Shown here in pieces: positions 1 to 64,000 of a stretch of 64,000 bases of DNA; positions within the stretch are counted from its first letter, which is position 1; each line of letters begins with the position of its first letter. The notes under the pieces are model-generated. The model was given only the letters and a program-made list of their open reading frames with translations. It searched no databases and was not told the DNA's origin. This DNA is from Alphaproteobacteria bacterium (GTDB taxonomy: Bacteria > Pseudomonadota > Alphaproteobacteria > Thalassobaculales > Thalassobaculaceae): NCBI GenBank assembly GCA_024742275.1, contig JANSYS010000001.1, positions 62,001 to 126,000 on the forward strand, in the 5' to 3' direction. The translations under genes were made by a program, and so were the position numbers.

Positions 1-782
1 GCGCACCCGACCGTCAGTCCGACCAAACCGCTATCGCCAGCCTGCGGCCGCTTGTCATCGCGGCGGGTCTCGTCTCGGCTTGGCAACTCGTGGTCTGGTT
101 CAGCGGTGCGCCGCCCTACATCCTTCCCGGCCCGCTGGAGGTTGCACAGACGTGGGTCGAGCGATCGCCGATCATCCTGCGTCACGCCGGCATCACGCTG
201 TTGGAGATCGTGCTCGGCCTAGCGATCGGCGTCTTGGTCGGGCTGGGAACAGCTGTGTTGCTGTCCGAGTGGCGTCGGCTGCGCCCCTGGCTTCTGCCGG
301 TGCTGGTGATCAGCCAGGCGATTCCCGTCTTCGCGCTCGCTCCGATCCTGGTCCTATGGCTCGGTTACGGCATGGCGAGCAAGGTCGCCATGGCCGCCCT
401 CATCATCTTCTTTCCCGTCACCTCCGCCCTGTATGACGGGCTCCGCCGGGTCGACCCGCTGTGGCTCGAAGCCGCGAGATCGCTGGGCTGCACCGGCATA
501 CGACTGTTTCGACGGGTACGCCTTCCCGCCGCTTTGCCCGCCTTCGCCTCGGGGCTTCGGGTGGCAACGGCCGTGGCGCCGATCGGCGCGGTCGTTGGCG
601 AATGGGTCGGGTCCTCCGCTGGTCTCGGCTACCTGATGCTGCACGCCAACGCGCGGCTGCAGATCGACCTCATGTTCGCCGCCCTTCTCACCCTCGCCGT
701 CATGGCGGTGGCGCTCTACGCCGCCGTCGACACCATCCTCAGGCGCGCCGTGGCCTGGCAGCCCGGCGAGGCCAATTCCTGA
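1..782 (+). CDS. thiX: ABC transporter permease, ThiX-like (5' partial)
   Basis: This is the inner-membrane permease of an ABC importer of the nitrate/sulfonate/pyrimidine type. The frame is open from the left edge and has no plausible start before conserved sequence, so the gene begins outside the window. About five or six hydrophobic segments are visible. The EAA loop that docks on the ATPase begins EAARSLGCTG, encoded from about 468. The gene stops 23 bases before thiY, so the two should be co-transcribed; the ATPase partner is not in view and is probably upstream. Assignment to pyrimidine (thiamin precursor) transport rests on the neighbouring binding protein. Taurine or aliphatic sulfonate transport would be the alternative from the permease alone. 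Confidence 0.85.
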   Translation, partial: APDRQSDQTAIASLRPLVIAAGLVSAWQLVVWFSGAPPYILPGPLEVAQTWVERSPIILRHAGITLLEIVLGLAIGVLVGLGTAVLLSEWRRLRPWLLPVLVISQAIPVFALAPILVLWLGYGMASKVAMAALIIFFPVTSALYDGLRRVDPLWLEAARSLGCTGIRLFRRVRLPAALPAFASGLRVATAVAPIGAVVGEWVGSSAGLGYLMLHANARLQIDLMFAALLTLAVMAVALYAAVDTILRRAVAWQPGEANS

Positions 783-805
783 CCCCGCCAACTGGAGACA
801 AACGC

Positions 806-1738
806 ATGCGCCTTCTGATCGCCACCCTGCTGGTTCTCGCGCTCGCCACCCCGGCGCGAGCGGCAGACAAGATCACGATCCTCCTCGACTGGTTCGTGAA
901 CCCGGACCACGCGCCCCTCTATGTCGCCGAAGCGATCGGCGCCTTCGAAGCAGAGGGGCTGGAGGTCGAGATGATCGCTCCGGCAGACCCGAACGATCCG
1001 CCGAAGCTCGTCGCCGCCGGGAAAGCCGAGATCGCCATCTCCTACCAGCCGCAACTCCACCTTCAGGCGGCGGCGGGTCTGCCTCTCGTGCGCTTCGGGA
1101 CGCTGGTCGCCACGCCGCTGAACACGCTGGTGGTCCTCGATGACGGCCCGATCAAGGAGATCGCCGACCTCAAGGGGCGCAAGATCGGCTTCTCGGTCGG
1201 CGGCTTCGAACATGCCGTCCTTGGTGCGATCCTGAAGGACGCCGGGCTCGGCAAGGACGACTACGAACTGGTCAACGTCAACTTCTCGCTCTCCCCCTCC
1301 CTGATCTCCGGCCAGGTCGACGCGGTTATCGGCGCCTATCGGAACTTCGAGCTGAACCAGATGGACATCGTCGGTCGGCCGGGCCGCGCCTTCTACGTGG
1401 AGGAGCATGGCGTACCGCCCTATGACGAACTGATCTACCTGACCAACAAGGAACTCGTTGGAGACCCCCGCCTCAAGCGCTTCCTCGATGCCATCGAGAT
1501 GGGCACCCAGTATCTGGTCAACCATCCGGACGACTCCTGGACCAAGTTCATCGAACTGAACCCTGACCTGGACGACGAGCTCAACAGGCGGGCCTGGCGG
1601 GACACCCTGCCCCGCTTCGCCCTGCGCCCCGCCGCCCTGGACATCGGCCGCTACGAACGGTTCGCAGCTTTCATGCAGGAGGCCGGACTGATCGACACCA
1701 TTCCGCCGGTCGAGACCTACGCCACTGCCTTGCGATAG
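806..1738 (+). CDS. thiY: ABC substrate-binding protein, NMT1/THI5-like (ThiY family)
   Basis: Periplasmic binding protein of 310 residues for a thiamin-pyrimidine precursor importer. I chose the ATG at 806 because it gives a clean signal peptide (MRLLIATLLVLALATPARA, then ADKIT) and has GGAG upstream. The mature start, with LLDWFVNPDHAPLYVA, is the conserved opening of ThiY/HMP-binding proteins, and the later ISYQPQLHLQ and VNVNFSLSPSL segments also fit that group. The yeast Thi5 cysteine motif is absent, as expected for a binding protein rather than a synthase. It follows thiX directly. Its last 22 bases overlap the end of the convergent aminotransferase gene. The family assignment is good; the exact ligand (HMP, formyl-aminopyrimidine or another) is inferred. 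Confidence 0.85.
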   Translation: MRLLIATLLVLALATPARAADKITILLDWFVNPDHAPLYVAEAIGAFEAEGLEVEMIAPADPNDPPKLVAAGKAEIAISYQPQLHLQAAAGLPLVRFGTLVATPLNTLVVLDDGPIKEIADLKGRKIGFSVGGFEHAVLGAILKDAGLGKDDYELVNVNFSLSPSLISGQVDAVIGAYRNFELNQMDIVGRPGRAFYVEEHGVPPYDELIYLTNKELVGDPRLKRFLDAIEMGTQYLVNHPDDSWTKFIELNPDLDDELNRRAWRDTLPRFALRPAALDIGRYERFAAFMQEAGLIDTIPPVETYATALR

Positions 1739-2595
1739 GCGCTGCCGGCGCTCGGCACGCGGCTCGCCTCGACATGGGCCGCGTACAGATCATGGGCGGC
1801 GCGGAAGATCGGTCCCGGCTGAAGCTCCCGCGCCTCCCACCCCGTCACGGCCTGCACCTTCCCGGCGTTGCCCGTCATGAAGATCTCGTCGGCCGCGTCC
1901 AAGTCGGCCGGCGTGATCACCTGCTGCTCGACCGCGATCCCGGCGCCCTTCAGGAGAGAGATCACCCGGTTCTTCGTGATGCCGTCCAGGAATGTGCCGT
2001 TCGGCGTCGGCGTGACCGCGACGCCGTCCTTCGCAAGCCACAGATTCGCGTGGCTGAACTCGGCAACGTTGCCCTCGTGATCGCACACCACCGCCAGGTT
2101 GAAGCCGCGCTCCATCGCTTCCCGCCTGGCCCGCTGAGAGTTCGGGTACAGCCAACCCGCTTTGCTGTCGGTCGGGGCCATATCCGGTGCTGGCCTGCGG
2201 AAGGGCGAGAGCGTCGCCTTGCCGGCATTCTCATTCGGCATCGGCATCTCGAATATCGCCAGGGTGAAAAGGCTTTCCCCGGTTTCCGGCAGGATTGTGC
2301 CGCCGCGGCAGAACACCATCGGGCGGATATAGTAGTCGCGGTCGGCGGGGAGCCGCGTCAGACCCTCCAGGCATAGGGTGTGGACGTCATCGCCGGTGAT
2401 CGTCGGCGCGAGGCCGATCGCCTGGGCCGATCGGATCAGCCGCGCGCAGTGCCTCTCCAAGTCCGGAGCGCGACCTCCGATCGCCCTGGCACCGTCGAAC
2501 ACCGAGCTTCCCGACCAGAACCCGAGATCGGTCGGGCCACACACCATTGGCGGTTGATTGCCCCAAGCTCCCTCGAAATAGTAGATACCTTCCAT
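1717..2595 (-). CDS. Class IV PLP-dependent aminotransferase (branched-chain aminotransferase-like)
   Basis: Cytoplasmic fold-type IV transaminase of 292 residues, the usual length for IlvE and D-amino-acid aminotransferases. The PLP lysine is K145 in TDSKAGWLYPNSQ. GITKNRVISLL and the EFSHANLWL segment match the cofactor-phosphate and substrate regions of IlvE. It probably moves an amino group between 2-oxoglutarate and a branched-chain or related oxo acid, but D-alanine aminotransferase and aminodeoxychorismate lyase share the fold. The start has a near-perfect ribosome site (AAGGAGG, seven bases before ATG). The promoter region holds an inverted repeat and a tandem repeat, suggesting specific regulation. 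The gene stands alone and overlaps thiY tail to tail by 22 bases. Confidence 0.85.
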   Translation of the reverse strand: MEGIYYFEGAWGNQPPMVCGPTDLGFWSGSSVFDGARAIGGRAPDLERHCARLIRSAQAIGLAPTITGDDVHTLCLEGLTRLPADRDYYIRPMVFCRGGTILPETGESLFTLAIFEMPMPNENAGKATLSPFRRPAPDMAPTDSKAGWLYPNSQRARREAMERGFNLAVVCDHEGNVAEFSHANLWLAKDGVAVTPTPNGTFLDGITKNRVISLLKGAGIAVEQQVITPADLDAADEIFMTGNAGKVQAVTGWEARELQPGPIFRAAHDLYAAHVEASRVPSAGSAYRKAVA

Positions 2596-2610
2596 AACAT
2601 TCCTCCTTTC

Positions 2611-2671
2611 GACATAAAATTATTATGTCAGTATTTCTTACCTATTTTAGGTCAGTATTCCATACCTATTT
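2611..2671 (-). promoter_or_regulatory. Operator-like region: 7-bp dyad plus two 21-bp tandem repeats
   Basis: This AT-rich segment lies just upstream of the aminotransferase ribosome site. On the plus strand, GACATAA (2611-2617) and TTATGTC (2623-2629) form a perfect inverted repeat around a five-base centre. Overlapping its right arm is a direct repeat with a period of 24 bases: GTCAGTATTTCTTACCTATTT at 2627 and GTCAGTATTCCATACCTATTT at 2651, which differ at only two or three positions. The second copy contains the palindrome GTAT-TCC-ATAC. The arrangement looks like tandem repressor or activator sites over a promoter. No regulator gene is adjacent, so the protein that binds here is unknown. 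Confidence 0.5.
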
Positions 2672-2877
2672 ACGCAAAGGGGTTTGCGGAAATTCACCGT
2701 CACCATGACAATCTCGGCGGCGTTCGGGAGACGCCATATGCCTGGACGACGAGCGACGTCTCGGACCGAACCGATTTGGCATGATTTGGAGCCGCTAGGC
2801 TCATTGCCTCCCAGTCGTCCGACCGGTACGGTTCCGCGCAGCGATCAACGACAAGAAACCTGACCGGAGACGTCCCG

Positions 2878-3714
2878 ATGGCGATCAAATCGATCCTTTG
2901 TCACATGGCCAACGACGAACGGCACCGCGACCGCCTCGAACTGGCTATCCAATTGACCAATCGGTTCTCGGGTCATCTCGACGTGCTCTACAACACCGCG
3001 CCGGTGACCATGCCTGCGGGCGCTGCCGGACGCGCCGCCTCCAACGTCTACCTCGCCGAACAGCGCGATATCGCGAAGAAGAAAGCCGAGGACATCCGAC
3101 AGGAGCTTGTCGACCGGTTTTCCAAGGCGGATTGCAGCCATGAATACCATCAGACCGAAGGAGACCATGTCGAGAAGTTGGCCGAGTTCGCCCATTTGAG
3201 CGACCTGGTCGTGGTTTCGCAGGCCCCTCCGAAAGGCGTCAGCAGCAGCATCGCGCTGCACCACCCGGAAGAGATCGCGCTGGAAGCCGGATGCGGGACG
3301 CTGGTACTTCCCTACGAAGAGGCCTATTGGGCGCCGGGGCGCCGCGTCGGAACCCGCGTCGCGGTCGCCTGGCGAAACTGCAAGGAGGCGATCCGGGCAG
3401 TCCGCGAGGCGATGCCCTTCCTGCTGGAAGCCGACGAAGTCCACGTCTTCACGGAGCAGGAAGAGGCGAAGACGCTCAAGGGCGTGGGAATCGGTCGGTA
3501 TCTGTCGATGCACGGAGTCAAAGCCACGGTACACGCCGACGTCCACGCTGAAGGGAACATCGGCGAACAGATCCTGGCCCGGGCGGATGCCTTCGACTGC
3601 GATCTGCTAGTGATGGGTGCATACAGTCGAGCCCGTTGGCACGAGATGCTGCTCGGCGGCGTGTCCGAGTACGTCCTGCATCACCTGGATCGCCCGGTGC
3701 TGATGTCGCACTGA
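2878..3714 (+). CDS. Universal stress protein, tandem UspA domains
   Basis: Cytoplasmic stress protein of 278 residues, about twice a single UspA domain. The N-terminal half (about 1-145) opens with the usual AIKSILCHM strand. The C-terminal half ends LLVMGAYSRARWHEMLLGG then VSEYVLHHLDRPVLMSH, the nucleotide-binding loop and last strand of the family, although the second glycine of the G-2x-G motif is a serine. ATP binding is therefore likely but not certain. GGAG lies about ten bases before the ATG. It is followed 28 bases later by the HD-domain gene in the same direction, so the two may share a transcript. The specific stress is unknown. Confidence 0.9.
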   Translation: MAIKSILCHMANDERHRDRLELAIQLTNRFSGHLDVLYNTAPVTMPAGAAGRAASNVYLAEQRDIAKKKAEDIRQELVDRFSKADCSHEYHQTEGDHVEKLAEFAHLSDLVVVSQAPPKGVSSSIALHHPEEIALEAGCGTLVLPYEEAYWAPGRRVGTRVAVAWRNCKEAIRAVREAMPFLLEADEVHVFTEQEEAKTLKGVGIGRYLSMHGVKATVHADVHAEGNIGEQILARADAFDCDLLVMGAYSRARWHEMLLGGVSEYVLHHLDRPVLMSH

Positions 3715-3742
3715 GCCCGGAGCCGGCGCGAAGGAGGGTCTC

Positions 3743-4372
3743 ATGGACGGCACGAAACAGGACGGATCACCTTCCACCGTGTCGTTCACGCAGATGAAAG
3801 ACGGCACCCGAGAAGACTATCTGCTGCTGGCGGAACGCGAGCAGCCGTATCTTGCCGCCACGGCCGACAGGGTGCTCGGCGAGTTGCGGCGGCAGGGAGA
3901 GCAGACCCTCGAGGGCTATCGCATCACACGCTTGGAGCACGGGCTGCAGTCGGCGGCCCGCGCAGAGGCAGACGGAGCGGATTTGGATTGGGTCGTCGGC
4001 GCCCTGCTGCATGACATCGGCGACGGGCTCGCCCCGCAGAACCATGATCGAATGGCGGCCGAGGTGATCCGGCCCTTCGTCCGCTGGGATGTGAGCTGGG
4101 TGGTCGAGCATCACGGAATTTTCCAGATGCTCTACTACGGCCACCACTACGGCTGGGATCGGAACGCCCGTGAGCGGTTTCGGGACCATCCCTGCTTCGA
4201 CCTCTGCGCCGCGTTCTGCGAGCGCTGGGACCAGGCGTCGTTCGATCCGGACTATCCGACGCCGCCCTTAAGCCATTTCGAGCCGATGGTCCGGTCCGTA
4301 TTCGCCCGCAAAGCCTACGATCCGTCGGTAATCCGCGAGGGCGAAACGACCCCGCTCACAGGTGCCGCCTGA
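3743..4372 (+). CDS. HD-domain protein resembling PhnZ/MIOX-type diiron oxygenases
   Basis: Protein of 209 residues with an HD fold. The motifs LEHGLQ (H66), LLHDIGD (H89, D90), QNHD (H100), VVEHHG (H122/H123) and ERWDQ (D162) reproduce, in order and spacing, the six metal ligands of PhnZ, a mixed-valence diiron oxygenase that cleaves the C-P bond of a hydroxylated phosphonate. A tyrosine (Y59) sits seven residues before the first histidine; PhnZ has a labile tyrosine ligand ten residues before. Many such proteins are annotated simply as phosphohydrolases, and that remains possible. No PhnY/TmpA-like hydroxylase is in the window, so the substrate is unknown. The start has AAGGAGGG five bases upstream; a terminator follows the gene. 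Confidence 0.75.
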   Translation: MDGTKQDGSPSTVSFTQMKDGTREDYLLLAEREQPYLAATADRVLGELRRQGEQTLEGYRITRLEHGLQSAARAEADGADLDWVVGALLHDIGDGLAPQNHDRMAAEVIRPFVRWDVSWVVEHHGIFQMLYYGHHYGWDRNARERFRDHPCFDLCAAFCERWDQASFDPDYPTPPLSHFEPMVRSVFARKAYDPSVIREGETTPLTGAA

Positions 4373-4401
4373 TCCCATCTCCGAGGTCTCGTGATGAAGA
4401 C

Positions 4402-4431
4402 GCCGGGCGCAGCGCAGCGCCCGGCTTGTTT
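4402..4431 (+). terminator. Rho-independent terminator after the HD-domain gene
   Basis: GCCGGGCGC (4402-4410) pairs with GCGCCCGGC (4417-4425) around a six-base loop and is followed by TTGTTTCT. It lies 29 bases after the HD-domain stop and 20 bases before the end of the convergent antiporter gene, so it should end the uspA-HD transcript. Confidence 0.8.
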
Positions 4432-4451
4432 CTACCCGCCCAACGCGCTGA

Positions 4452-5915
4452 TCAGGTGAAGAACAGGAACCCGACCAGAACGAAAATCGGCATCAAGATC
4501 AGGCCGGACCAGATCATGTACCCGAAGAAGCTCGGCATCGCGATGCCCCGCTCCTCGGCGATCGCCTTGACCATGAAGTTCGGCGCGTTGCCGATATAGG
4601 TGTTCGCGCCCATGAACACGGCACCGGCCGAGATGGCGAGCAGCGTGTTGGCCATCGGCCCCATGAGTTGCTGCGCGTCGCCGCCCGCGGTGTTGAAGAA
4701 CACCAGGTATGTCGGGGCGTTGTCCAGAAAGGACGACAGGATGCCGGTCAGCCAGAAATACGCCATGTTCACAGGCTCGCCGGTCTCGGTCGATACCGCC
4801 GAAACCACATCCCGAAGTGCTCCGTCGGTACCCGCCTTCAGGATGGCGATCGCCGGAATGATCGTCAGGAAGATACCGGCGAAAAGCTTGGCGACCTCCA
4901 GAATCGGAAACCAGGTGAAGCCGTTGGCCAGCCGGCTCTCCAGACTGGTGACCTTCCAAGAAACGTAGGCGATCAGAAGCAACAGGATGTCGCGGACGAT
5001 GTTCTGGAGGTCCCAATGCACATGATAGACGTCGATGCCGATACCCGGCTTCCAGACGCCGGACAGCAACACGGCGCCGACGACGCCGCCGAGTAGCAGG
5101 ATGTTCACCTTGCCTTCGAGACCGATTTTTTGACCGTCGGAACTCGGGACCTCCCGGACCGTCTCGTCCTCCTTCGACCACAGGAACTTGTCGACCCCGT
5201 AGAACAGGACCAGCAGGATCACCGACACCACGGCCATCGGCGCCAGCATGTGGGTCGTGGGCCAGAAGAACGAAACGCCTTTCAGGAAGCCGAGGAACAG
5301 CGGCGGATCGCCGAGCGGAGTCAGCGAGCCGCCCACGTTTGCGACCAGGAAGATGAAGAACACCACCACATGCACCTTGTGCCGGCGGCCGTCATTGGCG
5401 TTCAGGATCGGGCGGATCAGCAGCATCGCCGCTCCGGTGGTGCCCATCCAGCTCGCGATCAACGTCCCCAGCAGAAGGATGCCGGTATTCATCTCCGGAG
5501 TGCCGCGCAGGGTCCCCGTCACCCGCACGCCGCCAGCCACGGTGAACAGCGACAGCAGCAAAATGATGAACGGTATGTATTCGAGCAAGCCGACATGAAT
5601 GACTTCGTAAACCGCCAGATCGAAGCCGAAGACGAGCGCGAAGGGAACAAGGAAAGACAGAGCCCACAGAGCGGAAATCTTACCGAAATGGTGATGCCAG
5701 AACTCGCCGGCGACGAGCGGAAAGATGGCGATCGACAGCAGAATTCCGGCAAACGGAATAACCCAGAACAGGCTCATCTCCGCGCCGTTCAGATGCGGCG
5801 CGCCCTCGCCCGCCGCGAACGCGGCGGTACCGGTCGCAGACATCAGGGCCAACGCCGCGAATAGGCTGGCCGCCAGACGGCGCAGTCCGTTCCGGCCAAT
5901 CAACGTCTTCGGCAT
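4452..5915 (-). CDS. Sodium:proton antiporter-like membrane protein (ArsB/NhaD, ion-transporter superfamily)
   Basis: Integral membrane transporter of 487 residues with roughly 12 hydrophobic segments. I placed the start at 5915 (MPKTLIGRNGLRRL), where a basic N-terminus leads into a signal-like segment and GGAGG and GAGAGGA lie just upstream; the frame stays open further upstream, but that part is arginine-rich and not family-like. The repeated re-entrant motifs NVGGSLTPLGDPP and SSFLDNAPTYLVF, and later GANTYIGNAPNFMVK, are typical of the CitMHS/ArsB/NhaD families. Annotated relatives are called sodium:proton antiporters; the true ion is inferred. It is monocistronic and faces away from coxG. 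Confidence 0.8.
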   Translation of the reverse strand: MPKTLIGRNGLRRLAASLFAALALMSATGTAAFAAGEGAPHLNGAEMSLFWVIPFAGILLSIAIFPLVAGEFWHHHFGKISALWALSFLVPFALVFGFDLAVYEVIHVGLLEYIPFIILLLSLFTVAGGVRVTGTLRGTPEMNTGILLLGTLIASWMGTTGAAMLLIRPILNANDGRRHKVHVVVFFIFLVANVGGSLTPLGDPPLFLGFLKGVSFFWPTTHMLAPMAVVSVILLVLFYGVDKFLWSKEDETVREVPSSDGQKIGLEGKVNILLLGGVVGAVLLSGVWKPGIGIDVYHVHWDLQNIVRDILLLLIAYVSWKVTSLESRLANGFTWFPILEVAKLFAGIFLTIIPAIAILKAGTDGALRDVVSAVSTETGEPVNMAYFWLTGILSSFLDNAPTYLVFFNTAGGDAQQLMGPMANTLLAISAGAVFMGANTYIGNAPNFMVKAIAEERGIAMPSFFGYMIWSGLILMPIFVLVGFLFFT

Positions 5916-6145
5916 TCCTCTCCATCCTCCCAGGGCGTCCCGCCACCGAAATCTCCGGGGTCGCCGACGCAGCCCCCCGCCACGACGGTCTCCTAAAGGC
6001 GCGCGAGTATGCCCGAACCGATCTCCCCCCGAAAGCCCCTGCCAATCCGTTAGGCTCGGATGACCGCCGGGTCGGTGACAAGCCTCGCGCAAACATGATA
6101 GATGCGTCCAAAGAGCATATTCCGACGACCCAGGAGATCGTCCCG

Positions 6146-6847
6146 ATGGACATGACCGGCCAGCAGACCATCCCCGCCCCCCGCGAGACGGTGTGGGAGG
6201 CGCTGAACGACCCGGACGTGCTGAAAGACTGCATCCCCGGCTGCGAGGAGATCGAGCGCACCGGCGACAACGGGTTCACCGCCAAGGTTTCCGCGAAAGT
6301 GGGTCCGGTGAAGGCCAAGTTCTCCGGCGCCGTCGAACTGCAGAACCTGAACCCGCCGGTAAGCTACACGATCGCGGGCGAAGGCAAGGGCGGCGCCGCC
6401 GGCTTCGCAAAAGGCAGCGCCGACGTCAAACTGGAGGAGGTCGACGGCGGCGCCGCGACTCTGCTGACCTACGACGTCAAAGCGAATGTCGGCGGCAAGT
6501 TGGCCCAGATCGGCGGACGGTTGATCGACTCGACGGCCAAGAAATACGCCAACGACTTCTTCGAGAAATTCACCGAGATCGCTTCCGCCCGTGCGGCCGC
6601 CGCAGGCGCTCCCGCCCCTGCCAGCACGTCGCCACAGACCGAAGCCGGTCCCGCCGATACCACGCCTGCCGCAGACAAGAAGGAGAGCCACGCCGTGGGA
6701 GACACAGCAGATACGCGCAGCGAAGAAATGAAGCGCCTCGGGATACCGGCCGAGAACGTTTATGACGGCCTGCATTGGGCTGCGGCCCTGAGTTGGATCG
6801 CTCTCGCCGTCACCGCGGTCATGCTCGTGGTGCTCGGCAACGCCTGA
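6146..6847 (+). CDS. coxG: CoxG-like SRPBCC protein with C-terminal membrane anchor
   Basis: Protein of 233 residues. Residues 1-150 form the CoxG/SRPBCC domain ([20 protein letters not shown], then [10 protein letters not shown] and [10 protein letters not shown]). A proline/alanine-rich linker follows, then a C-terminal hydrophobic helix ([20 protein letters not shown]) that should anchor it in the membrane. CoxG proteins attach CO-dehydrogenase-type molybdenum hydroxylases to the membrane and link them to the quinone pool. The start at 6146 matches the conserved MDMTG opening and has CAGGAG nine bases upstream; an earlier in-frame ATG at 6095 is not family-like. It lies 2.6 kb before coxS, with adhC and a chemoreceptor-like gene between. 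Confidence 0.85.
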
Positions 6848-6853
6848 TCGAGC

Positions 6854-6877
6854 CGACGGTCGGCCCGACGGTCGGCC
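6854..6877. repeat. Two perfect 12-bp tandem copies
   Basis: The unit CGACGGTCGGCC occurs twice without a gap and then begins a third time (CGA) in the short spacer between coxG and adhC. Each unit is nearly self-complementary, so the spacer could form a small hairpin. No function is evident, and a slippage origin is the simplest explanation. Confidence 0.6.
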
Positions 6878-6924
6878 CGATCGCCGACCTCGGAACCGAT
6901 CACGCAATACATGAGGGGGAAATC

Positions 6925-8034
<1,110 letters not shown>

Positions 8035-8070
8035 GCGCCTTCACACTCCCGTTATCGTCGTAACGAAGAT

Positions 8071-8107
8071 ATGGCCGCCCGAATTGTCTGGGCGGCCATT
8101 TTCTTTG
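8071..8107 (+). terminator. Rho-independent terminator after adhC
   Basis: ATGGCCGCCC (8071-8080) pairs perfectly with GGGCGGCCAT (8090-8099) around a nine-base loop and is followed by TTTCTTT. It separates adhC from the chemoreceptor-like gene 16 bases further on, which must therefore have its own promoter or depend on read-through. Confidence 0.9.
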
Positions 8108-8122
8108 TCGGGAGACTCACCC

Positions 8123-9199
8123 ATGGATCTTACCCTGCTGCTTCAGGGCTGCCGCTTGGCTGCAGCTCAGGACAAAGCCGTCCTCGCAACGGCATGGAGC
8201 GAGCATGTGTCGAGCGTAATCGAGCACGCGCTGCGCGCCGCCTATGACGAGTGCAACGCGCATGGCGCCCTGCGCAGCTTCCTTTGGGGTCAGGACAAAC
8301 AGACCTGGGTGGCCAGCCACATGGACCGGTGGCGCGACGTGTTCTCCCGGGGCATCGACCAGGCCCATTTCGATCGGGTCACCGAATTCGCCAGGAGCGA
8401 TCTCGAGGAAGGAATGGATCCGGCCGTCTACGGCCTGTTCTTCGCGACACTTGCCGACCGTATCAACGACAGGCTCCTGATGACCGGCGATCCAACGGAT
8501 GACCGGCGCAGCGCGGTCCTCGCCGTCAACCGGCTCATGAGCGCCGAGGCCACGATCGCCTCGTCGGCCTATGCAACTGCCCAGGAAGCGCGGACGGCGG
8601 CTATTGTCGACAGTCTGACGGGACAGCTGCGCGACGGGATCGGCGAAACGATCAACGGTGTCGCGGCCGCATCTGAGGAACTTTCGGCGACGATGCAGAC
8701 GATCCAGGCGAACGTGACCCGCAATCTGGATCAGGCACAGACCATCTCGTCGACCGTCACCACGGCTGTCGGCCAGATCGACGCCTTCCGACAGGCGATC
8801 GACGACATCCAGGGTCTGCTCAAGAACATCACCACCATCGCCAGTCAGACCAACATGCTGGCCCTGAACGCCACCATCGAAGCGGCGCGCGCCGGCGAGG
8901 CAGGCAAGGGTTTCGCCGTGGTCGCGCGCGAGGTCAAGGAGCTGGCGAACGGCACCCGCGGCGCGGCCGAGACGATCGGACGAAACACGGCACGGCTCGC
9001 CCAGGCTCTCGAAGTCGTGCAGAGCGCTTTTGGCGATGTCACCGACCAGGTCGGACGCATGCTGGAGGCCATGGACGAAACCGACGCCGCGACCGGCGAG
9101 CAGCGTCAGGCCACCGACGAAATCGCGACCCGCATGAGCGCTGTTTCAGGGCAGGTCGACAGCGTTATCGGCGGTATCCGGGCGCAGCACGCGGCTTGA
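8123..9199 (+). CDS. Soluble methyl-accepting chemotaxis-like protein with degenerate globin-type sensor domain
   Basis: Cytoplasmic protein of 358 residues with no membrane segment. The C-terminal half is a chemoreceptor signalling domain whose hairpin tip is clear ([20 protein letters not shown], then [17 protein letters not shown]). The first 130 residues resemble the protoglobin domain of globin-coupled sensors: [17 protein letters not shown] and the GMDP segment align with the usual HWxxLFxGxFDxxY and GLEP motifs. The proximal haem histidine falls at D93, so haem binding is doubtful. The start at 8123 has GGGAG eight bases upstream. There are no che genes nearby. It probably talks to a distant CheA/CheW array; the signal is unknown. 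Confidence 0.75.
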
Positions 9200-9486
9200 G
9201 CCGACACAGACCGTTCAAGCAAGCGGGCCATGCTCGTCCGTTTCGATACACTTCCCTCACCCGCCCGACTTGTGTCGGGACCTATCGGCCCGCCGCCGGG
9301 AGCGAAAGAAGCCCTCTAGGTCTCGCAAGGCGCGACACATCGGGACACCGACAGCGTGGCCTCACCGCTTGACCTCGGGCGGGCGGGGAAAGAGACTGCA
9401 CTCTGAGAGGGGCGGCGCCGGATCGGGAAACGCCAAAGAGCCCCCGTCACCAAACCAGACGATTGCTTCACGAGGGAGATAAGGGC

Positions 9487-9948
9487 ATGCCCACGGTATC
9501 CATGACGGTGAACGGCAAGAAGGTCTCCGGCGAAGTCGAGGGCCGGACTCTGCTTGTTCAGTTTCTGCGGGAAAATCTGCACCTGACCGGCACCCATGTC
9601 GGCTGCGATACGAGCCAGTGCGGCGCCTGCGTCGTCCACGTCAACGGCGACAGCATGAAGTCCTGCACCCTGCTCGCCGTCCAAGCGGAAGGTGCCGAGG
9701 TCACGACCATCGAAGGCCTCGCTGACGGCGACACACTGCACCCGATGCAGGAAGCCTTCCGGGACAATCATGGTCTGCAGTGCGGCTTCTGCACGCCGGG
9801 AATGGTCATGAGCGCGGTCGATCTCGTGAAGAAGAACCCCAAGGCGAGCGAGCACGAGATCCGCGAATGGCTTGAAGGCAACATTTGCCGCTGCACCGGC
9901 TACCACAACATCGTGAAGTCGATTCAACAGGCCCAGCAGACCATGTGA
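9487..9948 (+). CDS. coxS: Molybdenum hydroxylase small subunit, [2Fe-2S] protein
   Basis: Iron-sulfur subunit of 153 residues of a xanthine-oxidase-family enzyme. The plant-type cluster uses C40, C45, C48 and C60. The second, helical cluster uses C99 and C102 (CGFC) with C134 and C136 (CRCTGY). Electrons pass from the molybdenum centre in CoxL through these clusters to FAD in CoxM. The start at 9487 has GAGGGAG upstream. The 287-base spacer before it, after the chemoreceptor-like gene, holds a small hairpin (CCCGAC/GTCGGG at 9264-9279) and otherwise nothing I can name. The gene order here is S-L-M, not the M-S-L of classical CO dehydrogenase operons. Confidence 0.95.
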
Positions 9949-9956
9949 TCCGCCGG

Positions 9957-10037
9957 GCTGATCGAGACGATCGATCAGCTCAGGCAGTTTGGCAGAAACG
10001 TCCGTTAACCCCATTCAAATAAAAAATAATAATGGGG
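9957..10037 (+). promoter_or_regulatory. Intercistronic hairpins between coxS and coxL
   Basis: Nine bases after coxS, GCTGATCGA (9957-9965) pairs perfectly with TCGATCAGC (9971-9979). Further on, CCCCATT (10009-10015) pairs with AATGGGG (10031-10037) around a 15-base loop of almost only A and T. Neither is followed by a T-run. They may stabilise or attenuate the message between coxS and coxL, or the AT-rich second element may mark an internal promoter. This function is inferred from structure only. Confidence 0.45.
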
Positions 10038-10060
10038 AGACATGACCAGGGAGAGAGAGC

Positions 10061-12436
10061 ATGCCTGAGGGAGGTACCGGCATCGGCGCGGCCGTGAAGC
10101 GCGTCGAAGACAAGCGTTTCCTGACCGGTCGCGGCAACTACACCGACGACATCAACCGTCCGAATCAGACCTACGCCTACATCCTGCGGAGTCCCCACGC
10201 TCACGCGTCGATCAACGGCGTCGACACGGCTGCGGCGACGGCCGCTCCGGGCGTCCTGGCGGTCTTCACCGGTGCCGATATGGAGACCGGCGGCCTACCC
10301 TGCGGATGGCAGGTCCACTCAAAGGACGGCTCGCCGATGCACGAGCCGGTGCATCCGCCGCTCGCCAAGGGCAAGGTCCGTCATGTCGGCGATCCTGTCG
10401 CGGTCGTCATCGCCGAAACCTACGCTCAGGCGAAGGATGCGGCGGAACGGATCGTTGTCGATTACGCCACCCTGCCCGCTGTCGTGGGCATGAACGACGC
10501 GCTGTCGGGAACCACGCTGGTCCATGACGAGATCGGCACCAACCTCTGCTACGACTGGGAGATCGGCGACGAGGCCCAGATCGACGAGGCATTCGCCAAG
10601 GCGCACCACGTCACCGAGATCGACATCGTCAACAACCGCCTCATCCCGAACGCCATGGAGCCGCGGGCGGCGGTCGGCGAGTACGACAGGGCGACCGACG
10701 AGTACACCCTGTTCACCACAAGCCAGAACCCGCATGTGATCCGTCTGCTGATGGGCGCATTCGTGCTGTCGATTCCAGAGCACAAGCTGCGGGTCGTAGC
10801 GCCGGATGTCGGCGGCGGCTTCGGCTCGAAGATCTATCACTACGCCGAGGAAGCCATCGTCACCTGGGCGGCACCCCGGGTGGGTCGGCCGATCAAATGG
10901 ACCGCCGAGCGATCCGAGTCCTTCATCTCCGACGCCCACGGACGGGACCATATCTCCAAAGCCAAGATGGCGATGGACAGCGAGGGCAAATTCCTCGCGC
11001 TCAAGGTCGAGACCAAGGCCAATATGGGGGCGTATCTGTCCACCTTTGCGCCCTGCGTCCCGACGTATCTCTACGCCACTCTGCTCGCCGGCGTGTACTC
11101 GACCCCGCTGATCTACTGCAACGTGAAGGCGGTCTTCACCAACACGGTACCGGTCGATGCCTATCGCGGGGCCGGACGGCCGGAGGCGACTTACCTGCTC
11201 GAGCGTCTGGTGGCGAAATGCGCCCGCGAAATGGGCATGAGCCAGACCGATATCCGCCGGGCGAACTTCATCCCGTCGGATGCCTTCCCCTACCAGACAC
11301 CGGTAGCGCTTCAGTACGACAGCGGCAATTACACCGCGACACTGGACAAGGCCGAGGCGGCCCACGACGTGGCCGGGTTCGCCGCCCGTAAGGCGGAGTC
11401 CGAGGCTAAGGGAATGCGCCGAGGTATCGGCTACTCGACCTATCTGGAGGCCTGTGGCATCGCGCCGTCCGCTGTGGTGGGCTCGCTCGGCGCCCGGGCC
11501 GGGCTCTACGAGTCGGCGGAGGTTCGCGTCCACCCGACCGGGTCGGTGACGATCTTCACCGGTTCCCACAGCCACGGCCAGGGCCACGAGACGACTTTCG
11601 CCCAGCTCGTGTCCGAGCGGCTCGGACTACCGATGGACAACATCGAGATCAGCCACGGAGACACCAACAAGGTGCAGTTTGGCATGGGCACCTACGGATC
11701 GCGTTCGCTGGCCGTCGGCGGTGAGGCGATCATGAAGGCGATGGACAAGGTCGTGAACAAGGCCAAGAAGATCGCCGCCCACATCATGGAGGCGTCGGAA
11801 AGCGACATTGAGTTCAAGGACGGCACCTTCACGGTCGCCGGAACCGATCGTTCGATGGCGTTCGGCGAGGTGGCGCTTGCCGCCTACGTCCCACACAACT
11901 TCCCCCACGATGAGCTGGAACCCGGCTTGGACGAAAAGGCGTTCTACGATCCGCTAAACTTCACCTTCCCCGGTGGGTGCCATATCTGCGAGGTCGAAGT
12001 CGATCCGGATACCGGCAAGGTCCGGATCGATCGGATGACCGCCGTCGACGATGTCGGACGCGTCATCAATCCGATGATCGTCGAGGGACAGATCCATGGC
12101 GGTCTGGCCCAAGGTATCGGGCAGGCCCTGCAGGAAGGCTGTGTTTACGACGAGGACGGTCAACTCGTGACCGGTTCCTATATGGACTACAGCATGCCGA
12201 GAGCGGAAGATCTGCCGAGCTTCTCGGCCGGTACGGAGATCACGCTCTGCGCTCACAACTCGCTCGGCGTAAAAGGCTGCGGCGAAGTTGGAGCCATCGG
12301 ATCACCGCCGGCCGTGATCAACGCGGTGGTCGACGCACTGTGGGACCTTGGCGTAAGGGACATGCCGATGCCCGCCACCTCGCAGACGGTGTGGAGGGCC
12401 ATTCGCGCCGCCGCGCCGGCTGCCGCCGCCGAATAG
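10061..12436 (+). CDS. coxL: Molybdenum hydroxylase large subunit, CoxL-like form II
   Basis: Molybdopterin subunit of 791 residues, the usual family length. The molybdenum-cofactor loop VGGGFGSK and the catalytic glutamate region [12 protein letters not shown] are intact. The active-site loop reads AYRGAGR (residues 367-373), the form II signature. True form I CO dehydrogenases have AYxCSFR with the cysteine that binds copper. CO as substrate is therefore unproven; aldehydes or N-heterocycles are equally possible. The start has AGGGAGAGAG just upstream. It is followed by coxM after 47 bases. I use coxL as the family name, not as a statement about substrate. Confidence 0.92.
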
Positions 12437-12483
12437 ACTGACGACAGTTGACCTGACGACAAGGGTTACAGGAGAGACGAGCC

Positions 12484-13281
12484 ATGTACGATTTTGCCTA
12501 TCACAAGCCGTCGTCCGTCTCGGACGCGGTCGCCGCCCGCAGCGGGGCCGAAGACGGCACCTATGTGGCCGGCGGCATGACCCTGGTGCCCACGCTCAAG
12601 CAGCGTCTCGCCCAGCCGTCCGATCTGATCGATCTGGGCAGCGTGAGCGAACTCAAGGGCATCACCGTTTCCGGAGATACGGTGACGATCGGGGCGATGA
12701 CGACCCACGCGACGGTCGCCAACTCGGCCGATGTTCAGTCTGTCATCCCGGCCCTGGCCGCGCTGGCGGGCATGATCGGTGATCCGCAGGTGCGCAACCG
12801 CGGTACGATCGGCGGCTCGGTCGCCAACAACGACCCGGCGGCCGACTATCCTGCTGCCTGCCTCGCCCTCGGCGCCATCATCAAGACCGACAAACGCGAG
12901 ATCGCGGCGGACGATTTCTTCACCGGCATGTTCGAGACCGCGCTCGAAGACGGTGAGATGATCGTGTCGGTGTCCTTCCCGAAGCCCCAAAAGGCGTCGT
13001 ACCAAAAGTTCATCAACCCGGCCTCGCGCTATGCTCTGGTCGGAGTCTTCGCCGCTCAGACCGGCGGCGGTGCCCGGGTCGCGGTGACGGGCGCGGGTCA
13101 GGACGGCGTGTTCCGGGTTCCCGAAATGGAGAGCGCGCTCGGAGCGAATTGGTCGCCTGAGGCGGTGGCCGGCGTTTCGGTGGATGCCGGCACCCTGAAC
13201 GCAGACATTCACGCCAGCGCGGAGTATCGGGCACATCTGATTACGGTGATGGCCAAGCGCGCGGTTGCCGCGGCCAGCTGA
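12484..13281 (+). CDS. coxM: Molybdenum hydroxylase medium subunit, FAD-binding
   Basis: FAD subunit of 265 residues that passes electrons from the iron-sulfur clusters to an acceptor, in CO dehydrogenases the quinone pool. The two FAD-binding motifs are AGGMT (about residue 31) and TIGGSVANNDPAADYPAA (about 109), the latter very well conserved. The C-terminal CO-dehydrogenase flavoprotein domain begins near residue 175 (FINPASRYALVGVFAAQ). GGAGAG lies upstream of the ATG. The gene is the last of coxSLM and is closed by a clear terminator. Maturation genes such as coxD, coxE and coxF are not next to it. Confidence 0.95.
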   Translation: MYDFAYHKPSSVSDAVAARSGAEDGTYVAGGMTLVPTLKQRLAQPSDLIDLGSVSELKGITVSGDTVTIGAMTTHATVANSADVQSVIPALAALAGMIGDPQVRNRGTIGGSVANNDPAADYPAACLALGAIIKTDKREIAADDFFTGMFETALEDGEMIVSVSFPKPQKASYQKFINPASRYALVGVFAAQTGGGARVAVTGAGQDGVFRVPEMESALGANWSPEAVAGVSVDAGTLNADIHASAEYRAHLITVMAKRAVAAAS

Positions 13282-13302
13282 TCCCTATTCAGAATTCCTA
13301 TG

Positions 13303-13339
13303 ACGGGCCGGTTCCCAGCGGAGCCGGCCCGTTTTTTTT
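13303..13339 (+). terminator. Rho-independent terminator after coxM
   Basis: ACGGGCCGGTTC (13303-13314) pairs with GAGCCGGCCCGT (13321-13332), allowing one G-T pair, and runs directly into a T-tract ending at 13339. It ends the coxSLM transcript. Confidence 0.92.
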
Positions 13340-13389
13340 AATTTCGGCTTTGCAGTATCGTCAAACAATTGGACAATCTGGAGAGACGC

Positions 13390-13878
13390 ATGCCTCATCG
13401 GCCACTGATCCTCGCGATATCGTTGGTAGCCGCCCTCGCGGCACCCGCGCTGGCGAAGAACGACAAGGCGTCTGGCAATGCCTCCGCGTCGTCGAAAGGC
13501 AAACCGGCTCATGCGGAGAAGGCCGGAGACAGGAACACAACATCCTCAGGTTCATCGAAGGACGTGGACGCTGCCGTCGCGGCGGGTGCCGTCCTCGCCG
13601 GAGTGCTGCTGAGCGACGCTGACAAAGCTACCGTAGCCCGATATTTCCAGGACAACCCGCAACCCACAACGGCGCTCCCGCCCGGCATCGCCAAGAATCT
13701 CGCCCGCGGCAAACCGCTGCCGCCCGGTATTGCCAAAAAAACCGTTCCGGGTGCTCTCGCCGGCCAACTCTCCATTCCGAAGGGCTACGAACTGCAAACG
13801 GTAGGAGCGAATGTGATGCTCGTGCAGATCGGCACCCGGATCGTCGCGGACATCATCAAAGACGTACTCGGGGACTAA
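13390..13878 (+). CDS. Secreted CigR/RcnB-like protein
   Basis: Small exported protein of 162 residues. A signal peptide (PLILAISLVAALAAPALA) is followed by a charged, Lys/Ser/Ala-rich stretch. The second half carries two copies of LPPGIAK (in LPPGIAKNLARGK and LPPGIAKKTVPG), then GYELQTVGANVMLVQIGTRI, the pattern of CigR/RcnB-family periplasmic proteins. CigR is known as an anti-virulence regulator in Salmonella; the role of alphaproteobacterial members is not established. The start at 13390 has GGAGAG upstream. It follows the coxM terminator and precedes ppa in the same direction. Confidence 0.7.
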   Translation: MPHRPLILAISLVAALAAPALAKNDKASGNASASSKGKPAHAEKAGDRNTTSSGSSKDVDAAVAAGAVLAGVLLSDADKATVARYFQDNPQPTTALPPGIAKNLARGKPLPPGIAKKTVPGALAGQLSIPKGYELQTVGANVMLVQIGTRIVADIIKDVLGD

Positions 13879-13958
13879 TCGAACTTGCCCTGGGCCGCCC
13901 AGCGGTTTATGTCGCAGCGCAGCATTTGCAACTTCACGCGACCCCCGGGGACTCTCCC

Positions 13959-14495
13959 ATGCGCATTTCCCAGATTCCGGTTGGCAAGAACCCGCCCTAC
14001 GACATCAACGTCATCATCGAGGTCGCACTCGGCTCCGATCCGGTGAAGTACGAGTTCGACGAGGACAGCGGCGCGCTGTTCGTCGACCGGTTCCTGCACA
14101 CCGCGATGACCTACCCCTGCAATTACGGTTTCATCCCGCACACGCTGGCCAATGACGGCGACCCCGTCGATGTGCTCGTGGTCGGCAGCAACCCGATTCT
14201 GCCGAAGTCGGTGATCAACGTGCGTCCGGTCGGTGTGCTGATCATGGAAGACCAGGACGGCATGGACGAGAAGATCCTGGCCGTGCCGGTCGACAAGCTT
14301 CACCCCTACTACACCGACGTCGCCTCGTGGCGCGACCTGCCGGTGATCCTGACCGACCAGATCAAGCACTTCTTCACCCACTACAAGGACCTCGAGGTCG
14401 GCAAGTGGGTCCGGGTCGACCGTTGGGGAGAGGCTGAGGAGGCGCTCGAACTGATCCGGTCGGGGATCAAGGCCGGCAAGCAGGGCGTCGACTGA
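13959..14495 (+). CDS. ppa: Inorganic pyrophosphatase (family I)
   Basis: Cytoplasmic enzyme of 178 residues that splits pyrophosphate to drive biosynthetic reactions. The core residues are all present: PVKYEFDEDSGALFVDR, YPCNYGFIPHT, the metal-binding DGDPVDVLV, and later FFTHYKDLE. The length matches bacterial family I enzymes. I chose 13959 (MRISQIPVG) because it is the conserved opening; an in-frame start 33 bases earlier is less likely. No operon partner is obvious. A short GC hairpin (14525-14544) follows. Confidence 0.97.
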   Translation: MRISQIPVGKNPPYDINVIIEVALGSDPVKYEFDEDSGALFVDRFLHTAMTYPCNYGFIPHTLANDGDPVDVLVVGSNPILPKSVINVRPVGVLIMEDQDGMDEKILAVPVDKLHPYYTDVASWRDLPVILTDQIKHFFTHYKDLEVGKWVRVDRWGEAEEALELIRSGIKAGKQGVD

Positions 14496-14524
14496 TACTC
14501 TTCGCCTCTTGCTGACGCGATTTC

Positions 14525-14544
14525 GGGGCCGCATCGTCGGCCCC
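14525..14544 (+). terminator. GC hairpin downstream of ppa
   Basis: GGGGCCG (14525-14531) pairs with CGGCCCC (14538-14544) around a six-base loop, 29 bases after the ppa stop. There is no T-run, so it would be at best a weak or factor-assisted terminator. Confidence 0.4.
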
Positions 14545-14724
14545 TCCGCGTTCCTGGCACCCGATTTCCCGCCGCTCCCCGCACCTCTCCTCCGAGGTCA
14601 TGCTGGCGTGGGTGACCGAACGAAGACCCCGGGCGCCGGCGAGATCGCCGCGCCCGCTTGTCGCCCTCTCCCCCGTGGTCTAAAACCGGCCAAAAGCGTG
14701 CAATTGAGCAAGGGAGAACCCCGC

Positions 14725-15915
14725 ATGGCAGCGGAGGAAAAGGCGTCGGAGCAGCCGACGGTGGAGACTAGAACCGGACCACTCAGTGGCATCACCGTGG
14801 TCGATCTGAGCCGCATTCTCGCGGGCCCCTACTGCACCCTCATGATGGCCGAACTCGGCGCCCGCGTGATCAAGGTGGAGACGCCCGGCACCGGCGACGA
14901 CGCGCGCCACTACGGTCCGTTCCTGAACGGAAAGTCCGCGTACTTCCAATCGGTAAATCGCGGCAAAGAAAGCATCGCCCTGAACCTGAAAGACGATGAC
15001 GACAAGGCGATTTTCGAGAAGCTGCTGGCGAAAGCCGACGTCATTGTCGAGAACTTCCGCCCCGGCACCATGGAGAAGCTCGGCTACGGCTGGGAGACGC
15101 TTCACGCCAAGTACCCGAAACTGATCTACGCTGCGGCATCGGGTTTCGGCCATTCCGGACCGGAGATGAAGCGGCCCGCTTACGACATGGTCGTCCAGGG
15201 CATGGGCGGCATCATGAGCATCACCGGCCACCCTGGCTCCCCGCCGACACGCATCGGCACCTCGATCGGCGACATTGGCGCCGGACTGTTCACCGCCATC
15301 GGGGTGATGTCGGCCCTGTTCAATCGGGCGATGACCGGCGAGGCGTCCAAGGTCGATATCGGCATGTTCGACTGCCAGCTCGCGCTGCTGGAGAACGCCG
15401 CCATGCGCTACTTCGTCACCGGGAAAGCGCCGGGCCCGCTCGGCGCGCGACACCCGTCGATCACACCGTTCCAGGCGTTCAACACCAAGGATGGCCACAT
15501 CATCATCGCGGCCGGCAATGACGGTCTGTTCCACAAGATGGTGGACGCGCTTGGAAAGCCGGAATGGAAGACCGATCCGCGCTACACGACGAACGACCTG
15601 CGCGCGACGAACGTCACCGACCTCGAAAGCGAGATCGAGGCGATCCTGACGACCGAGCCGACCGCTCATTGGATGGCGGTGATGGACGCCGCCGGAGTGC
15701 CGGCCGGTCCGATCAACGATATCGGCCAAGCGGTCGAATACCCGCAAGCGGGCGCCCGCAACATGGTCGTGAGCATCGAGGATCCGGTCACCGGACCGAT
15801 GAAGGTGGTCGGCAACCCAATCAAGGTGTCCGGTTTTGAAGACCCGTCGACGCGGCGTCCAGCCCCGAACCTGGACCAGGACCGCGAAACCATTCTGAGG
15901 GAGATCGAACAATGA
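14725..15915 (+). CDS. CaiB/BaiF-family (class III) CoA-transferase
   Basis: Enzyme of 396 residues that moves CoA between carboxylic acids. The N-terminal GITVVDLSRILAGPYCTLMM, VIKVETPGTGDDAR and VDVIVENFRPGT-like segments are typical, and the catalytic aspartate is D154 in PAYDMVVQGMGG. The start at 14725 has AGGGAG nine bases upstream. Its stop codon overlaps the start of the aldehyde dehydrogenase gene (ATGA at 15912-15915), so the two are translationally coupled and probably act in one pathway. The CoA donor and acceptor cannot be read from sequence; formyl-, succinyl- and mesaconyl-type transferases all share these motifs. Confidence 0.92.
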   Translation: MAAEEKASEQPTVETRTGPLSGITVVDLSRILAGPYCTLMMAELGARVIKVETPGTGDDARHYGPFLNGKSAYFQSVNRGKESIALNLKDDDDKAIFEKLLAKADVIVENFRPGTMEKLGYGWETLHAKYPKLIYAAASGFGHSGPEMKRPAYDMVVQGMGGIMSITGHPGSPPTRIGTSIGDIGAGLFTAIGVMSALFNRAMTGEASKVDIGMFDCQLALLENAAMRYFVTGKAPGPLGARHPSITPFQAFNTKDGHIIIAAGNDGLFHKMVDALGKPEWKTDPRYTTNDLRATNVTDLESEIEAILTTEPTAHWMAVMDAAGVPAGPINDIGQAVEYPQAGARNMVVSIEDPVTGPMKVVGNPIKVSGFEDPSTRRPAPNLDQDRETILREIEQ

Positions 15916-17441
15916 ACCTTATGGTGAGCGATCTCGACTTCGGCCAGGAGCCGTCGCTCGAGCCGAACCTGGACCCCTACGCCCTGGCGAAGGCCCTTTC
16001 CGGCCGACACCTGATCGGCGGCAAGCTGGTGCAGGCCGCGTCTGGAAAAACCTTCGAGGTCATGTACCCCGCCACTGGCGAGATCATCGGCTTCGGCGCG
16101 AACGGCGACGCCGAGGACGTGAACCGTGCGGTCGAGGATGCCGCCGCCGCCCAGAAGACCTGGGGCAAGATGCGCGCCCGCGACCGCGGCAAACTGCTCT
16201 ACAAATGCGCCGAAGCGCTGGAGGAGCATGTCGAAGAACTGGGCCGGCTCATCGCGCTGGAAACCGGCAAGGCGCTGCGCACCGAGAGCCGGGTCGAGGC
16301 ATCGATCCTGGCGGACGCCTTCCACTTCCACGCCGGTCTCGGCTCGGAGCTGAAGGGCGAGACGGTCCCGCACCATCCGGACATGCTGACGATCACGGTC
16401 CGCGAGCCGATCGGCGTCGTCGGCGCGATCATTCCGTGGAACGTGCCGCTGCTGCTCATGGCCCTGAAGATCGCGCCGGCCATGCTGGCGGGGAACACGG
16501 TGGTGGTGAAGTCGGCCGAGGAGGCGCCGCTCACCGTGCTGCGCGTCTGCCAGATCATGAATTCGATCCTGCCGCCGGGTGTGTTCAACATGCTCTCCGG
16601 TTTCGGCCCGGAATGCGGCGCGCCGCTGGTCGAGCATCCGAAGGTCGGCAAGGTGACGTTCACCGGCTCGGTCGAGACCGGCAAGATCGTCTACAAGACC
16701 GCCGCCGACAAACTCATCCCGGTGACCCTGGAGTTGGGCGGCAAATCGCCGATGATCATCATGGCCGACGCCAATATCGACAAGGCGCTGAACGGCGCGG
16801 TCGTCGGCATGCGGTTCACCCGCCAAGGACAGTCCTGCACCGCGGCAAGCCGTATCTTCGTGCATGACAGCCTCTACGACAGTTTCGTCGAGAAGCTGCG
16901 AGCACAGGTCGACGCCATGGTCATGGGCGATCCGCTCGACGAGAAGACCGATATCGGCACCATCATCTCGCCGGACCAGTTCAAGAAGGTCACCGGCTAT
17001 ATCGAGCACGGCAAGTCCGAGCCGGGGGCGAAGCCGATCGAATGCTCGGCGATGCCGGCCGACGAGAAGTTCAAGGACGGCCTGTTCGTACGCCCGGTAC
17101 TGTTCACCGAGATGACCAACGACAGCAAGCTCTCCCGCGAGGAGATCTTCGGCCCGGTGACCTGCATCATCCGCTGGACCGATCTCGACGCGGTGGTCGA
17201 GGCGGCGAACGACACCGAGTACGGCCTTGCGGCCACACTTTGGACCAACGACCTGCACGCCGCACTCAACGTGACCGAGAAACTGGAGGCCGGCTTCGTC
17301 CAGGTGAACCAGAACCTGGTCGTGCAGCCCGGTCTCAGCTACGGCGGGGTGAAGAGTTCGGGTCTCGGCAAGGAAGCTACGCTCGAGGCCATGCTGGACC
17401 ACTTCACCCACAAGAAGACGGTCATCTTCAACAAGACCTGA
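15912..17441 (+). CDS. NAD(P)-dependent aldehyde dehydrogenase
   Basis: Cytoplasmic oxidoreductase of 509 residues. The catalytic glutamate is E274 in VTLELGGKSP and the catalytic cysteine is C309 in RQGQSCTAASR. IIPWNVPLLL and VVVKSAEEAPLT form the cofactor pocket, and EEIFGPVTCI is the usual C-terminal motif. It would oxidise an aldehyde to the acid, which the overlapping CaiB-type enzyme could then activate with CoA. The substrate is not evident; betaine-aldehyde-like and phenylacetaldehyde-like enzymes share this pattern. A divergent N-terminus of about 35 residues precedes the conserved domain. Confidence 0.94.
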   Translation: MNLMVSDLDFGQEPSLEPNLDPYALAKALSGRHLIGGKLVQAASGKTFEVMYPATGEIIGFGANGDAEDVNRAVEDAAAAQKTWGKMRARDRGKLLYKCAEALEEHVEELGRLIALETGKALRTESRVEASILADAFHFHAGLGSELKGETVPHHPDMLTITVREPIGVVGAIIPWNVPLLLMALKIAPAMLAGNTVVVKSAEEAPLTVLRVCQIMNSILPPGVFNMLSGFGPECGAPLVEHPKVGKVTFTGSVETGKIVYKTAADKLIPVTLELGGKSPMIIMADANIDKALNGAVVGMRFTRQGQSCTAASRIFVHDSLYDSFVEKLRAQVDAMVMGDPLDEKTDIGTIISPDQFKKVTGYIEHGKSEPGAKPIECSAMPADEKFKDGLFVRPVLFTEMTNDSKLSREEIFGPVTCIIRWTDLDAVVEAANDTEYGLAATLWTNDLHAALNVTEKLEAGFVQVNQNLVVQPGLSYGGVKSSGLGKEATLEAMLDHFTHKKTVIFNKT

Positions 17442-17480
17442 CCGATTGACGATCCGCCGATCACCGAACGAGGGAAAGAC

Positions 17481-19868
17481 ATGGCCTCACGCCTGACCCG
17501 CCGTCTGGTGATCGGCGCGATCGTTGTTTTCCTCGGACTGAACTTCCTCGGCGCCCTGGGGCTTTACTGGCTCCAGGGCTCCCTGCCGCGGACCGACGGG
17601 GAAATTGCCGGCTTCTCCGAACTCTCCGCGCCCGCGCTGATCGAACGCGACGAGGCCGGCACCGTCACCATCCGGGCCGCCACCCCGGAGGACGCCAGCT
17701 TCGCGCTTGGCTACGCCCATGCGCAGGACCGCCTGTGGCAGATGGAACTGATGCGTCGGATCGGTGCCGGCCGGCTGTCCGAAGTCATCGGCGATGGCGG
17801 TCTGGCCTACGACAAGCTTCTGCGCACTCTCGGTATGCATCGACTTGCAGCCGGCAGCTACGACCGCCTCTCCCCCGCCGCAAAAGGACATGTCGACAGC
17901 TATGTCGCCGGGGTGAACGGCTATTTGGAATCCCGCAGCGGCCCCTTGCCGCCCGAGTTCCTGCTTGCCGGCATTGACCCCGAACCCTGGACGCCGGCGG
18001 ACAGCCTGGTATGGGGCCGGCTGATGTCGCTTCAGCTCGCCGGCAACTGGTTCAGCGAAATCACGCGCGCCCGGATGCTCAAGGCCGGCCTGACGGCCGA
18101 GCAGATCGATTTGCTCTACGCACCGTTCGACACCAGCCGGCACGTGCCCGCCACGCCCGATCTGTCGGCGATCGACAGGCTGGAAGCCGACCGCCTGGGG
18201 GCTCTTGCCACAAGCCTGCCGGAAGTCCTGCGCCCGCGCCGAGCATCGAATGCCTGGGCGGTGACCGGCCTGTTCTCGCCCTCGGGCAAACCGATCCTGG
18301 CCGGAGACCCGCATCTCGGCTTCCAGAGCCCGAACCTGTGGTGGCTGGCGCGGGTCGAGGCGCCGGGCTATCTGCGGGTAGGCGCCTTCGTCCCCGGCGT
18401 GCCTTTTCTGGTGATCGGGCACAACGGCTCGCTGGCTTGGACCTTCACAACAACCCATTCGGACACCCAGGATCTGTTCGTCGAGCGCCTCGACCCCGCC
18501 GACCCGGCTCGCTATCTCACGCCCGACGGGTCTGCGCCTTTCGAGACCCGGATCGAACGTTTCGACCTCGGTGGCGAGACGGTGGAGCACGTCGTCCGAG
18601 CCACCCGGCACGGTCCGGTCGTCTCCGACGCGATGGAAGACGCCGCAGCGGCCGCGGCCCAAGGCACGGTGCTCGCCCTTGCCTCGTCATCCCTGGCGCC
18701 GGACGACGATACGGCACAAGCGCTGTTCGACCTTGCAGGCGCCGTTGATGCCGATGGCGCGACAGCCGCCCTACGTCTGTTCCACAGCCCGCAGCAGAAC
18801 ATCATGTTCGCCGACGGGACCGGCCGCATCGGCCTGATCTCCGCAGGCCGGGTGCCGCTGCGTGCATCCGGAGACGGCTTCTATCCGAGCCCCGGTTGGA
18901 CAGGGACACATGACTGGACGGGATGGGCGCCGTTCAACGCCCTGCCCCGGGAGGTCGATCCGCCCGGCAATGTCCTCGTCAACGCCAACAACCGGGTGAT
19001 CGGCGCCGACCCGAGCCTATTCATCGCACGCCATTTCGATGCTCCCTACCGCGCGCGCCGGATCACAGACCTACTGGCGACCGGCGACCGTACGCCGGCG
19101 GGTATGGCCGCGCTGCAGATGGACACGCACTCGCTGTTCGCCCGCGACATGCTCCCGCTGCTTCTGCCGCATCTGCCCCATGGCGACGGCCGGGGCCTCG
19201 AAAGCAGCGCGACGAGCCTGCTGCGCAACTGGGACGGCGACATGGCCGCCGATCGGGCCGAACCGCTTATCTTCGCCGCGTGGATCCGAGCCTTGCATCA
19301 TCGGCTGTTCGCCGACGAGCTGGGAGACCTGATCGGTGAATACAACCGCGCTCGTGCCGCCACGCTGCTTCGGGTGCTCCACGGAGAACACGGGTTCTGC
19401 GCGGACGTCGCCACGGGCGGCGCCACCAAGAGCTGCGCCGACGCCATAACCGGCGCCTATGCTGACGCTCTGTCGCTGCTCGCCCGTCTCCATGGCCCTG
19501 ATATCGACGCATGGAGCTGGGGAACGGCTCATCGGGCCTGGTTCAGGCATCAGATCTGGACCCGTATTCCCCTGGTCGGACCGGCCCTGACAACGAGGAC
19601 GCCGACCGGCGGCGGCGACTACACAGTCTCACGCGGCACCTTCTCCGGTCCGGATGACGACCCGTTCCGCCATAGCCATGGGGCCGGGCTCCGGGTTGTC
19701 TACGACCTGGCGGACCTGGACAATTCCCGATTCGTCGCCGCCCTCGGGCCGGCCGGCAATCTTCTCTCCCCGGTCAGCCTGACATGGCACGCCGCCTGGG
19801 CGCGGAACGAAGGGATGAGGTTGACAGCGCCGGTCGCGCCAAGCCACACGCTTACCCTGTCACCATAG
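17481..19868 (+). CDS. Penicillin acylase-family (Ntn) amidohydrolase
   Basis: Precursor of 795 residues exported through an N-terminal signal or anchor (RRLVIGAIVVFLGLNFLGAL). The family matures by self-cleavage in front of a serine, here S256 in PRRASNAWAV, giving an alpha chain and a beta chain. GDPHLGFQSPNLWW and IGHNGSLAWTFTTTHSDTQD are the classic beta-chain motifs. Members hydrolyse penicillins, acyl-homoserine lactones or other acylated amines; sequence alone does not choose. It lies 39 bases after the aldehyde dehydrogenase gene, so co-transcription is possible, and it ends 15 bases from the convergent outer-membrane protein gene. Confidence 0.93.
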   Translation: MASRLTRRLVIGAIVVFLGLNFLGALGLYWLQGSLPRTDGEIAGFSELSAPALIERDEAGTVTIRAATPEDASFALGYAHAQDRLWQMELMRRIGAGRLSEVIGDGGLAYDKLLRTLGMHRLAAGSYDRLSPAAKGHVDSYVAGVNGYLESRSGPLPPEFLLAGIDPEPWTPADSLVWGRLMSLQLAGNWFSEITRARMLKAGLTAEQIDLLYAPFDTSRHVPATPDLSAIDRLEADRLGALATSLPEVLRPRRASNAWAVTGLFSPSGKPILAGDPHLGFQSPNLWWLARVEAPGYLRVGAFVPGVPFLVIGHNGSLAWTFTTTHSDTQDLFVERLDPADPARYLTPDGSAPFETRIERFDLGGETVEHVVRATRHGPVVSDAMEDAAAAAAQGTVLALASSSLAPDDDTAQALFDLAGAVDADGATAALRLFHSPQQNIMFADGTGRIGLISAGRVPLRASGDGFYPSPGWTGTHDWTGWAPFNALPREVDPPGNVLVNANNRVIGADPSLFIARHFDAPYRARRITDLLATGDRTPAGMAALQMDTHSLFARDMLPLLLPHLPHGDGRGLESSATSLLRNWDGDMAADRAEPLIFAAWIRALHHRLFADELGDLIGEYNRARAATLLRVLHGEHGFCADVATGGATKSCADAITGAYADALSLLARLHGPDIDAWSWGTAHRAWFRHQIWTRIPLVGPALTTRTPTGGGDYTVSRGTFSGPDDDPFRHSHGAGLRVVYDLADLDNSRFVAALGPAGNLLSPVSLTWHAAWARNEGMRLTAPVAPSHTLTLSP

Positions 19869-19883
19869 ATTATTTTCAATTGG

Positions 19884-20537
19884 TTAGAAGCGAATCTTCG
19901 CGCCAATCATGAACTTCTGATCGACCTGGGGTCCAGTGTCCGAACCTGCGCTATCGGAGACCCCGCGCACCGATGCCCGGTACTCGGCGTTGACGTCGAA
20001 CGCTTCGGAAATCGACACTTCCGCCCCGATCCCCAATTGGGCGGCCGGCGCGAGATCCACCGTCGGGATTCCCTGTGATCGTAACCGGTTCTGTCCGCCG
20101 CTCGGGTCCAGGTAACTCACCCCGACCCCGGCCATGAAGCGGGGCGTAACGATCGTTCCGGTATGCCAGTCGTATGCGCCCGAAACCAGGAACGTGAAAC
20201 GGTCCTCCGAGTCCTCTCCGAGAACCGGCGTCGGTGTGGAGAAGCTCAAGATTCGGCCCGCGTCGGCGTTGGAGAATGTGAGCCCGACGGCAACGCTGCG
20301 GCCGCCCTCATCGCCGATCGCCAAACGATCACCGAAACCCGCGAACCGATCGAATGCGGCCGGCCAGTCGTCACCAGCCACATCGCCGACGACATACCAC
20401 GCCGCTTCCGGCGGTTCCGCCACGGCCGGGTCCAACGCCTGAGCCGATGCCGGAATCGCCGTCGCGAGCGTCGCCCACAGCGACGTGACCGCCACCGACA
20501 AGACCATCACCCTAGATTGCGATCCGAAGCCACGCAC
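19884..20537 (-). CDS. Outer-membrane beta-barrel protein
   Basis: Predicted outer-membrane protein of 217 residues. It has a signal peptide ending near SAQA, a series of alternating polar and hydrophobic strands (for example RFMAGVGVSYL and LGIGAEVSISEAFDVNAEYRA-like segments), and the terminal pattern KFMIGAKIRF, a C-terminal phenylalanine as the BAM machinery prefers. I used the GTG at 20537 because GGGAGG lies five bases upstream; an ATG at 20507 is the alternative. It resembles small OmpA/Opa-type eight-stranded barrels. Function unknown. It has no operon partner. Confidence 0.7.
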   Translation of the reverse strand: MRGFGSQSRVMVLSVAVTSLWATLATAIPASAQALDPAVAEPPEAAWYVVGDVAGDDWPAAFDRFAGFGDRLAIGDEGGRSVAVGLTFSNADAGRILSFSTPTPVLGEDSEDRFTFLVSGAYDWHTGTIVTPRFMAGVGVSYLDPSGGQNRLRSQGIPTVDLAPAAQLGIGAEVSISEAFDVNAEYRASVRGVSDSAGSDTGPQVDQKFMIGAKIRF

Positions 20538-20758
20538 TTGCGCCTCCCGATGAAGCCGGACAACAACGCGCTCGAACGAACACTGTCCGAGGCCCGCACA
20601 CCGAACCTGCAGTCAACTATCATGCCAAACACCGGAATCCAAACGCTGCGGCACCCGCATCTCACAGCGCCGCAGACCGGATGGTTAAAAAGGCGACCGT
20701 CCGATCTCCTGCATCGGAAACACTTCCCATTGAGGAGCCTCTGGGATATCGCCTCCCC

Positions 20759-22018
20759 ATGACCGACTTCGACGCCGCCCTGCCCGTCACCCCCGAAATG
20801 ATCGCCGACGCAGCCCTACTGTTGCACGGAGCCGTATTGCGGACGCCGATGGCAGCCGCTCCGGCGCTTGGCCAAGCGCTGGGATGCTCTCTGTCTCTCA
20901 AGCTCGAGAACCTCCAGCAGACCAGTTCCTTCAAGGTCCGTGGCGCCTATGTGAAGCTTTACGGACTGGACGAGGCGGAACGCCGGCGGGGCGTCGTCGC
21001 CATGTCCGCCGGGAACCACGCGCAGGGCGTGGCGTATCACGCCGCCAATCTGGGGATTCCCGCGACGATCGTGATGCCCGCGACGACCCCCTTTTCGAAA
21101 GTCGAGCGGACCCGCGCCCATGGCGCCCGCGTCGTTCTGGAAGGCCGTACGCTGGCCGACTGCGCCGTTCGGACCCAGTCGCTGATCGACGACGAGGGGC
21201 TGGTCCCCGTCCACCCCTACGACGACCCCGACATCATCCGCGGTCAGGGAACGGTCGGGCTGGAGATCGACGCCGATGCCGGACCGCTGGACACGGTCGT
21301 CGTGCCGATCGGTGGCGGCGGCCTGATGGCCGGAATGGCCGTGGCCCTCAAGGACCGCCGGCCGGAGATCCGTATGATCGGGGTCCAGGTCGATAGCTAC
21401 CCGTCCATGTACGATGCGGTCAAAGGCCTGCCGAACCGCGCCGGCGGCGCAACCCTGGCCGAGGGTATCGCGGTCAAACAGCCGGGCGCTCTAACCCGGC
21501 GGATCATCGCCGATCTGGTCGACGAGATCGTCCTGGTACCCGAACGGGCCATCGAGCGCGCGGTCCAACTTCTTGTCGAGCAGCAGCGGGTGGTGGCAGA
21601 GGGCGCCGGCGCGGCCGGCATCGCCGCGATACTGCACGCGCCCGACCGTTTCGCCGGGCAGTCGGTTGCCACGGTGATCTGCGGCGGCAACATCGATTCC
21701 CGTCTGTTGTCGTCGGTACTGATGCGGGGGCTGGTGCGCGATGGAAGACTGATCAGCCTTAGGCTGGAGATATCGGACGAGCCCGGCATGCTGGCGACGG
21801 TCGCCGAGACAATCGGACGAACGGGCGGCAATATCGTCGAGGTCCTGCATCACCGCATGTTCCAGGACATACCGGTCAAGAATGCCGATCTAGACGTGGT
21901 CGTCGAGACCAGGAACCCGGCGCATGTCAACGAAATCCTCGCGTCGTTCGCCGATCTCGGCATCCGCGCCCGGATGCTCGGCACCGATGGCGCGGACGCA
22001 CGCGGCGGAGCCGCCTGA
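20759..22018 (+). CDS. ilvA: Threonine ammonia-lyase (threonine dehydratase)
   Basis: PLP enzyme of 419 residues that converts threonine to 2-oxobutanoate for isoleucine synthesis or threonine breakdown. The PLP lysine is K59 in QQTSSFKVRGA and the phosphate loop is IGGGGLMAG. A C-terminal ACT-type regulatory domain (about 335-405, beginning SLRLEISDEPGMLATVAETI) suggests feedback control. The start at 20759 matches the family opening; its ribosome site is poor (TGAGGAG is 20 bases away), and an in-frame ATG at 20681 is an alternative. Serine dehydratase or racemase activity is possible in the family. It converges on the flavin reductase gene. Confidence 0.9.
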   Translation: MTDFDAALPVTPEMIADAALLLHGAVLRTPMAAAPALGQALGCSLSLKLENLQQTSSFKVRGAYVKLYGLDEAERRRGVVAMSAGNHAQGVAYHAANLGIPATIVMPATTPFSKVERTRAHGARVVLEGRTLADCAVRTQSLIDDEGLVPVHPYDDPDIIRGQGTVGLEIDADAGPLDTVVVPIGGGGLMAGMAVALKDRRPEIRMIGVQVDSYPSMYDAVKGLPNRAGGATLAEGIAVKQPGALTRRIIADLVDEIVLVPERAIERAVQLLVEQQRVVAEGAGAAGIAAILHAPDRFAGQSVATVICGGNIDSRLLSSVLMRGLVRDGRLISLRLEISDEPGMLATVAETIGRTGGNIVEVLHHRMFQDIPVKNADLDVVVETRNPAHVNEILASFADLGIRARMLGTDGADARGGAA

Positions 22019-22032
22019 CGTCGCCCCAGCGC

Positions 22033-22521
22033 CTAGGTCAGCTTGCGATAGGATCCGCACCAATAGATCAGCGGATCACCGTCGGAGAGCACGGCCAGTC
22101 GATGCACCCGGCCCACCAGAATGATGTGGTCGCCGCCGTCATACCGGGCATGAACGCCGCAATCGAGCGCTGCCAGAGCATCGGCCAGGATCGGCGCACC
22201 GGTCGACCATTCCGCGAAACCATCTTCGGCGAACTTGGCGGCCTGCGGATCGGCGAAACGATTGGAGACCGCTTCCTGCCCGACACCAAGGATGTTCACC
22301 GCGAACCCGTTCGCCGCCTCAAAGGCCGGCAGGCTTCCGGCATCCCTGTCCAGACAGAACAGTACCAAAGGCGGTTCCAGCGAGACCGATGTGAAACTGT
22401 TGACCGTCAGCCCCACCGGCTGACCACCGGGCGCTCGTGTCGTGACGACGGTGACACCCGTCGCATAGCGACCGAGAACCGCCCGAAAATCGCCGGGTGA
22501 CACGATGTCTGGGGCGTTCAT
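22033..22521 (-). CDS. Flavin reductase-like FMN-binding protein
   Basis: Cytoplasmic protein of 162 residues of the flavin reductase (RutF/HpaC-like) split-barrel family. FRAVLGRYATGVTVVTTRAP and TVNSFTSVSLEPPLVLFCLD form the flavin-binding part, and the GDHIILVGRV segment follows. Such proteins supply reduced FMN or FAD to a two-component monooxygenase, but no monooxygenase is adjacent, so the partner is unknown. It stands alone on the minus strand between ilvA and motA. Confidence 0.9.
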   Translation of the reverse strand: MNAPDIVSPGDFRAVLGRYATGVTVVTTRAPGGQPVGLTVNSFTSVSLEPPLVLFCLDRDAGSLPAFEAANGFAVNILGVGQEAVSNRFADPQAAKFAEDGFAEWSTGAPILADALAALDCGVHARYDGGDHIILVGRVHRLAVLSDGDPLIYWCGSYRKLT

Positions 22522-22686
22522 GGAAACCTCGCGTTAAGGAACGGGAGGGTACATAGCGCGGGCAGAGAGGTGTTTCAAACTGCCGCGCGGCGAAACGCTC
22601 GCGATCGGCACAAATACACGGTATTCTGTGGTATCGTCTTAGATAGGGCGTGTCGACAACAGGCGGAAACGCGAGCGGAGCCGAAG

Positions 22687-23547
22687 ATGTTCATTATCGT
22701 CGGATGGATCACAGTTACCGTCTGCGTGATTGGCGGGTATATGGCGATGGGCGGCAAACTCGCCCCGCTTTGGCAGCCGTTCGAATTGGTGATCATCGGT
22801 GGTGCCGGCGTCGGCGCGTTCATCGTCGCCAACCCCAAGCATATCCTCGCCAAGGCCGGATACGGCTTCAAGTCCGCGCTCAAGGGTCCGAAATACAACA
22901 AGGACGACTATCTTGAACTGCTGTCCCTGCTCTACGCCATCTTCAAGCTGGCAAAGACCAAGGGAATGCTCGCCATCGAATCGCATATAGAAAGACCAGA
23001 AGAAAGTTCGTTATTTCAGGCATTTCCAAAGTTTTCTTCCGACCATCACACGATGGAGTTCCTCTGCGACTACCTGCGTATGATGACGCTGGGCACGGAC
23101 AACCCGCATGAACTCGCGGACCTGCTGGACGAGGAGCTGGAGACCCATCACGCTGAGGACGCGGCGGTCCAATCGGCTTATCAAACCATGGGTGACGGCT
23201 TCCCGGCCCTCGGGATCGTGGCCGCCGTGCTTGGCATCATCAAGACCATGGGATCCATCACCGAGCCGCCCGAGGTTCTCGGCAAGCTGATCGGCGGCGC
23301 GCTGGTCGGCACCTTCCTCGGCATTCTGCTCGCCTACGGCTTCGTCAGCCCGCTCGCAGCCTCAATGAACAACACATTTGCGGCCAATTCCAAATACATG
23401 GCCTGCATTCGGGCCGGACTCCTGGCGCATGTGTCGGGCTATGCACCGGCGGTTTCGGTCGAGTTCGCCCGGAAGACGTTGCTGTCAAAGGATCGGCCGT
23501 CCTTCTTCGAGGTCGAAGAAGCCGTCGCCGCCTTGCCGCCGGTCTAG
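22687..23547 (+). CDS. motA: Flagellar motor stator protein MotA
   Basis: Inner-membrane stator protein of 286 residues that forms the ion channel with MotB and drives the flagellar rotor. The first membrane pair is visible at the N-terminus, and the second pair lies around GDGFPALGIVAAVLGIIKTMG and LIGGALVGTFLGILLAYGFVSPLAASM, including both conserved prolines. The start at 22687 (MFIIVGWITVTVCVIGGY) is the family opening, with GCGGAG upstream. Codons for residues 99-118 (22981-23040) are strikingly AT-rich, 37% GC, with AGA, ATA, TTA and AGT. motB follows after 103 bases; no other flagellar genes are near. Confidence 0.95.
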   Translation: MFIIVGWITVTVCVIGGYMAMGGKLAPLWQPFELVIIGGAGVGAFIVANPKHILAKAGYGFKSALKGPKYNKDDYLELLSLLYAIFKLAKTKGMLAIESHIERPEESSLFQAFPKFSSDHHTMEFLCDYLRMMTLGTDNPHELADLLDEELETHHAEDAAVQSAYQTMGDGFPALGIVAAVLGIIKTMGSITEPPEVLGKLIGGALVGTFLGILLAYGFVSPLAASMNNTFAANSKYMACIRAGLLAHVSGYAPAVSVEFARKTLLSKDRPSFFEVEEAVAALPPV

Positions 23548-23650
23548 CCGAGGCGGGCTCTTTGTCCGACGGTCGCGGGGTTGACGCCATCAGGTTCGGC
23601 ACCGAGATTGCATGGGCGTAGCCACTGGTCACGAGTAGAGGACGCGCACG

Positions 23651-24754
23651 GTGGACAACCACGCCACAATCGTCATCAAGAAGGTCAAGAAGGGTGGACA
23701 CGGCGGCCACCATGGCGGCGCCTGGAAGGTCGCGTATGCCGACTTCGTGACCGCGATGATGGCGTTCTTCCTGTTGCTCTGGTTGCTCAACGCGACCACG
23801 GAGGAACAGAAGATGGGCATCTCCAACTATTTCGACCCGACGGCGATCAGCCGCTCCACCCGTTCCGGCTCGGGCGGCGTGCTCGGCGGCACCTCGATCA
23901 CCGTGCCGGGCGCGCTCAAGTCCGCGTCTTCACCGCCGATGATCTCGACCCCGCAGGTCGCGCGTCCGCAGGCGGAGCGGACGGAGTCCCTGGATCCCGA
24001 CTCCGACGACCCGGAGAACATCGAGTCCCGCCTCGGCTCTCGCGAGGACGAGGAAGGGACCGTCAATCAGGAGATCGTCGAACAGCTTCTGCGCGAACGC
24101 GAACAACAGCAATTCGAGGACGCCGAGGCCGCGCTGCGGGAAGCGATCGAGCAGACTCCCGAATTGGCGGAAGCGGGAGAGTCCTTGCAGATCGAGGCGG
24201 TGCCCGAGGGCCTTCGCATTCAGCTCATCGACCAGGAACGGGTCGCCCTGTTTCCCAATGGTAGTGCCGCCATGTACGACCAGACGAAGGCTCTGCTGGA
24301 AAAGGTCGCCGAGGTAATCAATAAACTGCCGAACAAGATCGAGATCTCCGGGCACACCGATAGTTCGCAGTTCGCGCCCGGCTCGACCTACACGAACTGG
24401 GAACTGTCATCTGACCGGGCCAACGCGTCGCGTCGCGTGTTGGAAGAGAATGGGATTCCGCGATCGCGCATCGAAAAAGTCGCTGGCCGCGCCGACCGCG
24501 AGCCCCTGGTATTGGACAATCCGGCCGACCCGACGAACCGGCGGATCAGCATCATCTTGAAGAACCTTACCCCCGCGGAAGCGCAGGACCTCAACCTGCT
24601 CGATCCATCGGTGTCCGGAGCGACCCGCGCGGGACCAGCCGGTATTCCCAACGACTCCGGTGCCCCCGCCGGAACGCCGCCGGCCGCCTCGAACGATACG
24701 GGCGCGCCCGTCCTGAACGATATCGGGGGGCCACTCCCACGGGTTGGAGGCTGA
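23651..24754 (+). CDS. motB: Flagellar motor stator protein MotB
   Basis: Stator partner of MotA, 367 residues, long for MotB because of a charged linker and a Pro/Ala/Gly-rich tail. The Lys/His/Gly-rich N-terminus (KKVKKGGHGGHHGG) precedes the single membrane helix AYADFVTAMMAFFLLLWLL with D31, the proton-carrying aspartate. Residues about 100-175 are an acidic, probably helical linker. The OmpA-like peptidoglycan-binding domain is at about 190-320 (EISGHTDSSQF, SSDRANASRRVL). The start is GTG at 23651 with GAGG nine bases upstream. The gene is nine bases from bpt. Confidence 0.94.
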   Translation: MDNHATIVIKKVKKGGHGGHHGGAWKVAYADFVTAMMAFFLLLWLLNATTEEQKMGISNYFDPTAISRSTRSGSGGVLGGTSITVPGALKSASSPPMISTPQVARPQAERTESLDPDSDDPENIESRLGSREDEEGTVNQEIVEQLLREREQQQFEDAEAALREAIEQTPELAEAGESLQIEAVPEGLRIQLIDQERVALFPNGSAAMYDQTKALLEKVAEVINKLPNKIEISGHTDSSQFAPGSTYTNWELSSDRANASRRVLEENGIPRSRIEKVAGRADREPLVLDNPADPTNRRISIILKNLTPAEAQDLNLLDPSVSGATRAGPAGIPNDSGAPAGTPPAASNDTGAPVLNDIGGPLPRVGG

Positions 24755-24763
24755 TCCACCAGC

Positions 24764-25495
24764 ATGCACGACGCCACGCTCGCCCCGCCGCTTACCTTCT
24801 TCCACACCCTTCCGATGCCCTGCCCGTATCTTCCGGGGCGACAGGAACGCCGCCTGGTCTGTGACCTGTCGACCCGCCGGGGTCGGCATGCGCACGATAC
24901 GCTGGCCCGGGCGGGCTTTCGCCGAACTCAGCATCTGGCGTACCGCCCCGCCTGCGAGAGCTGCCAAGCCTGCGTGCCGGTCCGGATCCGGGTCGCCGAC
25001 TTTCACTGGTCGAAGAACCAGAAGCGGGTGCTGCGCGCCAACGCGGATCTGGTCGCCGAGGTCGTTCCGAACGAAGCCACCCGCGAGCAGTTCGACCTGT
25101 TCTCGCGGTACCAGTCCGGTCGACACGGCGACGGTGAGATGGCGCTCATGGACGAGGCCGACTACGCCGCAATGATCGAGCGTTCCCCCATCGACTCATC
25201 GCTGATCGAGTACCGGGACCCGAGGGGAGCGTTGTGGGGTACGATCCTCATCGACCACCAGGACGACGGTCTTTCCGCGGTCTACAGCTTCTTCGAGCCT
25301 GGAGCGCCCAAACGGGCTCTCGGGCGCTTCATGGTGCTGGACGCGGTTCGGCGCTCGGCCGAGGCCGGTCTGCCTTACGTCTATCTGGGCTACTGGATCG
25401 AGGGTTGCCGGAAGATGTCCTACAAGACCCTCTATCGCCCGGTCGAGATGCTCGGCCTGAATGGCTGGACGACCTACGAACCTGCCGCAGGCTAG
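24764..25495 (+). CDS. bpt: Leucyltransferase Bpt (aspartate/glutamate leucyl-tRNA-protein transferase)
   Basis: Cytoplasmic enzyme of 243 residues that adds leucine from Leu-tRNA to proteins with N-terminal Asp or Glu, marking them for ClpS/ClpAP degradation. The conserved N-terminus (CPYLPGRQERRLV), the cysteine cluster YRPACESCQACVPVRI, and the C-terminal YLGYWIEGCRKMSYKTLYRP are all present, the last being the GNAT-like core shared with eukaryotic Ate1. Length is typical. The start lies nine bases after motB, so it is likely transcribed with motAB or from within motB. It ends against parC with a hairpin between. Confidence 0.95.
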   Translation: MHDATLAPPLTFFHTLPMPCPYLPGRQERRLVCDLSTRRGRHAHDTLARAGFRRTQHLAYRPACESCQACVPVRIRVADFHWSKNQKRVLRANADLVAEVVPNEATREQFDLFSRYQSGRHGDGEMALMDEADYAAMIERSPIDSSLIEYRDPRGALWGTILIDHQDDGLSAVYSFFEPGAPKRALGRFMVLDAVRRSAEAGLPYVYLGYWIEGCRKMSYKTLYRPVEMLGLNGWTTYEPAAG

Positions 25496-25527
25496 TCCAG
25501 GCAGTGTTTTGAACCTGGGACTCGGTC

Positions 25528-25554
25528 GTCATCCCCGTGACTTTCGGGGATGAC
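25528..25554. repeat. REP-like palindromic hairpin between bpt and parC
   Basis: GTCATCCCC (25528-25536) pairs perfectly with GGGGATGAC (25546-25554) around a nine-base loop, in the 70-base gap between two convergent genes. The GTCATCCCCG core is the kind of dispersed palindrome often seen between genes of alphaproteobacteria. It has no T-run on either side, so a REP-like element is more likely than an intrinsic terminator. Confidence 0.6.
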
Positions 25555-25565
25555 AGTTCTGAGGG

Positions 25566-27815
25566 TTAGGTGAAGCGCGGCGGACGCGGGAAACCGGTCG
25601 GCGGTTCCTTCCCGGCGCCGGCACGTTTGCCCCGCCAGCGCGCGAGGTCGGTTTCGGTCCGTCGGCGTCCGCCTTGCAGCGACCAGGACAGCCCCTCTTC
25701 CGCCTTGAACACGGTGACGTCCGCGAGGGTACCGCCGGTCTTGTACTTCTGAAGAATGACCCCCTTCCCGCGCCCCATTTCCGGCAGATCGGCCACATCG
25801 AAGATCAAGAGCCTGCGATTGCTGCCGACCACGGCGACAGCGTCGCCTTCAACCGGTATGCAGACCCGAGCCTTGGCCTTCGCGTCCGTTGCAAGCACCT
25901 GCTTGCCCGACCGGGTCTGGGCGACCACGTCGTCGGACGGAACGATGAAGCCTCGGCCCTCGGTCGACGCCACCAGCAGCGTCGAGCCCGGACGGTGCGG
26001 GAAGATCGTGACGATATCCTCTTCATTGGCGAGATCGATCATCAGGCGTATCGGCTCGCCGTGGCCCCGGCCGGATGGCAGCTTGTCCCCGCCGATCGTG
26101 TAGAACCGGCCGTCGGTAGCGAAGACGAGAATCTTGTCGGTGGTCTCGGCATGAACTCGGAAGCGCTCGGCATCGCCCTCCTTGTACTTCACCTCCTGGT
26201 CGGCACCGATATGGCCGCGCAGCGCCCTGATCCATCCCTTTTCGGAGCAGATCACGGTGATCGGCTCACGTTCGACCAACGCCTCGGTCGGGACGATGAC
26301 GGTGCTCGGCGGCGTGCCGATCTCTGTACGGCGGCGACCGATCTCCGTCGACTTGCCGAATTCCCGGCGGATATCTCCGATCTGCTGTCCGATCGTCTTC
26401 CAGCGCCGCTCCTCGTTACCCAGAAGGTCGGTCAGGTCATCGCGCTCGGCCGACAGACGCTCGTGTTCCTTGCGCAGCTCGATCTCTTCGAGCTTGCGCA
26501 GCGACCGCAACCGCATGTTCAGGATCGCCTCGGCCTGAACGTCGCTGAGCTCGAAGGCCCGCATCAGCTCGGCCTTCGGCTCATCCTCCTCGCGGATGAT
26601 GCGGATCACCTCGTCCAGGTTCAGGAAAGCGATGATGTAGCCATCCAGCACTTCCAGCCGGTGGGCGATCTTGCCGAGACGATGCTCGGTGCGGCGGACC
26701 AGAACCTCGTGCCGGTGGTCGAGGAACGCCTTCAGCGCCTCGGGCAGGCTCATCACCCGCGGAACGTTATCCTTGTCGAGCACATTCAGATTCAGGGAGA
26801 CCCGGCTCTCCAAATCGGTTTGTCTGAACAGGCTTTCCATCATCACGTCGGGGTCGACGTTTCGGCTCTTGGGCTCCAGCACCAGGCGGATGTCGGCCGC
26901 CGACTCGTCACGGATATCGCCCAGCAGCGCCAGCTTGCGGTTTTGCAGCAGCTCGGCCATCCGCTCGACCAGACGGGACTTCTGCACCTGGTAGGGAATT
27001 TCGGTGACGACGACCTGCCAGGTCCCGTTCTTCAGGCGCTCGACTTCCCACCGCGCCCGAACCCGAAAGGATCCGCGGCCGGTTCGGTAGGCTTCGGTCA
27101 CCGCCTCGCGCGATTCGACGAGGATGCCGCCGGTCGGGAAGTCCGGACCCGATACTTTCTCGACCAGCGTCTCGATCCGCGCGTCGGGATGACGGATCAG
27201 ATGCTGCAGGGCGTCGCAGAGTTCGTCGACATTGTGCGGCGGGATCGACGTCGCCATGCCGACCGCGATGCCCTGGGCGCCGTTGGCCAGCAGGTTGGGG
27301 AACGCGGCCGGCAGAACCACCGGTTCCTCCCCCTCACCGTCATAGGTGGCCCGGAAATCGACCGTGTCCTCGTCGATGCCTTCCAGCAGCCGCTGCGCGA
27401 CGTCGGTCAGACGGGCCTCGGTGTAGCGCATGGCCGCGGCGTTATCGCCGTCGACATTGCCGAAGTTCCCCTGGCCATCCACCAGCGGGTAGCGCACGGC
27501 GAAATCCTGCGCCAACCGCACCATCGCGTCATAGATCGCCGCGTCGCCGTGGGGATGGAACTTACCCATGACATCACCGACCACGCGAGCCGACTTCTTG
27601 AATGCGCTGTCCGGGTCCAGCTTGAGCTGTCGCATCGCGAACAGGAGACGCCGATGCACCGGCTTCAGCCCGTCTCGGACGTCCGGCAGCGACCGCGCCA
27701 TGATGGTCGACAGCGCATAGGCGAGATATCGCTCGCTCAGCGCGTCGGCCAGCCAGGTGTCGCGCACGGTTCCCGGTTCACCCGGGGGCGGCAGATCGGT
27801 AGATGTCGTGCTCAT
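25566..27815 (-). CDS. parC: DNA topoisomerase IV subunit A
   Basis: Subunit of 749 residues that cuts and rejoins DNA to separate daughter chromosomes. The active-site tyrosine is Y131 in AMRYTEARL. The quinolone-determining region reads [15 protein letters not shown], with alanine (A92) where E. coli ParC has Ser80. The GyrA-type box of gyrase is absent, and the C-terminal blades end in a basic tail ([19 protein letters not shown]), which separates it from the true gyrA at 46.7-49.4 kb. The start overlaps the recO stop by four bases (ATGA). It is the last gene of the folK-to-parC series. Confidence 0.96.
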
Positions 27816-28585
27816 GCGTCGGTTCCTCCACCAGATACTGTAACGCGCTCAGCAAACCGTTCAACGAATCGCGTGCGCGCCGGCGGCGGCTGGCGGCCAT
27901 GGGTGGCAAATACATGGCGCTCAAGGAAAAACCCTGAAAGCGCCAGTCCGGCGAAGAGATCGTCCGGATCTCCTCCGCCGCGACTCCCAGGGTTTCCGAC
28001 CAGGAATCGGGGCAGCGTCAATAGTTTGTCGCGGTAGGGCTCGCCGGCCGCCAGGGACACCGCCCGACCGGAACGGGGACTGACATAGGCCAGATCGTCA
28101 TTGGTGCCCGTGGCGGCACAGGTCTCAAGATCGAGACCGTATCCAAGGTCCGTGAGCAATCCGATCTCCCAGCGGACGTACACGGCAATCCAGGCGTCGC
28201 CCAACGAGTCGTCGGCCATTACGTCGAGCAGCGCACCGAGCGCCTCGTAGAGTCTCGGATGGGGTTCACGTTCGGGCAGCGCGGCATCGGCAACAGCGCA
28301 GACGGCGGAGAGGCCGGATAGGCGGAGCGGGTCGTTGAGCAGGCCCGCCGCATACCCGGTCTCCAACTCGCAGGTCCAACTTCCCAAATGTTCGGCGAGA
28401 CGGGCTCGCCAAACGGCGTTGATCCGGTTTCCCGGCTGAAAGACACCCCGCCCACGGCTGGAGAACGCTCCCCGAGCGAGCCCCGCATGGCGTCCATGGT
28501 CGGCGGTCAGGACCGAGACCACGGCCGATCCCTCCCCGTGCGGTCGGGCGGAGAGAACGATGCCTGTATCATGCCATTCGATCAT
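27812..28585 (-). CDS. recO: DNA repair protein RecO
   Basis: Recombination mediator of 257 residues that helps RecR load RecA at gaps. The conserved N-terminal OB fold begins [20 protein letters not shown] and continues [13 protein letters not shown], and the helical C-terminal part follows. I placed the start at 28585 because it matches this opening; the frame stays open for 33 codons upstream, but that part is not family-like. The zinc-cysteine site of some RecO proteins is not complete. Its stop overlaps the parC start by four bases, and era ends 99 bases upstream. Confidence 0.92.
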
Positions 28586-28684
28586 GAGATCAGGTCGGGA
28601 CCGGATTGGTGAAGGTAGGGCCGAAGCGTCGGCATTCAGCCCATCATGAAGACCTGTCCGATACCGGCGGCAGGAGGGTCTCAC

Positions 28685-29587
28685 TCACACGTCCCACTCC
28701 AGCCCCCATTCGGTCAGCCGCTGGCGATCGTCCTGCCAGTTCTCGCGTACCTTAACAAACAGGAACAGATGGACACGGCGTTCGAGCATCTCCTCGAGCT
28801 CGGTGCGGGCGAGCGAGCCGATTTCCTTGATCTTCTGTCCGCCCTTGCCCAGCGCGATCTTCTTCTGGCTATCGCGTTCGACAAAGAGCGTCTGGTCGAT
28901 CCGCACCGAGCCGTCGTCGCGCTCGGTCCATTGATCGGTCTCGACCGTCGCCGAATAGGGCAGTTCGTCATGCAGCTGCAGATAGACCTTTTCCCGCGTG
29001 ACCTCCGCAGCCATCAGGCGGAGCGGCAGGTCGCTCAACTCATCCTCTGGGTAGAGCCACGGGCCCGGCGCCATGTGGTCCGCAAGATACCGACGCAGAT
29101 CGGCGCATCCGCTGCCGTTCAGGGCCGAGATCATGAACACGCGCTCGAAATCGAACACCTCGCTGAACGCGGCGGCGACCGGCAGCAGCTTTTCCCGCTT
29201 TATGTCGTCGACCTTGTTGAGGGCCAGCACAGCCTTGCGGCCGGCCTGCTTCAGTCCCTCGATGATCCGCAGCGTGTCGTCGTCCATCCCCTGTCGCGCA
29301 TCCGCGACCAGCACGACCACGTCGGCATCGCCGGCACCGGCCCAGGCGGCATGCACCATCGCCCGGTCGAGACGGCGCTTCGGCTTGAAGATACCGGGCG
29401 TATCGACCAGGACGATCTGAGCGTCACCCTCGAGCGCGATGCCACGAATACGGGTGCGCGTCGTCTGCACCTTGTGGGTGACGATGGAGACCTTGGCGCC
29501 GACCAGTTGGTTGACCAAAGTAGATTTGCCGGCATTCGGCGCGCCCAGAAGGGCGACGAAGCCGCAGCGCGATTTCGGGGCGTTCAT
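28685..29587 (-). CDS. era: GTPase Era
   Basis: Ribosome-assembly GTPase of 300 residues that binds the 3' end of 16S rRNA. G1 is GAPNAGKS (residues 15-22), the switch region has QTTRTRIRG, G3 is DTPGIF, and G4 is NKVD. The KH RNA-binding domain at the C-terminus contains IALGKGGQKIKEIGSLAR. Length is normal. Its start overlaps the rnc stop by four bases, the common rnc-era coupling. Next downstream is recO, also as in many proteobacteria. Confidence 0.98.
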   Translation of the reverse strand: MNAPKSRCGFVALLGAPNAGKSTLVNQLVGAKVSIVTHKVQTTRTRIRGIALEGDAQIVLVDTPGIFKPKRRLDRAMVHAAWAGAGDADVVVLVADARQGMDDDTLRIIEGLKQAGRKAVLALNKVDDIKREKLLPVAAAFSEVFDFERVFMISALNGSGCADLRRYLADHMAPGPWLYPEDELSDLPLRLMAAEVTREKVYLQLHDELPYSATVETDQWTERDDGSVRIDQTLFVERDSQKKIALGKGGQKIKEIGSLARTELEEMLERRVHLFLFVKVRENWQDDRQRLTEWGLEWDV

Positions 29588-30267
29588 GCTCCCACCCGTC
29601 TAATGAGTTCAGCCGCCGCCGCCTGTTCGGCAAGGCGCTTGGACCGGCCGACGCCCGTCGCCGGCTCCTGACCGTCGACGATCACCTGCACGGTGAATTC
29701 CGGCGCGTGGGCCGGGCCGGACTGTTCTATCGTGATATAGCGCGGTAGCGCGAGCTTTCGGCCCTGGGCCCATTCCTGAAGCGTCGTCTTCGGGTCCTGG
29801 GGCGGCCGCAGATCCAACTCCAGCAGGCGGTTCCACTCGGTCAGTATGAAGCGCCGCGCGGCTTCGAGACCCCCGTCCAGATACAACGCACCGATCACCG
29901 CCTCCATGGCGTCCGAGAGAATGGTGTCGCTATCCCGCGAACCCGCATCGTCCTCCCCTCGGGACAGGATCAGGAACCGGCCGAGACCGATGGTCCGCGC
30001 CACCTGGGCAAGGGCTTCTCGGCGGACAAGATTGACATGGCGCTTGGCGATCGCCCCCTCGCGCTCATGGGGGAAGCGGTCGAGAAGCTGCTCGGCGACG
30101 ATCAGCGCGAGAACCCGATCGCCAAGGAACTCCAGACGTTCGTAGGCGTTCCAGGCTCTGGGTTCGGCACTGGCGTGGGTAACGGCGCGGCGCAGGACTT
30201 CAAGGTGTTCGAACTCGTGGTTCAGGATCCCGGCGAGAGTCGCCAGTTCACGATCGTCCGACGTCAT
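29584..30267 (-). CDS. rnc: Ribonuclease III
   Basis: Double-strand-specific endoribonuclease of 227 residues for rRNA processing and mRNA turnover. The signature YERLEFLGDRVL includes catalytic acidic residues E46 and D50, and DAMEAVIGALYLDGG holds the second acidic pair. The double-stranded-RNA-binding domain covers about 155-225 (DPKTTLQEWAQGRKLALP, then GRSKRLAEQAAAAELIRR). I chose the ATG at 30267, which overlaps the lepB stop by four bases; an earlier in-frame start exists inside lepB but is not family-like. Confidence 0.97.
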   Translation of the reverse strand: MTSDDRELATLAGILNHEFEHLEVLRRAVTHASAEPRAWNAYERLEFLGDRVLALIVAEQLLDRFPHEREGAIAKRHVNLVRREALAQVARTIGLGRFLILSRGEDDAGSRDSDTILSDAMEAVIGALYLDGGLEAARRFILTEWNRLLELDLRPPQDPKTTLQEWAQGRKLALPRYITIEQSGPAHAPEFTVQVIVDGQEPATGVGRSKRLAEQAAAAELIRRVGA

Positions 30268-30992
30268 TCGATACCGTCCAGAAGTCGCCCGTAGCGGATG
30301 GCGAAAGGCCACTTCCAGACCTCCCAAAGCGCCGCCGAGTCATTGTGCGAGAAGAACAGGATCTCCGCGCGCCCGACAAGGTTCACGGCCGGGATCGGGC
30401 CGACCTCGTAGAAACGGCTGTCCCGCGAATTGTCACGGTTGTCGCCCATGGCGAAATAGTGATCCGCGGGAACGAGAAACTCGGGCGTGTTGTCGGCGCT
30501 CTGGAAGTCGCTGGTCTCCAGGATCCGATGCTCGCGACCATTCGGCAGGGTTTCGATGAACTGCGGAATGCCGCGGCCGCCATCCTCGGAGGAGAAGTCT
30601 TCGATCCGCCGCCGTTTCACAGGCTCGCCGTTGATGTGCAGAATGCCGCCCCTCACCTGGATCCGGTCGCCGGGCAGACCGACGATCCGCTTGATGTAGT
30701 CGGTACTGTTGTCGCTCGGCAGCTTGAAGACGACCACATCGCCGCGCTCCGGTGGCGAGAACAGGATTCGTCCAGGTATGAGCGGTAGCGACAGCGGCAG
30801 GGAATACCGGCTGTACCCATAGGACAGCTTGGAAACGAAGAGGTAGTCGCCGACCAGAAGCGTCGGCTTCATGGAACCGGAAGGAATGTTGAACGGCTCG
30901 TAGAGGAAGGTCCGTATCCCCAACGCGATGGCACAAGCGATTACTACGGTACGGATAAGCTCACCGTATCCGCCCGACTTCCTATCTGCCAT
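30264..30992 (-). CDS. lepB: Signal peptidase I
   Basis: Membrane-bound protease of 242 residues that removes signal peptides in the periplasm. One N-terminal membrane helix (LIRTVVIACAIALGIRTFL) precedes the catalytic serine S40 in NIPSGSMKPTLLVGD and the general-base lysine K101 in DYIKRIVGLPGD. The box-E motif GDNRDNSRDSR is also clear. The start at 30992 (MADRKSGG) fits the family; the upstream extension is not conserved-looking. It overlaps rnc by four bases, as in the E. coli lep-rnc-era operon. Confidence 0.97.
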   Translation of the reverse strand: MADRKSGGYGELIRTVVIACAIALGIRTFLYEPFNIPSGSMKPTLLVGDYLFVSKLSYGYSRYSLPLSLPLIPGRILFSPPERGDVVVFKLPSDNSTDYIKRIVGLPGDRIQVRGGILHINGEPVKRRRIEDFSSEDGGRGIPQFIETLPNGREHRILETSDFQSADNTPEFLVPADHYFAMGDNRDNSRDSRFYEVGPIPAVNLVGRAEILFFSHNDSAALWEVWKWPFAIRYGRLLDGIE

Positions 30993-31137
30993 CGATCCCC
31001 ATCCTGACAAGTCGTCTACACCCTTCGCCAACCGCAAGAGCACGGTCCGGTATGCCGAATTTGACGGGCCGGGGCAAGCGATCCCCCTAGTCCCCTGCCC
31101 TGCGCCCCCGCGCCAAGCTCCGCCCAATAGCGCCAGG

Positions 31138-31566
31138 TTATTCAGAGACCGGCCTCAGCGACTCTTGGTCGGCCGGTGCGGCCGAGACTACGACAAAGGC
31201 CTGGGCATAGGGCGGTTCATCGGTCAGCGATAGGTCGATCCGCGCCACCATCCCGTTCGGCGTCAATTCAGCGAGGCGGGACGCGGCTCGACCGCTCAGA
31301 ACGAACCGCGGTTTTCCGGACCGCGCATTCTCCACCACGAGATCCCGCCAGCGAATGCCCTCGCGCGCGTCGTCGCCGAGCGCTTTCCAAATAGCTTCCT
31401 TGGCCGCAAAACGCTTAGCGTAAATCAATGCCGGCTCTGCCGCCCCTTCGGCGCGAGCTATTTCCGTTTCGGCGAAACAGCGGGTTCGGAAACGATCGCC
31501 AAACCGTTCCAGCGCGGCTTCGATCCTGCGGGTGTCGACGAGGTCGGACCCGATGCCGAGGATCAT
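31138..31566 (-). CDS. acpS: Holo-[acyl-carrier-protein] synthase
   Basis: Enzyme of 142 residues that transfers 4'-phosphopantetheine from CoA to acyl carrier protein. The N-terminal GIGSDLVDTRRIEAALERFG with the metal aspartate, and the YAKRFAAKEAIWKAL segment with the catalytic glutamate, are diagnostic. It follows rsh by 15 bases and precedes lepB by 145 bases. pdxJ, which often neighbours acpS in proteobacteria, is absent here. Confidence 0.97.
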   Translation of the reverse strand: MILGIGSDLVDTRRIEAALERFGDRFRTRCFAETEIARAEGAAEPALIYAKRFAAKEAIWKALGDDAREGIRWRDLVVENARSGKPRFVLSGRAASRLAELTPNGMVARIDLSLTDEPPYAQAFVVVSAAPADQESLRPVSE

Positions 31567-31581
31567 CGCTGCCGTCCTCCC

Positions 31582-33726
31582 TCAGCCCCGGGCCCGGTCG
31601 ACCGAGTTTATGACAGGCGTTGCCCGCAGCGCCGCTATGATCGTCGTCAGATGCCGGATATCCCCGACCTCTACGTCGATCAACATCTCGAAAAAGTCGA
31701 TCGAACGATTGACGATCTTGAGGTTCATGATGTTGCCGCCGTTCTTGCCGATCACGGTCGACAAAGACCCGAGACTGCCGGGTTCATTGGCGATGACGAC
31801 GTCGAGCCGGCCGACATGGGCGCTTTCGGCATCGTCATCCCAGGCAACGTCCAGCCACCGCTCCGGCTGGTCCTGGAAACCTTCCAGGGTCTCGCAATCG
31901 ATGGTGTGGATCGTCACGCCTTTTCCCGTGGTGACGATGCCGACGATCCGCTCGCCGGGCAGAGGATGGCAGCACCGCGCGAAATGCATCGCCATTCCGT
32001 CGATCAGGCCGCGGATCGGCAGCGCATCCTTCTGCTTGCCCCGCTTGGCCCGGCCTCGGGCACGGGCGATCGGGACGACGTTCTCGTCCTCCTTGGGCTC
32101 GACAACCGGAGGATGCACGGCGTGAACCACTTCGGGAGCGCTTTCCAGCCCCTCGCCGATCCCGGCATAGAGATCGTCGACATGCTCCGCATGAAACCGG
32201 GCGAGCAGCGGCTCCAGCAGCTTCTCCGAAAACGGATGGCCTTCCTGGCGAAACGCCTTCTGCAGCATAGCCTTTCCGAGATCGGAAAACTGCTGACGGC
32301 GCTTCAGACGGACGAACCTGCGGATCCGGGCCTTAGCCTTGCCGGTAACAACGATCTGTTCCCAGTTGGGCGACGGGGTCGAGGTCTTCGAGGTGACGAT
32401 CTCAACCTGATCGCCGTTCCGCAGCTGAGTCATCAGCGGCACGAGGCGGCCATTGAGCTTGGCGCCCACGGTCCGATCGCCCACCTCCGAGTGGACCGCA
32501 TAGGCGAAGTCGATCGGTACGGCCCCTTGCGGCAGGGCGATGAGGTCGCCCTTTGGCGTGAAACAGAACACCTGGTCCTGGTACATCTCGAGCTTGGTGT
32601 GCTCGAGAAACTCTTCCGGCCCCGAGGCCTGCTCGAGAATATCGAGCAGTTCCCGAATCCATCGATACTGTTTGCCTTCTTTGACCCCGTCGCGTTGCTT
32701 GTAGTTCCAGTGGGCGGCGACGCCGAGTTCGGCGACATCGTGCATCTCACGGGTGCGAATCTGCACCTCGATACGTTGGCGGTGCGGGCCGATGACGCCG
32801 GTGTGCAGCGACCGGTAGCCGTTCGGCTTCGGCGTCGAGATGTAGTCCTTGAAGCGGCCGGGAACGGTCGGATAGGAACCGTGCATCGCGCCGAGACACT
32901 GATAACAGCCGCCGATATCGTCCACCACAAGCCGAAACGCCATGATGTCGGAGAGCTGCTCGATCCCGACTTCCTTGCGCTGCATCTTCTGCCAGATCGA
33001 ATACGGCGTCTTCATCCGCCCGGAGATCTCGGCAATCACTCCGGCCTCGGCCAGCTTCTCCTGCAGTTCGGCGATGATGCTTTCGACCATGTCGCCGCCC
33101 TGGCTGCGCAGGTAGTCCAGCCGCGCCTTGATCGAGCTTCGGGCATCCGGATTGATCTCGGCGAACGCAAGATCCTCGAGTTCGTCCTTGACTTCGTTGA
33201 TGCCGATACGCGCGGCAAGCGGCGCATAGATATCCATGGTCTCGGCGGCGATCCGCCGGCGCTTGTCCGGATTCTTGATGAAGTGGAGGGTGCGCATGTT
33301 GTGGACCCGGTCGGCCAGCTTCACCAGCAACACCCGGATATCCTGGCTCATGGCCAGAACCAGCTTACGGAAATTCTCGGCCTGCTTCGTGCGGTCGGAC
33401 TGCAATTCGATCCGCGTCAGCTTGGTCACCCCGTCGACAAGACGCGCGATCTCCTCGCCGAACAGATTGCGCACGTCCGTAAGGGTCGCCTCGGTGTCCT
33501 CGATCACATCGTGCAGCAGCGCGGTGATGACCGTTCCGTGGTCGAGCTTCATTTCCGTCAGAATGCCCGCAACTTCCAACGGATGGGAGAAATAGGGATC
33601 GCCCGACGCTCGCGTCTGCGATCCGTGCATTTTCATCGCGTACACATAAGCACGGTCGAGCGCCGCCTCGTCCGTTGTCGGATCGTACGCCCGAACACGA
33701 TCCACGAGCTCATATTGGCGGATCAT
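31582..33726 (-). CDS. rsh: Bifunctional (p)ppGpp synthetase/hydrolase (RelA/SpoT homologue)
   Basis: Long Rsh enzyme of 714 residues controlling the stringent response. The HD hydrolase domain (about 25-180) has H72-D73 in ALLHDVIEDTEATL. The synthetase domain (about 235-350) contains KPNGYRSLHTGVIGP. The TGS domain (about 390-450) contains FTPKGDLIALPQGAVPIDFA, and an ACT domain ends the protein (about 640-714). Both active sites look complete, so it should both make and degrade (p)ppGpp. It lies 93 bases downstream of rpoZ, the same neighbourhood as E. coli rpoZ-spoT. Confidence 0.97.
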   Translation of the reverse strand: MIRQYELVDRVRAYDPTTDEAALDRAYVYAMKMHGSQTRASGDPYFSHPLEVAGILTEMKLDHGTVITALLHDVIEDTEATLTDVRNLFGEEIARLVDGVTKLTRIELQSDRTKQAENFRKLVLAMSQDIRVLLVKLADRVHNMRTLHFIKNPDKRRRIAAETMDIYAPLAARIGINEVKDELEDLAFAEINPDARSSIKARLDYLRSQGGDMVESIIAELQEKLAEAGVIAEISGRMKTPYSIWQKMQRKEVGIEQLSDIMAFRLVVDDIGGCYQCLGAMHGSYPTVPGRFKDYISTPKPNGYRSLHTGVIGPHRQRIEVQIRTREMHDVAELGVAAHWNYKQRDGVKEGKQYRWIRELLDILEQASGPEEFLEHTKLEMYQDQVFCFTPKGDLIALPQGAVPIDFAYAVHSEVGDRTVGAKLNGRLVPLMTQLRNGDQVEIVTSKTSTPSPNWEQIVVTGKAKARIRRFVRLKRRQQFSDLGKAMLQKAFRQEGHPFSEKLLEPLLARFHAEHVDDLYAGIGEGLESAPEVVHAVHPPVVEPKEDENVVPIARARGRAKRGKQKDALPIRGLIDGMAMHFARCCHPLPGERIVGIVTTGKGVTIHTIDCETLEGFQDQPERWLDVAWDDDAESAHVGRLDVVIANEPGSLGSLSTVIGKNGGNIMNLKIVNRSIDFFEMLIDVEVGDIRHLTTIIAALRATPVINSVDRARG

Positions 33727-33819
33727 GGGGTCAGCACCTCAACCCGGTGCCAACAACGAAGCGGCCAGTACCAAGGTCCGCAGACTGCGCTAAGGACTGC
33801 GAGCGGCACCGCCCGAACT

Positions 33820-34251
33820 TCAGCCCTCGCGGTCGAGCTCGCCGTCGTCGACATCCTCGAACTGCTGACCGCCGTCACTCTGCTCGACCTCCATGCCAAG
33901 GTCTTCCGCCGCCTCGACCCCGAGAGTCTCTCCTTCAGCGAGGCGTCCGTCCAGCCCGACGCTGCCGGCCCCGGCGTCGGAGCCGATCAGCCGCTCCATA
34001 TCGTCGTCTTCCGGCTCGTCGACTTCCACATGTTTCTGGAGGCCCTTGATCAGCGCTTCGTTCAACGCCGGGATATCGACCGTTTCATCGGCAATCTCGC
34101 GCAACGCGATCACCGGGTTTTTGTCGTTGTCGCGATCGACCGTGATGGACGAACCCGAGGAGATGTCGCGCGAGCGCTGGGCGGCGGCCATCACCAGGTC
34201 AAACCGGTTCGGGATCTTGACGATGCAGTCTTCGACGGTAACGCGGGCCAT
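33820..34251 (-). CDS. rpoZ: DNA-directed RNA polymerase omega subunit
   Basis: Small RNA polymerase subunit of 143 residues that helps assemble the enzyme and forms part of one ppGpp site in proteobacteria. The core [20 protein letters not shown], then [11 protein letters not shown] and [12 protein letters not shown], is standard. After about residue 75 comes a long acidic tail (for example [14 protein letters not shown] and [13 protein letters not shown]), so the protein is half again as long as E. coli omega. Similar tails occur in other alphaproteobacteria. A plausible promoter lies about 50 bases upstream. Confidence 0.97.
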
Positions 34252-34297
34252 TCAAAGCCTCTCGATCGGGTGCGCACAGGATTGAGCGGAGCCGCTG

Positions 34298-34326
34298 AAT
34301 ATATAGTTGCCGCAGGTGCGAAACAA
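34298..34326 (-). promoter_or_regulatory. Candidate sigma-70-type promoter for rpoZ
   Basis: Read on the minus strand, TTGTTT (complement of 34321-34326) and TATATT (complement of 34298-34303) are separated by exactly 17 bases. The -10 matches five of six consensus bases, the -35 three of six. The pair lies in the AT-rich gap between folK and rpoZ, so rpoZ-rsh could be started independently of folK. Confidence 0.5.
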
Positions 34327-34378
34327 GCAGAGAACGAGGTATTCCGCCGGAAAATCCGGTATCGTCCGATAGCCCCAC

Positions 34379-34876
34379 CTAGAGCGGTCGGATGCCGCCC
34401 GCGTTGGGCTCAAGGGCAGCGATAAGGCTACCGACATCGGCGCCGGACACGGGATGCCGCCACTCGGGCGCGATATCACGGAGAGGCAGCAGCACGAACG
34501 CCCGCTCATGCGCCCGGGGATGCGGCAATGTCGGGTCGATGGCCCCGATACGGATCATCCCGCCGAAGTCGATGATGTCGAGGTCAAGCGGTCGTGCCTC
34601 ATTGCGCACCCGCCGCACGCGACCGAAGGTGTCCTCAATGACATGCAGCCTCGCCAGCAGAACTTCCGGTATCAAATCGGTCTCGATCGCGACCGCACCG
34701 TTCACGAACCACGGCTGATCGGATTTCGGCACCGGCTCCGACTCGTACCAGCGGGACCGTCGCACGACACGCATGTCTGCGTCCTCGTCGATCCGCGTGA
34801 CAGCAGCTTCGCACGTCGCCAGCGGCGTATCGAAACCCGTCGCCGGGAGATTGGCGCCCACGGCAATGAGAATCAT
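34379..34876 (-). CDS. folK: 2-amino-4-hydroxy-6-hydroxymethyldihydropteridine diphosphokinase
   Basis: Folate-pathway enzyme of 165 residues that pyrophosphorylates 6-hydroxymethyl-7,8-dihydropterin. MILIAVGANLPATG is the conserved opening, RPLDLDIIDFGG is the metal-binding signature, and PHPRAHERAFVLLPL follows. Length is normal for HPPK alone. GAGGAGGTG lies nine bases before the start. The gene is the first of the minus-strand series leading to parC; folP and folB are not adjacent. Confidence 0.97.
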   Translation of the reverse strand: MILIAVGANLPATGFDTPLATCEAAVTRIDEDADMRVVRRSRWYESEPVPKSDQPWFVNGAVAIETDLIPEVLLARLHVIEDTFGRVRRVRNEARPLDLDIIDFGGMIRIGAIDPTLPHPRAHERAFVLLPLRDIAPEWRHPVSGADVGSLIAALEPNAGGIRPL

Positions 34877-35095
34877 GTACGGTGCACCTCCTCGCCACCG
34901 ACGAACCGGCGCTCGGCCATCTGTTCTACCTTTCTACTTGTCGCTTGCATCAGGGTCTTTGCTCTGTACATCAGCCCTTGTTCGGCTCTAAAGTTATGTC
35001 TAATCGTTCGGATCGGGCGGCTCTATTACTCAGCCGCCGCTCAAATACCGAAAAATCTACGAAGCTATAAATCAAAGCGATTGAAAGGATCGTAT

Positions 35096-35782
35096 ATGTT
35101 TTTTCATCCCGATGAACGAATGGCGCTTTTCATAGACGGGGCGAATCTCTACTCGGCGGCTCGGTCTCTGGGTTTCGATATCGACTATAAACGGCTTCTC
35201 GATCTCTTCGCCGGAAAGGCCCGTCTTATCCGCGCGTTTTACTACACTGCCCTGCTCGAAGATCAGGAGTACTCGCCGATCCGGCCTCTCGTCGATTGGC
35301 TCGATTATAACGGCTACACGCTGGTTACCAAACCGGCAAAGGAATTCACCGACAGCGCCGGCCGCCGCAAGGTGAAGGGCAACATGGATATCGAACTGGC
35401 GGTCGACATGATGGAGATGGTCGACCGGGTCGACCATGTGGTCCTTTTCTCCGGCGATGGCGATTTCCGCTCGCTGATCGAGGCCGTCCAGCGCAAGGGC
35501 GTTCGCGCGTCGGTGGTTTCTTCGATCCGGACGCAGCCGCCGATGATCGCCGATGAATTGCGGCGCCAGGCAGACCAGTTCATCGAACTCGACAAGCTTG
35601 CCGCGCAGATCGAGCGTGTGCATTCGGACCGCGGTCCGCGTCGAGAGAGGCCGTCAGCACCGAATGCGGCCCCTGTCGAAGCGGACGAGGACTTGGACGA
35701 CGACTACGTCGATGACGAGGACGATTTCGACGACGAGCCGCCGGCCGTCGTGCGTCGGGGTCCGGTAAGCCGCCGCGACTGA
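35096..35782 (+). CDS. NYN-domain (LabA/DUF88) putative ribonuclease
   Basis: Cytoplasmic protein of 228 residues. The PIN-like NYN fold occupies about 8-175: MALFIDGANLYSAA (D14), the KGNMDIELAVDMMEM acidic patch, and VVLFSGDGDFRSLIEAV hold the four acidic residues expected to bind metal. A hydrophilic tail follows with a very acidic run (EDLDDDYVDDEDDFDDEPP). Relatives are putative RNases of unknown target. The start at 35096 has AAAGGA eight bases upstream. The 219-base gap before it is AT-rich and contains a hairpin (GGCGGCT at 35016 with AGCCGCC at 35032). The DNA-glycosylase gene follows after 16 bases. Confidence 0.85.
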   Translation: MFFHPDERMALFIDGANLYSAARSLGFDIDYKRLLDLFAGKARLIRAFYYTALLEDQEYSPIRPLVDWLDYNGYTLVTKPAKEFTDSAGRRKVKGNMDIELAVDMMEMVDRVDHVVLFSGDGDFRSLIEAVQRKGVRASVVSSIRTQPPMIADELRRQADQFIELDKLAAQIERVHSDRGPRRERPSAPNAAPVEADEDLDDDYVDDEDDFDDEPPAVVRRGPVSRRD

Positions 35783-35798
35783 CCGACCTTCGGAAGCA

Positions 35799-36455
35799 GT
35801 GGCTGACTGGCCCCCCATGCTGACAGATCCGAGATCGGACTGCCGTCTCTGTCCACGTCTTGCGGGCTTTCGAACCGAGAACGTCAGGCTCTTTCCCGAC
35901 TTCCACAACGCGCCCGTTCCGAGCTTCGGTCCGGCCGACGCGCGCCTGTTGGTAGTCGGGATGGCACCGGGCTTGAAGGGGGCGAACCGCACCGGACGCC
36001 CTTTCACAGGCGATTACGCCGGCGACCTGCTCTACGACACGCTCAAAACCTTTGGGTTCGCCGCCGGCGACTACGGTAAACGGGCGGATGACGGCCTCTC
36101 TCTTATCGACTGCCGAATCACGAACGCGGTGCGATGCGTGCCGCCCCAGAACAAGCCGATCGGAGCGGAAGTCGCGAGTTGCAGGCCGTTTTTGGCCGCG
36201 ACGGTCGAGGAGATGCCGCGGCTGAAGGTTATCGTGGCCCTTGGCTCCCTCGCCCACGGCGCCACGCTCGCGGCCCTCGGGCGGAAGAAGTCCTCGGCGA
36301 AGTTCGGACACAACACCGAACACGGCCTCGGGGACGGGCGGGTGCTCATCGGCTCGTACCACTGCTCGCGCTACAACACGAACACGGGCCGCCTCACCGA
36401 GCAGATGTTCCACGACGTGTTCCGAAGGGTGCGCGGCGTGCTGGACTCGACCTGA
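35799..36455 (+). CDS. Uracil-DNA glycosylase, family 5 (UdgB type)
   Basis: DNA-repair glycosylase of 218 residues that removes deaminated bases. Motif 1 is GMAPGLKGANRTGRPFTGDY and the later motif is SYHCSRYNTNTGRLT, both characteristic of family 5 enzymes, which lack the usual catalytic Asp/Asn and can also act on hypoxanthine or xanthine. Four cysteines (C15 and C18 at the N-terminus, and those in VRCVPPQ and VASCRPFL) should hold a [4Fe-4S] cluster. The start is uncertain: GTG at 35799 or ATG at 35817. It probably shares a message with the NYN gene. Confidence 0.9.
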   Translation: MADWPPMLTDPRSDCRLCPRLAGFRTENVRLFPDFHNAPVPSFGPADARLLVVGMAPGLKGANRTGRPFTGDYAGDLLYDTLKTFGFAAGDYGKRADDGLSLIDCRITNAVRCVPPQNKPIGAEVASCRPFLAATVEEMPRLKVIVALGSLAHGATLAALGRKKSSAKFGHNTEHGLGDGRVLIGSYHCSRYNTNTGRLTEQMFHDVFRRVRGVLDST

Positions 36456-36480
36456 CGAGAGTCGTCAGAGAGCCGGACGC

Positions 36481-36951
36481 CTACCCCTTTTCTCGCAACA
36501 GCCGGGCTTTCTGGCGCTCCCAGTCGCGCTTCTTCACGTCCTCGCGCTTGTCGGCCAGTTTCTTGCCCCGGGCGAGACCGATCTCCAGCTTGGCGATGCC
36601 GCGCGGGTTGAAGTACAGCGACATCGGCACGAGCGTGTAGCCGTCGCGCCGGATCAGGCCGAGCAGCCGGTCCTTCTCGCGGCGATGCGCCAGCAGGCGG
36701 CGCACCCGGCGCGGCTCGTGGTTGAACGGCTCGGCCGGCTTGTATTCCGGGATATGGGCGTTGATCAGCGCGAGCTCGCCCTTCTCCTCGCCGGCATAGG
36801 CCTCGCTGATCGAGGCGCGGCCTTCACGCAGCGACTTCACTTCCGACCCGGTCAGCACCAGGCCGACCTCCATCGTGTCCTCGATCTGGTACTCCCGTCG
36901 TGCCCGCCGGTTGCGAGCAACCTCTTTGCGGGCGCCTTGCGTCCCCGCCAT
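36481..36951 (-). CDS. smpB: SsrA-binding protein SmpB
   Basis: Trans-translation factor of 156 residues that brings tmRNA to stalled ribosomes. The oligonucleotide-binding core includes [21 protein letters not shown] and [12 protein letters not shown], and the basic C-terminal tail ([20 protein letters not shown]) is intact. AGGGAG lies seven bases before the ATG, and a TATATA element sits further upstream, so it may have its own promoter although it follows dapA in the same direction by 131 bases. The tmRNA gene is not in the window. Confidence 0.97.
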
Positions 36952-37028
36952 GGCGCTCTCCCTTGAAACAGACGTGCGTATATAGGCAGCCGCCTCTTCT
37001 TGTCGAGGCCGAGCCGCAGAACGGCGAC

Positions 37029-37050
37029 GGCCCGCCCCCGGGGGCGGGCC
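37029..37050. repeat. Perfect 22-bp all-GC palindrome between dapA and smpB
   Basis: The sequence reads GGCCCGCCCCC followed directly by its exact reverse complement, so 37029-37050 is a perfect palindrome made only of G and C. It lies 32 bases downstream of the dapA stop and upstream of the smpB start. As RNA it would form a very stable stem, but there is no T-run, so intrinsic termination is doubtful. Confidence 0.65.
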
Positions 37051-37082
37051 GCGTCAGCCGGCGTGTGAGCGGCAGGCCGCGT

Positions 37083-37985
37083 CTAGTTCAGCAGGCCGGC
37101 ATGGCGCATGGCGCTCTCGACCTTGGCCTTGCTCTCGTCGGCGATCTCGTAGATCGGCAGGCGGGCGGTCGACTCGCAGATGCCGAGCAGGCTCGCCGCG
37201 TATTTCACCGGACCGGGGCTGGTCTCGCAGAACAGCGCGGCGTGCAGCGGCTGCAGCCGCTCATTGATCGCGAATGCGGTGTCCAGGTCGCGGTTCTGCC
37301 AGGCCACATGCATCTCCGAGAGCTGCTTCGGCGCCACGTTCGCGGTCACCGAGATGCAGCCGTGGCCGCCATGGGCCAGGAACGGCATGACCGAGGCGTC
37401 CTCGCCGGTGAGCTGGCAGAAATCCGCCCCCATCGCCATGCGCTGTTTGATCGGACGCACCAGATCGGCGGTCGCGTCCTTCACGCCCTTCACGTTCTTG
37501 AGCTGCTCGTAGCACCGCTTCATCGTGTCCACGGACATGTCGACGATCGACCGGCCGGGAATGTTGTAGATGATGATCGGAATGTCGGCGCTGTTGTTGA
37601 TCGCCTCGAAGTGGCGGAACAGGCCTTCCTGAGTCGGCTTGTTGTAGTACGGCGTCACGTGCAGGACCGCGTCCGCGCCGGCCTCGGCCGCGTGCTGGGT
37701 GAATTCGACGGCCTCCGCGGTCGAGTTCGAGCCGGCGCCGGCGATCACCGGCACCCGGCCGGCGGTCTGCTCGATGCAGAGCTCGATGACCCGCTTGTGC
37801 TCCTCGTGGCTCAGGGTCGGGCTCTCGCCCGTGGTACCGACCGGGATCAGGCCGTGCGTACCCTGCTCGATCTGCCAGTCCACGAGTTTTCGGAACGCAT
37901 CCTCGTCCACCGCGCCATCTTTGAACGGCGTGATCAAGGCCACCAGTGATCCCTTGAACATCGGCTGTCCGAATGCGTAGCCCAT
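37083..37985 (-). CDS. dapA: 4-hydroxy-tetrahydrodipicolinate synthase
   Basis: Lysine/diaminopimelate-pathway enzyme of 300 residues that condenses pyruvate with aspartate semialdehyde. The Schiff-base lysine is K169 in NVKGVKDATADL, the catalytic tyrosine is Y140 in IIIYNIPGRS, and the threonine pair is in PVGTTGESPTL. I placed the start at 37985 (MGYAFGQPMFKGS), with GGGAGAG seven bases upstream; the frame is open for 66 more codons, but that part is not family-like. The product feeds both lysine and peptidoglycan. It is divergent from slt. Confidence 0.97.
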   Translation of the reverse strand: MGYAFGQPMFKGSLVALITPFKDGAVDEDAFRKLVDWQIEQGTHGLIPVGTTGESPTLSHEEHKRVIELCIEQTAGRVPVIAGAGSNSTAEAVEFTQHAAEAGADAVLHVTPYYNKPTQEGLFRHFEAINNSADIPIIIYNIPGRSIVDMSVDTMKRCYEQLKNVKGVKDATADLVRPIKQRMAMGADFCQLTGEDASVMPFLAHGGHGCISVTANVAPKQLSEMHVAWQNRDLDTAFAINERLQPLHAALFCETSPGPVKYAASLLGICESTARLPIYEIADESKAKVESAMRHAGLLN

Positions 37986-38182
37986 CGGTTCTCTCCCGAG
38001 TCGGCGGTTGCGATAAGATAGAGCGCGCGACATTACGCCCCTGCAGGGAGTGGAGCAAGTGCGCCTCGCGGCCCGTGCCGCCTTACCCGCTTGGAGGTTC
38101 GCGGCCGCAGCATTACCTTGTGCCGTCGACACCAGCCCCGCCCTCCCCCCGCGGATGACCGGTGATCGTGCGGAGGACAGCA

Positions 38183-40306
38183 ATGATCGCTCGCGGTCTC
38201 ACAGCCCTCTTCGGAGCCGCCGTCTTCGCGTTGGCGAGCACGGCCCTCCAGGCTGCTGGCCCGGCCCCCAAACCGGAGTCTCGTCCCGGTCCGTCGACCC
38301 CGGTCGCCGCTGCTGTGTTCCCGACGCCTAAACTCAGGCCTGCCGGTTTAGCAGGGCTCTCCGCCTCGGACGCGGCATGGCGCACGACGCTTTCCTTCGC
38401 CCAAGGCGGCGACTGGGAGCGGGCGGCGAGGGTGCGCGGCCGAGATCGGGACCCAGTGCTGGAAGCCCTGCTCCAATGGGCACGTCTGCGGGACGATGAC
38501 CAACCAGCCTCGTTCGCCGAGATCGAGACCTTTCTGAGCAACCATCCGGGCTGGCCGGATCAGGCTCGCCTCGTCGGGCGCGCCGAAACCCTGATCACTG
38601 AAGACATCAGCCTGAACCGCCGACTGACGTGGTTCGCCAGCCACGCCCCCCGTACGACGGACGGACGGCTCGCCCGTTTGGCCGCGCTCGACGAGGCCGG
38701 CGACAAATCCGCTCTGGAAGAAGCGGTCCGCGAAACCTGGCGCCGGATCGAGTTCGGCAGGCGAGACGAAGCGGCGTTCCTGGCGCGCTACGGCGCGTAT
38801 CTGCGCCAGAGTGATCATATCGAGCGGCTCGACGAGATGCTCTGGCGCGGTCGAGCCGGAGCGGCGCGGCAGACCATGCGCCTGGTGCCGGAAGGCTGGA
38901 AGCGGCTCGCCGACGCGCGTATCCGTCTGCGCTATAGGGAAGCCGGCGTCGACGCCGCGATAGAAAGGGTTCCCGCCGAGCTTCGAGACGATCCGGGCCT
39001 GCTCTACGAGCGTCTGCGATGGCGCCGTCTCTCTGGCATGAGGACGGCGGCCCGGGAGCTCATGTTCGAAGCGCCACCGTCCGACGAGTTCGTCGGTCTC
39101 TGGTGGCGCGAACGCGCCTGGCACATCCGGGAGGCGTTGGACGACGGCAACCTTCAGGATGCCTATCTCCTGTCGGCGTCCCACTCGCAGACATCCGGCG
39201 CCGCTTTCGCGGAGGCGGAATGGCTGGCGGGTAGGATCGCGCTGCGTTTCCTAGACAGGCCCGACGACGCGCTGCGCCATTTCTCCGTGTTGCATGCCAA
39301 CGTCTCGACTCCGATCAGTTCGGGACGCGCCGCCTACTGGGCCGGTCGCGCGGCGGAGGCCGCCGGCAAGGCGGATGAGGCACGAGAGTGGTACACCCAT
39401 GGCTCGGCCTTTCAGACGACGTTCTACGGCCAACTCGCGGCGGCGCGCATCGGTGCAGATCGGATCACTCTTCCGGAACCCGCCGCCCCCGGCAATGACG
39501 CCCGCGCGGCGTTCGCCGCCGAGGACGAAGTCCGCGCGGCCAAGGCTTTGATCAGGCTGAGGCTAAACGATTTGGCCCGTCTGTTCCTGCGCCACCTCGC
39601 GATCGGCAGTCAGGATATGGATCGATCGGCCCTGATCGCCGAAACGGCCGCACAGGCGGGTGAACTGGGGACGGCGGTGTTCACCGCACGCCGGGCGGCT
39701 GTCGGTCGGATGGTGCTTCCCGCTCTTGGATATCCTCTGCTGGATCCGATCCCCAGCGGCGGCCCGGAACCGGCGCTGGTTCACGCGATCATCCGGCAGG
39801 AGAGCAGCTTCGAGACGACAGCGATCAGCCGGGTCGGCGCCCGTGGCCTCATGCAACTCATGCCGGCGACCGCTAAGAGCACCGCTCGCTCGCTCGGTCT
39901 CGAGTACGAACTGGGGTCGCTCATCGCGCGACCTGACTACAATGTCCGGCTCGGCAGCGCCTATCTGAAGCAGATGGTGGATCGCTTCGACGGTCACTAC
40001 ATCAAAGCGATCGCCAGCTACAACGCCGGTCCGGGGCGCGTGGTCAGGTGGGTCGCCGAACACGGGGATCCGAGCGACCCGGCCGTCGACGTGATCGACT
40101 GGATCGAACGCATTCCGTTCTCCGAGACCCGGAACTATGTCCAGCGCGTGCTGGAAGCCCTGCATGTCTATCGCGAGCGGCTGGCCGACGACAGCGACCA
40201 GACAACGGCGCTCGCCGCTGTCAGCCCGGTGGCTCAGAAAGTGTGGTGCGTGTATTCCTGCGGCGTCCTGCTGGACCGGCAGCAGGCGGCGCAGAATAGG
40301 AACTGA
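38183..40306 (+). CDS. slt: Soluble lytic murein transglycosylase
   Basis: Exported peptidoglycan-cleaving enzyme of 707 residues. A signal peptide (MIARGLTALFGAAVFALASTALQAAG) is followed by a long alpha-helical superhelix (about 50-500) of the Slt70 kind. The SLT catalytic domain holds E540 in IIRQESSFETTAISRVGARG, then LMQLMPATAK and the AIASYNAGPGRV motif. It would cleave between MurNAc and GlcNAc with anhydro-ring formation. The start at 38183 has GGAGG seven bases upstream. Position next to divergent dapA and smpB is common in alphaproteobacteria. Confidence 0.95.
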   Translation: MIARGLTALFGAAVFALASTALQAAGPAPKPESRPGPSTPVAAAVFPTPKLRPAGLAGLSASDAAWRTTLSFAQGGDWERAARVRGRDRDPVLEALLQWARLRDDDQPASFAEIETFLSNHPGWPDQARLVGRAETLITEDISLNRRLTWFASHAPRTTDGRLARLAALDEAGDKSALEEAVRETWRRIEFGRRDEAAFLARYGAYLRQSDHIERLDEMLWRGRAGAARQTMRLVPEGWKRLADARIRLRYREAGVDAAIERVPAELRDDPGLLYERLRWRRLSGMRTAARELMFEAPPSDEFVGLWWRERAWHIREALDDGNLQDAYLLSASHSQTSGAAFAEAEWLAGRIALRFLDRPDDALRHFSVLHANVSTPISSGRAAYWAGRAAEAAGKADEAREWYTHGSAFQTTFYGQLAAARIGADRITLPEPAAPGNDARAAFAAEDEVRAAKALIRLRLNDLARLFLRHLAIGSQDMDRSALIAETAAQAGELGTAVFTARRAAVGRMVLPALGYPLLDPIPSGGPEPALVHAIIRQESSFETTAISRVGARGLMQLMPATAKSTARSLGLEYELGSLIARPDYNVRLGSAYLKQMVDRFDGHYIKAIASYNAGPGRVVRWVAEHGDPSDPAVDVIDWIERIPFSETRNYVQRVLEALHVYRERLADDSDQTTALAAVSPVAQKVWCVYSCGVLLDRQQAAQNRN

Positions 40307-40329
40307 CAACGATGCAAACGGGGAGCCCC

Positions 40330-41040
40330 ATGATCGAGCGTTTCGAGGGGATAGAGGCGTGCGTCTTCGACGCTTACGGCACCCTGTTCGATGTGCATTC
40401 GGCCGTCGCCCGGTGCCGCGACGATTTCGGCCTTGAGGTCGAAGCGTCGCAGGTCATGTCGGACGTCTGGCGCGCAAAACAGCTCTCCTATTCCTGGCTG
40501 CGGAGCCTGATGGGACGCCGACACTACGTGCCGTTCTGGCAGGTGACGGGGGACGCCCTCGACTTCGCGCTGGAGACCGCTTTTCCGAGTGGGCCGCCGA
40601 CGGGCTTGCGCCAAGCGCTGATGGACAGCTACAGAACGCTGGACACCTACCCGGAAGTGATCGGCGTTCTGCAGGCGCTCAAGGACGGCGGCATGAAGAC
40701 GGCGATCCTGTCCAACGGATCGCCCGAGATGCTGCGGAGCGTCTGTGACAGTACAGGCTGTACCCCGCTCCTGGATGCTGTTCTTTCGGTCGACGAACTC
40801 GGTGTGTTCAAACCTGATCCCAGCGTCTACCAGCTTGCAGTCGACAGGCTCGGGGTCACGAAGCCCGCGGCAATCAGCTTCCAGTCGTCCAACGCCTGGG
40901 ACGCCGCGGCGGCCGCCGCCTTCGGGTTCCAGGTCGCCTGGTGCAACCGCTTCGCGCAGGTGCGCGAGCGCCTGCCGGGGGTGCCGGACCGGGAATTGAC
41001 CAGCCTCGACAGCCTTCCGTCGATCGTCGGCGTGACGTGA
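40330..41040 (+). CDS. Haloacid dehalogenase, type II (HAD superfamily)
   Basis: Cytoplasmic hydrolase of 236 residues. The nucleophile is D14 in ACVFDAYGTLFDVHS, motif 2 is ILSNGSPEML, and FQSSNAWDAAAAAAFGFQVAWCN matches L-2-haloacid dehalogenases, which replace the halogen of short 2-halo acids by hydroxyl. Phosphatase activity is less likely with this last motif but not excluded. I used the ATG at 40330; one 18 bases earlier is possible. The stop shares a base with the next start (TGATG at 41038-41042), so the hydrolase that follows is coupled to it. Confidence 0.88.
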   Translation: MIERFEGIEACVFDAYGTLFDVHSAVARCRDDFGLEVEASQVMSDVWRAKQLSYSWLRSLMGRRHYVPFWQVTGDALDFALETAFPSGPPTGLRQALMDSYRTLDTYPEVIGVLQALKDGGMKTAILSNGSPEMLRSVCDSTGCTPLLDAVLSVDELGVFKPDPSVYQLAVDRLGVTKPAAISFQSSNAWDAAAAAAFGFQVAWCNRFAQVRERLPGVPDRELTSLDSLPSIVGVT

Positions 41041-41903
41041 TGGAGCCTCGGATGCCCGTCCAATGCCGGGAACGTTTCGTGACCGTAAGGTCGGGCGCCC
41101 GCGTCTTCACGGCCGATTGGGGGGACCCTATGGACCCTCGCCTGCCGATCCTGGGGCTCCCCGGTTTCGCCAGGAACGTTAAAGACTTCGCTCACGTCGC
41201 GGAGGCGATCGCCCCTCGTCGACTGGTCAGCTTGGACTACCGCGGACGCGGCCGGTCCGACTACGAGGAGGACCCGGCGAACTACGCTCCATCGGTGATC
41301 GTGGACGATGTCAGGGCGGTGATGACCGCGCTCGGTCTCCACAAGGTGGTGGCGATCGGAACCTCCTTCGGCGGGATCGTCGCGATGGCGCTGGCGGTGA
41401 CGGCGCCGACCAGCTTGGCCGGGGTCGTGCTGAACGATATCGGCCCGCACATTCCCAAGGACGGCGGCAACTACCTCATCGAAGCCATGGGCCGGGAGCG
41501 GCGCCCGGCAACATGGAAGGACGCCGCCGCGGAAATGCATGCAATCCTTCCGGCCCTCTCGCTCAGGACAGAAGAGGAGTGGATCGCCTTCGCCAAGACC
41601 ACCTATCGCGAAGAACCCGACGGCACGCTGCGCCAGGACTGGGATACGGCGATTGTGAAACCGTTGGCACATCCTGAGTCGGCGGAGGCGGACCTCTGGG
41701 CACTGTTTGCCGCCCTGACGGTGGTACCCACCCTCGCCTTTCACGGCGGGCAATCCATCGTACTGGACGCCGAGACGACCGCCGAGATGCGGCGCCGTCA
41801 TCCGACAATGGAGTTGGTCACCCTGCCGGATGTCGGACACGCTCCGACCCTCGACGAGCCTCCCGCACGGGCGGCGCTGGAACGTTTCCTGGCGCGCTTC
41901 TAA
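41040..41903 (+). CDS. Alpha/beta hydrolase
   Basis: Serine hydrolase of 287 residues. The nucleophile is S109 in AIGTSFGGIVA, the oxyanion region is LPGFARNVKDF, and the catalytic histidine is in DVGHAPTLDEP. SLDYRGRGRSDYEEDP is the usual strand-4 region of the fold. It could be an esterase, lactonase or dehalogenase; the HG oxyanion motif is replaced by LPGF, which does not decide. Start codon overlaps the stop of the haloacid dehalogenase gene by one base, which suggests linked functions. It converges on a hypothetical gene. Confidence 0.88.
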   Translation: MEPRMPVQCRERFVTVRSGARVFTADWGDPMDPRLPILGLPGFARNVKDFAHVAEAIAPRRLVSLDYRGRGRSDYEEDPANYAPSVIVDDVRAVMTALGLHKVVAIGTSFGGIVAMALAVTAPTSLAGVVLNDIGPHIPKDGGNYLIEAMGRERRPATWKDAAAEMHAILPALSLRTEEEWIAFAKTTYREEPDGTLRQDWDTAIVKPLAHPESAEADLWALFAALTVVPTLAFHGGQSIVLDAETTAEMRRRHPTMELVTLPDVGHAPTLDEPPARAALERFLARF

Positions 41904-41971
41904 CGAACCACCCGAACGCCAGGGCCACGCTTCCCGAGCGCCTTCGATCACCGACAAGGCCGACCAGGCGG

Positions 41972-42640
41972 CTAGGCGTGCAATGCGAACATCATCTCGT
42001 AGAGTCCGGCCTCGATCGTCTTCGCGCCGCGCTGCTCCAGGCCACGAACGATACCGGCCTCATCAAGCGCCGCCTCCACGAACATGCGGCCGATGCCCTC
42101 GATCACGGCAGTGAAGGGAGCCTCGCCGTCCTTGCCGGTGCGGATCGCCTGCTCGCCGGTCTTGGCGAGCGACCGGCTCATATCCGCTTCCCAATGCTGC
42201 ACCCGTGTAATTCCTTCGCGGGTCCGCAGATCGTGCAGAGCCGTGCCGGCGAGCCATCGGGCAATCCCCTCGGCATCGCCGTCTCCCGGCGCATACCGGA
42301 CCGTCGCCACCACAGAACCCAGAGCTTCGCCGCTTGAGAACCGGACCCGACTGGTGGCCCGCACGAAATTGCGGAAATGCACCATCATCCGCGTGGTCCA
42401 TTCGGTCGGATGATCGAGCGCATACCGGTAAGCCGGATCGTCGAAACAGGAAAGGCGGTCCACGTCGTACACGGCCAGATAGCGATGCCTGCCGCGGCCA
42501 AGCTTGCGGTAGCGTCGCCCGTTTCGCCATCCGGGCATCCCGACCCGTTCGGGGATATGCTCACGATGGTACCACTCGCTGAACTCCGCCTCGCCTTCCG
42601 GCGCCGCGTCGCCCCATACAGCCATCACCGCGTCAGTCAT
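41972..42640 (-). CDS. Conserved hypothetical protein, tandem dimeric alpha-beta-barrel-like
   Basis: Protein of 222 residues with no signal peptide. The segment EFSEWYHREHIPERVGMPGW is the kind of motif seen in EthD/antibiotic-monooxygenase-like ferredoxin folds, which bind small organic molecules. The second half (about 105-222) appears to repeat the strand pattern without the motif, so two such domains in tandem are likely. I cannot assign a reaction. It lies 41 bases upstream of nothing obvious on its own strand: the DUF502 gene ends 41 bases before its start codon, so the two may be co-transcribed. Confidence 0.65.
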   Translation of the reverse strand: MTDAVMAVWGDAAPEGEAEFSEWYHREHIPERVGMPGWRNGRRYRKLGRGRHRYLAVYDVDRLSCFDDPAYRYALDHPTEWTTRMMVHFRNFVRATSRVRFSSGEALGSVVATVRYAPGDGDAEGIARWLAGTALHDLRTREGITRVQHWEADMSRSLAKTGEQAIRTGKDGEAPFTAVIEGIGRMFVEAALDEAGIVRGLEQRGAKTIEAGLYEMMFALHA

Positions 42641-42681
42641 TTGCCGCCCTACCGTTCCAACCAGCTACCGCCCGGATTCGA

Positions 42682-43401
42682 TCAGGCCGCGTCGATCCGG
42701 CGCGTCGGGCCTTCCGGATGATCGGGCGCGGCGGCCGGAATGCGCGGCGTTTCCCGCTCCTGCTTGGGCCGTCGATCCGGCGGTGTGACGATCCCTCCGG
42801 AGACGACCATCTTGATCCCCTCCTCGACCGACATCGACAACACATGACAGTCCTGGCGCGGCACGAAAAGAAGGAAGCCGGATGTCGGATTCGGCGTCGT
42901 CGGCAGGAAAACGTTGAGCGTATCGTCCTCGGTCAGGTTCTGTACCTCGCCCACCGTGTCGCCGGTGAGAAAGCCGATCGCCCAAATTCCGCGGCGCGGA
43001 TACTCGATCATCACCACTTGGCGGAACGCCTTGGACTGTTGGGCCAGAACCGTTTCGAGGATCTGCTTTAGAGCGCTGTGGACGTTCCGGATCACCGGCA
43101 TGCGCGCCATGAGCCGCTCCGACAGGCTGACGAGCCAGCGCCCCACCAGACCGGCAGTAAAGGCTCCGATGATGGTGAGGACGATCGCCGCAACGATCAG
43201 GCCGAGACCGGGAATGGAGAACGGAAGGTAGGTCTCGGGATTGTACCGGGCGGGAATCAGCGGCGTGACCCGGTTATCGATGAAATCGATGATCAGCCAA
43301 GCGAGATACAGGGTGATTCCGATGGGCGCTGTCACCAGCACGCCGGCGAAAAAATAGGTCCTCAAGCGCGAGAACAGCGAGACCTTTGTGTTCGGCGCCA
43401 T
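42682..43401 (-). CDS. DUF502-family membrane protein
   Basis: Inner-membrane protein of 239 residues with two hydrophobic segments near the N-terminus (YFFAGVLVTAPIGITLYLAW and IPGLGLIVAAIVLTIIGAFT). The soluble part holds the DUF502 pattern: ERLMARMPVIRNVHSALKQI, then FRQVVMIEYPRRGIWAIGFL, FLPTTPNPTSGFLLFVP. The last 30 residues are Pro/Arg-rich. Function is unknown in the family. I placed the start at 43401, with GGAGG nine bases upstream. It is transcribed ahead of the alpha-beta-barrel-like gene. Confidence 0.88.
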   Translation of the reverse strand: MAPNTKVSLFSRLRTYFFAGVLVTAPIGITLYLAWLIIDFIDNRVTPLIPARYNPETYLPFSIPGLGLIVAAIVLTIIGAFTAGLVGRWLVSLSERLMARMPVIRNVHSALKQILETVLAQQSKAFRQVVMIEYPRRGIWAIGFLTGDTVGEVQNLTEDDTLNVFLPTTPNPTSGFLLFVPRQDCHVLSMSVEEGIKMVVSGGIVTPPDRRPKQERETPRIPAAAPDHPEGPTRRIDAA

Positions 43402-43634
43402 GGGCGACCGCCTCCTCTGCGCGACGGAACAGTGTTGCCGCATTGATGTAGGGTGGGTGTCCGCGGATCTCCAGACGTCGCGAACTCGCCGGTGTGCAGC
43501 GCAATATACGGGTCGAGCATAGACGCAAGCTGCATGATGGTACAATCGGCCGCGCGGATCACCGGGACGATAGACGCGCCACTGAGACAATCTCGCCCTT
43601 GGCGTCGTGCAAGAGGCTGCGGCACACTCTGACG

Positions 43635-44807
43635 ATGACCCCTGCTCCGTCCGCCTTCGGCACCGACCTGCGCCCGCTCTTCGTTCTGGAAGAGGGTTCC
43701 GTTCACCTCAACCACGGGTCCTACGGCGCGACACCGTTCGCGGTTCTTGAGGCGCAGAGCGCCTGGCGCACGCGGATGGAGGCAGAGCCGAGCCGGTTCA
43801 TGGAATTCGAGTTCCGTCCAGCCGTGCGCGCCGCGGCGAACCGGCTGGCGCCCTATCTCGGCGTAGACGGCGATCGGCTCGCGCTGGTCGAGAACCCGAC
43901 ACTGGCTGTCAACGCGATCCTGCGCTCCCTCGACTTGAAGCCGGGCGACCGTATTCTGATCAACGATCAGACCTACGGCGCAGTCCGCAATACGGTCCGG
44001 TTCGTCTGCTCGATGACCGGAGCTGAAATCGCCGAATGGACGCTGCCCTTTCCCGCAGAGTCGCCGGAGCAGTCGCTCGCCGCATTCGAGATGGCGCTGG
44101 CCGATGCCAAACCGAGGGTCGCGATCATCGACCATGTGACGTCCGCCACCGCTCTTGTCCTACCGGTCAAGGCGATGAGCGCCGCCGCACGCGACCACGG
44201 AGCGCTCGTCCTGATCGACGGCGCCCATGCTCCCGGAATGCTGGCGCTCGACATCGCCGCACTGGATGCCGATTGGTACACGGGCACCTGCCACAAATGG
44301 CTGTTCGCCGCCAAGGGCTGCGCGTTCCTCTGGGCCGGTGACCGGGTCATCGACCGCCTCCATCCGGCGGCCATAAGCCACGGCTATGGCGGCGGCTTTT
44401 GCGAGGAGTTCGACTGGGTCGGCACCCGCGACGGCTCAGCGCATCACGCTCTGCCCGCCGCGCTCGACTTCGTTGACCGGTTCGGCATCGAGGCGATCCG
44501 AACCCACAACCACGCCCTGGCGATGGCCGCCGGTCGGCGGTTGGCAGGCGCCTGGGGCACTGAGATGGGCCAGCCGGAGAGTATGGTGGGTTCGATGGTG
44601 ATGGTTCGACTGCCTGATGGATACGGCAGCGGGTTCGATACCGCCCGTGATCTGCGCCTGCGGTTGCTGCAGGAAAACGCCATCCAAACCCGCATCAACC
44701 CGCTCGCCGACGGCCTGTACGCCCGAATATCGAGCCAGATCTACAATCACATCGCAGAAATAGACCTACTTGCCGACGCGGTGCTGGCTAAGCGTCCAAA
44801 CGGCTAA
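43635..44807 (+). CDS. Class V PLP-dependent aminotransferase (isopenicillin N epimerase-like)
   Basis: Fold-type I PLP enzyme of 390 residues. VHLNHGSYGATPFAVLEAQ is the opening of the isopenicillin N epimerase-like group, the cofactor aspartate is in VLIDGAHAPGMLALDI, and the PLP lysine is K221 in TGTCHKWLFAAKG. The family includes epimerases, cysteine desulfurases and hercynylcysteine lyases; the tripeptide motif that would mark one of them is not obvious. The start at 43635 has a weak ribosome site. The 233-base gap before it, shared with the divergent DUF502 gene, contains TACAAT and TATATT elements but no clear -35. Confidence 0.85.
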   Translation: MTPAPSAFGTDLRPLFVLEEGSVHLNHGSYGATPFAVLEAQSAWRTRMEAEPSRFMEFEFRPAVRAAANRLAPYLGVDGDRLALVENPTLAVNAILRSLDLKPGDRILINDQTYGAVRNTVRFVCSMTGAEIAEWTLPFPAESPEQSLAAFEMALADAKPRVAIIDHVTSATALVLPVKAMSAAARDHGALVLIDGAHAPGMLALDIAALDADWYTGTCHKWLFAAKGCAFLWAGDRVIDRLHPAAISHGYGGGFCEEFDWVGTRDGSAHHALPAALDFVDRFGIEAIRTHNHALAMAAGRRLAGAWGTEMGQPESMVGSMVMVRLPDGYGSGFDTARDLRLRLLQENAIQTRINPLADGLYARISSQIYNHIAEIDLLADAVLAKRPNG

Positions 44808-44859
44808 GAGAGGTCCGACCTGAGACGACGGCCGAGACGAGACCGACGACACGACCGCG

Positions 44860-45090
44860 TCAATTCAGCTTGTGCCTGAACTTCCGTTCCAGGTGGCGCA
44901 GGATCTCCTCACGCCGCTTGCCGCCATTCTCCAAGGCCGCCTTGAACAGGCGGGACGCCTCATTCTCCGGCTGAGGCGGTTCCTGACCGATTTGTGCGAA
45001 CGCGGCGCGCTGAGCGCGCGCAAGAACGTCCGGATCGATCCGCTGGCGCAGAGTGCGCAGGAGTTTGAGGGCCTTGTCTCGCTCGCTCAT
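44860..45090 (-). CDS. Small hypothetical protein
   Basis: Basic, probably helical protein of 76 residues (MSERDKALKLLRTLRQRIDP, ending ILRHLERKFRHKLN). I do not recognise the family. The ATG at 45090 lacks a good ribosome site; a TTG at 45162 in the same frame would start only eight bases after the PilZ-like stop and is an alternative. Codon use is like the neighbours. Its place directly after the PilZ-like gene on the same strand suggests a shared message. Confidence 0.55.
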   Translation of the reverse strand: MSERDKALKLLRTLRQRIDPDVLARAQRAAFAQIGQEPPQPENEASRLFKAALENGGKRREEILRHLERKFRHKLN

Positions 45091-45169
45091 CGGAAGAGTA
45101 TGTCCGAATCGACCGCGCCGGACAATGCAGAGCGGTACTCCGTTCGATTTGATTGGCCCCAACGGGCCA

Positions 45170-45484
45170 TCAGAAGAACTTCGTCACGAAAGCCGCTGCC
45201 AGGGCGTTACCAACGATTTTAGTGACGACAGCATCGGCGCGACCTTTGACCTCCTTGTTGTCGTAGGTCGCGTTTATCTCGAAACGGAACCGCTGCCCGG
45301 AAATAACGATGTCTTTATCGTACGGGTCGATGATAAAGCCCTTGTCGTTGATCTCGCGAATATTGAAGACGAACTTGTCTATTTTGACGGTGCCTTTGGA
45401 CGCCGGCTTGTTGGGGTTGCCCATCGGCTTGGCCCTGACAGGGCTTTTCTTCTTTTCCTTACTGACTTTAAGGAAGTCAAACAT
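45170..45484 (-). CDS. PilZ-like domain protein
   Basis: Protein of 104 residues. A lysine-rich start (MFDFLKVSKEKKKSPVRAK) leads to a beta-rich domain: FVFNIREINDKGFIIDPYD, ISGQRFRFEINATYD, ADAVVTKIV and LAAAFVTKFF follow the strand pattern of PilZ domains. The RxxxR and D/NxSxxG motifs that bind cyclic di-GMP are not recognisable, so ligand binding is doubtful. I used the ATG at 45484, with GGGGA upstream. GC content is below that of its neighbours, and the promoter region is AT-rich with a CtrA-like box. Confidence 0.5.
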   Translation of the reverse strand: MFDFLKVSKEKKKSPVRAKPMGNPNKPASKGTVKIDKFVFNIREINDKGFIIDPYDKDIVISGQRFRFEINATYDNKEVKGRADAVVTKIVGNALAAAFVTKFF

Positions 45485-45556
45485 CGCCGAATCCCCACGC
45501 ATTTCCGCGACTGGTATTGTCTCAATATACGACGGGCATTGGTTTCTGAAAAGCTA

Positions 45557-45572
45557 GTTAACCGGTTATTAT
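45557..45572 (-). promoter_or_regulatory. CtrA-like box upstream of the PilZ-like gene
   Basis: On the minus strand the site reads ATAA-N7-TTAAC, one mismatch from the CtrA consensus TTAA-N7-TTAAC, and includes the palindrome TAACCGGTTA (45559-45568). It lies about 75 bases upstream of the PilZ-like start in an AT-rich stretch. Regulation by CtrA is inferred only from this similarity. Confidence 0.35.
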
Positions 45573-45773
45573 ATTGAATTAAATGTTAATCCGATACAAA
45601 AACTATGCTGTTTTACAGGTCTCTTTTCTGGGTCCGCTGCCGAAACGGCCAAACACCGTCAGGCTAGTCCTGAAACGAACCACGTCGACCGAGAAGACTG
45701 AGTACCGAAGGGGCCCAAAAACCACTGACAGGTACGGCCAACTGACGGCATCGGAAGACAAGGATTGCGGGGA

Positions 45774-45849
45774 TGGTGAGCGCGACAGGGATCGAACCTG
45801 TGACCGTCTGATTAAAAGTCAGATGCTCTACCAACTGAGCTACGCGCCC
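45774..45849 (-). tRNA. tRNA-Lys (anticodon UUU)
   Basis: Read on the minus strand, the acceptor arms are GGGCGCG (complement of 45843-45849) and CGCGCTC (complement of 45778-45784), with one G-U pair. The D-loop AGCTCAGTTGGTAGAGC is standard. The anticodon arm is TCTGA-CTTTTAA-TCAGA, giving anticodon UUU, and the T-arm is ACAGG-TTCGATC-CCTGT. The discriminator A and the CCA end (complement of 45774-45776) are encoded. Length is 76 with CCA. Confidence 0.98.
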
Positions 45850-46091
45850 GCCAAGGACGCCGGGAAGCTATGCAGAGCGCCGCGCCGGGTCAAGCAAAAG
45901 CGGCCAAGACTGCGACAACGTTTCTCAAGCCGCGCTTTTCTAAGACGAAACCGGCGGCGTCAAAGGTCCGGGCGGTCGAGGACAGACTGCACAGCCTGCT
46001 CTTCGAGCGCGCGAACGCCCCGCGATTCCGCATCGCAGATCAGCTGCAGGAAGACCCTATCGAAGCACGCGGAACATCCACGGCCACATCG

Positions 46092-46664
46092 TCACCCCGT
46101 GAACGGGCCCGTCTGCTTCGCCTGGCTGTCCTTCGACGGGTCGCCATCGAACCGGTGCATCACCCGTTCCGCGACGCGCGCCGAGACGAACTCCTTTATC
46201 TCGCCGCCCAATCGTCCGATCTCCTTCACGAAGCGCGAGGAGATGAACTGATGACGATCGGACGCCATCAGGAAGAGAGTTTCGATCTTCGGATTCAGGC
46301 GGGCGTTCATGCCGGCCATTTGGAACTCGTACTCGAAATCGGATACCGCTCGCAGGCCTCGGATGATCACGCTTGCGCTCTGGGACTCGGCGAAATGCAT
46401 CAGCAGCGAGCCGAAGGGCTTCACCTCTATGGTGCCGATGAACCCGTCCTCGCGGTTCTTCGCCAGGATATCCTCAATCTCGTCGCGCACCATCTCGACC
46501 CGTTCGTCGAGGCTGAACAGCGGCCCCTTACCGGCGTTCCGCGCCACGGCGACGACCAGATGGTCGACCGTTTTGCTGGCCCGCCGGATGATATCGATAT
46601 GGCCCTTTGTGATCGGATCGAAGGTGCCGGGATAGACCCCGACGCGCGTCGTCTTCTCGGTCAT
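46092..46664 (-). CDS. coaD: Pantetheine-phosphate adenylyltransferase
   Basis: Coenzyme A pathway enzyme that joins 4'-phosphopantetheine to AMP. The nucleotide-binding TKGH variant of the HxGH motif is in [17 protein letters not shown], followed by [20 protein letters not shown] and [12 protein letters not shown]. The protein is 190 residues, about 25 longer than usual because of a polar C-terminal tail ([20 protein letters not shown]). Its start overlaps the gyrA stop by four bases. The 242 bases between it and tRNA-Lys hold nothing I can support. Confidence 0.97.
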
Positions 46665-49384
46665 TGCGGCGCCTCTCCCCCTTCGTCCGCATCGTCCGAG
46701 GAATCCTCTGGCGGCGTTCCGCCCGGCTCCCCCGCCTCGCCGACGCCGGCCGCGCCGGCGCCTTCTTCAGCCGACCCGCTCTCCTCCGAATCGGCCTCAT
46801 CGTCCTCGCCGGTATCGCCGACGAGCGACACAGAGACGACATTCTCCTCGTCGCTCACGCGGAAGATATAGACGCCCTGTGCCTGACGCGCAGTCTCCCG
46901 AACGTCGCCGATCGGGCATCGGATTACCTGCCCCTTGTCGGTCACTGCCATAATCTGATCCGTCTCGGCCACCGAGAACGAGCCTGCGACAAGGCCGTTC
47001 TTGTCGGTCAGGTCGACATTCGCGACGCCCTGGCCACCGCGATTGGTCAGCCGGTAGTTGTCGATCAGCGTCCGCTTACCGAAGCCCTTGGTGGTAACCG
47101 TCAGGATGTGCTGTCGACGGATCTCGTCGGTCGCATCCGCTTCGCCTCCGGCCGCCCCCTCGATATCGAAGCGGCGCAGGATCGACATGGAGACGACCGT
47201 ATCCCCATCGAGAAGACGGATACCGCGGACACCGAGGGAATCGCGCCCCTGGAAAACGCGGACATCGGTAACGTTGAAGCGGATCGCCTTGCCGTTTCGG
47301 GTCGCCAGAAAGACGTCATCGGCATCCGTGCAGGGCATCACGCCAATCAGACGGTCATCGCCGTCGAGGCGCATCGCCCGCTTTCCGGCTTTGTTGATAT
47401 TGGTGAAGTCGCTGAGCGCGTTGCGCCGCACCGTGCCCGCCTCAGTCGCGAACATGACGTGAAGCTGCTTCCAGCTTTCCTCATCCGCCGGCATCGGCAT
47501 GACGGTCTGGATCCACTCTCCCTCTTCGAGAGGCAGCAGATTGACCATCGGCCGCCCTCGCGACTGCGGCGTTCCTTCCGGCAGCCGGTAGGTCTTGAGC
47601 TGATAGACTTGGCCGCGCGAGGTGAAGAACAGGATCGGCGAGTGGCTGTTGGCGATAAACAGACGGCTGACCACGTCCTCGTCGCGGGTCGCCATACCGG
47701 CCCGGCCCTTGCCGCCCCTTTTCTGCGCCCGGTAGGTGGCGAGCGGCACCCGCTTGATATAGCCGCCGTGACTGACGGTGACGACCATATCCTCGCGCGG
47801 GATCAGGTCCTCGATGTCATGTTCGAACTCGTTCTCCTCGATTTCGGTCCGGCGCTCGTTCGCCCAATTCTCCTTGGACTGCTGCAATTCGCCGCGCATG
47901 ACGTCGAGCAGACGCGGGCGGGATGTGAGAATCTCGAGGAAGTCCTTGATCTTGGCGGCGATCTCCTCCGCCTCCTCGATCAGCTTGCCCCGCTCCATGC
48001 CGGTCAGGCGCTGCAGGCGCAGTTCCAGGATGGCTCGTGCCTGAATTTCGGACAACATGTAGGTGCCGTCTTCGCGGACCGCGTGGCCCGGGTCGTCGAT
48101 CAGCGCGATGAACGGGGCCACATCGCCCGCCTGCCAGGCCCTCGCGCACAGGGCGCGCCGCGCCTCTCCGGCATCAGACGACGCCCGAATCAGCTCGATC
48201 ACCGGATCCAGGTTGGAAATCGCCACCATCAGGCCGGCCAGAATATGCGCTCTCTCCCGTGCCTTGCGCAGCAGGAACCGGGTGCGCCGCGTGATCACCT
48301 CCTCGCGGAACTGCACGAAGGCGTAGATCACGTCCCGAAGATTCATCTGCTCCGGCCGCCCGCCGTTGAGCGCGAGCATGTTGACGCCGAAGCTGGTCTG
48401 CAGCGGCGTGAACCGATAGAGCTGATTTAGAACGACCTCAGGCACCGCGTCGCGCTTGAGTTCGACGACGACGCGCACGCCATCCCGGTCGCTCTCGTCG
48501 CGCAGATCGGCGATTCCCTCGACCACCTTCTCGCGGACGATCTCTCCGATCCGCTCGATCATGCGGGCTTTGTTGACCTGATACGGGATCTCGGAAACGA
48601 CGATCGCCATCCGGTCCTTGCGGATCTCTTCGATCACGGCGCGTCCGCGCATCACGACGGAGCCCCGACCGGTGCGGTAGGCTTCGCGGATACCGGCGCG
48701 CCCCAAGATCAATCCGCCGGTGGGGAAATCGGGTCCCGGCACGATGGCCATCAGTTCGTCGACCGTGATGCCCGGATTGTCGACCATCGCGAGACAGGCG
48801 TCGATCACCTCGCCCAGATTGTGGGGCGGAATGTTGGTTGCCATGCCAACGGCAATGCCGCCGGCGCCGTTGACCAGCAGGTTCGGAAACTCGGCCGGCA
48901 GCACGGCCGGTTCTTCCGTCGTCTCGTCGTAGTTCGGGACGAAGTTGACGGTTTCCTTATCGATATCCCGCAGCAGACCTTCTGCCGCCTTGGCAAGACG
49001 TGCCTCGGTGTAGCGCATGGCCGCAGCCGGGTCGCCGTCCATGGATCCAAAGTTGCCCTGGCCGTCGACCAAGGGCAGACGCATGGAGAACTCCTGCGCC
49101 ATTCGGACCATCGCGTCGTAGATCGCGCTGTCGCCATGCGGGTGATACTGACCCATCACGGCGCCGACGATGTTGGCCGACTTCCGATAGGGCTTGCTCC
49201 AGTCGTAGCCGCCCTCCTTCATGGCATACAGGATGCGGCGATGCACGGGCTTCAGGCCGTCGCGGACGTCCGGCAGCGCCCGGGCCACGATCACGCTCAT
49301 GGCGTAATCGAGGTACGAGCGGCGCATTTCGTCTTCGATGGAGACCGGCGCGATGTCGTGCGGATCGGGTGTGGAATCAGACAA
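46661..49384 (-). CDS. gyrA: DNA gyrase subunit A
   Basis: Gyrase subunit of 907 residues that introduces negative supercoils with GyrB. The active-site tyrosine is Y125 in AMRYTEARL. The quinolone region [14 protein letters not shown] keeps S86 and D90, the sensitive-type residues. The GyrA box is [10 protein letters not shown], which marks DNA wrapping and separates it from parC. The last 50 residues are an acidic, Gly-rich tail ([19 protein letters not shown]). A 264-base gap precedes it, and coaD follows with a four-base overlap. Confidence 0.98.
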
Positions 49385-49648
49385 CCGAGGGGTTCCGATC
49401 GTAGGTTTCTACAGGGATCAGGCAGGCGACGGATAGGACAGGACCAGCAATCCGCCTGATTCGCCAAAGCTTAGCAAAATCGCCGTTTTCCAGCAATGTT
49501 GCGGCGCCGAAATATCGCGGGCCACGCCCTCGGGATCAAGCGCTGTTTGCGGCCTCGGATCGAAGCCTGTGCTGCCGCGCGGAGCGTGGCGTCTCCCGCG
49601 GCTTCAAGGTGTTGCGCCGACGACGATGTACTCTTTCAAGAACGACCG

Positions 49649-51319
49649 TCAGCTTGCCTGGGCGAATTCGGGTTCCGACTCATCGTCGGTCGGCTCGGCA
49701 GTATGGGGCAGTGTAACGCTGACCAATGTGCCGACTCCCAGTTCCGACTCGAGCCGGACCGTGCCGCCGTGCAAATCGACGAGCCGCTTCACGATGCTGA
49801 GGCCTAGTCCGTTTCCGCCCACTCCCGCGACACTGAAGCTCGACCCACCGCGGGTAAAGAGCTCGAAGGCTTGCTCGACATCGTCAGGAGACATCCCCCG
49901 GCCGGTGTCGCTGACGGTAATGACGGTACCCTCCTGGCAGGAGCTTCCGGCGATTGAAATGGCGCCACCGGGATCGGTGTACTTCACGGCATTGCCGACG
50001 AGATTGATGAGTATCTGCTCGAGCGCGGCCTGGTCGGCTGTCGCGAACAGGCCGGTGGGCGGCGCCTGCACGGAAAGCGATTTCGCATTGATCTCGGCAT
50101 CGAGCATCGACAGGCACGTGGCGATCTCGGCATCGATGGCCACCGTCTCCCGCCGAAGCTCGTAGCGCCCCGCATCCAGACGGGCTACGTCCAGAATGCT
50201 GTCAATCAGGGTGCGCAGATGGTCGCCACCGGTATGGATCTGACGGGCATAGTCCCGATACCGTTCCGCCGCCGCCGCATCGGAGCCAAAGGACTGAAGG
50301 GCGATCACCTCCGAGAAGCCGAGTATCGCGTTGAGTGGCGTCCGCAGGTCGTGACTCATCTGGGCCAGAAACTCGGTCTTGGCACGGTTCGCGCGATCCG
50401 CCTCGTCGCGAGCGTTTCGCAAGGCCACGTGGGCTGCCAGGATTTGATCGACGGTGGCGCGGATACATTTGACAATCCATGCGAGCGACAAGCCGGCGAT
50501 CAAGACGACAATCAACATCGGCACGGCGAGGGTCTTCAGGAAGGCCGTTCCGGGGCTGGGTCTCTGCCAAATGATGTCTCCAATAGTTCGCCCGTCGGAA
50601 CCGGCAAGGCGGAGGCCATCGGACACCGGTTGTTCACCAGAGAGGAGAGCGAGTCCGTCGATCATGTAATCCACGGCGAATCTGTCCAGCATCTCCCGGT
50701 CGATCTCGCGCAGAAACAAAAGGACCGCCGGGCCACCACCGCGCACCGGCAACTCCGCTTCCCCCTCCCATTTGGCGACGGCGCCGGCCACCATGAAAAT
50801 CCGCTGATCGATTGAGATGAATGCCGTCTGCGGCTCCGGGCGTTGGTCGACATCTCCGGCAGCCAAGCGTGCGGCCTCTACCAAGCCGAAAAGCCCCTCC
50901 GGCAGGAGCTCGACCGGTCCCAGACTGCCCAGTTCCTCGGCAACTGACGCCACATAGGGCTGATCCGTTCCGTCGACCACAAGGGTGATGTCGATCCCGA
51001 GATTCTCGTGCGCGTAGAGGCCAATGTTGCCATCTATCCAGATGGGATCGGGGACGCGAACGACGTTCTCGACGAACGCATCCCAGTAAGCATAGTCCGA
51101 AGCCCAGCCGCCGAGCTCGTCGAGGTTTGAGTGGATCACGCTGCGAACTGTGTGACGAGTTGCGTCCATCGCGTTGCGATCCTGCGCAACGGCGGCGAAC
51201 CAGGCAACGGCGACCACAGCGACGGTCAGACCGATGATCAGCCCGACGATCGGCATCGCGAGGCCGATCCGGCGTGCGGCTGGCACACCGCCTTCGTCGA
51301 TGGGTGCTCGATCCGTCAC
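49649..51319 (-). CDS. Membrane sensor histidine kinase with CHASE4-type periplasmic domain
   Basis: Orphan sensor kinase of 556 residues. Two membrane helices (about 18-45 and 265-290) bracket a periplasmic domain of about 215 residues; its ASDYAYWDAFVENVV segment is typical of CHASE4. The dimerisation box is QMSHDLRTPLNAILGFSEV with the phosphorylated H323. The ATP-binding domain has NLVGNAVKYTDPGG (N box), VSDTGRGMSPDD (G1) and GVGGNGLGLSIVKRLVDLHG (G2). No response regulator gene is adjacent. The upstream DNA is AT-rich with CtrA-like half sites. The signal is unknown. Confidence 0.92.
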   Translation of the reverse strand: MTDRAPIDEGGVPAARRIGLAMPIVGLIIGLTVAVVAVAWFAAVAQDRNAMDATRHTVRSVIHSNLDELGGWASDYAYWDAFVENVVRVPDPIWIDGNIGLYAHENLGIDITLVVDGTDQPYVASVAEELGSLGPVELLPEGLFGLVEAARLAAGDVDQRPEPQTAFISIDQRIFMVAGAVAKWEGEAELPVRGGGPAVLLFLREIDREMLDRFAVDYMIDGLALLSGEQPVSDGLRLAGSDGRTIGDIIWQRPSPGTAFLKTLAVPMLIVVLIAGLSLAWIVKCIRATVDQILAAHVALRNARDEADRANRAKTEFLAQMSHDLRTPLNAILGFSEVIALQSFGSDAAAAERYRDYARQIHTGGDHLRTLIDSILDVARLDAGRYELRRETVAIDAEIATCLSMLDAEINAKSLSVQAPPTGLFATADQAALEQILINLVGNAVKYTDPGGAISIAGSSCQEGTVITVSDTGRGMSPDDVEQAFELFTRGGSSFSVAGVGGNGLGLSIVKRLVDLHGGTVRLESELGVGTLVSVTLPHTAEPTDDESEPEFAQAS

Positions 51320-51381
51320 TTGCCTACCAGGACCTCTCGACGTTGGTCGCGCTGCGACAGGAGCCAGAACGTCAGTAGCGG

Positions 51382-51421
51382 TTAATTAAGATTAAATTCG
51401 AATTCTTTATATTACGTTAAC
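51382..51421 (-). promoter_or_regulatory. AT-rich promoter region with CtrA-like sites
   Basis: About 60-100 bases upstream of the kinase start, TTAATTAA (51382-51389) is followed by TTTA-N7-TTAAC at 51406-51421, one mismatch from the CtrA consensus TTAA-N7-TTAAC. The whole 144-base gap is far more AT-rich than the surroundings. Binding by CtrA is inferred only from similarity. Confidence 0.35.
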
Positions 51422-51463
51422 TTTTTCACCCCGCCAAAAGCCGAAGCCTCGCTCGGAACGGTG

Positions 51464-52291
51464 TCAGCCGGGCCGGCGCGCCTGAAAAGAAAGACTGAGC
51501 GGGAGCTCGGGATTCGTGCCGTCAGGCCAACCGAACAAATGCTCGCCATGCGGCACGAGACTTGGCAGCAGGGCCCAGGTTATCCAGGGGTGTTCGTGCA
51601 GAAACTCGAACCGAAGCCCGGCGGCGGCCACCGCCGTGACGATATCGCCGATCGGATGCACCCATTCGTAGGTCCGAACCTGTTCGGTGACGTGGTCGCT
51701 GGCGTAGTCTCCGGCATCGTCCAGTGCGAGCGGTTCGGCAGAATGAAAGTAGGGATACTTCGTCCCGTAGCGTCCCGCCGCAGGATTGCAGGCACCGGCG
51801 GCATCGTCCCAGATGTAGGCCATCGGGTGGCAGTCGGCGAAATAGAGACGGCCGCCCGGCTTCAGGAACCGAGCTGCGATCATGGCCCATCCGGCAATAT
51901 CGGGGAGCCAGCAGATGGTTCCCCAAGTCGTGAATACCAGATCGAACGTCCCGTCGACCAGGTCGTGAGCCGCGTAGAGATCGCCCTCGATGAACGTGCC
52001 GTTCAGACCGGTTTCAGCCGCCAGGGACCGGGCAGCCCCGATCGCCCGGGCTGAGAAATCCAGCCCGGTCACACGCGCCCCTTGCTGCGCCAGCGTCAAA
52101 GTGTCCAGTCCGAAGTGGCATTGGAAATGGAGGACCGAGAGCCCGGCGACGTCACCGAGCTCTCGCTCTACGATCGGATCGAGCCTTCGATGGCCCTCGC
52201 GGAGCGCATCGACCGAGCAGAACCCTGAGGTCAGATGAGGCTGGACGAGTTCATCCCATTTCGCCCGGTTGGCCGCCCGAAACGCATCCAT
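51464..52291 (-). CDS. Class I SAM-dependent methyltransferase
   Basis: Cytoplasmic methyltransferase of 275 residues. The SAM-binding glycine motif is present in altered form (LSVLHFQCHFGLDTLTLAQ), motif II is VTGLDFSARAIGAARSLA, and FDLVFTTWGTICWLPDI and FLKPGGRLYFADCHPM complete the fold. The substrate is unknown. The start at 52291 has GAGGAA six bases upstream. It lies only ten bases after the ssb stop on the same strand, so it should be on the ssb message. Confidence 0.88.
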   Translation of the reverse strand: MDAFRAANRAKWDELVQPHLTSGFCSVDALREGHRRLDPIVERELGDVAGLSVLHFQCHFGLDTLTLAQQGARVTGLDFSARAIGAARSLAAETGLNGTFIEGDLYAAHDLVDGTFDLVFTTWGTICWLPDIAGWAMIAARFLKPGGRLYFADCHPMAYIWDDAAGACNPAAGRYGTKYPYFHSAEPLALDDAGDYASDHVTEQVRTYEWVHPIGDIVTAVAAAGLRFEFLHEHPWITWALLPSLVPHGEHLFGWPDGTNPELPLSLSFQARRPG

Positions 52292-52301
52292 CCGACGTTC
52301 C

Positions 52302-52850
52302 TCAGAACGGGATTTCGTCGTCCAGGTCGCTCGGCCCACCCATCGGGGGCTGTCCCCCTCCGGAACCGCCGCCGCCCGAACTTCCGCCGCCGGAACCGCC
52401 GCCGGAGAAGCCGCCCCCCGAGGAACCGCTTCCTCCACCATAGCCGCCGCCGTAGTCGTCCCCTCCTCGGCTGTAGTCACCCCCGCCGCCGCCATCGCCC
52501 CGTCCGCCGAGCAGGGTCAGCTCTCCGCGGTAGCGCTGCAGAACAACTTCCGTCGTGTACTTTTCCTGGCCGCTCTGATCGGTCCATTTGCGGGTCTGAA
52601 GCTGCCCCTCGATATAGACCGAACTGCCTTTGCGCAGATATTGCTCGGCAATCCTGGCAAGATTCTCGTTAAAGATGACGACCCGGTGCCATTCGGTCCG
52701 TTCCCGCTGCTCGCCCGTATTGCGGTCGCGCCAGCGCTCAGACGTCGCCAGGGCCAGGTTCACGATTTTCATGCCGTCCTGGGTCGACCGCACCTCCGGG
52801 TCACGGCCCAGGTTGCCGACCAGGATCACCTTGTTGACGCTACCCGCCAT
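52302..52850 (-). CDS. ssb: Single-stranded DNA-binding protein
   Basis: SSB of 182 residues that coats single-stranded DNA in replication and repair. The OB fold (1-110) begins [20 protein letters not shown] and includes [13 protein letters not shown] and [16 protein letters not shown] glycine/serine-rich linker of about 55 residues with many GGG runs follows, and the protein ends in the conserved acidic tip DLDDEIPF that recruits partner proteins. The start at 52850 is the conserved one; the longer open frame upstream is not family-like. uvrA is divergent. Confidence 0.97.
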
Positions 52851-53200
52851 CTCTCTCGCTCTCTCTGTTCCGGATCCGTCCCGCAAGCGCCCGCCGGTGA
52901 TCACCGATCGCGCCCATGGGATTGTTTGGCCGACAATCCCACAGCCGGAGGACTGGCGCAAAGGCTCCGGTTAGGATTCCGTCCGAAACTGCATATCCGG
53001 TTTCTATTGGGCCGGGTTTGATTTTTCGATACGGTATCGGAACAATCCGAGTCGCCTTGCCACAATCGCCCGAACTGGACCGAAATTCGTCACCTTGTCG
53101 GAAGACAGAGCGGCAATACTTAGGGATACACCCTCCCCGGTGGCCATATCGACCGCTGGCGTACTATATTTGTTCTCCTAATAGACCCTCCGAGGATTCG
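52851..53200. promoter_or_regulatory. Divergent ssb-uvrA regulatory region with inverted repeats
   Basis: This 350-base gap is the longest non-coding stretch in the window. It contains a perfect palindrome CGGTGATCACCG (52895-52906) and a perfect 8-bp inverted repeat, GGGATTGT (52918-52925) and ACAATCCC (52933-52940), with a seven-base spacer. Near uvrA a TACTATATT element (53162-53170) could serve as a -10. I looked for the alphaproteobacterial LexA box (GTTC-N7-GTTC or GAAC-N7-GAAC) and found no intact copy. I see no small gene in it. Confidence 0.55.
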
Positions 53201-56089
53201 ATGGCGCCCGACTCAACCAAGTCCAAGCCCGTGGCCGACGAGCTCCGGGCGATCCGCGTCCGCGGCGCACGCGAGCACAATCTGCGCAACGTGGATGTCG
53301 ATCTGCCGCGCGACAGTCTCGTGGTCCTGACCGGTCTCAGCGGATCGGGTAAGTCGTCGCTCGCCTTCGACACAATCTACGCGGAAGGCCAACGCCGTTA
53401 CGTCGAAAGCCTCTCCGCCTACGCCCGCCAGTTCCTCGAACTCATGCAGAAGCCTGATGTCGACCTGATCGAGGGGCTATCCCCGGCAATCTCGATCGAG
53501 CAGAAGACCACCTCCCGAAACCCACGCTCCACAGTCGGCACGGTCACTGAGATCTACGACTATCTCCGCCTGCTCTACGCCCGGATCGGCATTCCCTACT
53601 CCCCGGCCACGGGCCTGCCGATCGAGAGCCAGACCGTGAGCCAGATGGTGGATCGGATCTGCGCGCTACCGGAGGGAACGCGACTTTACCTGCTTGCCCC
53701 GGTGGTTCGCGGTCGAAAGGGAGAGTACCGCAAGGAACTCGCCGACTTCCGCAAGCGCGGCTTCCAGCGCGTCCGGGTCGACGGCGATATGTACGAGATC
53801 GAGGACGTTCCGGTGCTCGACAAGAAACGCAAACATGACATCGAGGTGGTCGTTGACCGGCTGGTGGTGCGCGAGGGTATCCAGACCCGTCTCGCAGACT
53901 CGATAGAAACCGCTCTGGAACTTTCCGACGGCCTGCTCTTCGCCGACAACGCCGACAGCGGCGAGCGGCATACCTTCTCCGCCAAGTTCGCCTGCCCGGT
54001 CAGCGGCTTCACCATCGACGAAATCGAGCCCCGACTGTTCTCGTTCAACAATCCGTTCGGTGCGTGCCCGACCTGCGACGGACTGGGCAGCCAGATGTAT
54101 TTCGACGAGCAACTGGTGGTGCCCAATCCGAAGCTCAGTCTGAAAGCCGGCGCCATAGCGCCTTGGGCCGGATCGTCCTCGAAGTACTACGCCCAATCGC
54201 TGAAAAGCCTGGCGAAGCATTTCGACATCTCCCAGGACACGTCCTTCGGAGACCTCCCCGAGGAAGCCAGGAACGGTATCCTGTACGGGACCGGAACGGC
54301 ACCGGTGACGATGACATTCGACGACGGTCTCCGCAGCTACAAGACCAACAAGCCATTCGAGGGCGTCATCCCCAACATGCAGCGTCGCTGGAAGGAGACC
54401 GACAGTTCCTGGGTCCGCGAGGAACTCGGCCGGTACCAGTCCGTCGCCCCATGCGATGCCTGCAACGGCCAGCGGCTCAAACCGGAGGCTCTGGCGGTAA
54501 AGATCGCCGGGCTGCACATCTCCGAGGTGACCGACTTCTCGATCGGCAAGGCCGTCGCCTGGTTCACCGCCCTGGCCGAGACCCTGACCGCCAAACAGGG
54601 AGAGATCGCCGAACGAATTCTGAAGGAAATCAATGAGCGGCTCGGTTTTCTCAACAATGTCGGCCTCGAGTATCTGACCCTGGCGCGATCGTCCGGGACA
54701 CTCTCCGGTGGCGAAAGTCAGCGGATCCGTCTGGCCTCGCAGATCGGCTCCGGGCTAACCGGTGTGCTCTACGTCCTCGACGAGCCGTCGATCGGCCTGC
54801 ACCAGCGCGACAACGACCGTTTGCTGACGACGCTGAAGCGCCTGCGCGATCTCGGCAATACGGTCATCGTCGTCGAGCATGACGAAGACGCGATCCGCGA
54901 AGCCGACTACGTGGTCGATATGGGACCGGGTGCGGGCGTGCATGGCGGCCGGGTGGTCGCCGCAGGAACGCCGGCGGAGGTGATGGCCAACCCGGCGAGC
55001 CTGACCGGCAAGTACCTCGCGGGTTTCGAGCAGATCGAGATTCCGGCGAAACGCCGGAAGGCCAGGAAAGGCAAGCAGATCGCCCTGACGGGCGCGACCG
55101 GCAACAACCTGAAGAACGTCTCCCTCAGGATCCCGCTCGGCACGTTTACCTGCGTATCCGGGGTTTCCGGAGGCGGCAAGTCGACGCTTATCATCGAGAC
55201 GCTCTGGAAGGCGCTGGCCCGACGGCTTCACAATGCGCGCGAACACGCCGCACCGTTCGAACACCTGGCCGGCCTGGAGAACGTCGACAAGGTGGTCGAC
55301 ATCGATCAATCCCCCATCGGTCGCACGCCGCGTTCAAACCCCGCGACCTATTCCGGCGCTTTCACACCGATCCGCGACTGGTTCGCCGGGCTGCCGGAGG
55401 CCAAAGCCCGCGGCTATGCGCCGGGTCGGTTCTCGTTCAACGTCAAGGGCGGGCGCTGCGAAGCGTGTCAAGGCGACGGCGTCATCAAGATCGAAATGCA
55501 TTTCCTACCGGACGTCTACGTGACCTGTGACGTCTGCAAGGGAAAGCGCTACAACAGAGAAACGCTGGACATTACGTTTAGAAACAAATCTATATCCGAT
55601 GTTCTTGATATGACGGTCGAGGAAGGTGCTACCTTTTTCAAAGCGGTTCCGTCGATCCGGGACAAGTTGGAGACCCTGGAGCGGGTCGGCCTTGGCTATA
55701 TCAAGATCGGTCAGCAGGCGACCACGCTCTCCGGCGGCGAAGCTCAACGCGTCAAGCTGGCGAAGGAGTTGTCGCGGAGAGCGACCGGGAGGACCGTCTA
55801 TATTCTCGACGAGCCGACCACGGGTCTGCATTTCGACGACGTGCGAAAACTGCTCGAAGTGCTGCAGGCGTTGGTCGATCAGGGGAACACGGTGATCGTC
55901 ATCGAACACAACCTCGAGGTCATTAAGACCGCGGACCACATCATCGACCTCGGACCCGAAGGCGGCGACGGCGGTGGGCGGATCGTCGCCGAGGGGACGC
56001 CGGAAGCCGTAGCGGCCACCGACGAGAGTTACACCGGCCAATACCTGAAACGGTACCTGCGCCCGTCCAACGCGAAGAAATCCGCCTAG
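53201..56089 (+). CDS. uvrA: Excinuclease ABC subunit A
   Basis: Damage-recognition ATPase of nucleotide excision repair, 962 residues. The first Walker A is GLSGSGKSS (about 45-53) and the second GVSGGGKST (about 655). The ABC signatures are [12 protein letters not shown] and [12 protein letters not shown]. Zinc modules are visible at [24 protein letters not shown] and [26 protein letters not shown] placed the start at 53201, with CGAGGA six bases upstream. Codons for residues 791-804 (55571-55610) are unusually AT-rich (11 G+C in 40 bases), directly after the last zinc module. Confidence 0.98.
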
Positions 56090-56123
56090 ACGGAGGAGCT
56101 CCGCCCGAAGGTCTTCGCCACGG

Positions 56124-57389
56124 TCAGATGTTGAACACCTTGCCGTGGATCGGCATCGACGGTGCTACGCCCTGTCCCTGCACGTAGTCGAAATGGGCGC
56201 GCCGCGCAGCGGTCGCGGCATCGAACGTTTGAGCGCCGTAGAAGTAGCGCCGCATCTTGCCGACCTTGTTGCCTGCGCTGAACTCCTTGATGCCTTTGAT
56301 CGCCTCAAGGCTCGGCGTGCCGATCTCGGTGCCGTCCACGGCAACCGCGACCAACCCGACCCCACCCAACTTGTCCGCCCGCCGGAACGACAGGCTGAAA
56401 TCGCCGATGAAACCGGCGAAATATGGCGCCAGATACGTGAAGATCGTATGCAATCGGCCTTGAGGAACGTCGTCCGGCAAGCTCCGCACCATGAGCATCA
56501 TCCGCTGTTCGGCGATCCGGGGAAGCAGTTTGCAGACGTCGATATAGGCCGAGCGGAAGTTCTTCGCCGCCAAAGTCTCGAAATGCACCGGCACGATCAA
56601 GAGCGCGCGCAGCTTGCGTCCCGCCGCCTCGGTGAGGGCCCGACCGGCATGCTCCAGAACCATACGGTCCAGGGCCGCCTCGACGGCGCCTGTACCCGAC
56701 GTCCCATCCTCGCGTTGTCCAAGATCCAGATCCGGTGGGACATGCAGATCGGCGTGATAGCAGGACACCAGTCGCTTGCGGACATTTGCGACCGGCCAGA
56801 ATCGCATCACCATCCGTTCCTTCGCCGCCTCGACACGCGCCTCGTCAGCCTTCTCCGCATCGCGCTGCGCTTCTTCGACTGTTTTCTCGAGTTCGACCGG
56901 CGTCTTGAGCGGCGCCGGATCGTCGCGCGGCACCTCGAACACCACGGGACGGACCGAGACCGCGTCCATGCCGGCTCCGGCACCGCTGAGTTTCGAGTTC
57001 ACCTCCCGGGCGATCTTCGTAGCCGTTGCATCCGCTTCCGCCCGGGTTGCCTTCCCGAACAGGACGACGAACTTCTCGTCGTTCATCAAGAGGAACACGT
57101 CGGAGGCGGAAATGTGCTTCTTGATCACCCCCTCTGTGAGCAGATGCACCTTGTCCTTGATCCCTTCCCAATTCTCTCCGAACCGCTCCTTCAGCGCTTC
57201 GAAGCCCAGCATCTGGACGTTTCCAGCGATCAGAGCGTCGGCGGCGACGCGGTTTTCGCGCACGAAGGAAAGCACCTTCGAGGCGAAGTCCGCCGTATCG
57301 CTCGGATCCAGCTTCTGACGATCGAAGGACTGTAGAAACCCGGTCTTTCGGGTTTCCCGGGGAATTCCTTTGTCGTAGGACACTGTCAT
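56124..57389 (-). CDS. Hypothetical protein with degenerate GGDEF- and EAL-like regions
   Basis: Cytoplasmic protein of 421 residues, with no signal peptide or membrane helix. Residues about 88-140 (ASDVFLLMNDEKFVVLFGK, then EADATATKIAREVNSKL) follow the GGDEF fold, with NDEKF where GGDEF would be, so it should not make cyclic di-GMP. A charged coiled-coil-like linker (about 168-192) follows. The second half (about 235-400), including LPDDVPQGRLHTIFTYLAPY, resembles the EAL barrel without the catalytic EAL or metal residues. It may be a sensor or scaffold. It is alone on the minus strand, divergent from trmFO. The assignment is by eye. Confidence 0.5.
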   Translation of the reverse strand: MTVSYDKGIPRETRKTGFLQSFDRQKLDPSDTADFASKVLSFVRENRVAADALIAGNVQMLGFEALKERFGENWEGIKDKVHLLTEGVIKKHISASDVFLLMNDEKFVVLFGKATRAEADATATKIAREVNSKLSGAGAGMDAVSVRPVVFEVPRDDPAPLKTPVELEKTVEEAQRDAEKADEARVEAAKERMVMRFWPVANVRKRLVSCYHADLHVPPDLDLGQREDGTSGTGAVEAALDRMVLEHAGRALTEAAGRKLRALLIVPVHFETLAAKNFRSAYIDVCKLLPRIAEQRMMLMVRSLPDDVPQGRLHTIFTYLAPYFAGFIGDFSLSFRRADKLGGVGLVAVAVDGTEIGTPSLEAIKGIKEFSAGNKVGKMRRYFYGAQTFDAATAARRAHFDYVQGQGVAPSMPIHGKVFNI

Positions 57390-57555
57390 TCACACTCCGA
57401 CCGGATGCCCGGCAGCCGCCGACTCGCGCGGTTCGTTCGGTACACTAGAGGAAAACCTGCGTCTATTTTAGGCGAAAGCGCATTATCGCTGCGACGCGGT
57501 GCCCTTGCGTCCCCGACGACCGAGGGTTATTTCCCGCGGAGACTGCGAGGAAATC

Positions 57556-58947
57556 ATGTCTATTCCGTTAACCACCTCACCCGTTCATATCGTCGGCGGC
57601 GGCCTCGCCGGCAGCGAGGCGGCCTGGCAGATCGCCCGGGCCGGCGTAGAGGTCGTGCTGCACGAGATGCGCCCGATCCGCGGCACGGCGGCGCACCAGA
57701 CCGACCAACTCGCCGAACTCGTTTGTTCCAACTCGTTCCGCTCGGACGATCACACCGCCAACGCGGTCGGTGTGCTCCACGAAGAAATGCGGCGGTGCGG
57801 ATCGGTGATCATAGCGGCAGCGGACGCGCATCAGGTCCCGGCGGGATCGGCTCTCGCCGTCGACCGGGTTGGCTTTTCAGCCGCCGTGCAGGAGCGGCTC
57901 GAAGCGCAGCCGCTGATAACGATCGAACGGAGCGAGGTTGCGGGCCTCCCGCCGGCCGACTGGGACAGCGTGATCGTTGCGACGGGCCCCCTCACCTCGG
58001 ATCCTCTGGCCCAGGCGATCCGGGATCTGACCGGCGCCGACAGCCTGGCGTTCTTCGATGCTATCGCGCCGATCGTCCATGCCGACAGTATCGACTTCGA
58101 CGTGGCCTGGTTTCAGTCGCGCTACGACAAGCCCGGTCCCGGCGGTTCCGGCGCCGACTACGTGAATTGCCCGCTGGACGAAGCCCAATACAACGCCTTC
58201 ATCCAGGCGTTGCTCGACGGCGACAAGATGGATTTTAAGGAGTGGGAGGAGAACACCCCCTATTTCGAGGGGTGCATGCCGATCGAGATCATGGCGTCGC
58301 GCGGTCCGGAAACCCTGCGGTTCGGACCGATGAAACCGGTCGGGTTGACCGATCCGCGTACAGGACGTCGTCCACACGCGGTCGTACAGCTCAGACAGGA
58401 CAACGCGTTAGGTACGCTGTTCAATATCGTCGGTTTCCAGACCAAGCTGCGCTATGGCGAGCAGACCCGTATTTTCCGGATGATTCCCGGATTGGAGAAT
58501 GCGGAATTCGCGCGGCTCGGCGGCCTGCACCGCAACACCTTCATCCACTCGCCGAGCCTGCTGGACGGCACGCTCAGACTCAAAGCGGATTCGCGCCTGC
58601 GGTTCGCGGGGCAGATCACCGGCGTTGAGGGCTATGTGGAAAGTGCCGCCATCGGCTTGCTCGCTGGGCGCTTCGCGGCCGCCGAGAAGCGTGGAGCGGC
58701 GGCGGATGTTCCTCCGGCGACCACGGCGCTCGGTGCCCTCGTCGGCCATATCACCGGGGGCGCCAACGCCGAGACCTTCCAGCCGATGAATGTGAATTTC
58801 GGCCTGTTTCCGCCGCCGGAGGAGCAGATCACCGCCAACGGTAAGCGCCGCAAGCTCAAGGGCACCGACCGGCGCAAGGCGTTGGCGGTACGCGCCCTGG
58901 CCGATCTCGACGGGTGGCTCGGCAAAACGGCAGAAGCGGCGGAGTAG
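57556..58947 (+). CDS. trmFO: Folate-dependent tRNA (uracil-54-C5)-methyltransferase TrmFO
   Basis: Flavoenzyme of 463 residues that makes ribothymidine-54 in tRNA using methylene-tetrahydrofolate. The FAD motif is [21 protein letters not shown]. The two functional cysteines are C57 in [12 protein letters not shown] and C240 in [25 protein letters not shown] near the C-terminus is also typical. The start at 57556 (MSIPLTTSP) has GCGAGGA upstream; the open frame before it is not conserved-looking. In organisms with TrmFO the SAM-dependent TrmA is usually absent. Confidence 0.97.
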
Positions 58948-59023
58948 CCGACGCCGCCCGTTGCCGCCGCCCTCCGTCTCTCGAATGAGCCCCGTCGTAC
59001 GCGTCAAGGATGCCCCGGTGGGG

Positions 59024-59869
59024 TCACCAGAAACGATAGCAGACGGCTCGCATCGCATGGCGCCACACCAGACCCGTCGGCATCTCCGCCACTCCAGGGG
59101 CGCGCGGGTCGAAACCCGCACGCTCCAGCGATCCGGCAAGATCACCTGCTCGGGCTGACAGGAGTCTTAGGGGACGTGCGTTCTTGGACCGCAGCGCGCC
59201 TTCAGCCGTAGCCCTCCGCAGACGGTCGCGTCCCTCCCGGACGATCGGTCGACAGATCGGCGTCAGATCAACAGAACCCGGCATATCCCTTATACGAGAA
59301 ATATTTACACCATTTTCCTGAAGTAGCGATTCAGGTAAGGGCATCCGCCCCACAGCCAGCAGCGCGGGGAGCGCACGGACTAGCCCGATCAGCGCCCAGG
59401 CGGTCCCGAGATGGCGGGCCGCAACGACATCGGCCCCCAGCACCCGAGCCATCGCCGCCGCGGCCTCTCCGCCCGTTTCCGCCGCATAGGCAATCAACGC
59501 TTCCAGGTCCGGCAGCGGTTCGCCCGACAGGTCGGCCTCACGGGCATCGACAATGCGGCCCAGGTGCCCCAGCACCTCCGGCGTCGTCTCGGCAACGGCC
59601 GCCAGCGGCAGAACGACCTCATGGGCGCGCGGTGTCCCCGCTTCGATGCCCTCGAACGCCTCGCGCCACCACTGGAGCCGGATGTGGCCGATCATCGGAT
59701 CGCTGACCACCTCGGCAGTCTTGGCGATCTCGTGATTGGCGGCCAGCAGCGCGAACAGCCCAGCGCGCGCATCCGGTTCAGCGAACAGGCAGACGAGGTA
59801 TCGCTCCCGGTCGTGCCGACGGACGATCTCGGCGCAGGCGGCTAGGTGGCTCTCGAGACTGTCGGTCAT
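59024..59869 (-). CDS. Squalene/phytoene synthase-fold protein, NDUFAF6-like
   Basis: Protein of 281 residues with the isoprenoid-synthase fold. In true squalene/phytoene synthases the first aspartate motif binds the diphosphate; here that position reads HEIAKTAEVVSDP, followed by MIGHIRLQWWREAFEG, the pattern of the mitochondrial complex I assembly factor NDUFAF6. It is therefore probably not a prenyl synthase. An NDUFAF3-like gene lies 1.4 kb upstream on the same strand with dcd between. Codons around 59291-59330 are AT-rich (13 G+C in 40) unlike the rest. A role in complex I assembly is inferred from the relatives. Confidence 0.8.
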   Translation of the reverse strand: MTDSLESHLAACAEIVRRHDRERYLVCLFAEPDARAGLFALLAANHEIAKTAEVVSDPMIGHIRLQWWREAFEGIEAGTPRAHEVVLPLAAVAETTPEVLGHLGRIVDAREADLSGEPLPDLEALIAYAAETGGEAAAAMARVLGADVVAARHLGTAWALIGLVRALPALLAVGRMPLPESLLQENGVNISRIRDMPGSVDLTPICRPIVREGRDRLRRATAEGALRSKNARPLRLLSARAGDLAGSLERAGFDPRAPGVAEMPTGLVWRHAMRAVCYRFW

Positions 59870-59905
59870 CGCCTCAGGATGCGGACCGGGTCCGCGGGGA
59901 CGCCA

Positions 59906-61090
59906 TCAGCCTGCCGCTGCATCTGGGATGAAATGCTTGGCGAGCGCGATGCCCTGGCCCTGGTAATTCGACTTGATCGCCTCTCCGTAGACCATATCGG
60001 TCTGGCCGTTGGCGATCCGGCGGTAGTCGAGCCAGCCGACGATCTGTCCGTGCTCCAGGGTAAAGGGCACGCCGTAGGAACGCACTTCAAGAACGGCGCG
60101 GCTACCCTGGGCCTTGCCGTCCACCCAGCCGAAGCCCGGATCGAAAAAGCCGGCATAGTGGACGCGGAATTCACCGGACTGACTATCGAACGGCAGCATC
60201 TCCGCGGCGAGATCCGGCGGCACCGCGACCTCCTCGCGGGTGGCGAGGATGTAGAACTCGTCCTTTTCCAGGATCAGCCGCCCATGGTCCCAGTGCAGCG
60301 GCTCCCAGAACTCGGCAACCGGATAGGCCCTCGGCCGGTCAACATCGATCTTGCGGGCGTTCTTTCTGGCCTTGTAGCCGACGACGGCCCCTTTCCCCTC
60401 CCCTTGGAGGTCGATGGAGAACGGTACCAGCGTATCGCGCGGCGGGATCAGCGCGTCACCGTCCTTCACCCTCGCGAAATGCCCGAGCGCGTGCCGCTCG
60501 CGGACCTCCTTCGCCGAGAGCGCGCTGGCGCCGCGCTGGAACCGAAGCTGATTCAGGCGCGACCCCTGGCTGACGACCACGCTGAACGACAGCGGCACCA
60601 CCTCCAGGAACAATCGTCCCTTGTAGCCCTTCTCCACGCGGTCGAAGGCCGTACCGCCGTCGGTGATCAGGCGCGTGAGAATGTCGAGGCGACCGGTTGA
60701 ACTCTTCGGGTTCGCCAACGCCTCCACGTCGTGGGGCAGATTCAGGCTCTCCAGCAGTTCGATGACATAGACGCAACCGCGTTCGAGGGCAGCGCCGCCC
60801 GTCAAGTCGAGTTCGGGACGGCCGTCGAGCTGGTCGATCTTCTCCATGACCGTGCCATCCTGCCCCGGCAGGAAACTGGCGCGCACCCGGTAGGCCTTGG
60901 GACCGAGACGGAGATCGAGGCTGGCCGGCTGGATCTGCGACGCCTCGACATCAACGGCTCCCTGAATCTGACGGTCGGCGATCATGCGCTCGATATCCTG
61001 ATAGGGCAGGACACCGGTCGTCGGCTTGGCCCATTGGCCGCGGCCGCTTTCGCCGGTTTGAACCAGTTCGCTCGGTGTGTCGAAGTTCAT
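59906..61090 (-). CDS. dcd: dCTP deaminase, double-domain form
   Basis: Protein of 394 residues, twice the length of E. coli Dcd (193). Both halves resemble the dCTP deaminase/dUTPase fold. Half one (about 40-215) has NPKSSTGRLDILTRLI and GRLFLEVVPLSF, retaining the SSxxR and catalytic-Glu regions. Half two (about 225-385) has SGEFRVHYAGFFDPGFGW and AVLEVRSYGVPFTLEHGQI, retaining the DPGF and Glu regions but not SSxxR. Long versions like this are known in alphaproteobacteria and are annotated as 2'-deoxycytidine 5'-triphosphate deaminase. The active enzyme may combine parts of both halves. It makes dUTP for thymidylate synthesis. Confidence 0.88.
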   Translation of the reverse strand: MNFDTPSELVQTGESGRGQWAKPTTGVLPYQDIERMIADRQIQGAVDVEASQIQPASLDLRLGPKAYRVRASFLPGQDGTVMEKIDQLDGRPELDLTGGAALERGCVYVIELLESLNLPHDVEALANPKSSTGRLDILTRLITDGGTAFDRVEKGYKGRLFLEVVPLSFSVVVSQGSRLNQLRFQRGASALSAKEVRERHALGHFARVKDGDALIPPRDTLVPFSIDLQGEGKGAVVGYKARKNARKIDVDRPRAYPVAEFWEPLHWDHGRLILEKDEFYILATREEVAVPPDLAAEMLPFDSQSGEFRVHYAGFFDPGFGWVDGKAQGSRAVLEVRSYGVPFTLEHGQIVGWLDYRRIANGQTDMVYGEAIKSNYQGQGIALAKHFIPDAAAG

Positions 61091-61310
61091 CGCGGAAACC
61101 CTCGTCTTCCGCCAGCCCGGCGGTCGGTCATCCTAGCGCGGCCATGGGAGCCGGAAGAAATAGGAAAGAACCCCGAACCTTTGCCCGCATCCGTCCAGAC
61201 CAGCATCGGCCTGAAAGCGTTGTCCGAACTGCGCCGACGCCGTTATCCCCGCAATCCACAGACAGCACGAACGGCCCGGCTGTGAACGACCGACTCGTCC
61301 CGGTCGCCCG

Positions 61311-61700
61311 TCACTCGACCGGCAGCAGCGCCGCGGCCACCCGCCGCCCCTCCGCGAGCAGCAAATTGAACGTGCGGCAAGCGGCGCCGGTATCCATCAC
61401 CTCGGCAACCGGCCCCTTGTCGCGGATCTCGGCCCTGCGAACCGGCGGCAAGAAAACCTGCCGGGTACCTGTACCGATGAGCAGTATGTCGTAGCGTTCC
61501 TCGCTCATCAGGATTGGCGCCAGGCTCGACAGGTCCAGTTCGGAGATCGACACGTCGAGGGCGACGTCCCATGGGACCGTGGCTTCGGGGCGGACCAGGA
61601 CCGGACCCGTGTGGCTCACCTCTCCGATCCGGAACTTGCCGTCTCCATAGCCATGGATGACCTGCACGCCCTGGGGAACCATCGGCGTGATATCGACCAT
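61311..61700 (-). CDS. Mth938/DUF498-family protein, NDUFAF3-like
   Basis: Small protein of 129 residues of the Mth938-like fold. VIHGYGDGKFRIGEVSHTGPVL is the conserved start of the domain, YDILLIGTGTRQVFLPP is the central glycine loop, and VMDTGAACRTFNLLLAEGRRVAAALLP the end. The human relative NDUFAF3 assists assembly of respiratory complex I. It starts two bases after secF stops, so it is co-transcribed with secDF, an order reported for alphaproteobacteria and once used to link NDUFAF3 to membrane insertion. The 220 bases between this gene and dcd hold nothing I can name. Confidence 0.9.
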   Translation of the reverse strand: MVDITPMVPQGVQVIHGYGDGKFRIGEVSHTGPVLVRPEATVPWDVALDVSISELDLSSLAPILMSEERYDILLIGTGTRQVFLPPVRRAEIRDKGPVAEVMDTGAACRTFNLLLAEGRRVAAALLPVE

Positions 61701-61702
61701 GT

Positions 61703-62662
61703 CTACTTCCCCTTGCCGGCGGTCCGCTCGTACTCAGGCACCAGGCTCTCGTCGACGCCCGCGTCGTCATCCCCCCGCCGGAGCCCCGTATAGAGCAGCA
61801 GCGGCACGGCAATGAAGATCGAGGAATAGGTGCCGACCACGATGCCCCAGATCATCGCCAGCGCGAAGTCGGCGAGCACGGCGCCACCGAAGAAGTAGAT
61901 GGCGAACAGAGCCAGCAGGGTGGTCAACGACGTCATCGTCGTCCGCGACAGAGTCTCGTTGATCGACAACGTGAACAGCTCGGACAGCGGCATCGCCTTG
62001 TAGCGCCGCAGATTCTCGCGGACCCGGTCGTAGACGACAACGGTGTCGTTGATCGAGTAGCCGGCGATGGTCAGGACGGCGGCCACCGTCGCCAGATTGA
62101 ACTCATGCTGGATCAGCGCGAACAGCCCGAGCGTCGAGATGATGTCGTGGCTCAGCGCCACGATGGCCCCCACGCCGAACTGCCACTCGAAACGGAACCA
62201 GATGTAGACCAGGATCGACAGCAGGGCGAGGCTGACCGCCAGAATGCCGGCCTCGATCAGTTCCTGGCCGACTGTAGGGCCGACGAATTCCGTACGACGG
62301 AACTCGACATCGGAGGGCAGAGCGTCCCGGACCACCTGGATGGCCTTGATCTGCTCCGCCTCTTCTCCCTCCTGGCGCTGGATGCGGATCAGCACGTCGC
62401 GGTCCGACCCGAACTCCTGCAGGCTCACATCGCCGAGACCGAGCCCGTTCAGCGTCGACCGCATCTGGGCGATGTCCGCAGGCCCGTCCGTCTGGACCTC
62501 GATCAGGGTGCCGCCCTTGAAGTCGATGCCGAAATTCAGGCCGATGCCGAACACCGCCCCGATAGACCCCAGGACAAGGGCAGCCGACAGCGCGAACGCG
62601 ATCAATCGATACTGGATGAACTGGATCTTGGTATTCCGTGGAACGAGGCGGAGGGGTTTCAT
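61703..62662 (-). CDS. secF: Protein translocase subunit SecF
   Basis: Membrane protein of 319 residues that, with SecD, uses the proton gradient to pull exported proteins through SecYEG. The first helix is followed by GIGLNFGIDFKGGTLIEVQT and a small periplasmic domain (about 55-125); five further helices follow, including VAAVLTIAGYSINDTVVVYDRVRENL and SRTTMTSLTTLLALFAIYFFGG. I placed the start at 62662 (MKPLRLVPRNTK) with GGAGGAGAG just upstream. It lies 14 bases after secD and two bases before the NDUFAF3-like gene. Confidence 0.97.
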   Translation of the reverse strand: MKPLRLVPRNTKIQFIQYRLIAFALSAALVLGSIGAVFGIGLNFGIDFKGGTLIEVQTDGPADIAQMRSTLNGLGLGDVSLQEFGSDRDVLIRIQRQEGEEAEQIKAIQVVRDALPSDVEFRRTEFVGPTVGQELIEAGILAVSLALLSILVYIWFRFEWQFGVGAIVALSHDIISTLGLFALIQHEFNLATVAAVLTIAGYSINDTVVVYDRVRENLRRYKAMPLSELFTLSINETLSRTTMTSLTTLLALFAIYFFGGAVLADFALAMIWGIVVGTYSSIFIAVPLLLYTGLRRGDDDAGVDESLVPEYERTAGKGK

Positions 62663-62676
62663 GGGCTCTCTCCTCC

Positions 62677-64000
62677 TCAGATCGGCAACGTGGTAGGCCG
62701 CCGACGACGGGCCCAATGGGCGACGAACAGTCGGGTGACCATTATGGCGGTGAACATCGACGTCATGATTCCAATGCCCAGCGTCACCGCGAAGCCCTTC
62801 ACGGGGCCCGAGCCGAGCGCGAACAGGAACACGGCGGCGAACAGTGTCGTCAGGTTGCTGTCGACGATGGTGGTCAAGGCCCGGCTGTAACCGGCCTCTA
62901 AAGCATTGATCGGCGAGCGGCCGGCGTCGATCTCTTCGCGGACCCGCTCGAAGATGAGCACGTTCGCATCGACCGCCATGCCGATTGTGAGCACAATTCC
63001 GGCGATACCCGGTAACGTGAGGGTCGCCTGCAGAGCGGACAGCGCCCCGAGAATCAAGGCGATGTTGAAGAACAGCGCAATGTTCGCGAAAACCCCGAAC
63101 AGTCCATAGCAGACGATCATGAACCCGACGACGAGCACCAGACCGATCACGGCGGCAATCTCGCCGGCGGCGATGGAGTCGGCTCCGAGGCCCGGGCCGA
63201 CCGACCGTTCTTCGAGCACCGTGAGCGGCGCCGGCAACGCGCCTGCCCGGAGCAGCAGAGCAAGGTCCTGGGCCTCCTGGACGGAGAACCGACCACTGAT
63301 CTGCGCCGAGCCTCCGAGGATCGGCTCGCGGATGACCGGTGCGGATATGACCTGGCCGTCGAGCACGATAGCGAAGGGCTTTCCGACGTTTTCGGCGGTC
63401 GCCCGGCCGAACCGCTGACCGCCTGCGCTATCAAAGCGGATCGTGACGACGGGCTGGTTGCTCTGATCGAACGACGGTTGAGCGTCTACCAGGTTCTCCC
63501 CGCTCACCATCACCCGTCGCTCGATGACGATCCGCCCGCCGTCCAGAAGCGGCAACGTGCGGGCGCCCGGCGGCGGACGGTTGGTGTCGGCACCGACGGC
63601 GACCAGGTGGAAAGTGAGCTTGGCCGTCTGGCCGATCAACTCCTTGATCCGCTGCGGATCATCGATGCCCGGAAGCTGGATCAGGATGCGCTCGTCGCCC
63701 TGCCGCTGGATCAGCGGCTCGCGCGTCCCGGTTTCGTCGACGCGGCGGCGTACGATCTCGATCGATTGCTGTACCGCATTAATCTTGATCTGTCGGATCG
63801 CCTCGTCGTCCATAAACAGAGACACCCGATTGCCGTCAACATCGACCGTTGCATCGCTGTCGAGGTCCGCTGCGATCTCGCGCGCCCGCTCGACATCGGC
63901 GCCCTCGCGCACCGTGAAACCCGCCGTCCCGTCGACGACGCCCAGATCGACATACCCGATACGCGCTTCGCGCAGGCTCCGGCGGGCACCGTCCACGATC
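62677..64000 (-). CDS. secD: Protein translocase subunit SecD (5' partial)
   Basis: C-terminal 440 or so residues of SecD; the gene runs off the right edge, so the first helix and part of the periplasmic base are missing. Visible parts are RILIQLPGIDDPQRIKELIG (P1 region), PVVTIRFDSAGGQRFGRATA and AQDLALLLRAGALPAPLTVL before the membrane domain, then the RND-type helices with LPGIAGIVLTIGMAVDANVLIFERVREE and RALTTIVDSNLTTLFAAVFLF. It ends 14 bases before secF. yajC, the usual upstream partner, would lie outside the window. Confidence 0.97.
   Translation of the reverse strand, partial: IVDGARRSLREARIGYVDLGVVDGTAGFTVREGADVERAREIAADLDSDATVDVDGNRVSLFMDDEAIRQIKINAVQQSIEIVRRRVDETGTREPLIQRQGDERILIQLPGIDDPQRIKELIGQTAKLTFHLVAVGADTNRPPPGARTLPLLDGGRIVIERRVMVSGENLVDAQPSFDQSNQPVVTIRFDSAGGQRFGRATAENVGKPFAIVLDGQVISAPVIREPILGGSAQISGRFSVQEAQDLALLLRAGALPAPLTVLEERSVGPGLGADSIAAGEIAAVIGLVLVVGFMIVCYGLFGVFANIALFFNIALILGALSALQATLTLPGIAGIVLTIGMAVDANVLIFERVREEIDAGRSPINALEAGYSRALTTIVDSNLTTLFAAVFLFALGSGPVKGFAVTLGIGIMTSMFTAIMVTRLFVAHWARRRRPTTLPI

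Follow-up and report, generated by a model that had tools for sequence, protein, structure and literature searches.

The HD-domain gene at positions 3743-4372 (+) of the window, the whole 64,000-nucleotide stretch analysed here, raises the question of whether its 209-residue product is a diiron oxygenase related to PhnZ or an HD phosphohydrolase and, if it is an oxygenase, whether it acts on phosphonates. The reading frame is open throughout, a Shine-Dalgarno-like AGGAGG (3732-3737, +) lies 5 nt ahead of its ATG, and orthologues with about 75-88% identity (84-88% within the window's own genus) occur in dozens of species. The AGGAGG and the presence of such orthologues in many genomes show that this is a real gene. 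The protein matched the Pfam HD model (27.4 bits, cut-off 22), and both the H...HD...D motif in the motif alignment and the helical HD fold in the predicted structure are those of the HD-domain superfamily. The reading frame, strand, coordinates and HD domain given in an earlier sequence-only reading of this DNA were thus confirmed.

Metal ligands and structural kinship

In an alignment of 175 family sequences, the six predicted metal ligands of the window protein were 100% invariant, namely H66 (codon 3938-3940), the H90-D91 pair (4010-4015), H101 (4043-4045), H124 (4112-4114) and D163 (4229-4231), all on the + strand. F127, F158 and F167 were conserved near 100%, and R63 (3929-3931, +; 96%), D94 (4022-4024, +; 98%), Q128 (4124-4126, +; 99%) and R143 fell within 96-99%. 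Profile-profile comparison of the family with 23 HD proteins of the phosphonate oxygenase type (Phn-HD) aligned residues 41-189 with 99.6% probability (E 1.7e-23) and paired the six ligands one-to-one with those of the Phn-HD family. Because the ligands are invariant in 175 sequences and align one-to-one, their presence is not due to chance. The sequence-only reading had placed the six PhnZ ligands in order, and all are present; its residue numbers were one too low after H66, and its H122/123 corresponds to the pair H123/H124, in which H124 is the ligand and H123 varies. It had also seen a tyrosine near the first histidine as in PhnZ. This likeness did not hold: in the family and profile-profile alignments Y59 (3917-3919, +) lies at -7 from H66 and aligns with the Glu of the YxxE substrate loop, whereas the Tyr of PhnZ/TmpB is at -10, where the window protein has L56. 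The YxxE loop is therefore missing.

The statement that ordinary HD phosphohydrolases carry only the H...HD...D set was too strong, since YqeK shares all six ligands and seven are found in HD-GYP proteins (PMC8177086). As YqeK is a phosphatase, the six-ligand set alone is no proof of an oxygenase. The window protein could instead be a dinuclear phosphohydrolase that follows YqeK or HD-GYP logic and has no more than the fold in common with PhnZ. YqeK (diadenosine tetraphosphate hydrolase, 2o08) is itself diiron, and one relative of the window protein is annotated as a phosphohydrolase. Moreover, HD hydrolases have been described as carrying an Arg at -3 from the first ligand His (PMC8177086); here it is R63, the main sequence feature that speaks against an oxygenase.

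Sequence and fold comparisons argued against such a hydrolase. The only supported PDB sequence matches of the single window protein were TmpB and PhnZ (E 9e-7 and 1e-5), and a profile of 51 family members matched PhnZ/TmpB at E 3e-13, every other match having E > 0.1. The predicted structure (pLDDT 82) gave fold Z scores of 15.6 for PhnZ (2-amino-1-hydroxyethylphosphonate oxygenase; PDB 4mlm, 4n6w, 4n71), over 153 residues with about 24% identity in the structural alignment, and 15.4 for TmpB (6npa), with a range of 15.3-15.6. MIOX (myo-inositol oxygenase, 2ibn), an HD diiron oxygenase with the same ligand order, followed at 8.8. The highest-scoring hydrolase was Rel at 6.8, so that YqeK (3.9) and the other hydrolases (at most 6.8) stood against 15.5 for PhnZ/TmpB. 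Foldseek returned E ≤ 0.001 solely for PhnZ and TmpB. No characterised HD hydrolase was nearest by PDB sequence search, family profile, Foldseek or fold Z, and profile searches returned no supported hydrolase match, YqeK included. These comparisons support the view that the window protein is closer kin to PhnZ/TmpB than to HD phosphohydrolases.

The profile alignment and structure prediction proposed in the sequence-only reading thus bore out its claim of PhnZ kinship, and no tighter clustering with characterised HD hydrolases was seen. Its observations and interpretation were upheld in part: the reading frame, HD domain, ordered ligands and kinship stood, while the numbering, the tyrosine argument and the generalisation about hydrolases, and with it the uniqueness of the six ligands, did not. 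We consider it likely from sequence and model that the window protein is a diiron oxygenase of the PhnZ/TmpB/MIOX type, a judgement that concerns the type of enzyme and not its substrate, and a dinuclear phosphohydrolase is unlikely.

Relation to the phosphonate HD oxygenases

A fully supported branch (100/100) of the tree separated the family from the Phn-HD set. A class-wide search revealed a gap between them, with E values of about 1e-26 or lower for family members, matched over their full length, and of about 1e-7 for PhnZ-like proteins. Judged by sequence, the family is a clade separate from the phosphonate HD oxygenases. Counted by hand, members occurred in about 115 of the 387 alphaproteobacterial genomes (about 30%); across the phylum, 50 of 349 genomes matched the family at E 1e-12. 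No relatives were found on viral contigs. A literature search, which did not reach the primary PhnZ and TmpA/TmpB papers, found no paper describing the family. The family is a large bacterial one and apparently undescribed. The HD oxygenases in a 2020 review are only MIOX, PhnZ and TmpB (PMC8177086), and a few close homologues have been added since (PMC10574752). A very common separate family that retains all ligands and has hydroxylase partners would broaden HD oxygenase chemistry. Published abundances of marine phnZ lie between less than 1% and about 20% of cells (PMC10574752), and in one survey 45% of the marine phnZ sequences were attributed to Pelagibacterales (PMC9381506). The family may bear on such metagenomic counts and might be partly hidden in them.

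To define phosphonate-specific positions, we used invariance in the Phn-HD set, which may not equal the substrate-binding residues of PhnZ. In the profile-profile alignment, the Y and E of YxxE, H57, K102, R103, S117, S120, QGG, R152 and K159 of Phn-HD were replaced or absent in the window protein. Unlike PhnZ, the window protein has HDIGD for HDxGH, with D94 in place of the second His, and HGIFQ for HVxAK, with Q128 at the invariant Lys, and it carries R63. Its scores against the NCBIfam phosphonate models were 44.6 bits for Phn-HD (TIGR03276, cut-off 214.6), 36 of 300 for TmpB and 28 of 300 for PhnZ1, that is, 28-45 bits against cut-offs of 214-300. In agreement with the sequence-only reading, none of the neighbourhoods read, that of the window included, had a recognisable phosphonate gene next to the HD gene.

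An oxygenase that cuts the C-P bond of an alpha-hydroxyphosphonate would accord with PhnZ and TmpB being the closest solved relatives, and other residues could hold the phosphonate, for example R63, which could bind an anion. However, the residues invariant in Phn-HD are replaced or absent, the model scores are low, no phosphonate gene is recognised nearby, and the window genome already has a C-P lyase (PhnJ) elsewhere. Further support would come from two genomes in which a phosphate-binding-protein-like gene follows a TmpA-like/HD pair (L217, 6759-7928; L218, 8668-9837), the sole hint of phosphate that we found. As one form of the oxygenase reading, phosphonate cleavage seems improbable. An undescribed substrate is plausible in view of the replaced YxxE loop and invariant Phn-HD residues, the low NCBIfam scores and the lack of a recognised phosphonate gene in the neighbourhoods read. 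Our best reading is a predicted mixed-valent diiron HD oxygenase of a new subfamily, probably not specific for phosphonates.

Hydroxylase partners and the window locus

A PhyH-type 2-oxoglutarate oxygenase gene lay directly upstream of the HD gene at 25 loci, mostly with a 4-nt ATGA overlap, and a gene for a TauD protein nearest to TmpA held this position at 7 loci. PhyH-type partners occurred in the window's branch and TmpA-like partners in others, and further branches had class II aldolase neighbours or none. The TauD partners scored 343-353 bits against the TmpA model, below its cut-off of 400, and 259-266 against GBBH; their best PDB match was TmpA (6npb). This nearness to TmpA is a point in favour of phosphonate cleavage. 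The window lacks such a partner. An active 2-oxoglutarate oxygenase of the PhyH class is expected to have an HxD pair, a His and an Arg. Residues conserved in the PhyH partners include such an HxD pair (H119-D121), H207 and R217/R218, which fits this expectation.

Among 1,417 genes of at least 200 aa in the loci read, 29 hydroxylase genes were adjacent to the HD gene and 3 lay elsewhere; these are not independent events, as the loci are related. The raw script count was 21 adjacent and 11 elsewhere, and 8 were moved by hand because HD genes shorter than 200 aa had been filtered out. Partners differed even between sister HD genes: L113 (TauD) grouped with L119 (PhyH) at support 100/99, and L090, with a fatty-acid hydroxylase gene downstream, grouped with L116 (PhyH) at 100/93. 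A quick tree indicated at least 9 changes of neighbour, the universal stress protein included. Single loci had a Rieske protein (L137) or fatty-acid-hydroxylase proteins (L090, L173), and two had what was judged by eye to be an IPNS-like 2-oxoglutarate oxygenase (L165, without an NCBIfam match, and L168). Most family members had no adjacent hydroxylase, a count that is approximate because the gene calls are crude. The upstream pairing echoes the logic of PhnY/PhnZ and TmpA/TmpB, and its recurrence is unexpected for a phosphatase.

Two further arrangements were observed. A class II aldolase/adducin gene adjoined the HD gene in five loci outside the window's branch (L254, L271, L093, L160 and L167). 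Tandem family members occurred in L137 (5222-6585) and L140 (1632-2817), and in L137 they follow a gene for a Rieske oxygenase, while a PhyH gene and another Rieske gene lie close by.

In the window, the HD gene follows a universal stress protein gene (2878-3714, +) by 28 nt on the same strand, as the sequence-only reading had noted. Further loci of the Thalassobaculaceae (such as L001, L006 and L096) have the pair as well, but it is not found in Nisaea (L080). A functional link to this gene was considered and rejected, since only Thalassobaculaceae loci, themselves placed inside a clade linked to PhyH, show the pair. The universal stress gene is a local trait of the window's genus rather than a clue to function. 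In the tree this genus falls inside the PhyH-linked clade, where a PhyH-linked gene is its sister; within the same family, Nisaea has kept a coupled PhyH-HD pair (L080, L098). The nearest PhyH proteins of the window genome were paralogues with 41-49% identity. Two such genes were set aside as the lost partner because in Nisaea a paralogue of this kind (44%) exists alongside the linked PhyH (69%), and the TauD genes of the window genome, at just 33-35%, were set aside as TmpA-like partners.

Among 30 genome entries (one species twice), PhyH orthologues of at least 64% identity were found only in the four genomes with an adjacent PhyH. None of at least 60% was found in the checked Rhodobacterales and Thalassobaculum genomes where the HD gene stands alone, with the proviso that MAGs and drafts are an imperfect guide to gene absence. 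The window's genus appears to have lost the PhyH orthologue, and the universal stress gene stands there instead. Because PhyH orthologues were confined to those four genomes, the partner is accessory rather than obligatory, and HD proteins that keep all ligands persist without it.

An HD gene without a PhyH partner in most genomes checked would also suit an enzyme similar to MIOX, one that breaks a C-C bond in a polyol or a cyclic diol and needs no hydroxylase. MIOX was the next fold match after PhnZ and TmpB, weak Pfam MIOX (PF05153) matches occurred in 22 of 51 diverse members, and one relative is annotated as an 'inositol oxygenase family protein'. The window protein itself, however, had no Pfam MIOX match, PhnZ/TmpB are far closer in fold and sequence, and the hydroxylase pairing of the relatives is unlike MIOX. 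We regard this variant of the oxygenase reading as very doubtful.

Candidate substrates and proposed reaction

Some of the TmpA-like loci had quaternary-amine genes nearby, a further likeness to TmpA/TmpB. L091, on a Pseudomonas aeruginosa plasmid, had a choline-binding protein (choline SBP), BetA and BetB; L219 had a GbcA-like Rieske protein; and L215, representing AT-rich genomes of about 1.4 Mb, had a GMC oxidoreductase, a DMSP-demethylase-like protein and a seeming ammonium transporter. L177, which is not TmpA-linked, had a sarcosine-oxidase-type gene and a Rieske protein. Together, these neighbourhoods, of which the TmpA-like-linked ones lie outside the window's branch, suggest methylated amines as possible substrates. 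Given these choline/betaine genes near some relatives and the replaced Phn-HD residues, our guess is that the bond cut is C-C rather than C-P, perhaps in a betaine-like compound.

In PhnZ, TmpB and MIOX, a mixed-valent diiron centre binds substrate on one iron and O2 on the other, and H abstraction is followed by four-electron C-X cleavage (PMC8177086). By analogy, the six ligands of the window protein would bind an Fe(II)/Fe(III) pair, with the hydroxyl of a small alpha-hydroxylated substrate on one iron and O2 on the other. A superoxo form would abstract the H of the C-OH carbon; oxidative cleavage of the bond between this carbon and the adjacent atom would yield a carboxylic acid, with no outside electrons. 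In many relatives, the substrate would probably be made by the 2-oxoglutarate hydroxylase encoded just upstream. Since the PhyH partner is gone from the window's genus, another hydroxylase or an already hydroxylated metabolite would have to supply it there. We tentatively propose, as a possibility held with considerable doubt, that this widespread family cleaves C-C bonds of hydroxylated betaine-like metabolites oxidatively and has repeatedly changed its hydroxylase partner (PhyH, TmpA-like TauD and perhaps fatty-acid hydroxylase, Rieske or IPNS-like proteins). If true, this would be a third HD oxygenase chemistry after inositol and phosphonate cleavage.

Other genes of the window were also noted. 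CoxSLM-type molybdenum hydroxylase genes lie at 9463-13278 in the order small, large, medium subunit, with a CoxG-like gene at 6095-6847. The large subunit carries AYRGAGR, which we take to be the motif of form II CO dehydrogenase-like proteins. At 6925-8034 lies a gene for a zinc alcohol dehydrogenase resembling S-(hydroxymethyl)glutathione dehydrogenase, and a similar gene occurs near the TmpA-like/HD pair of L219.
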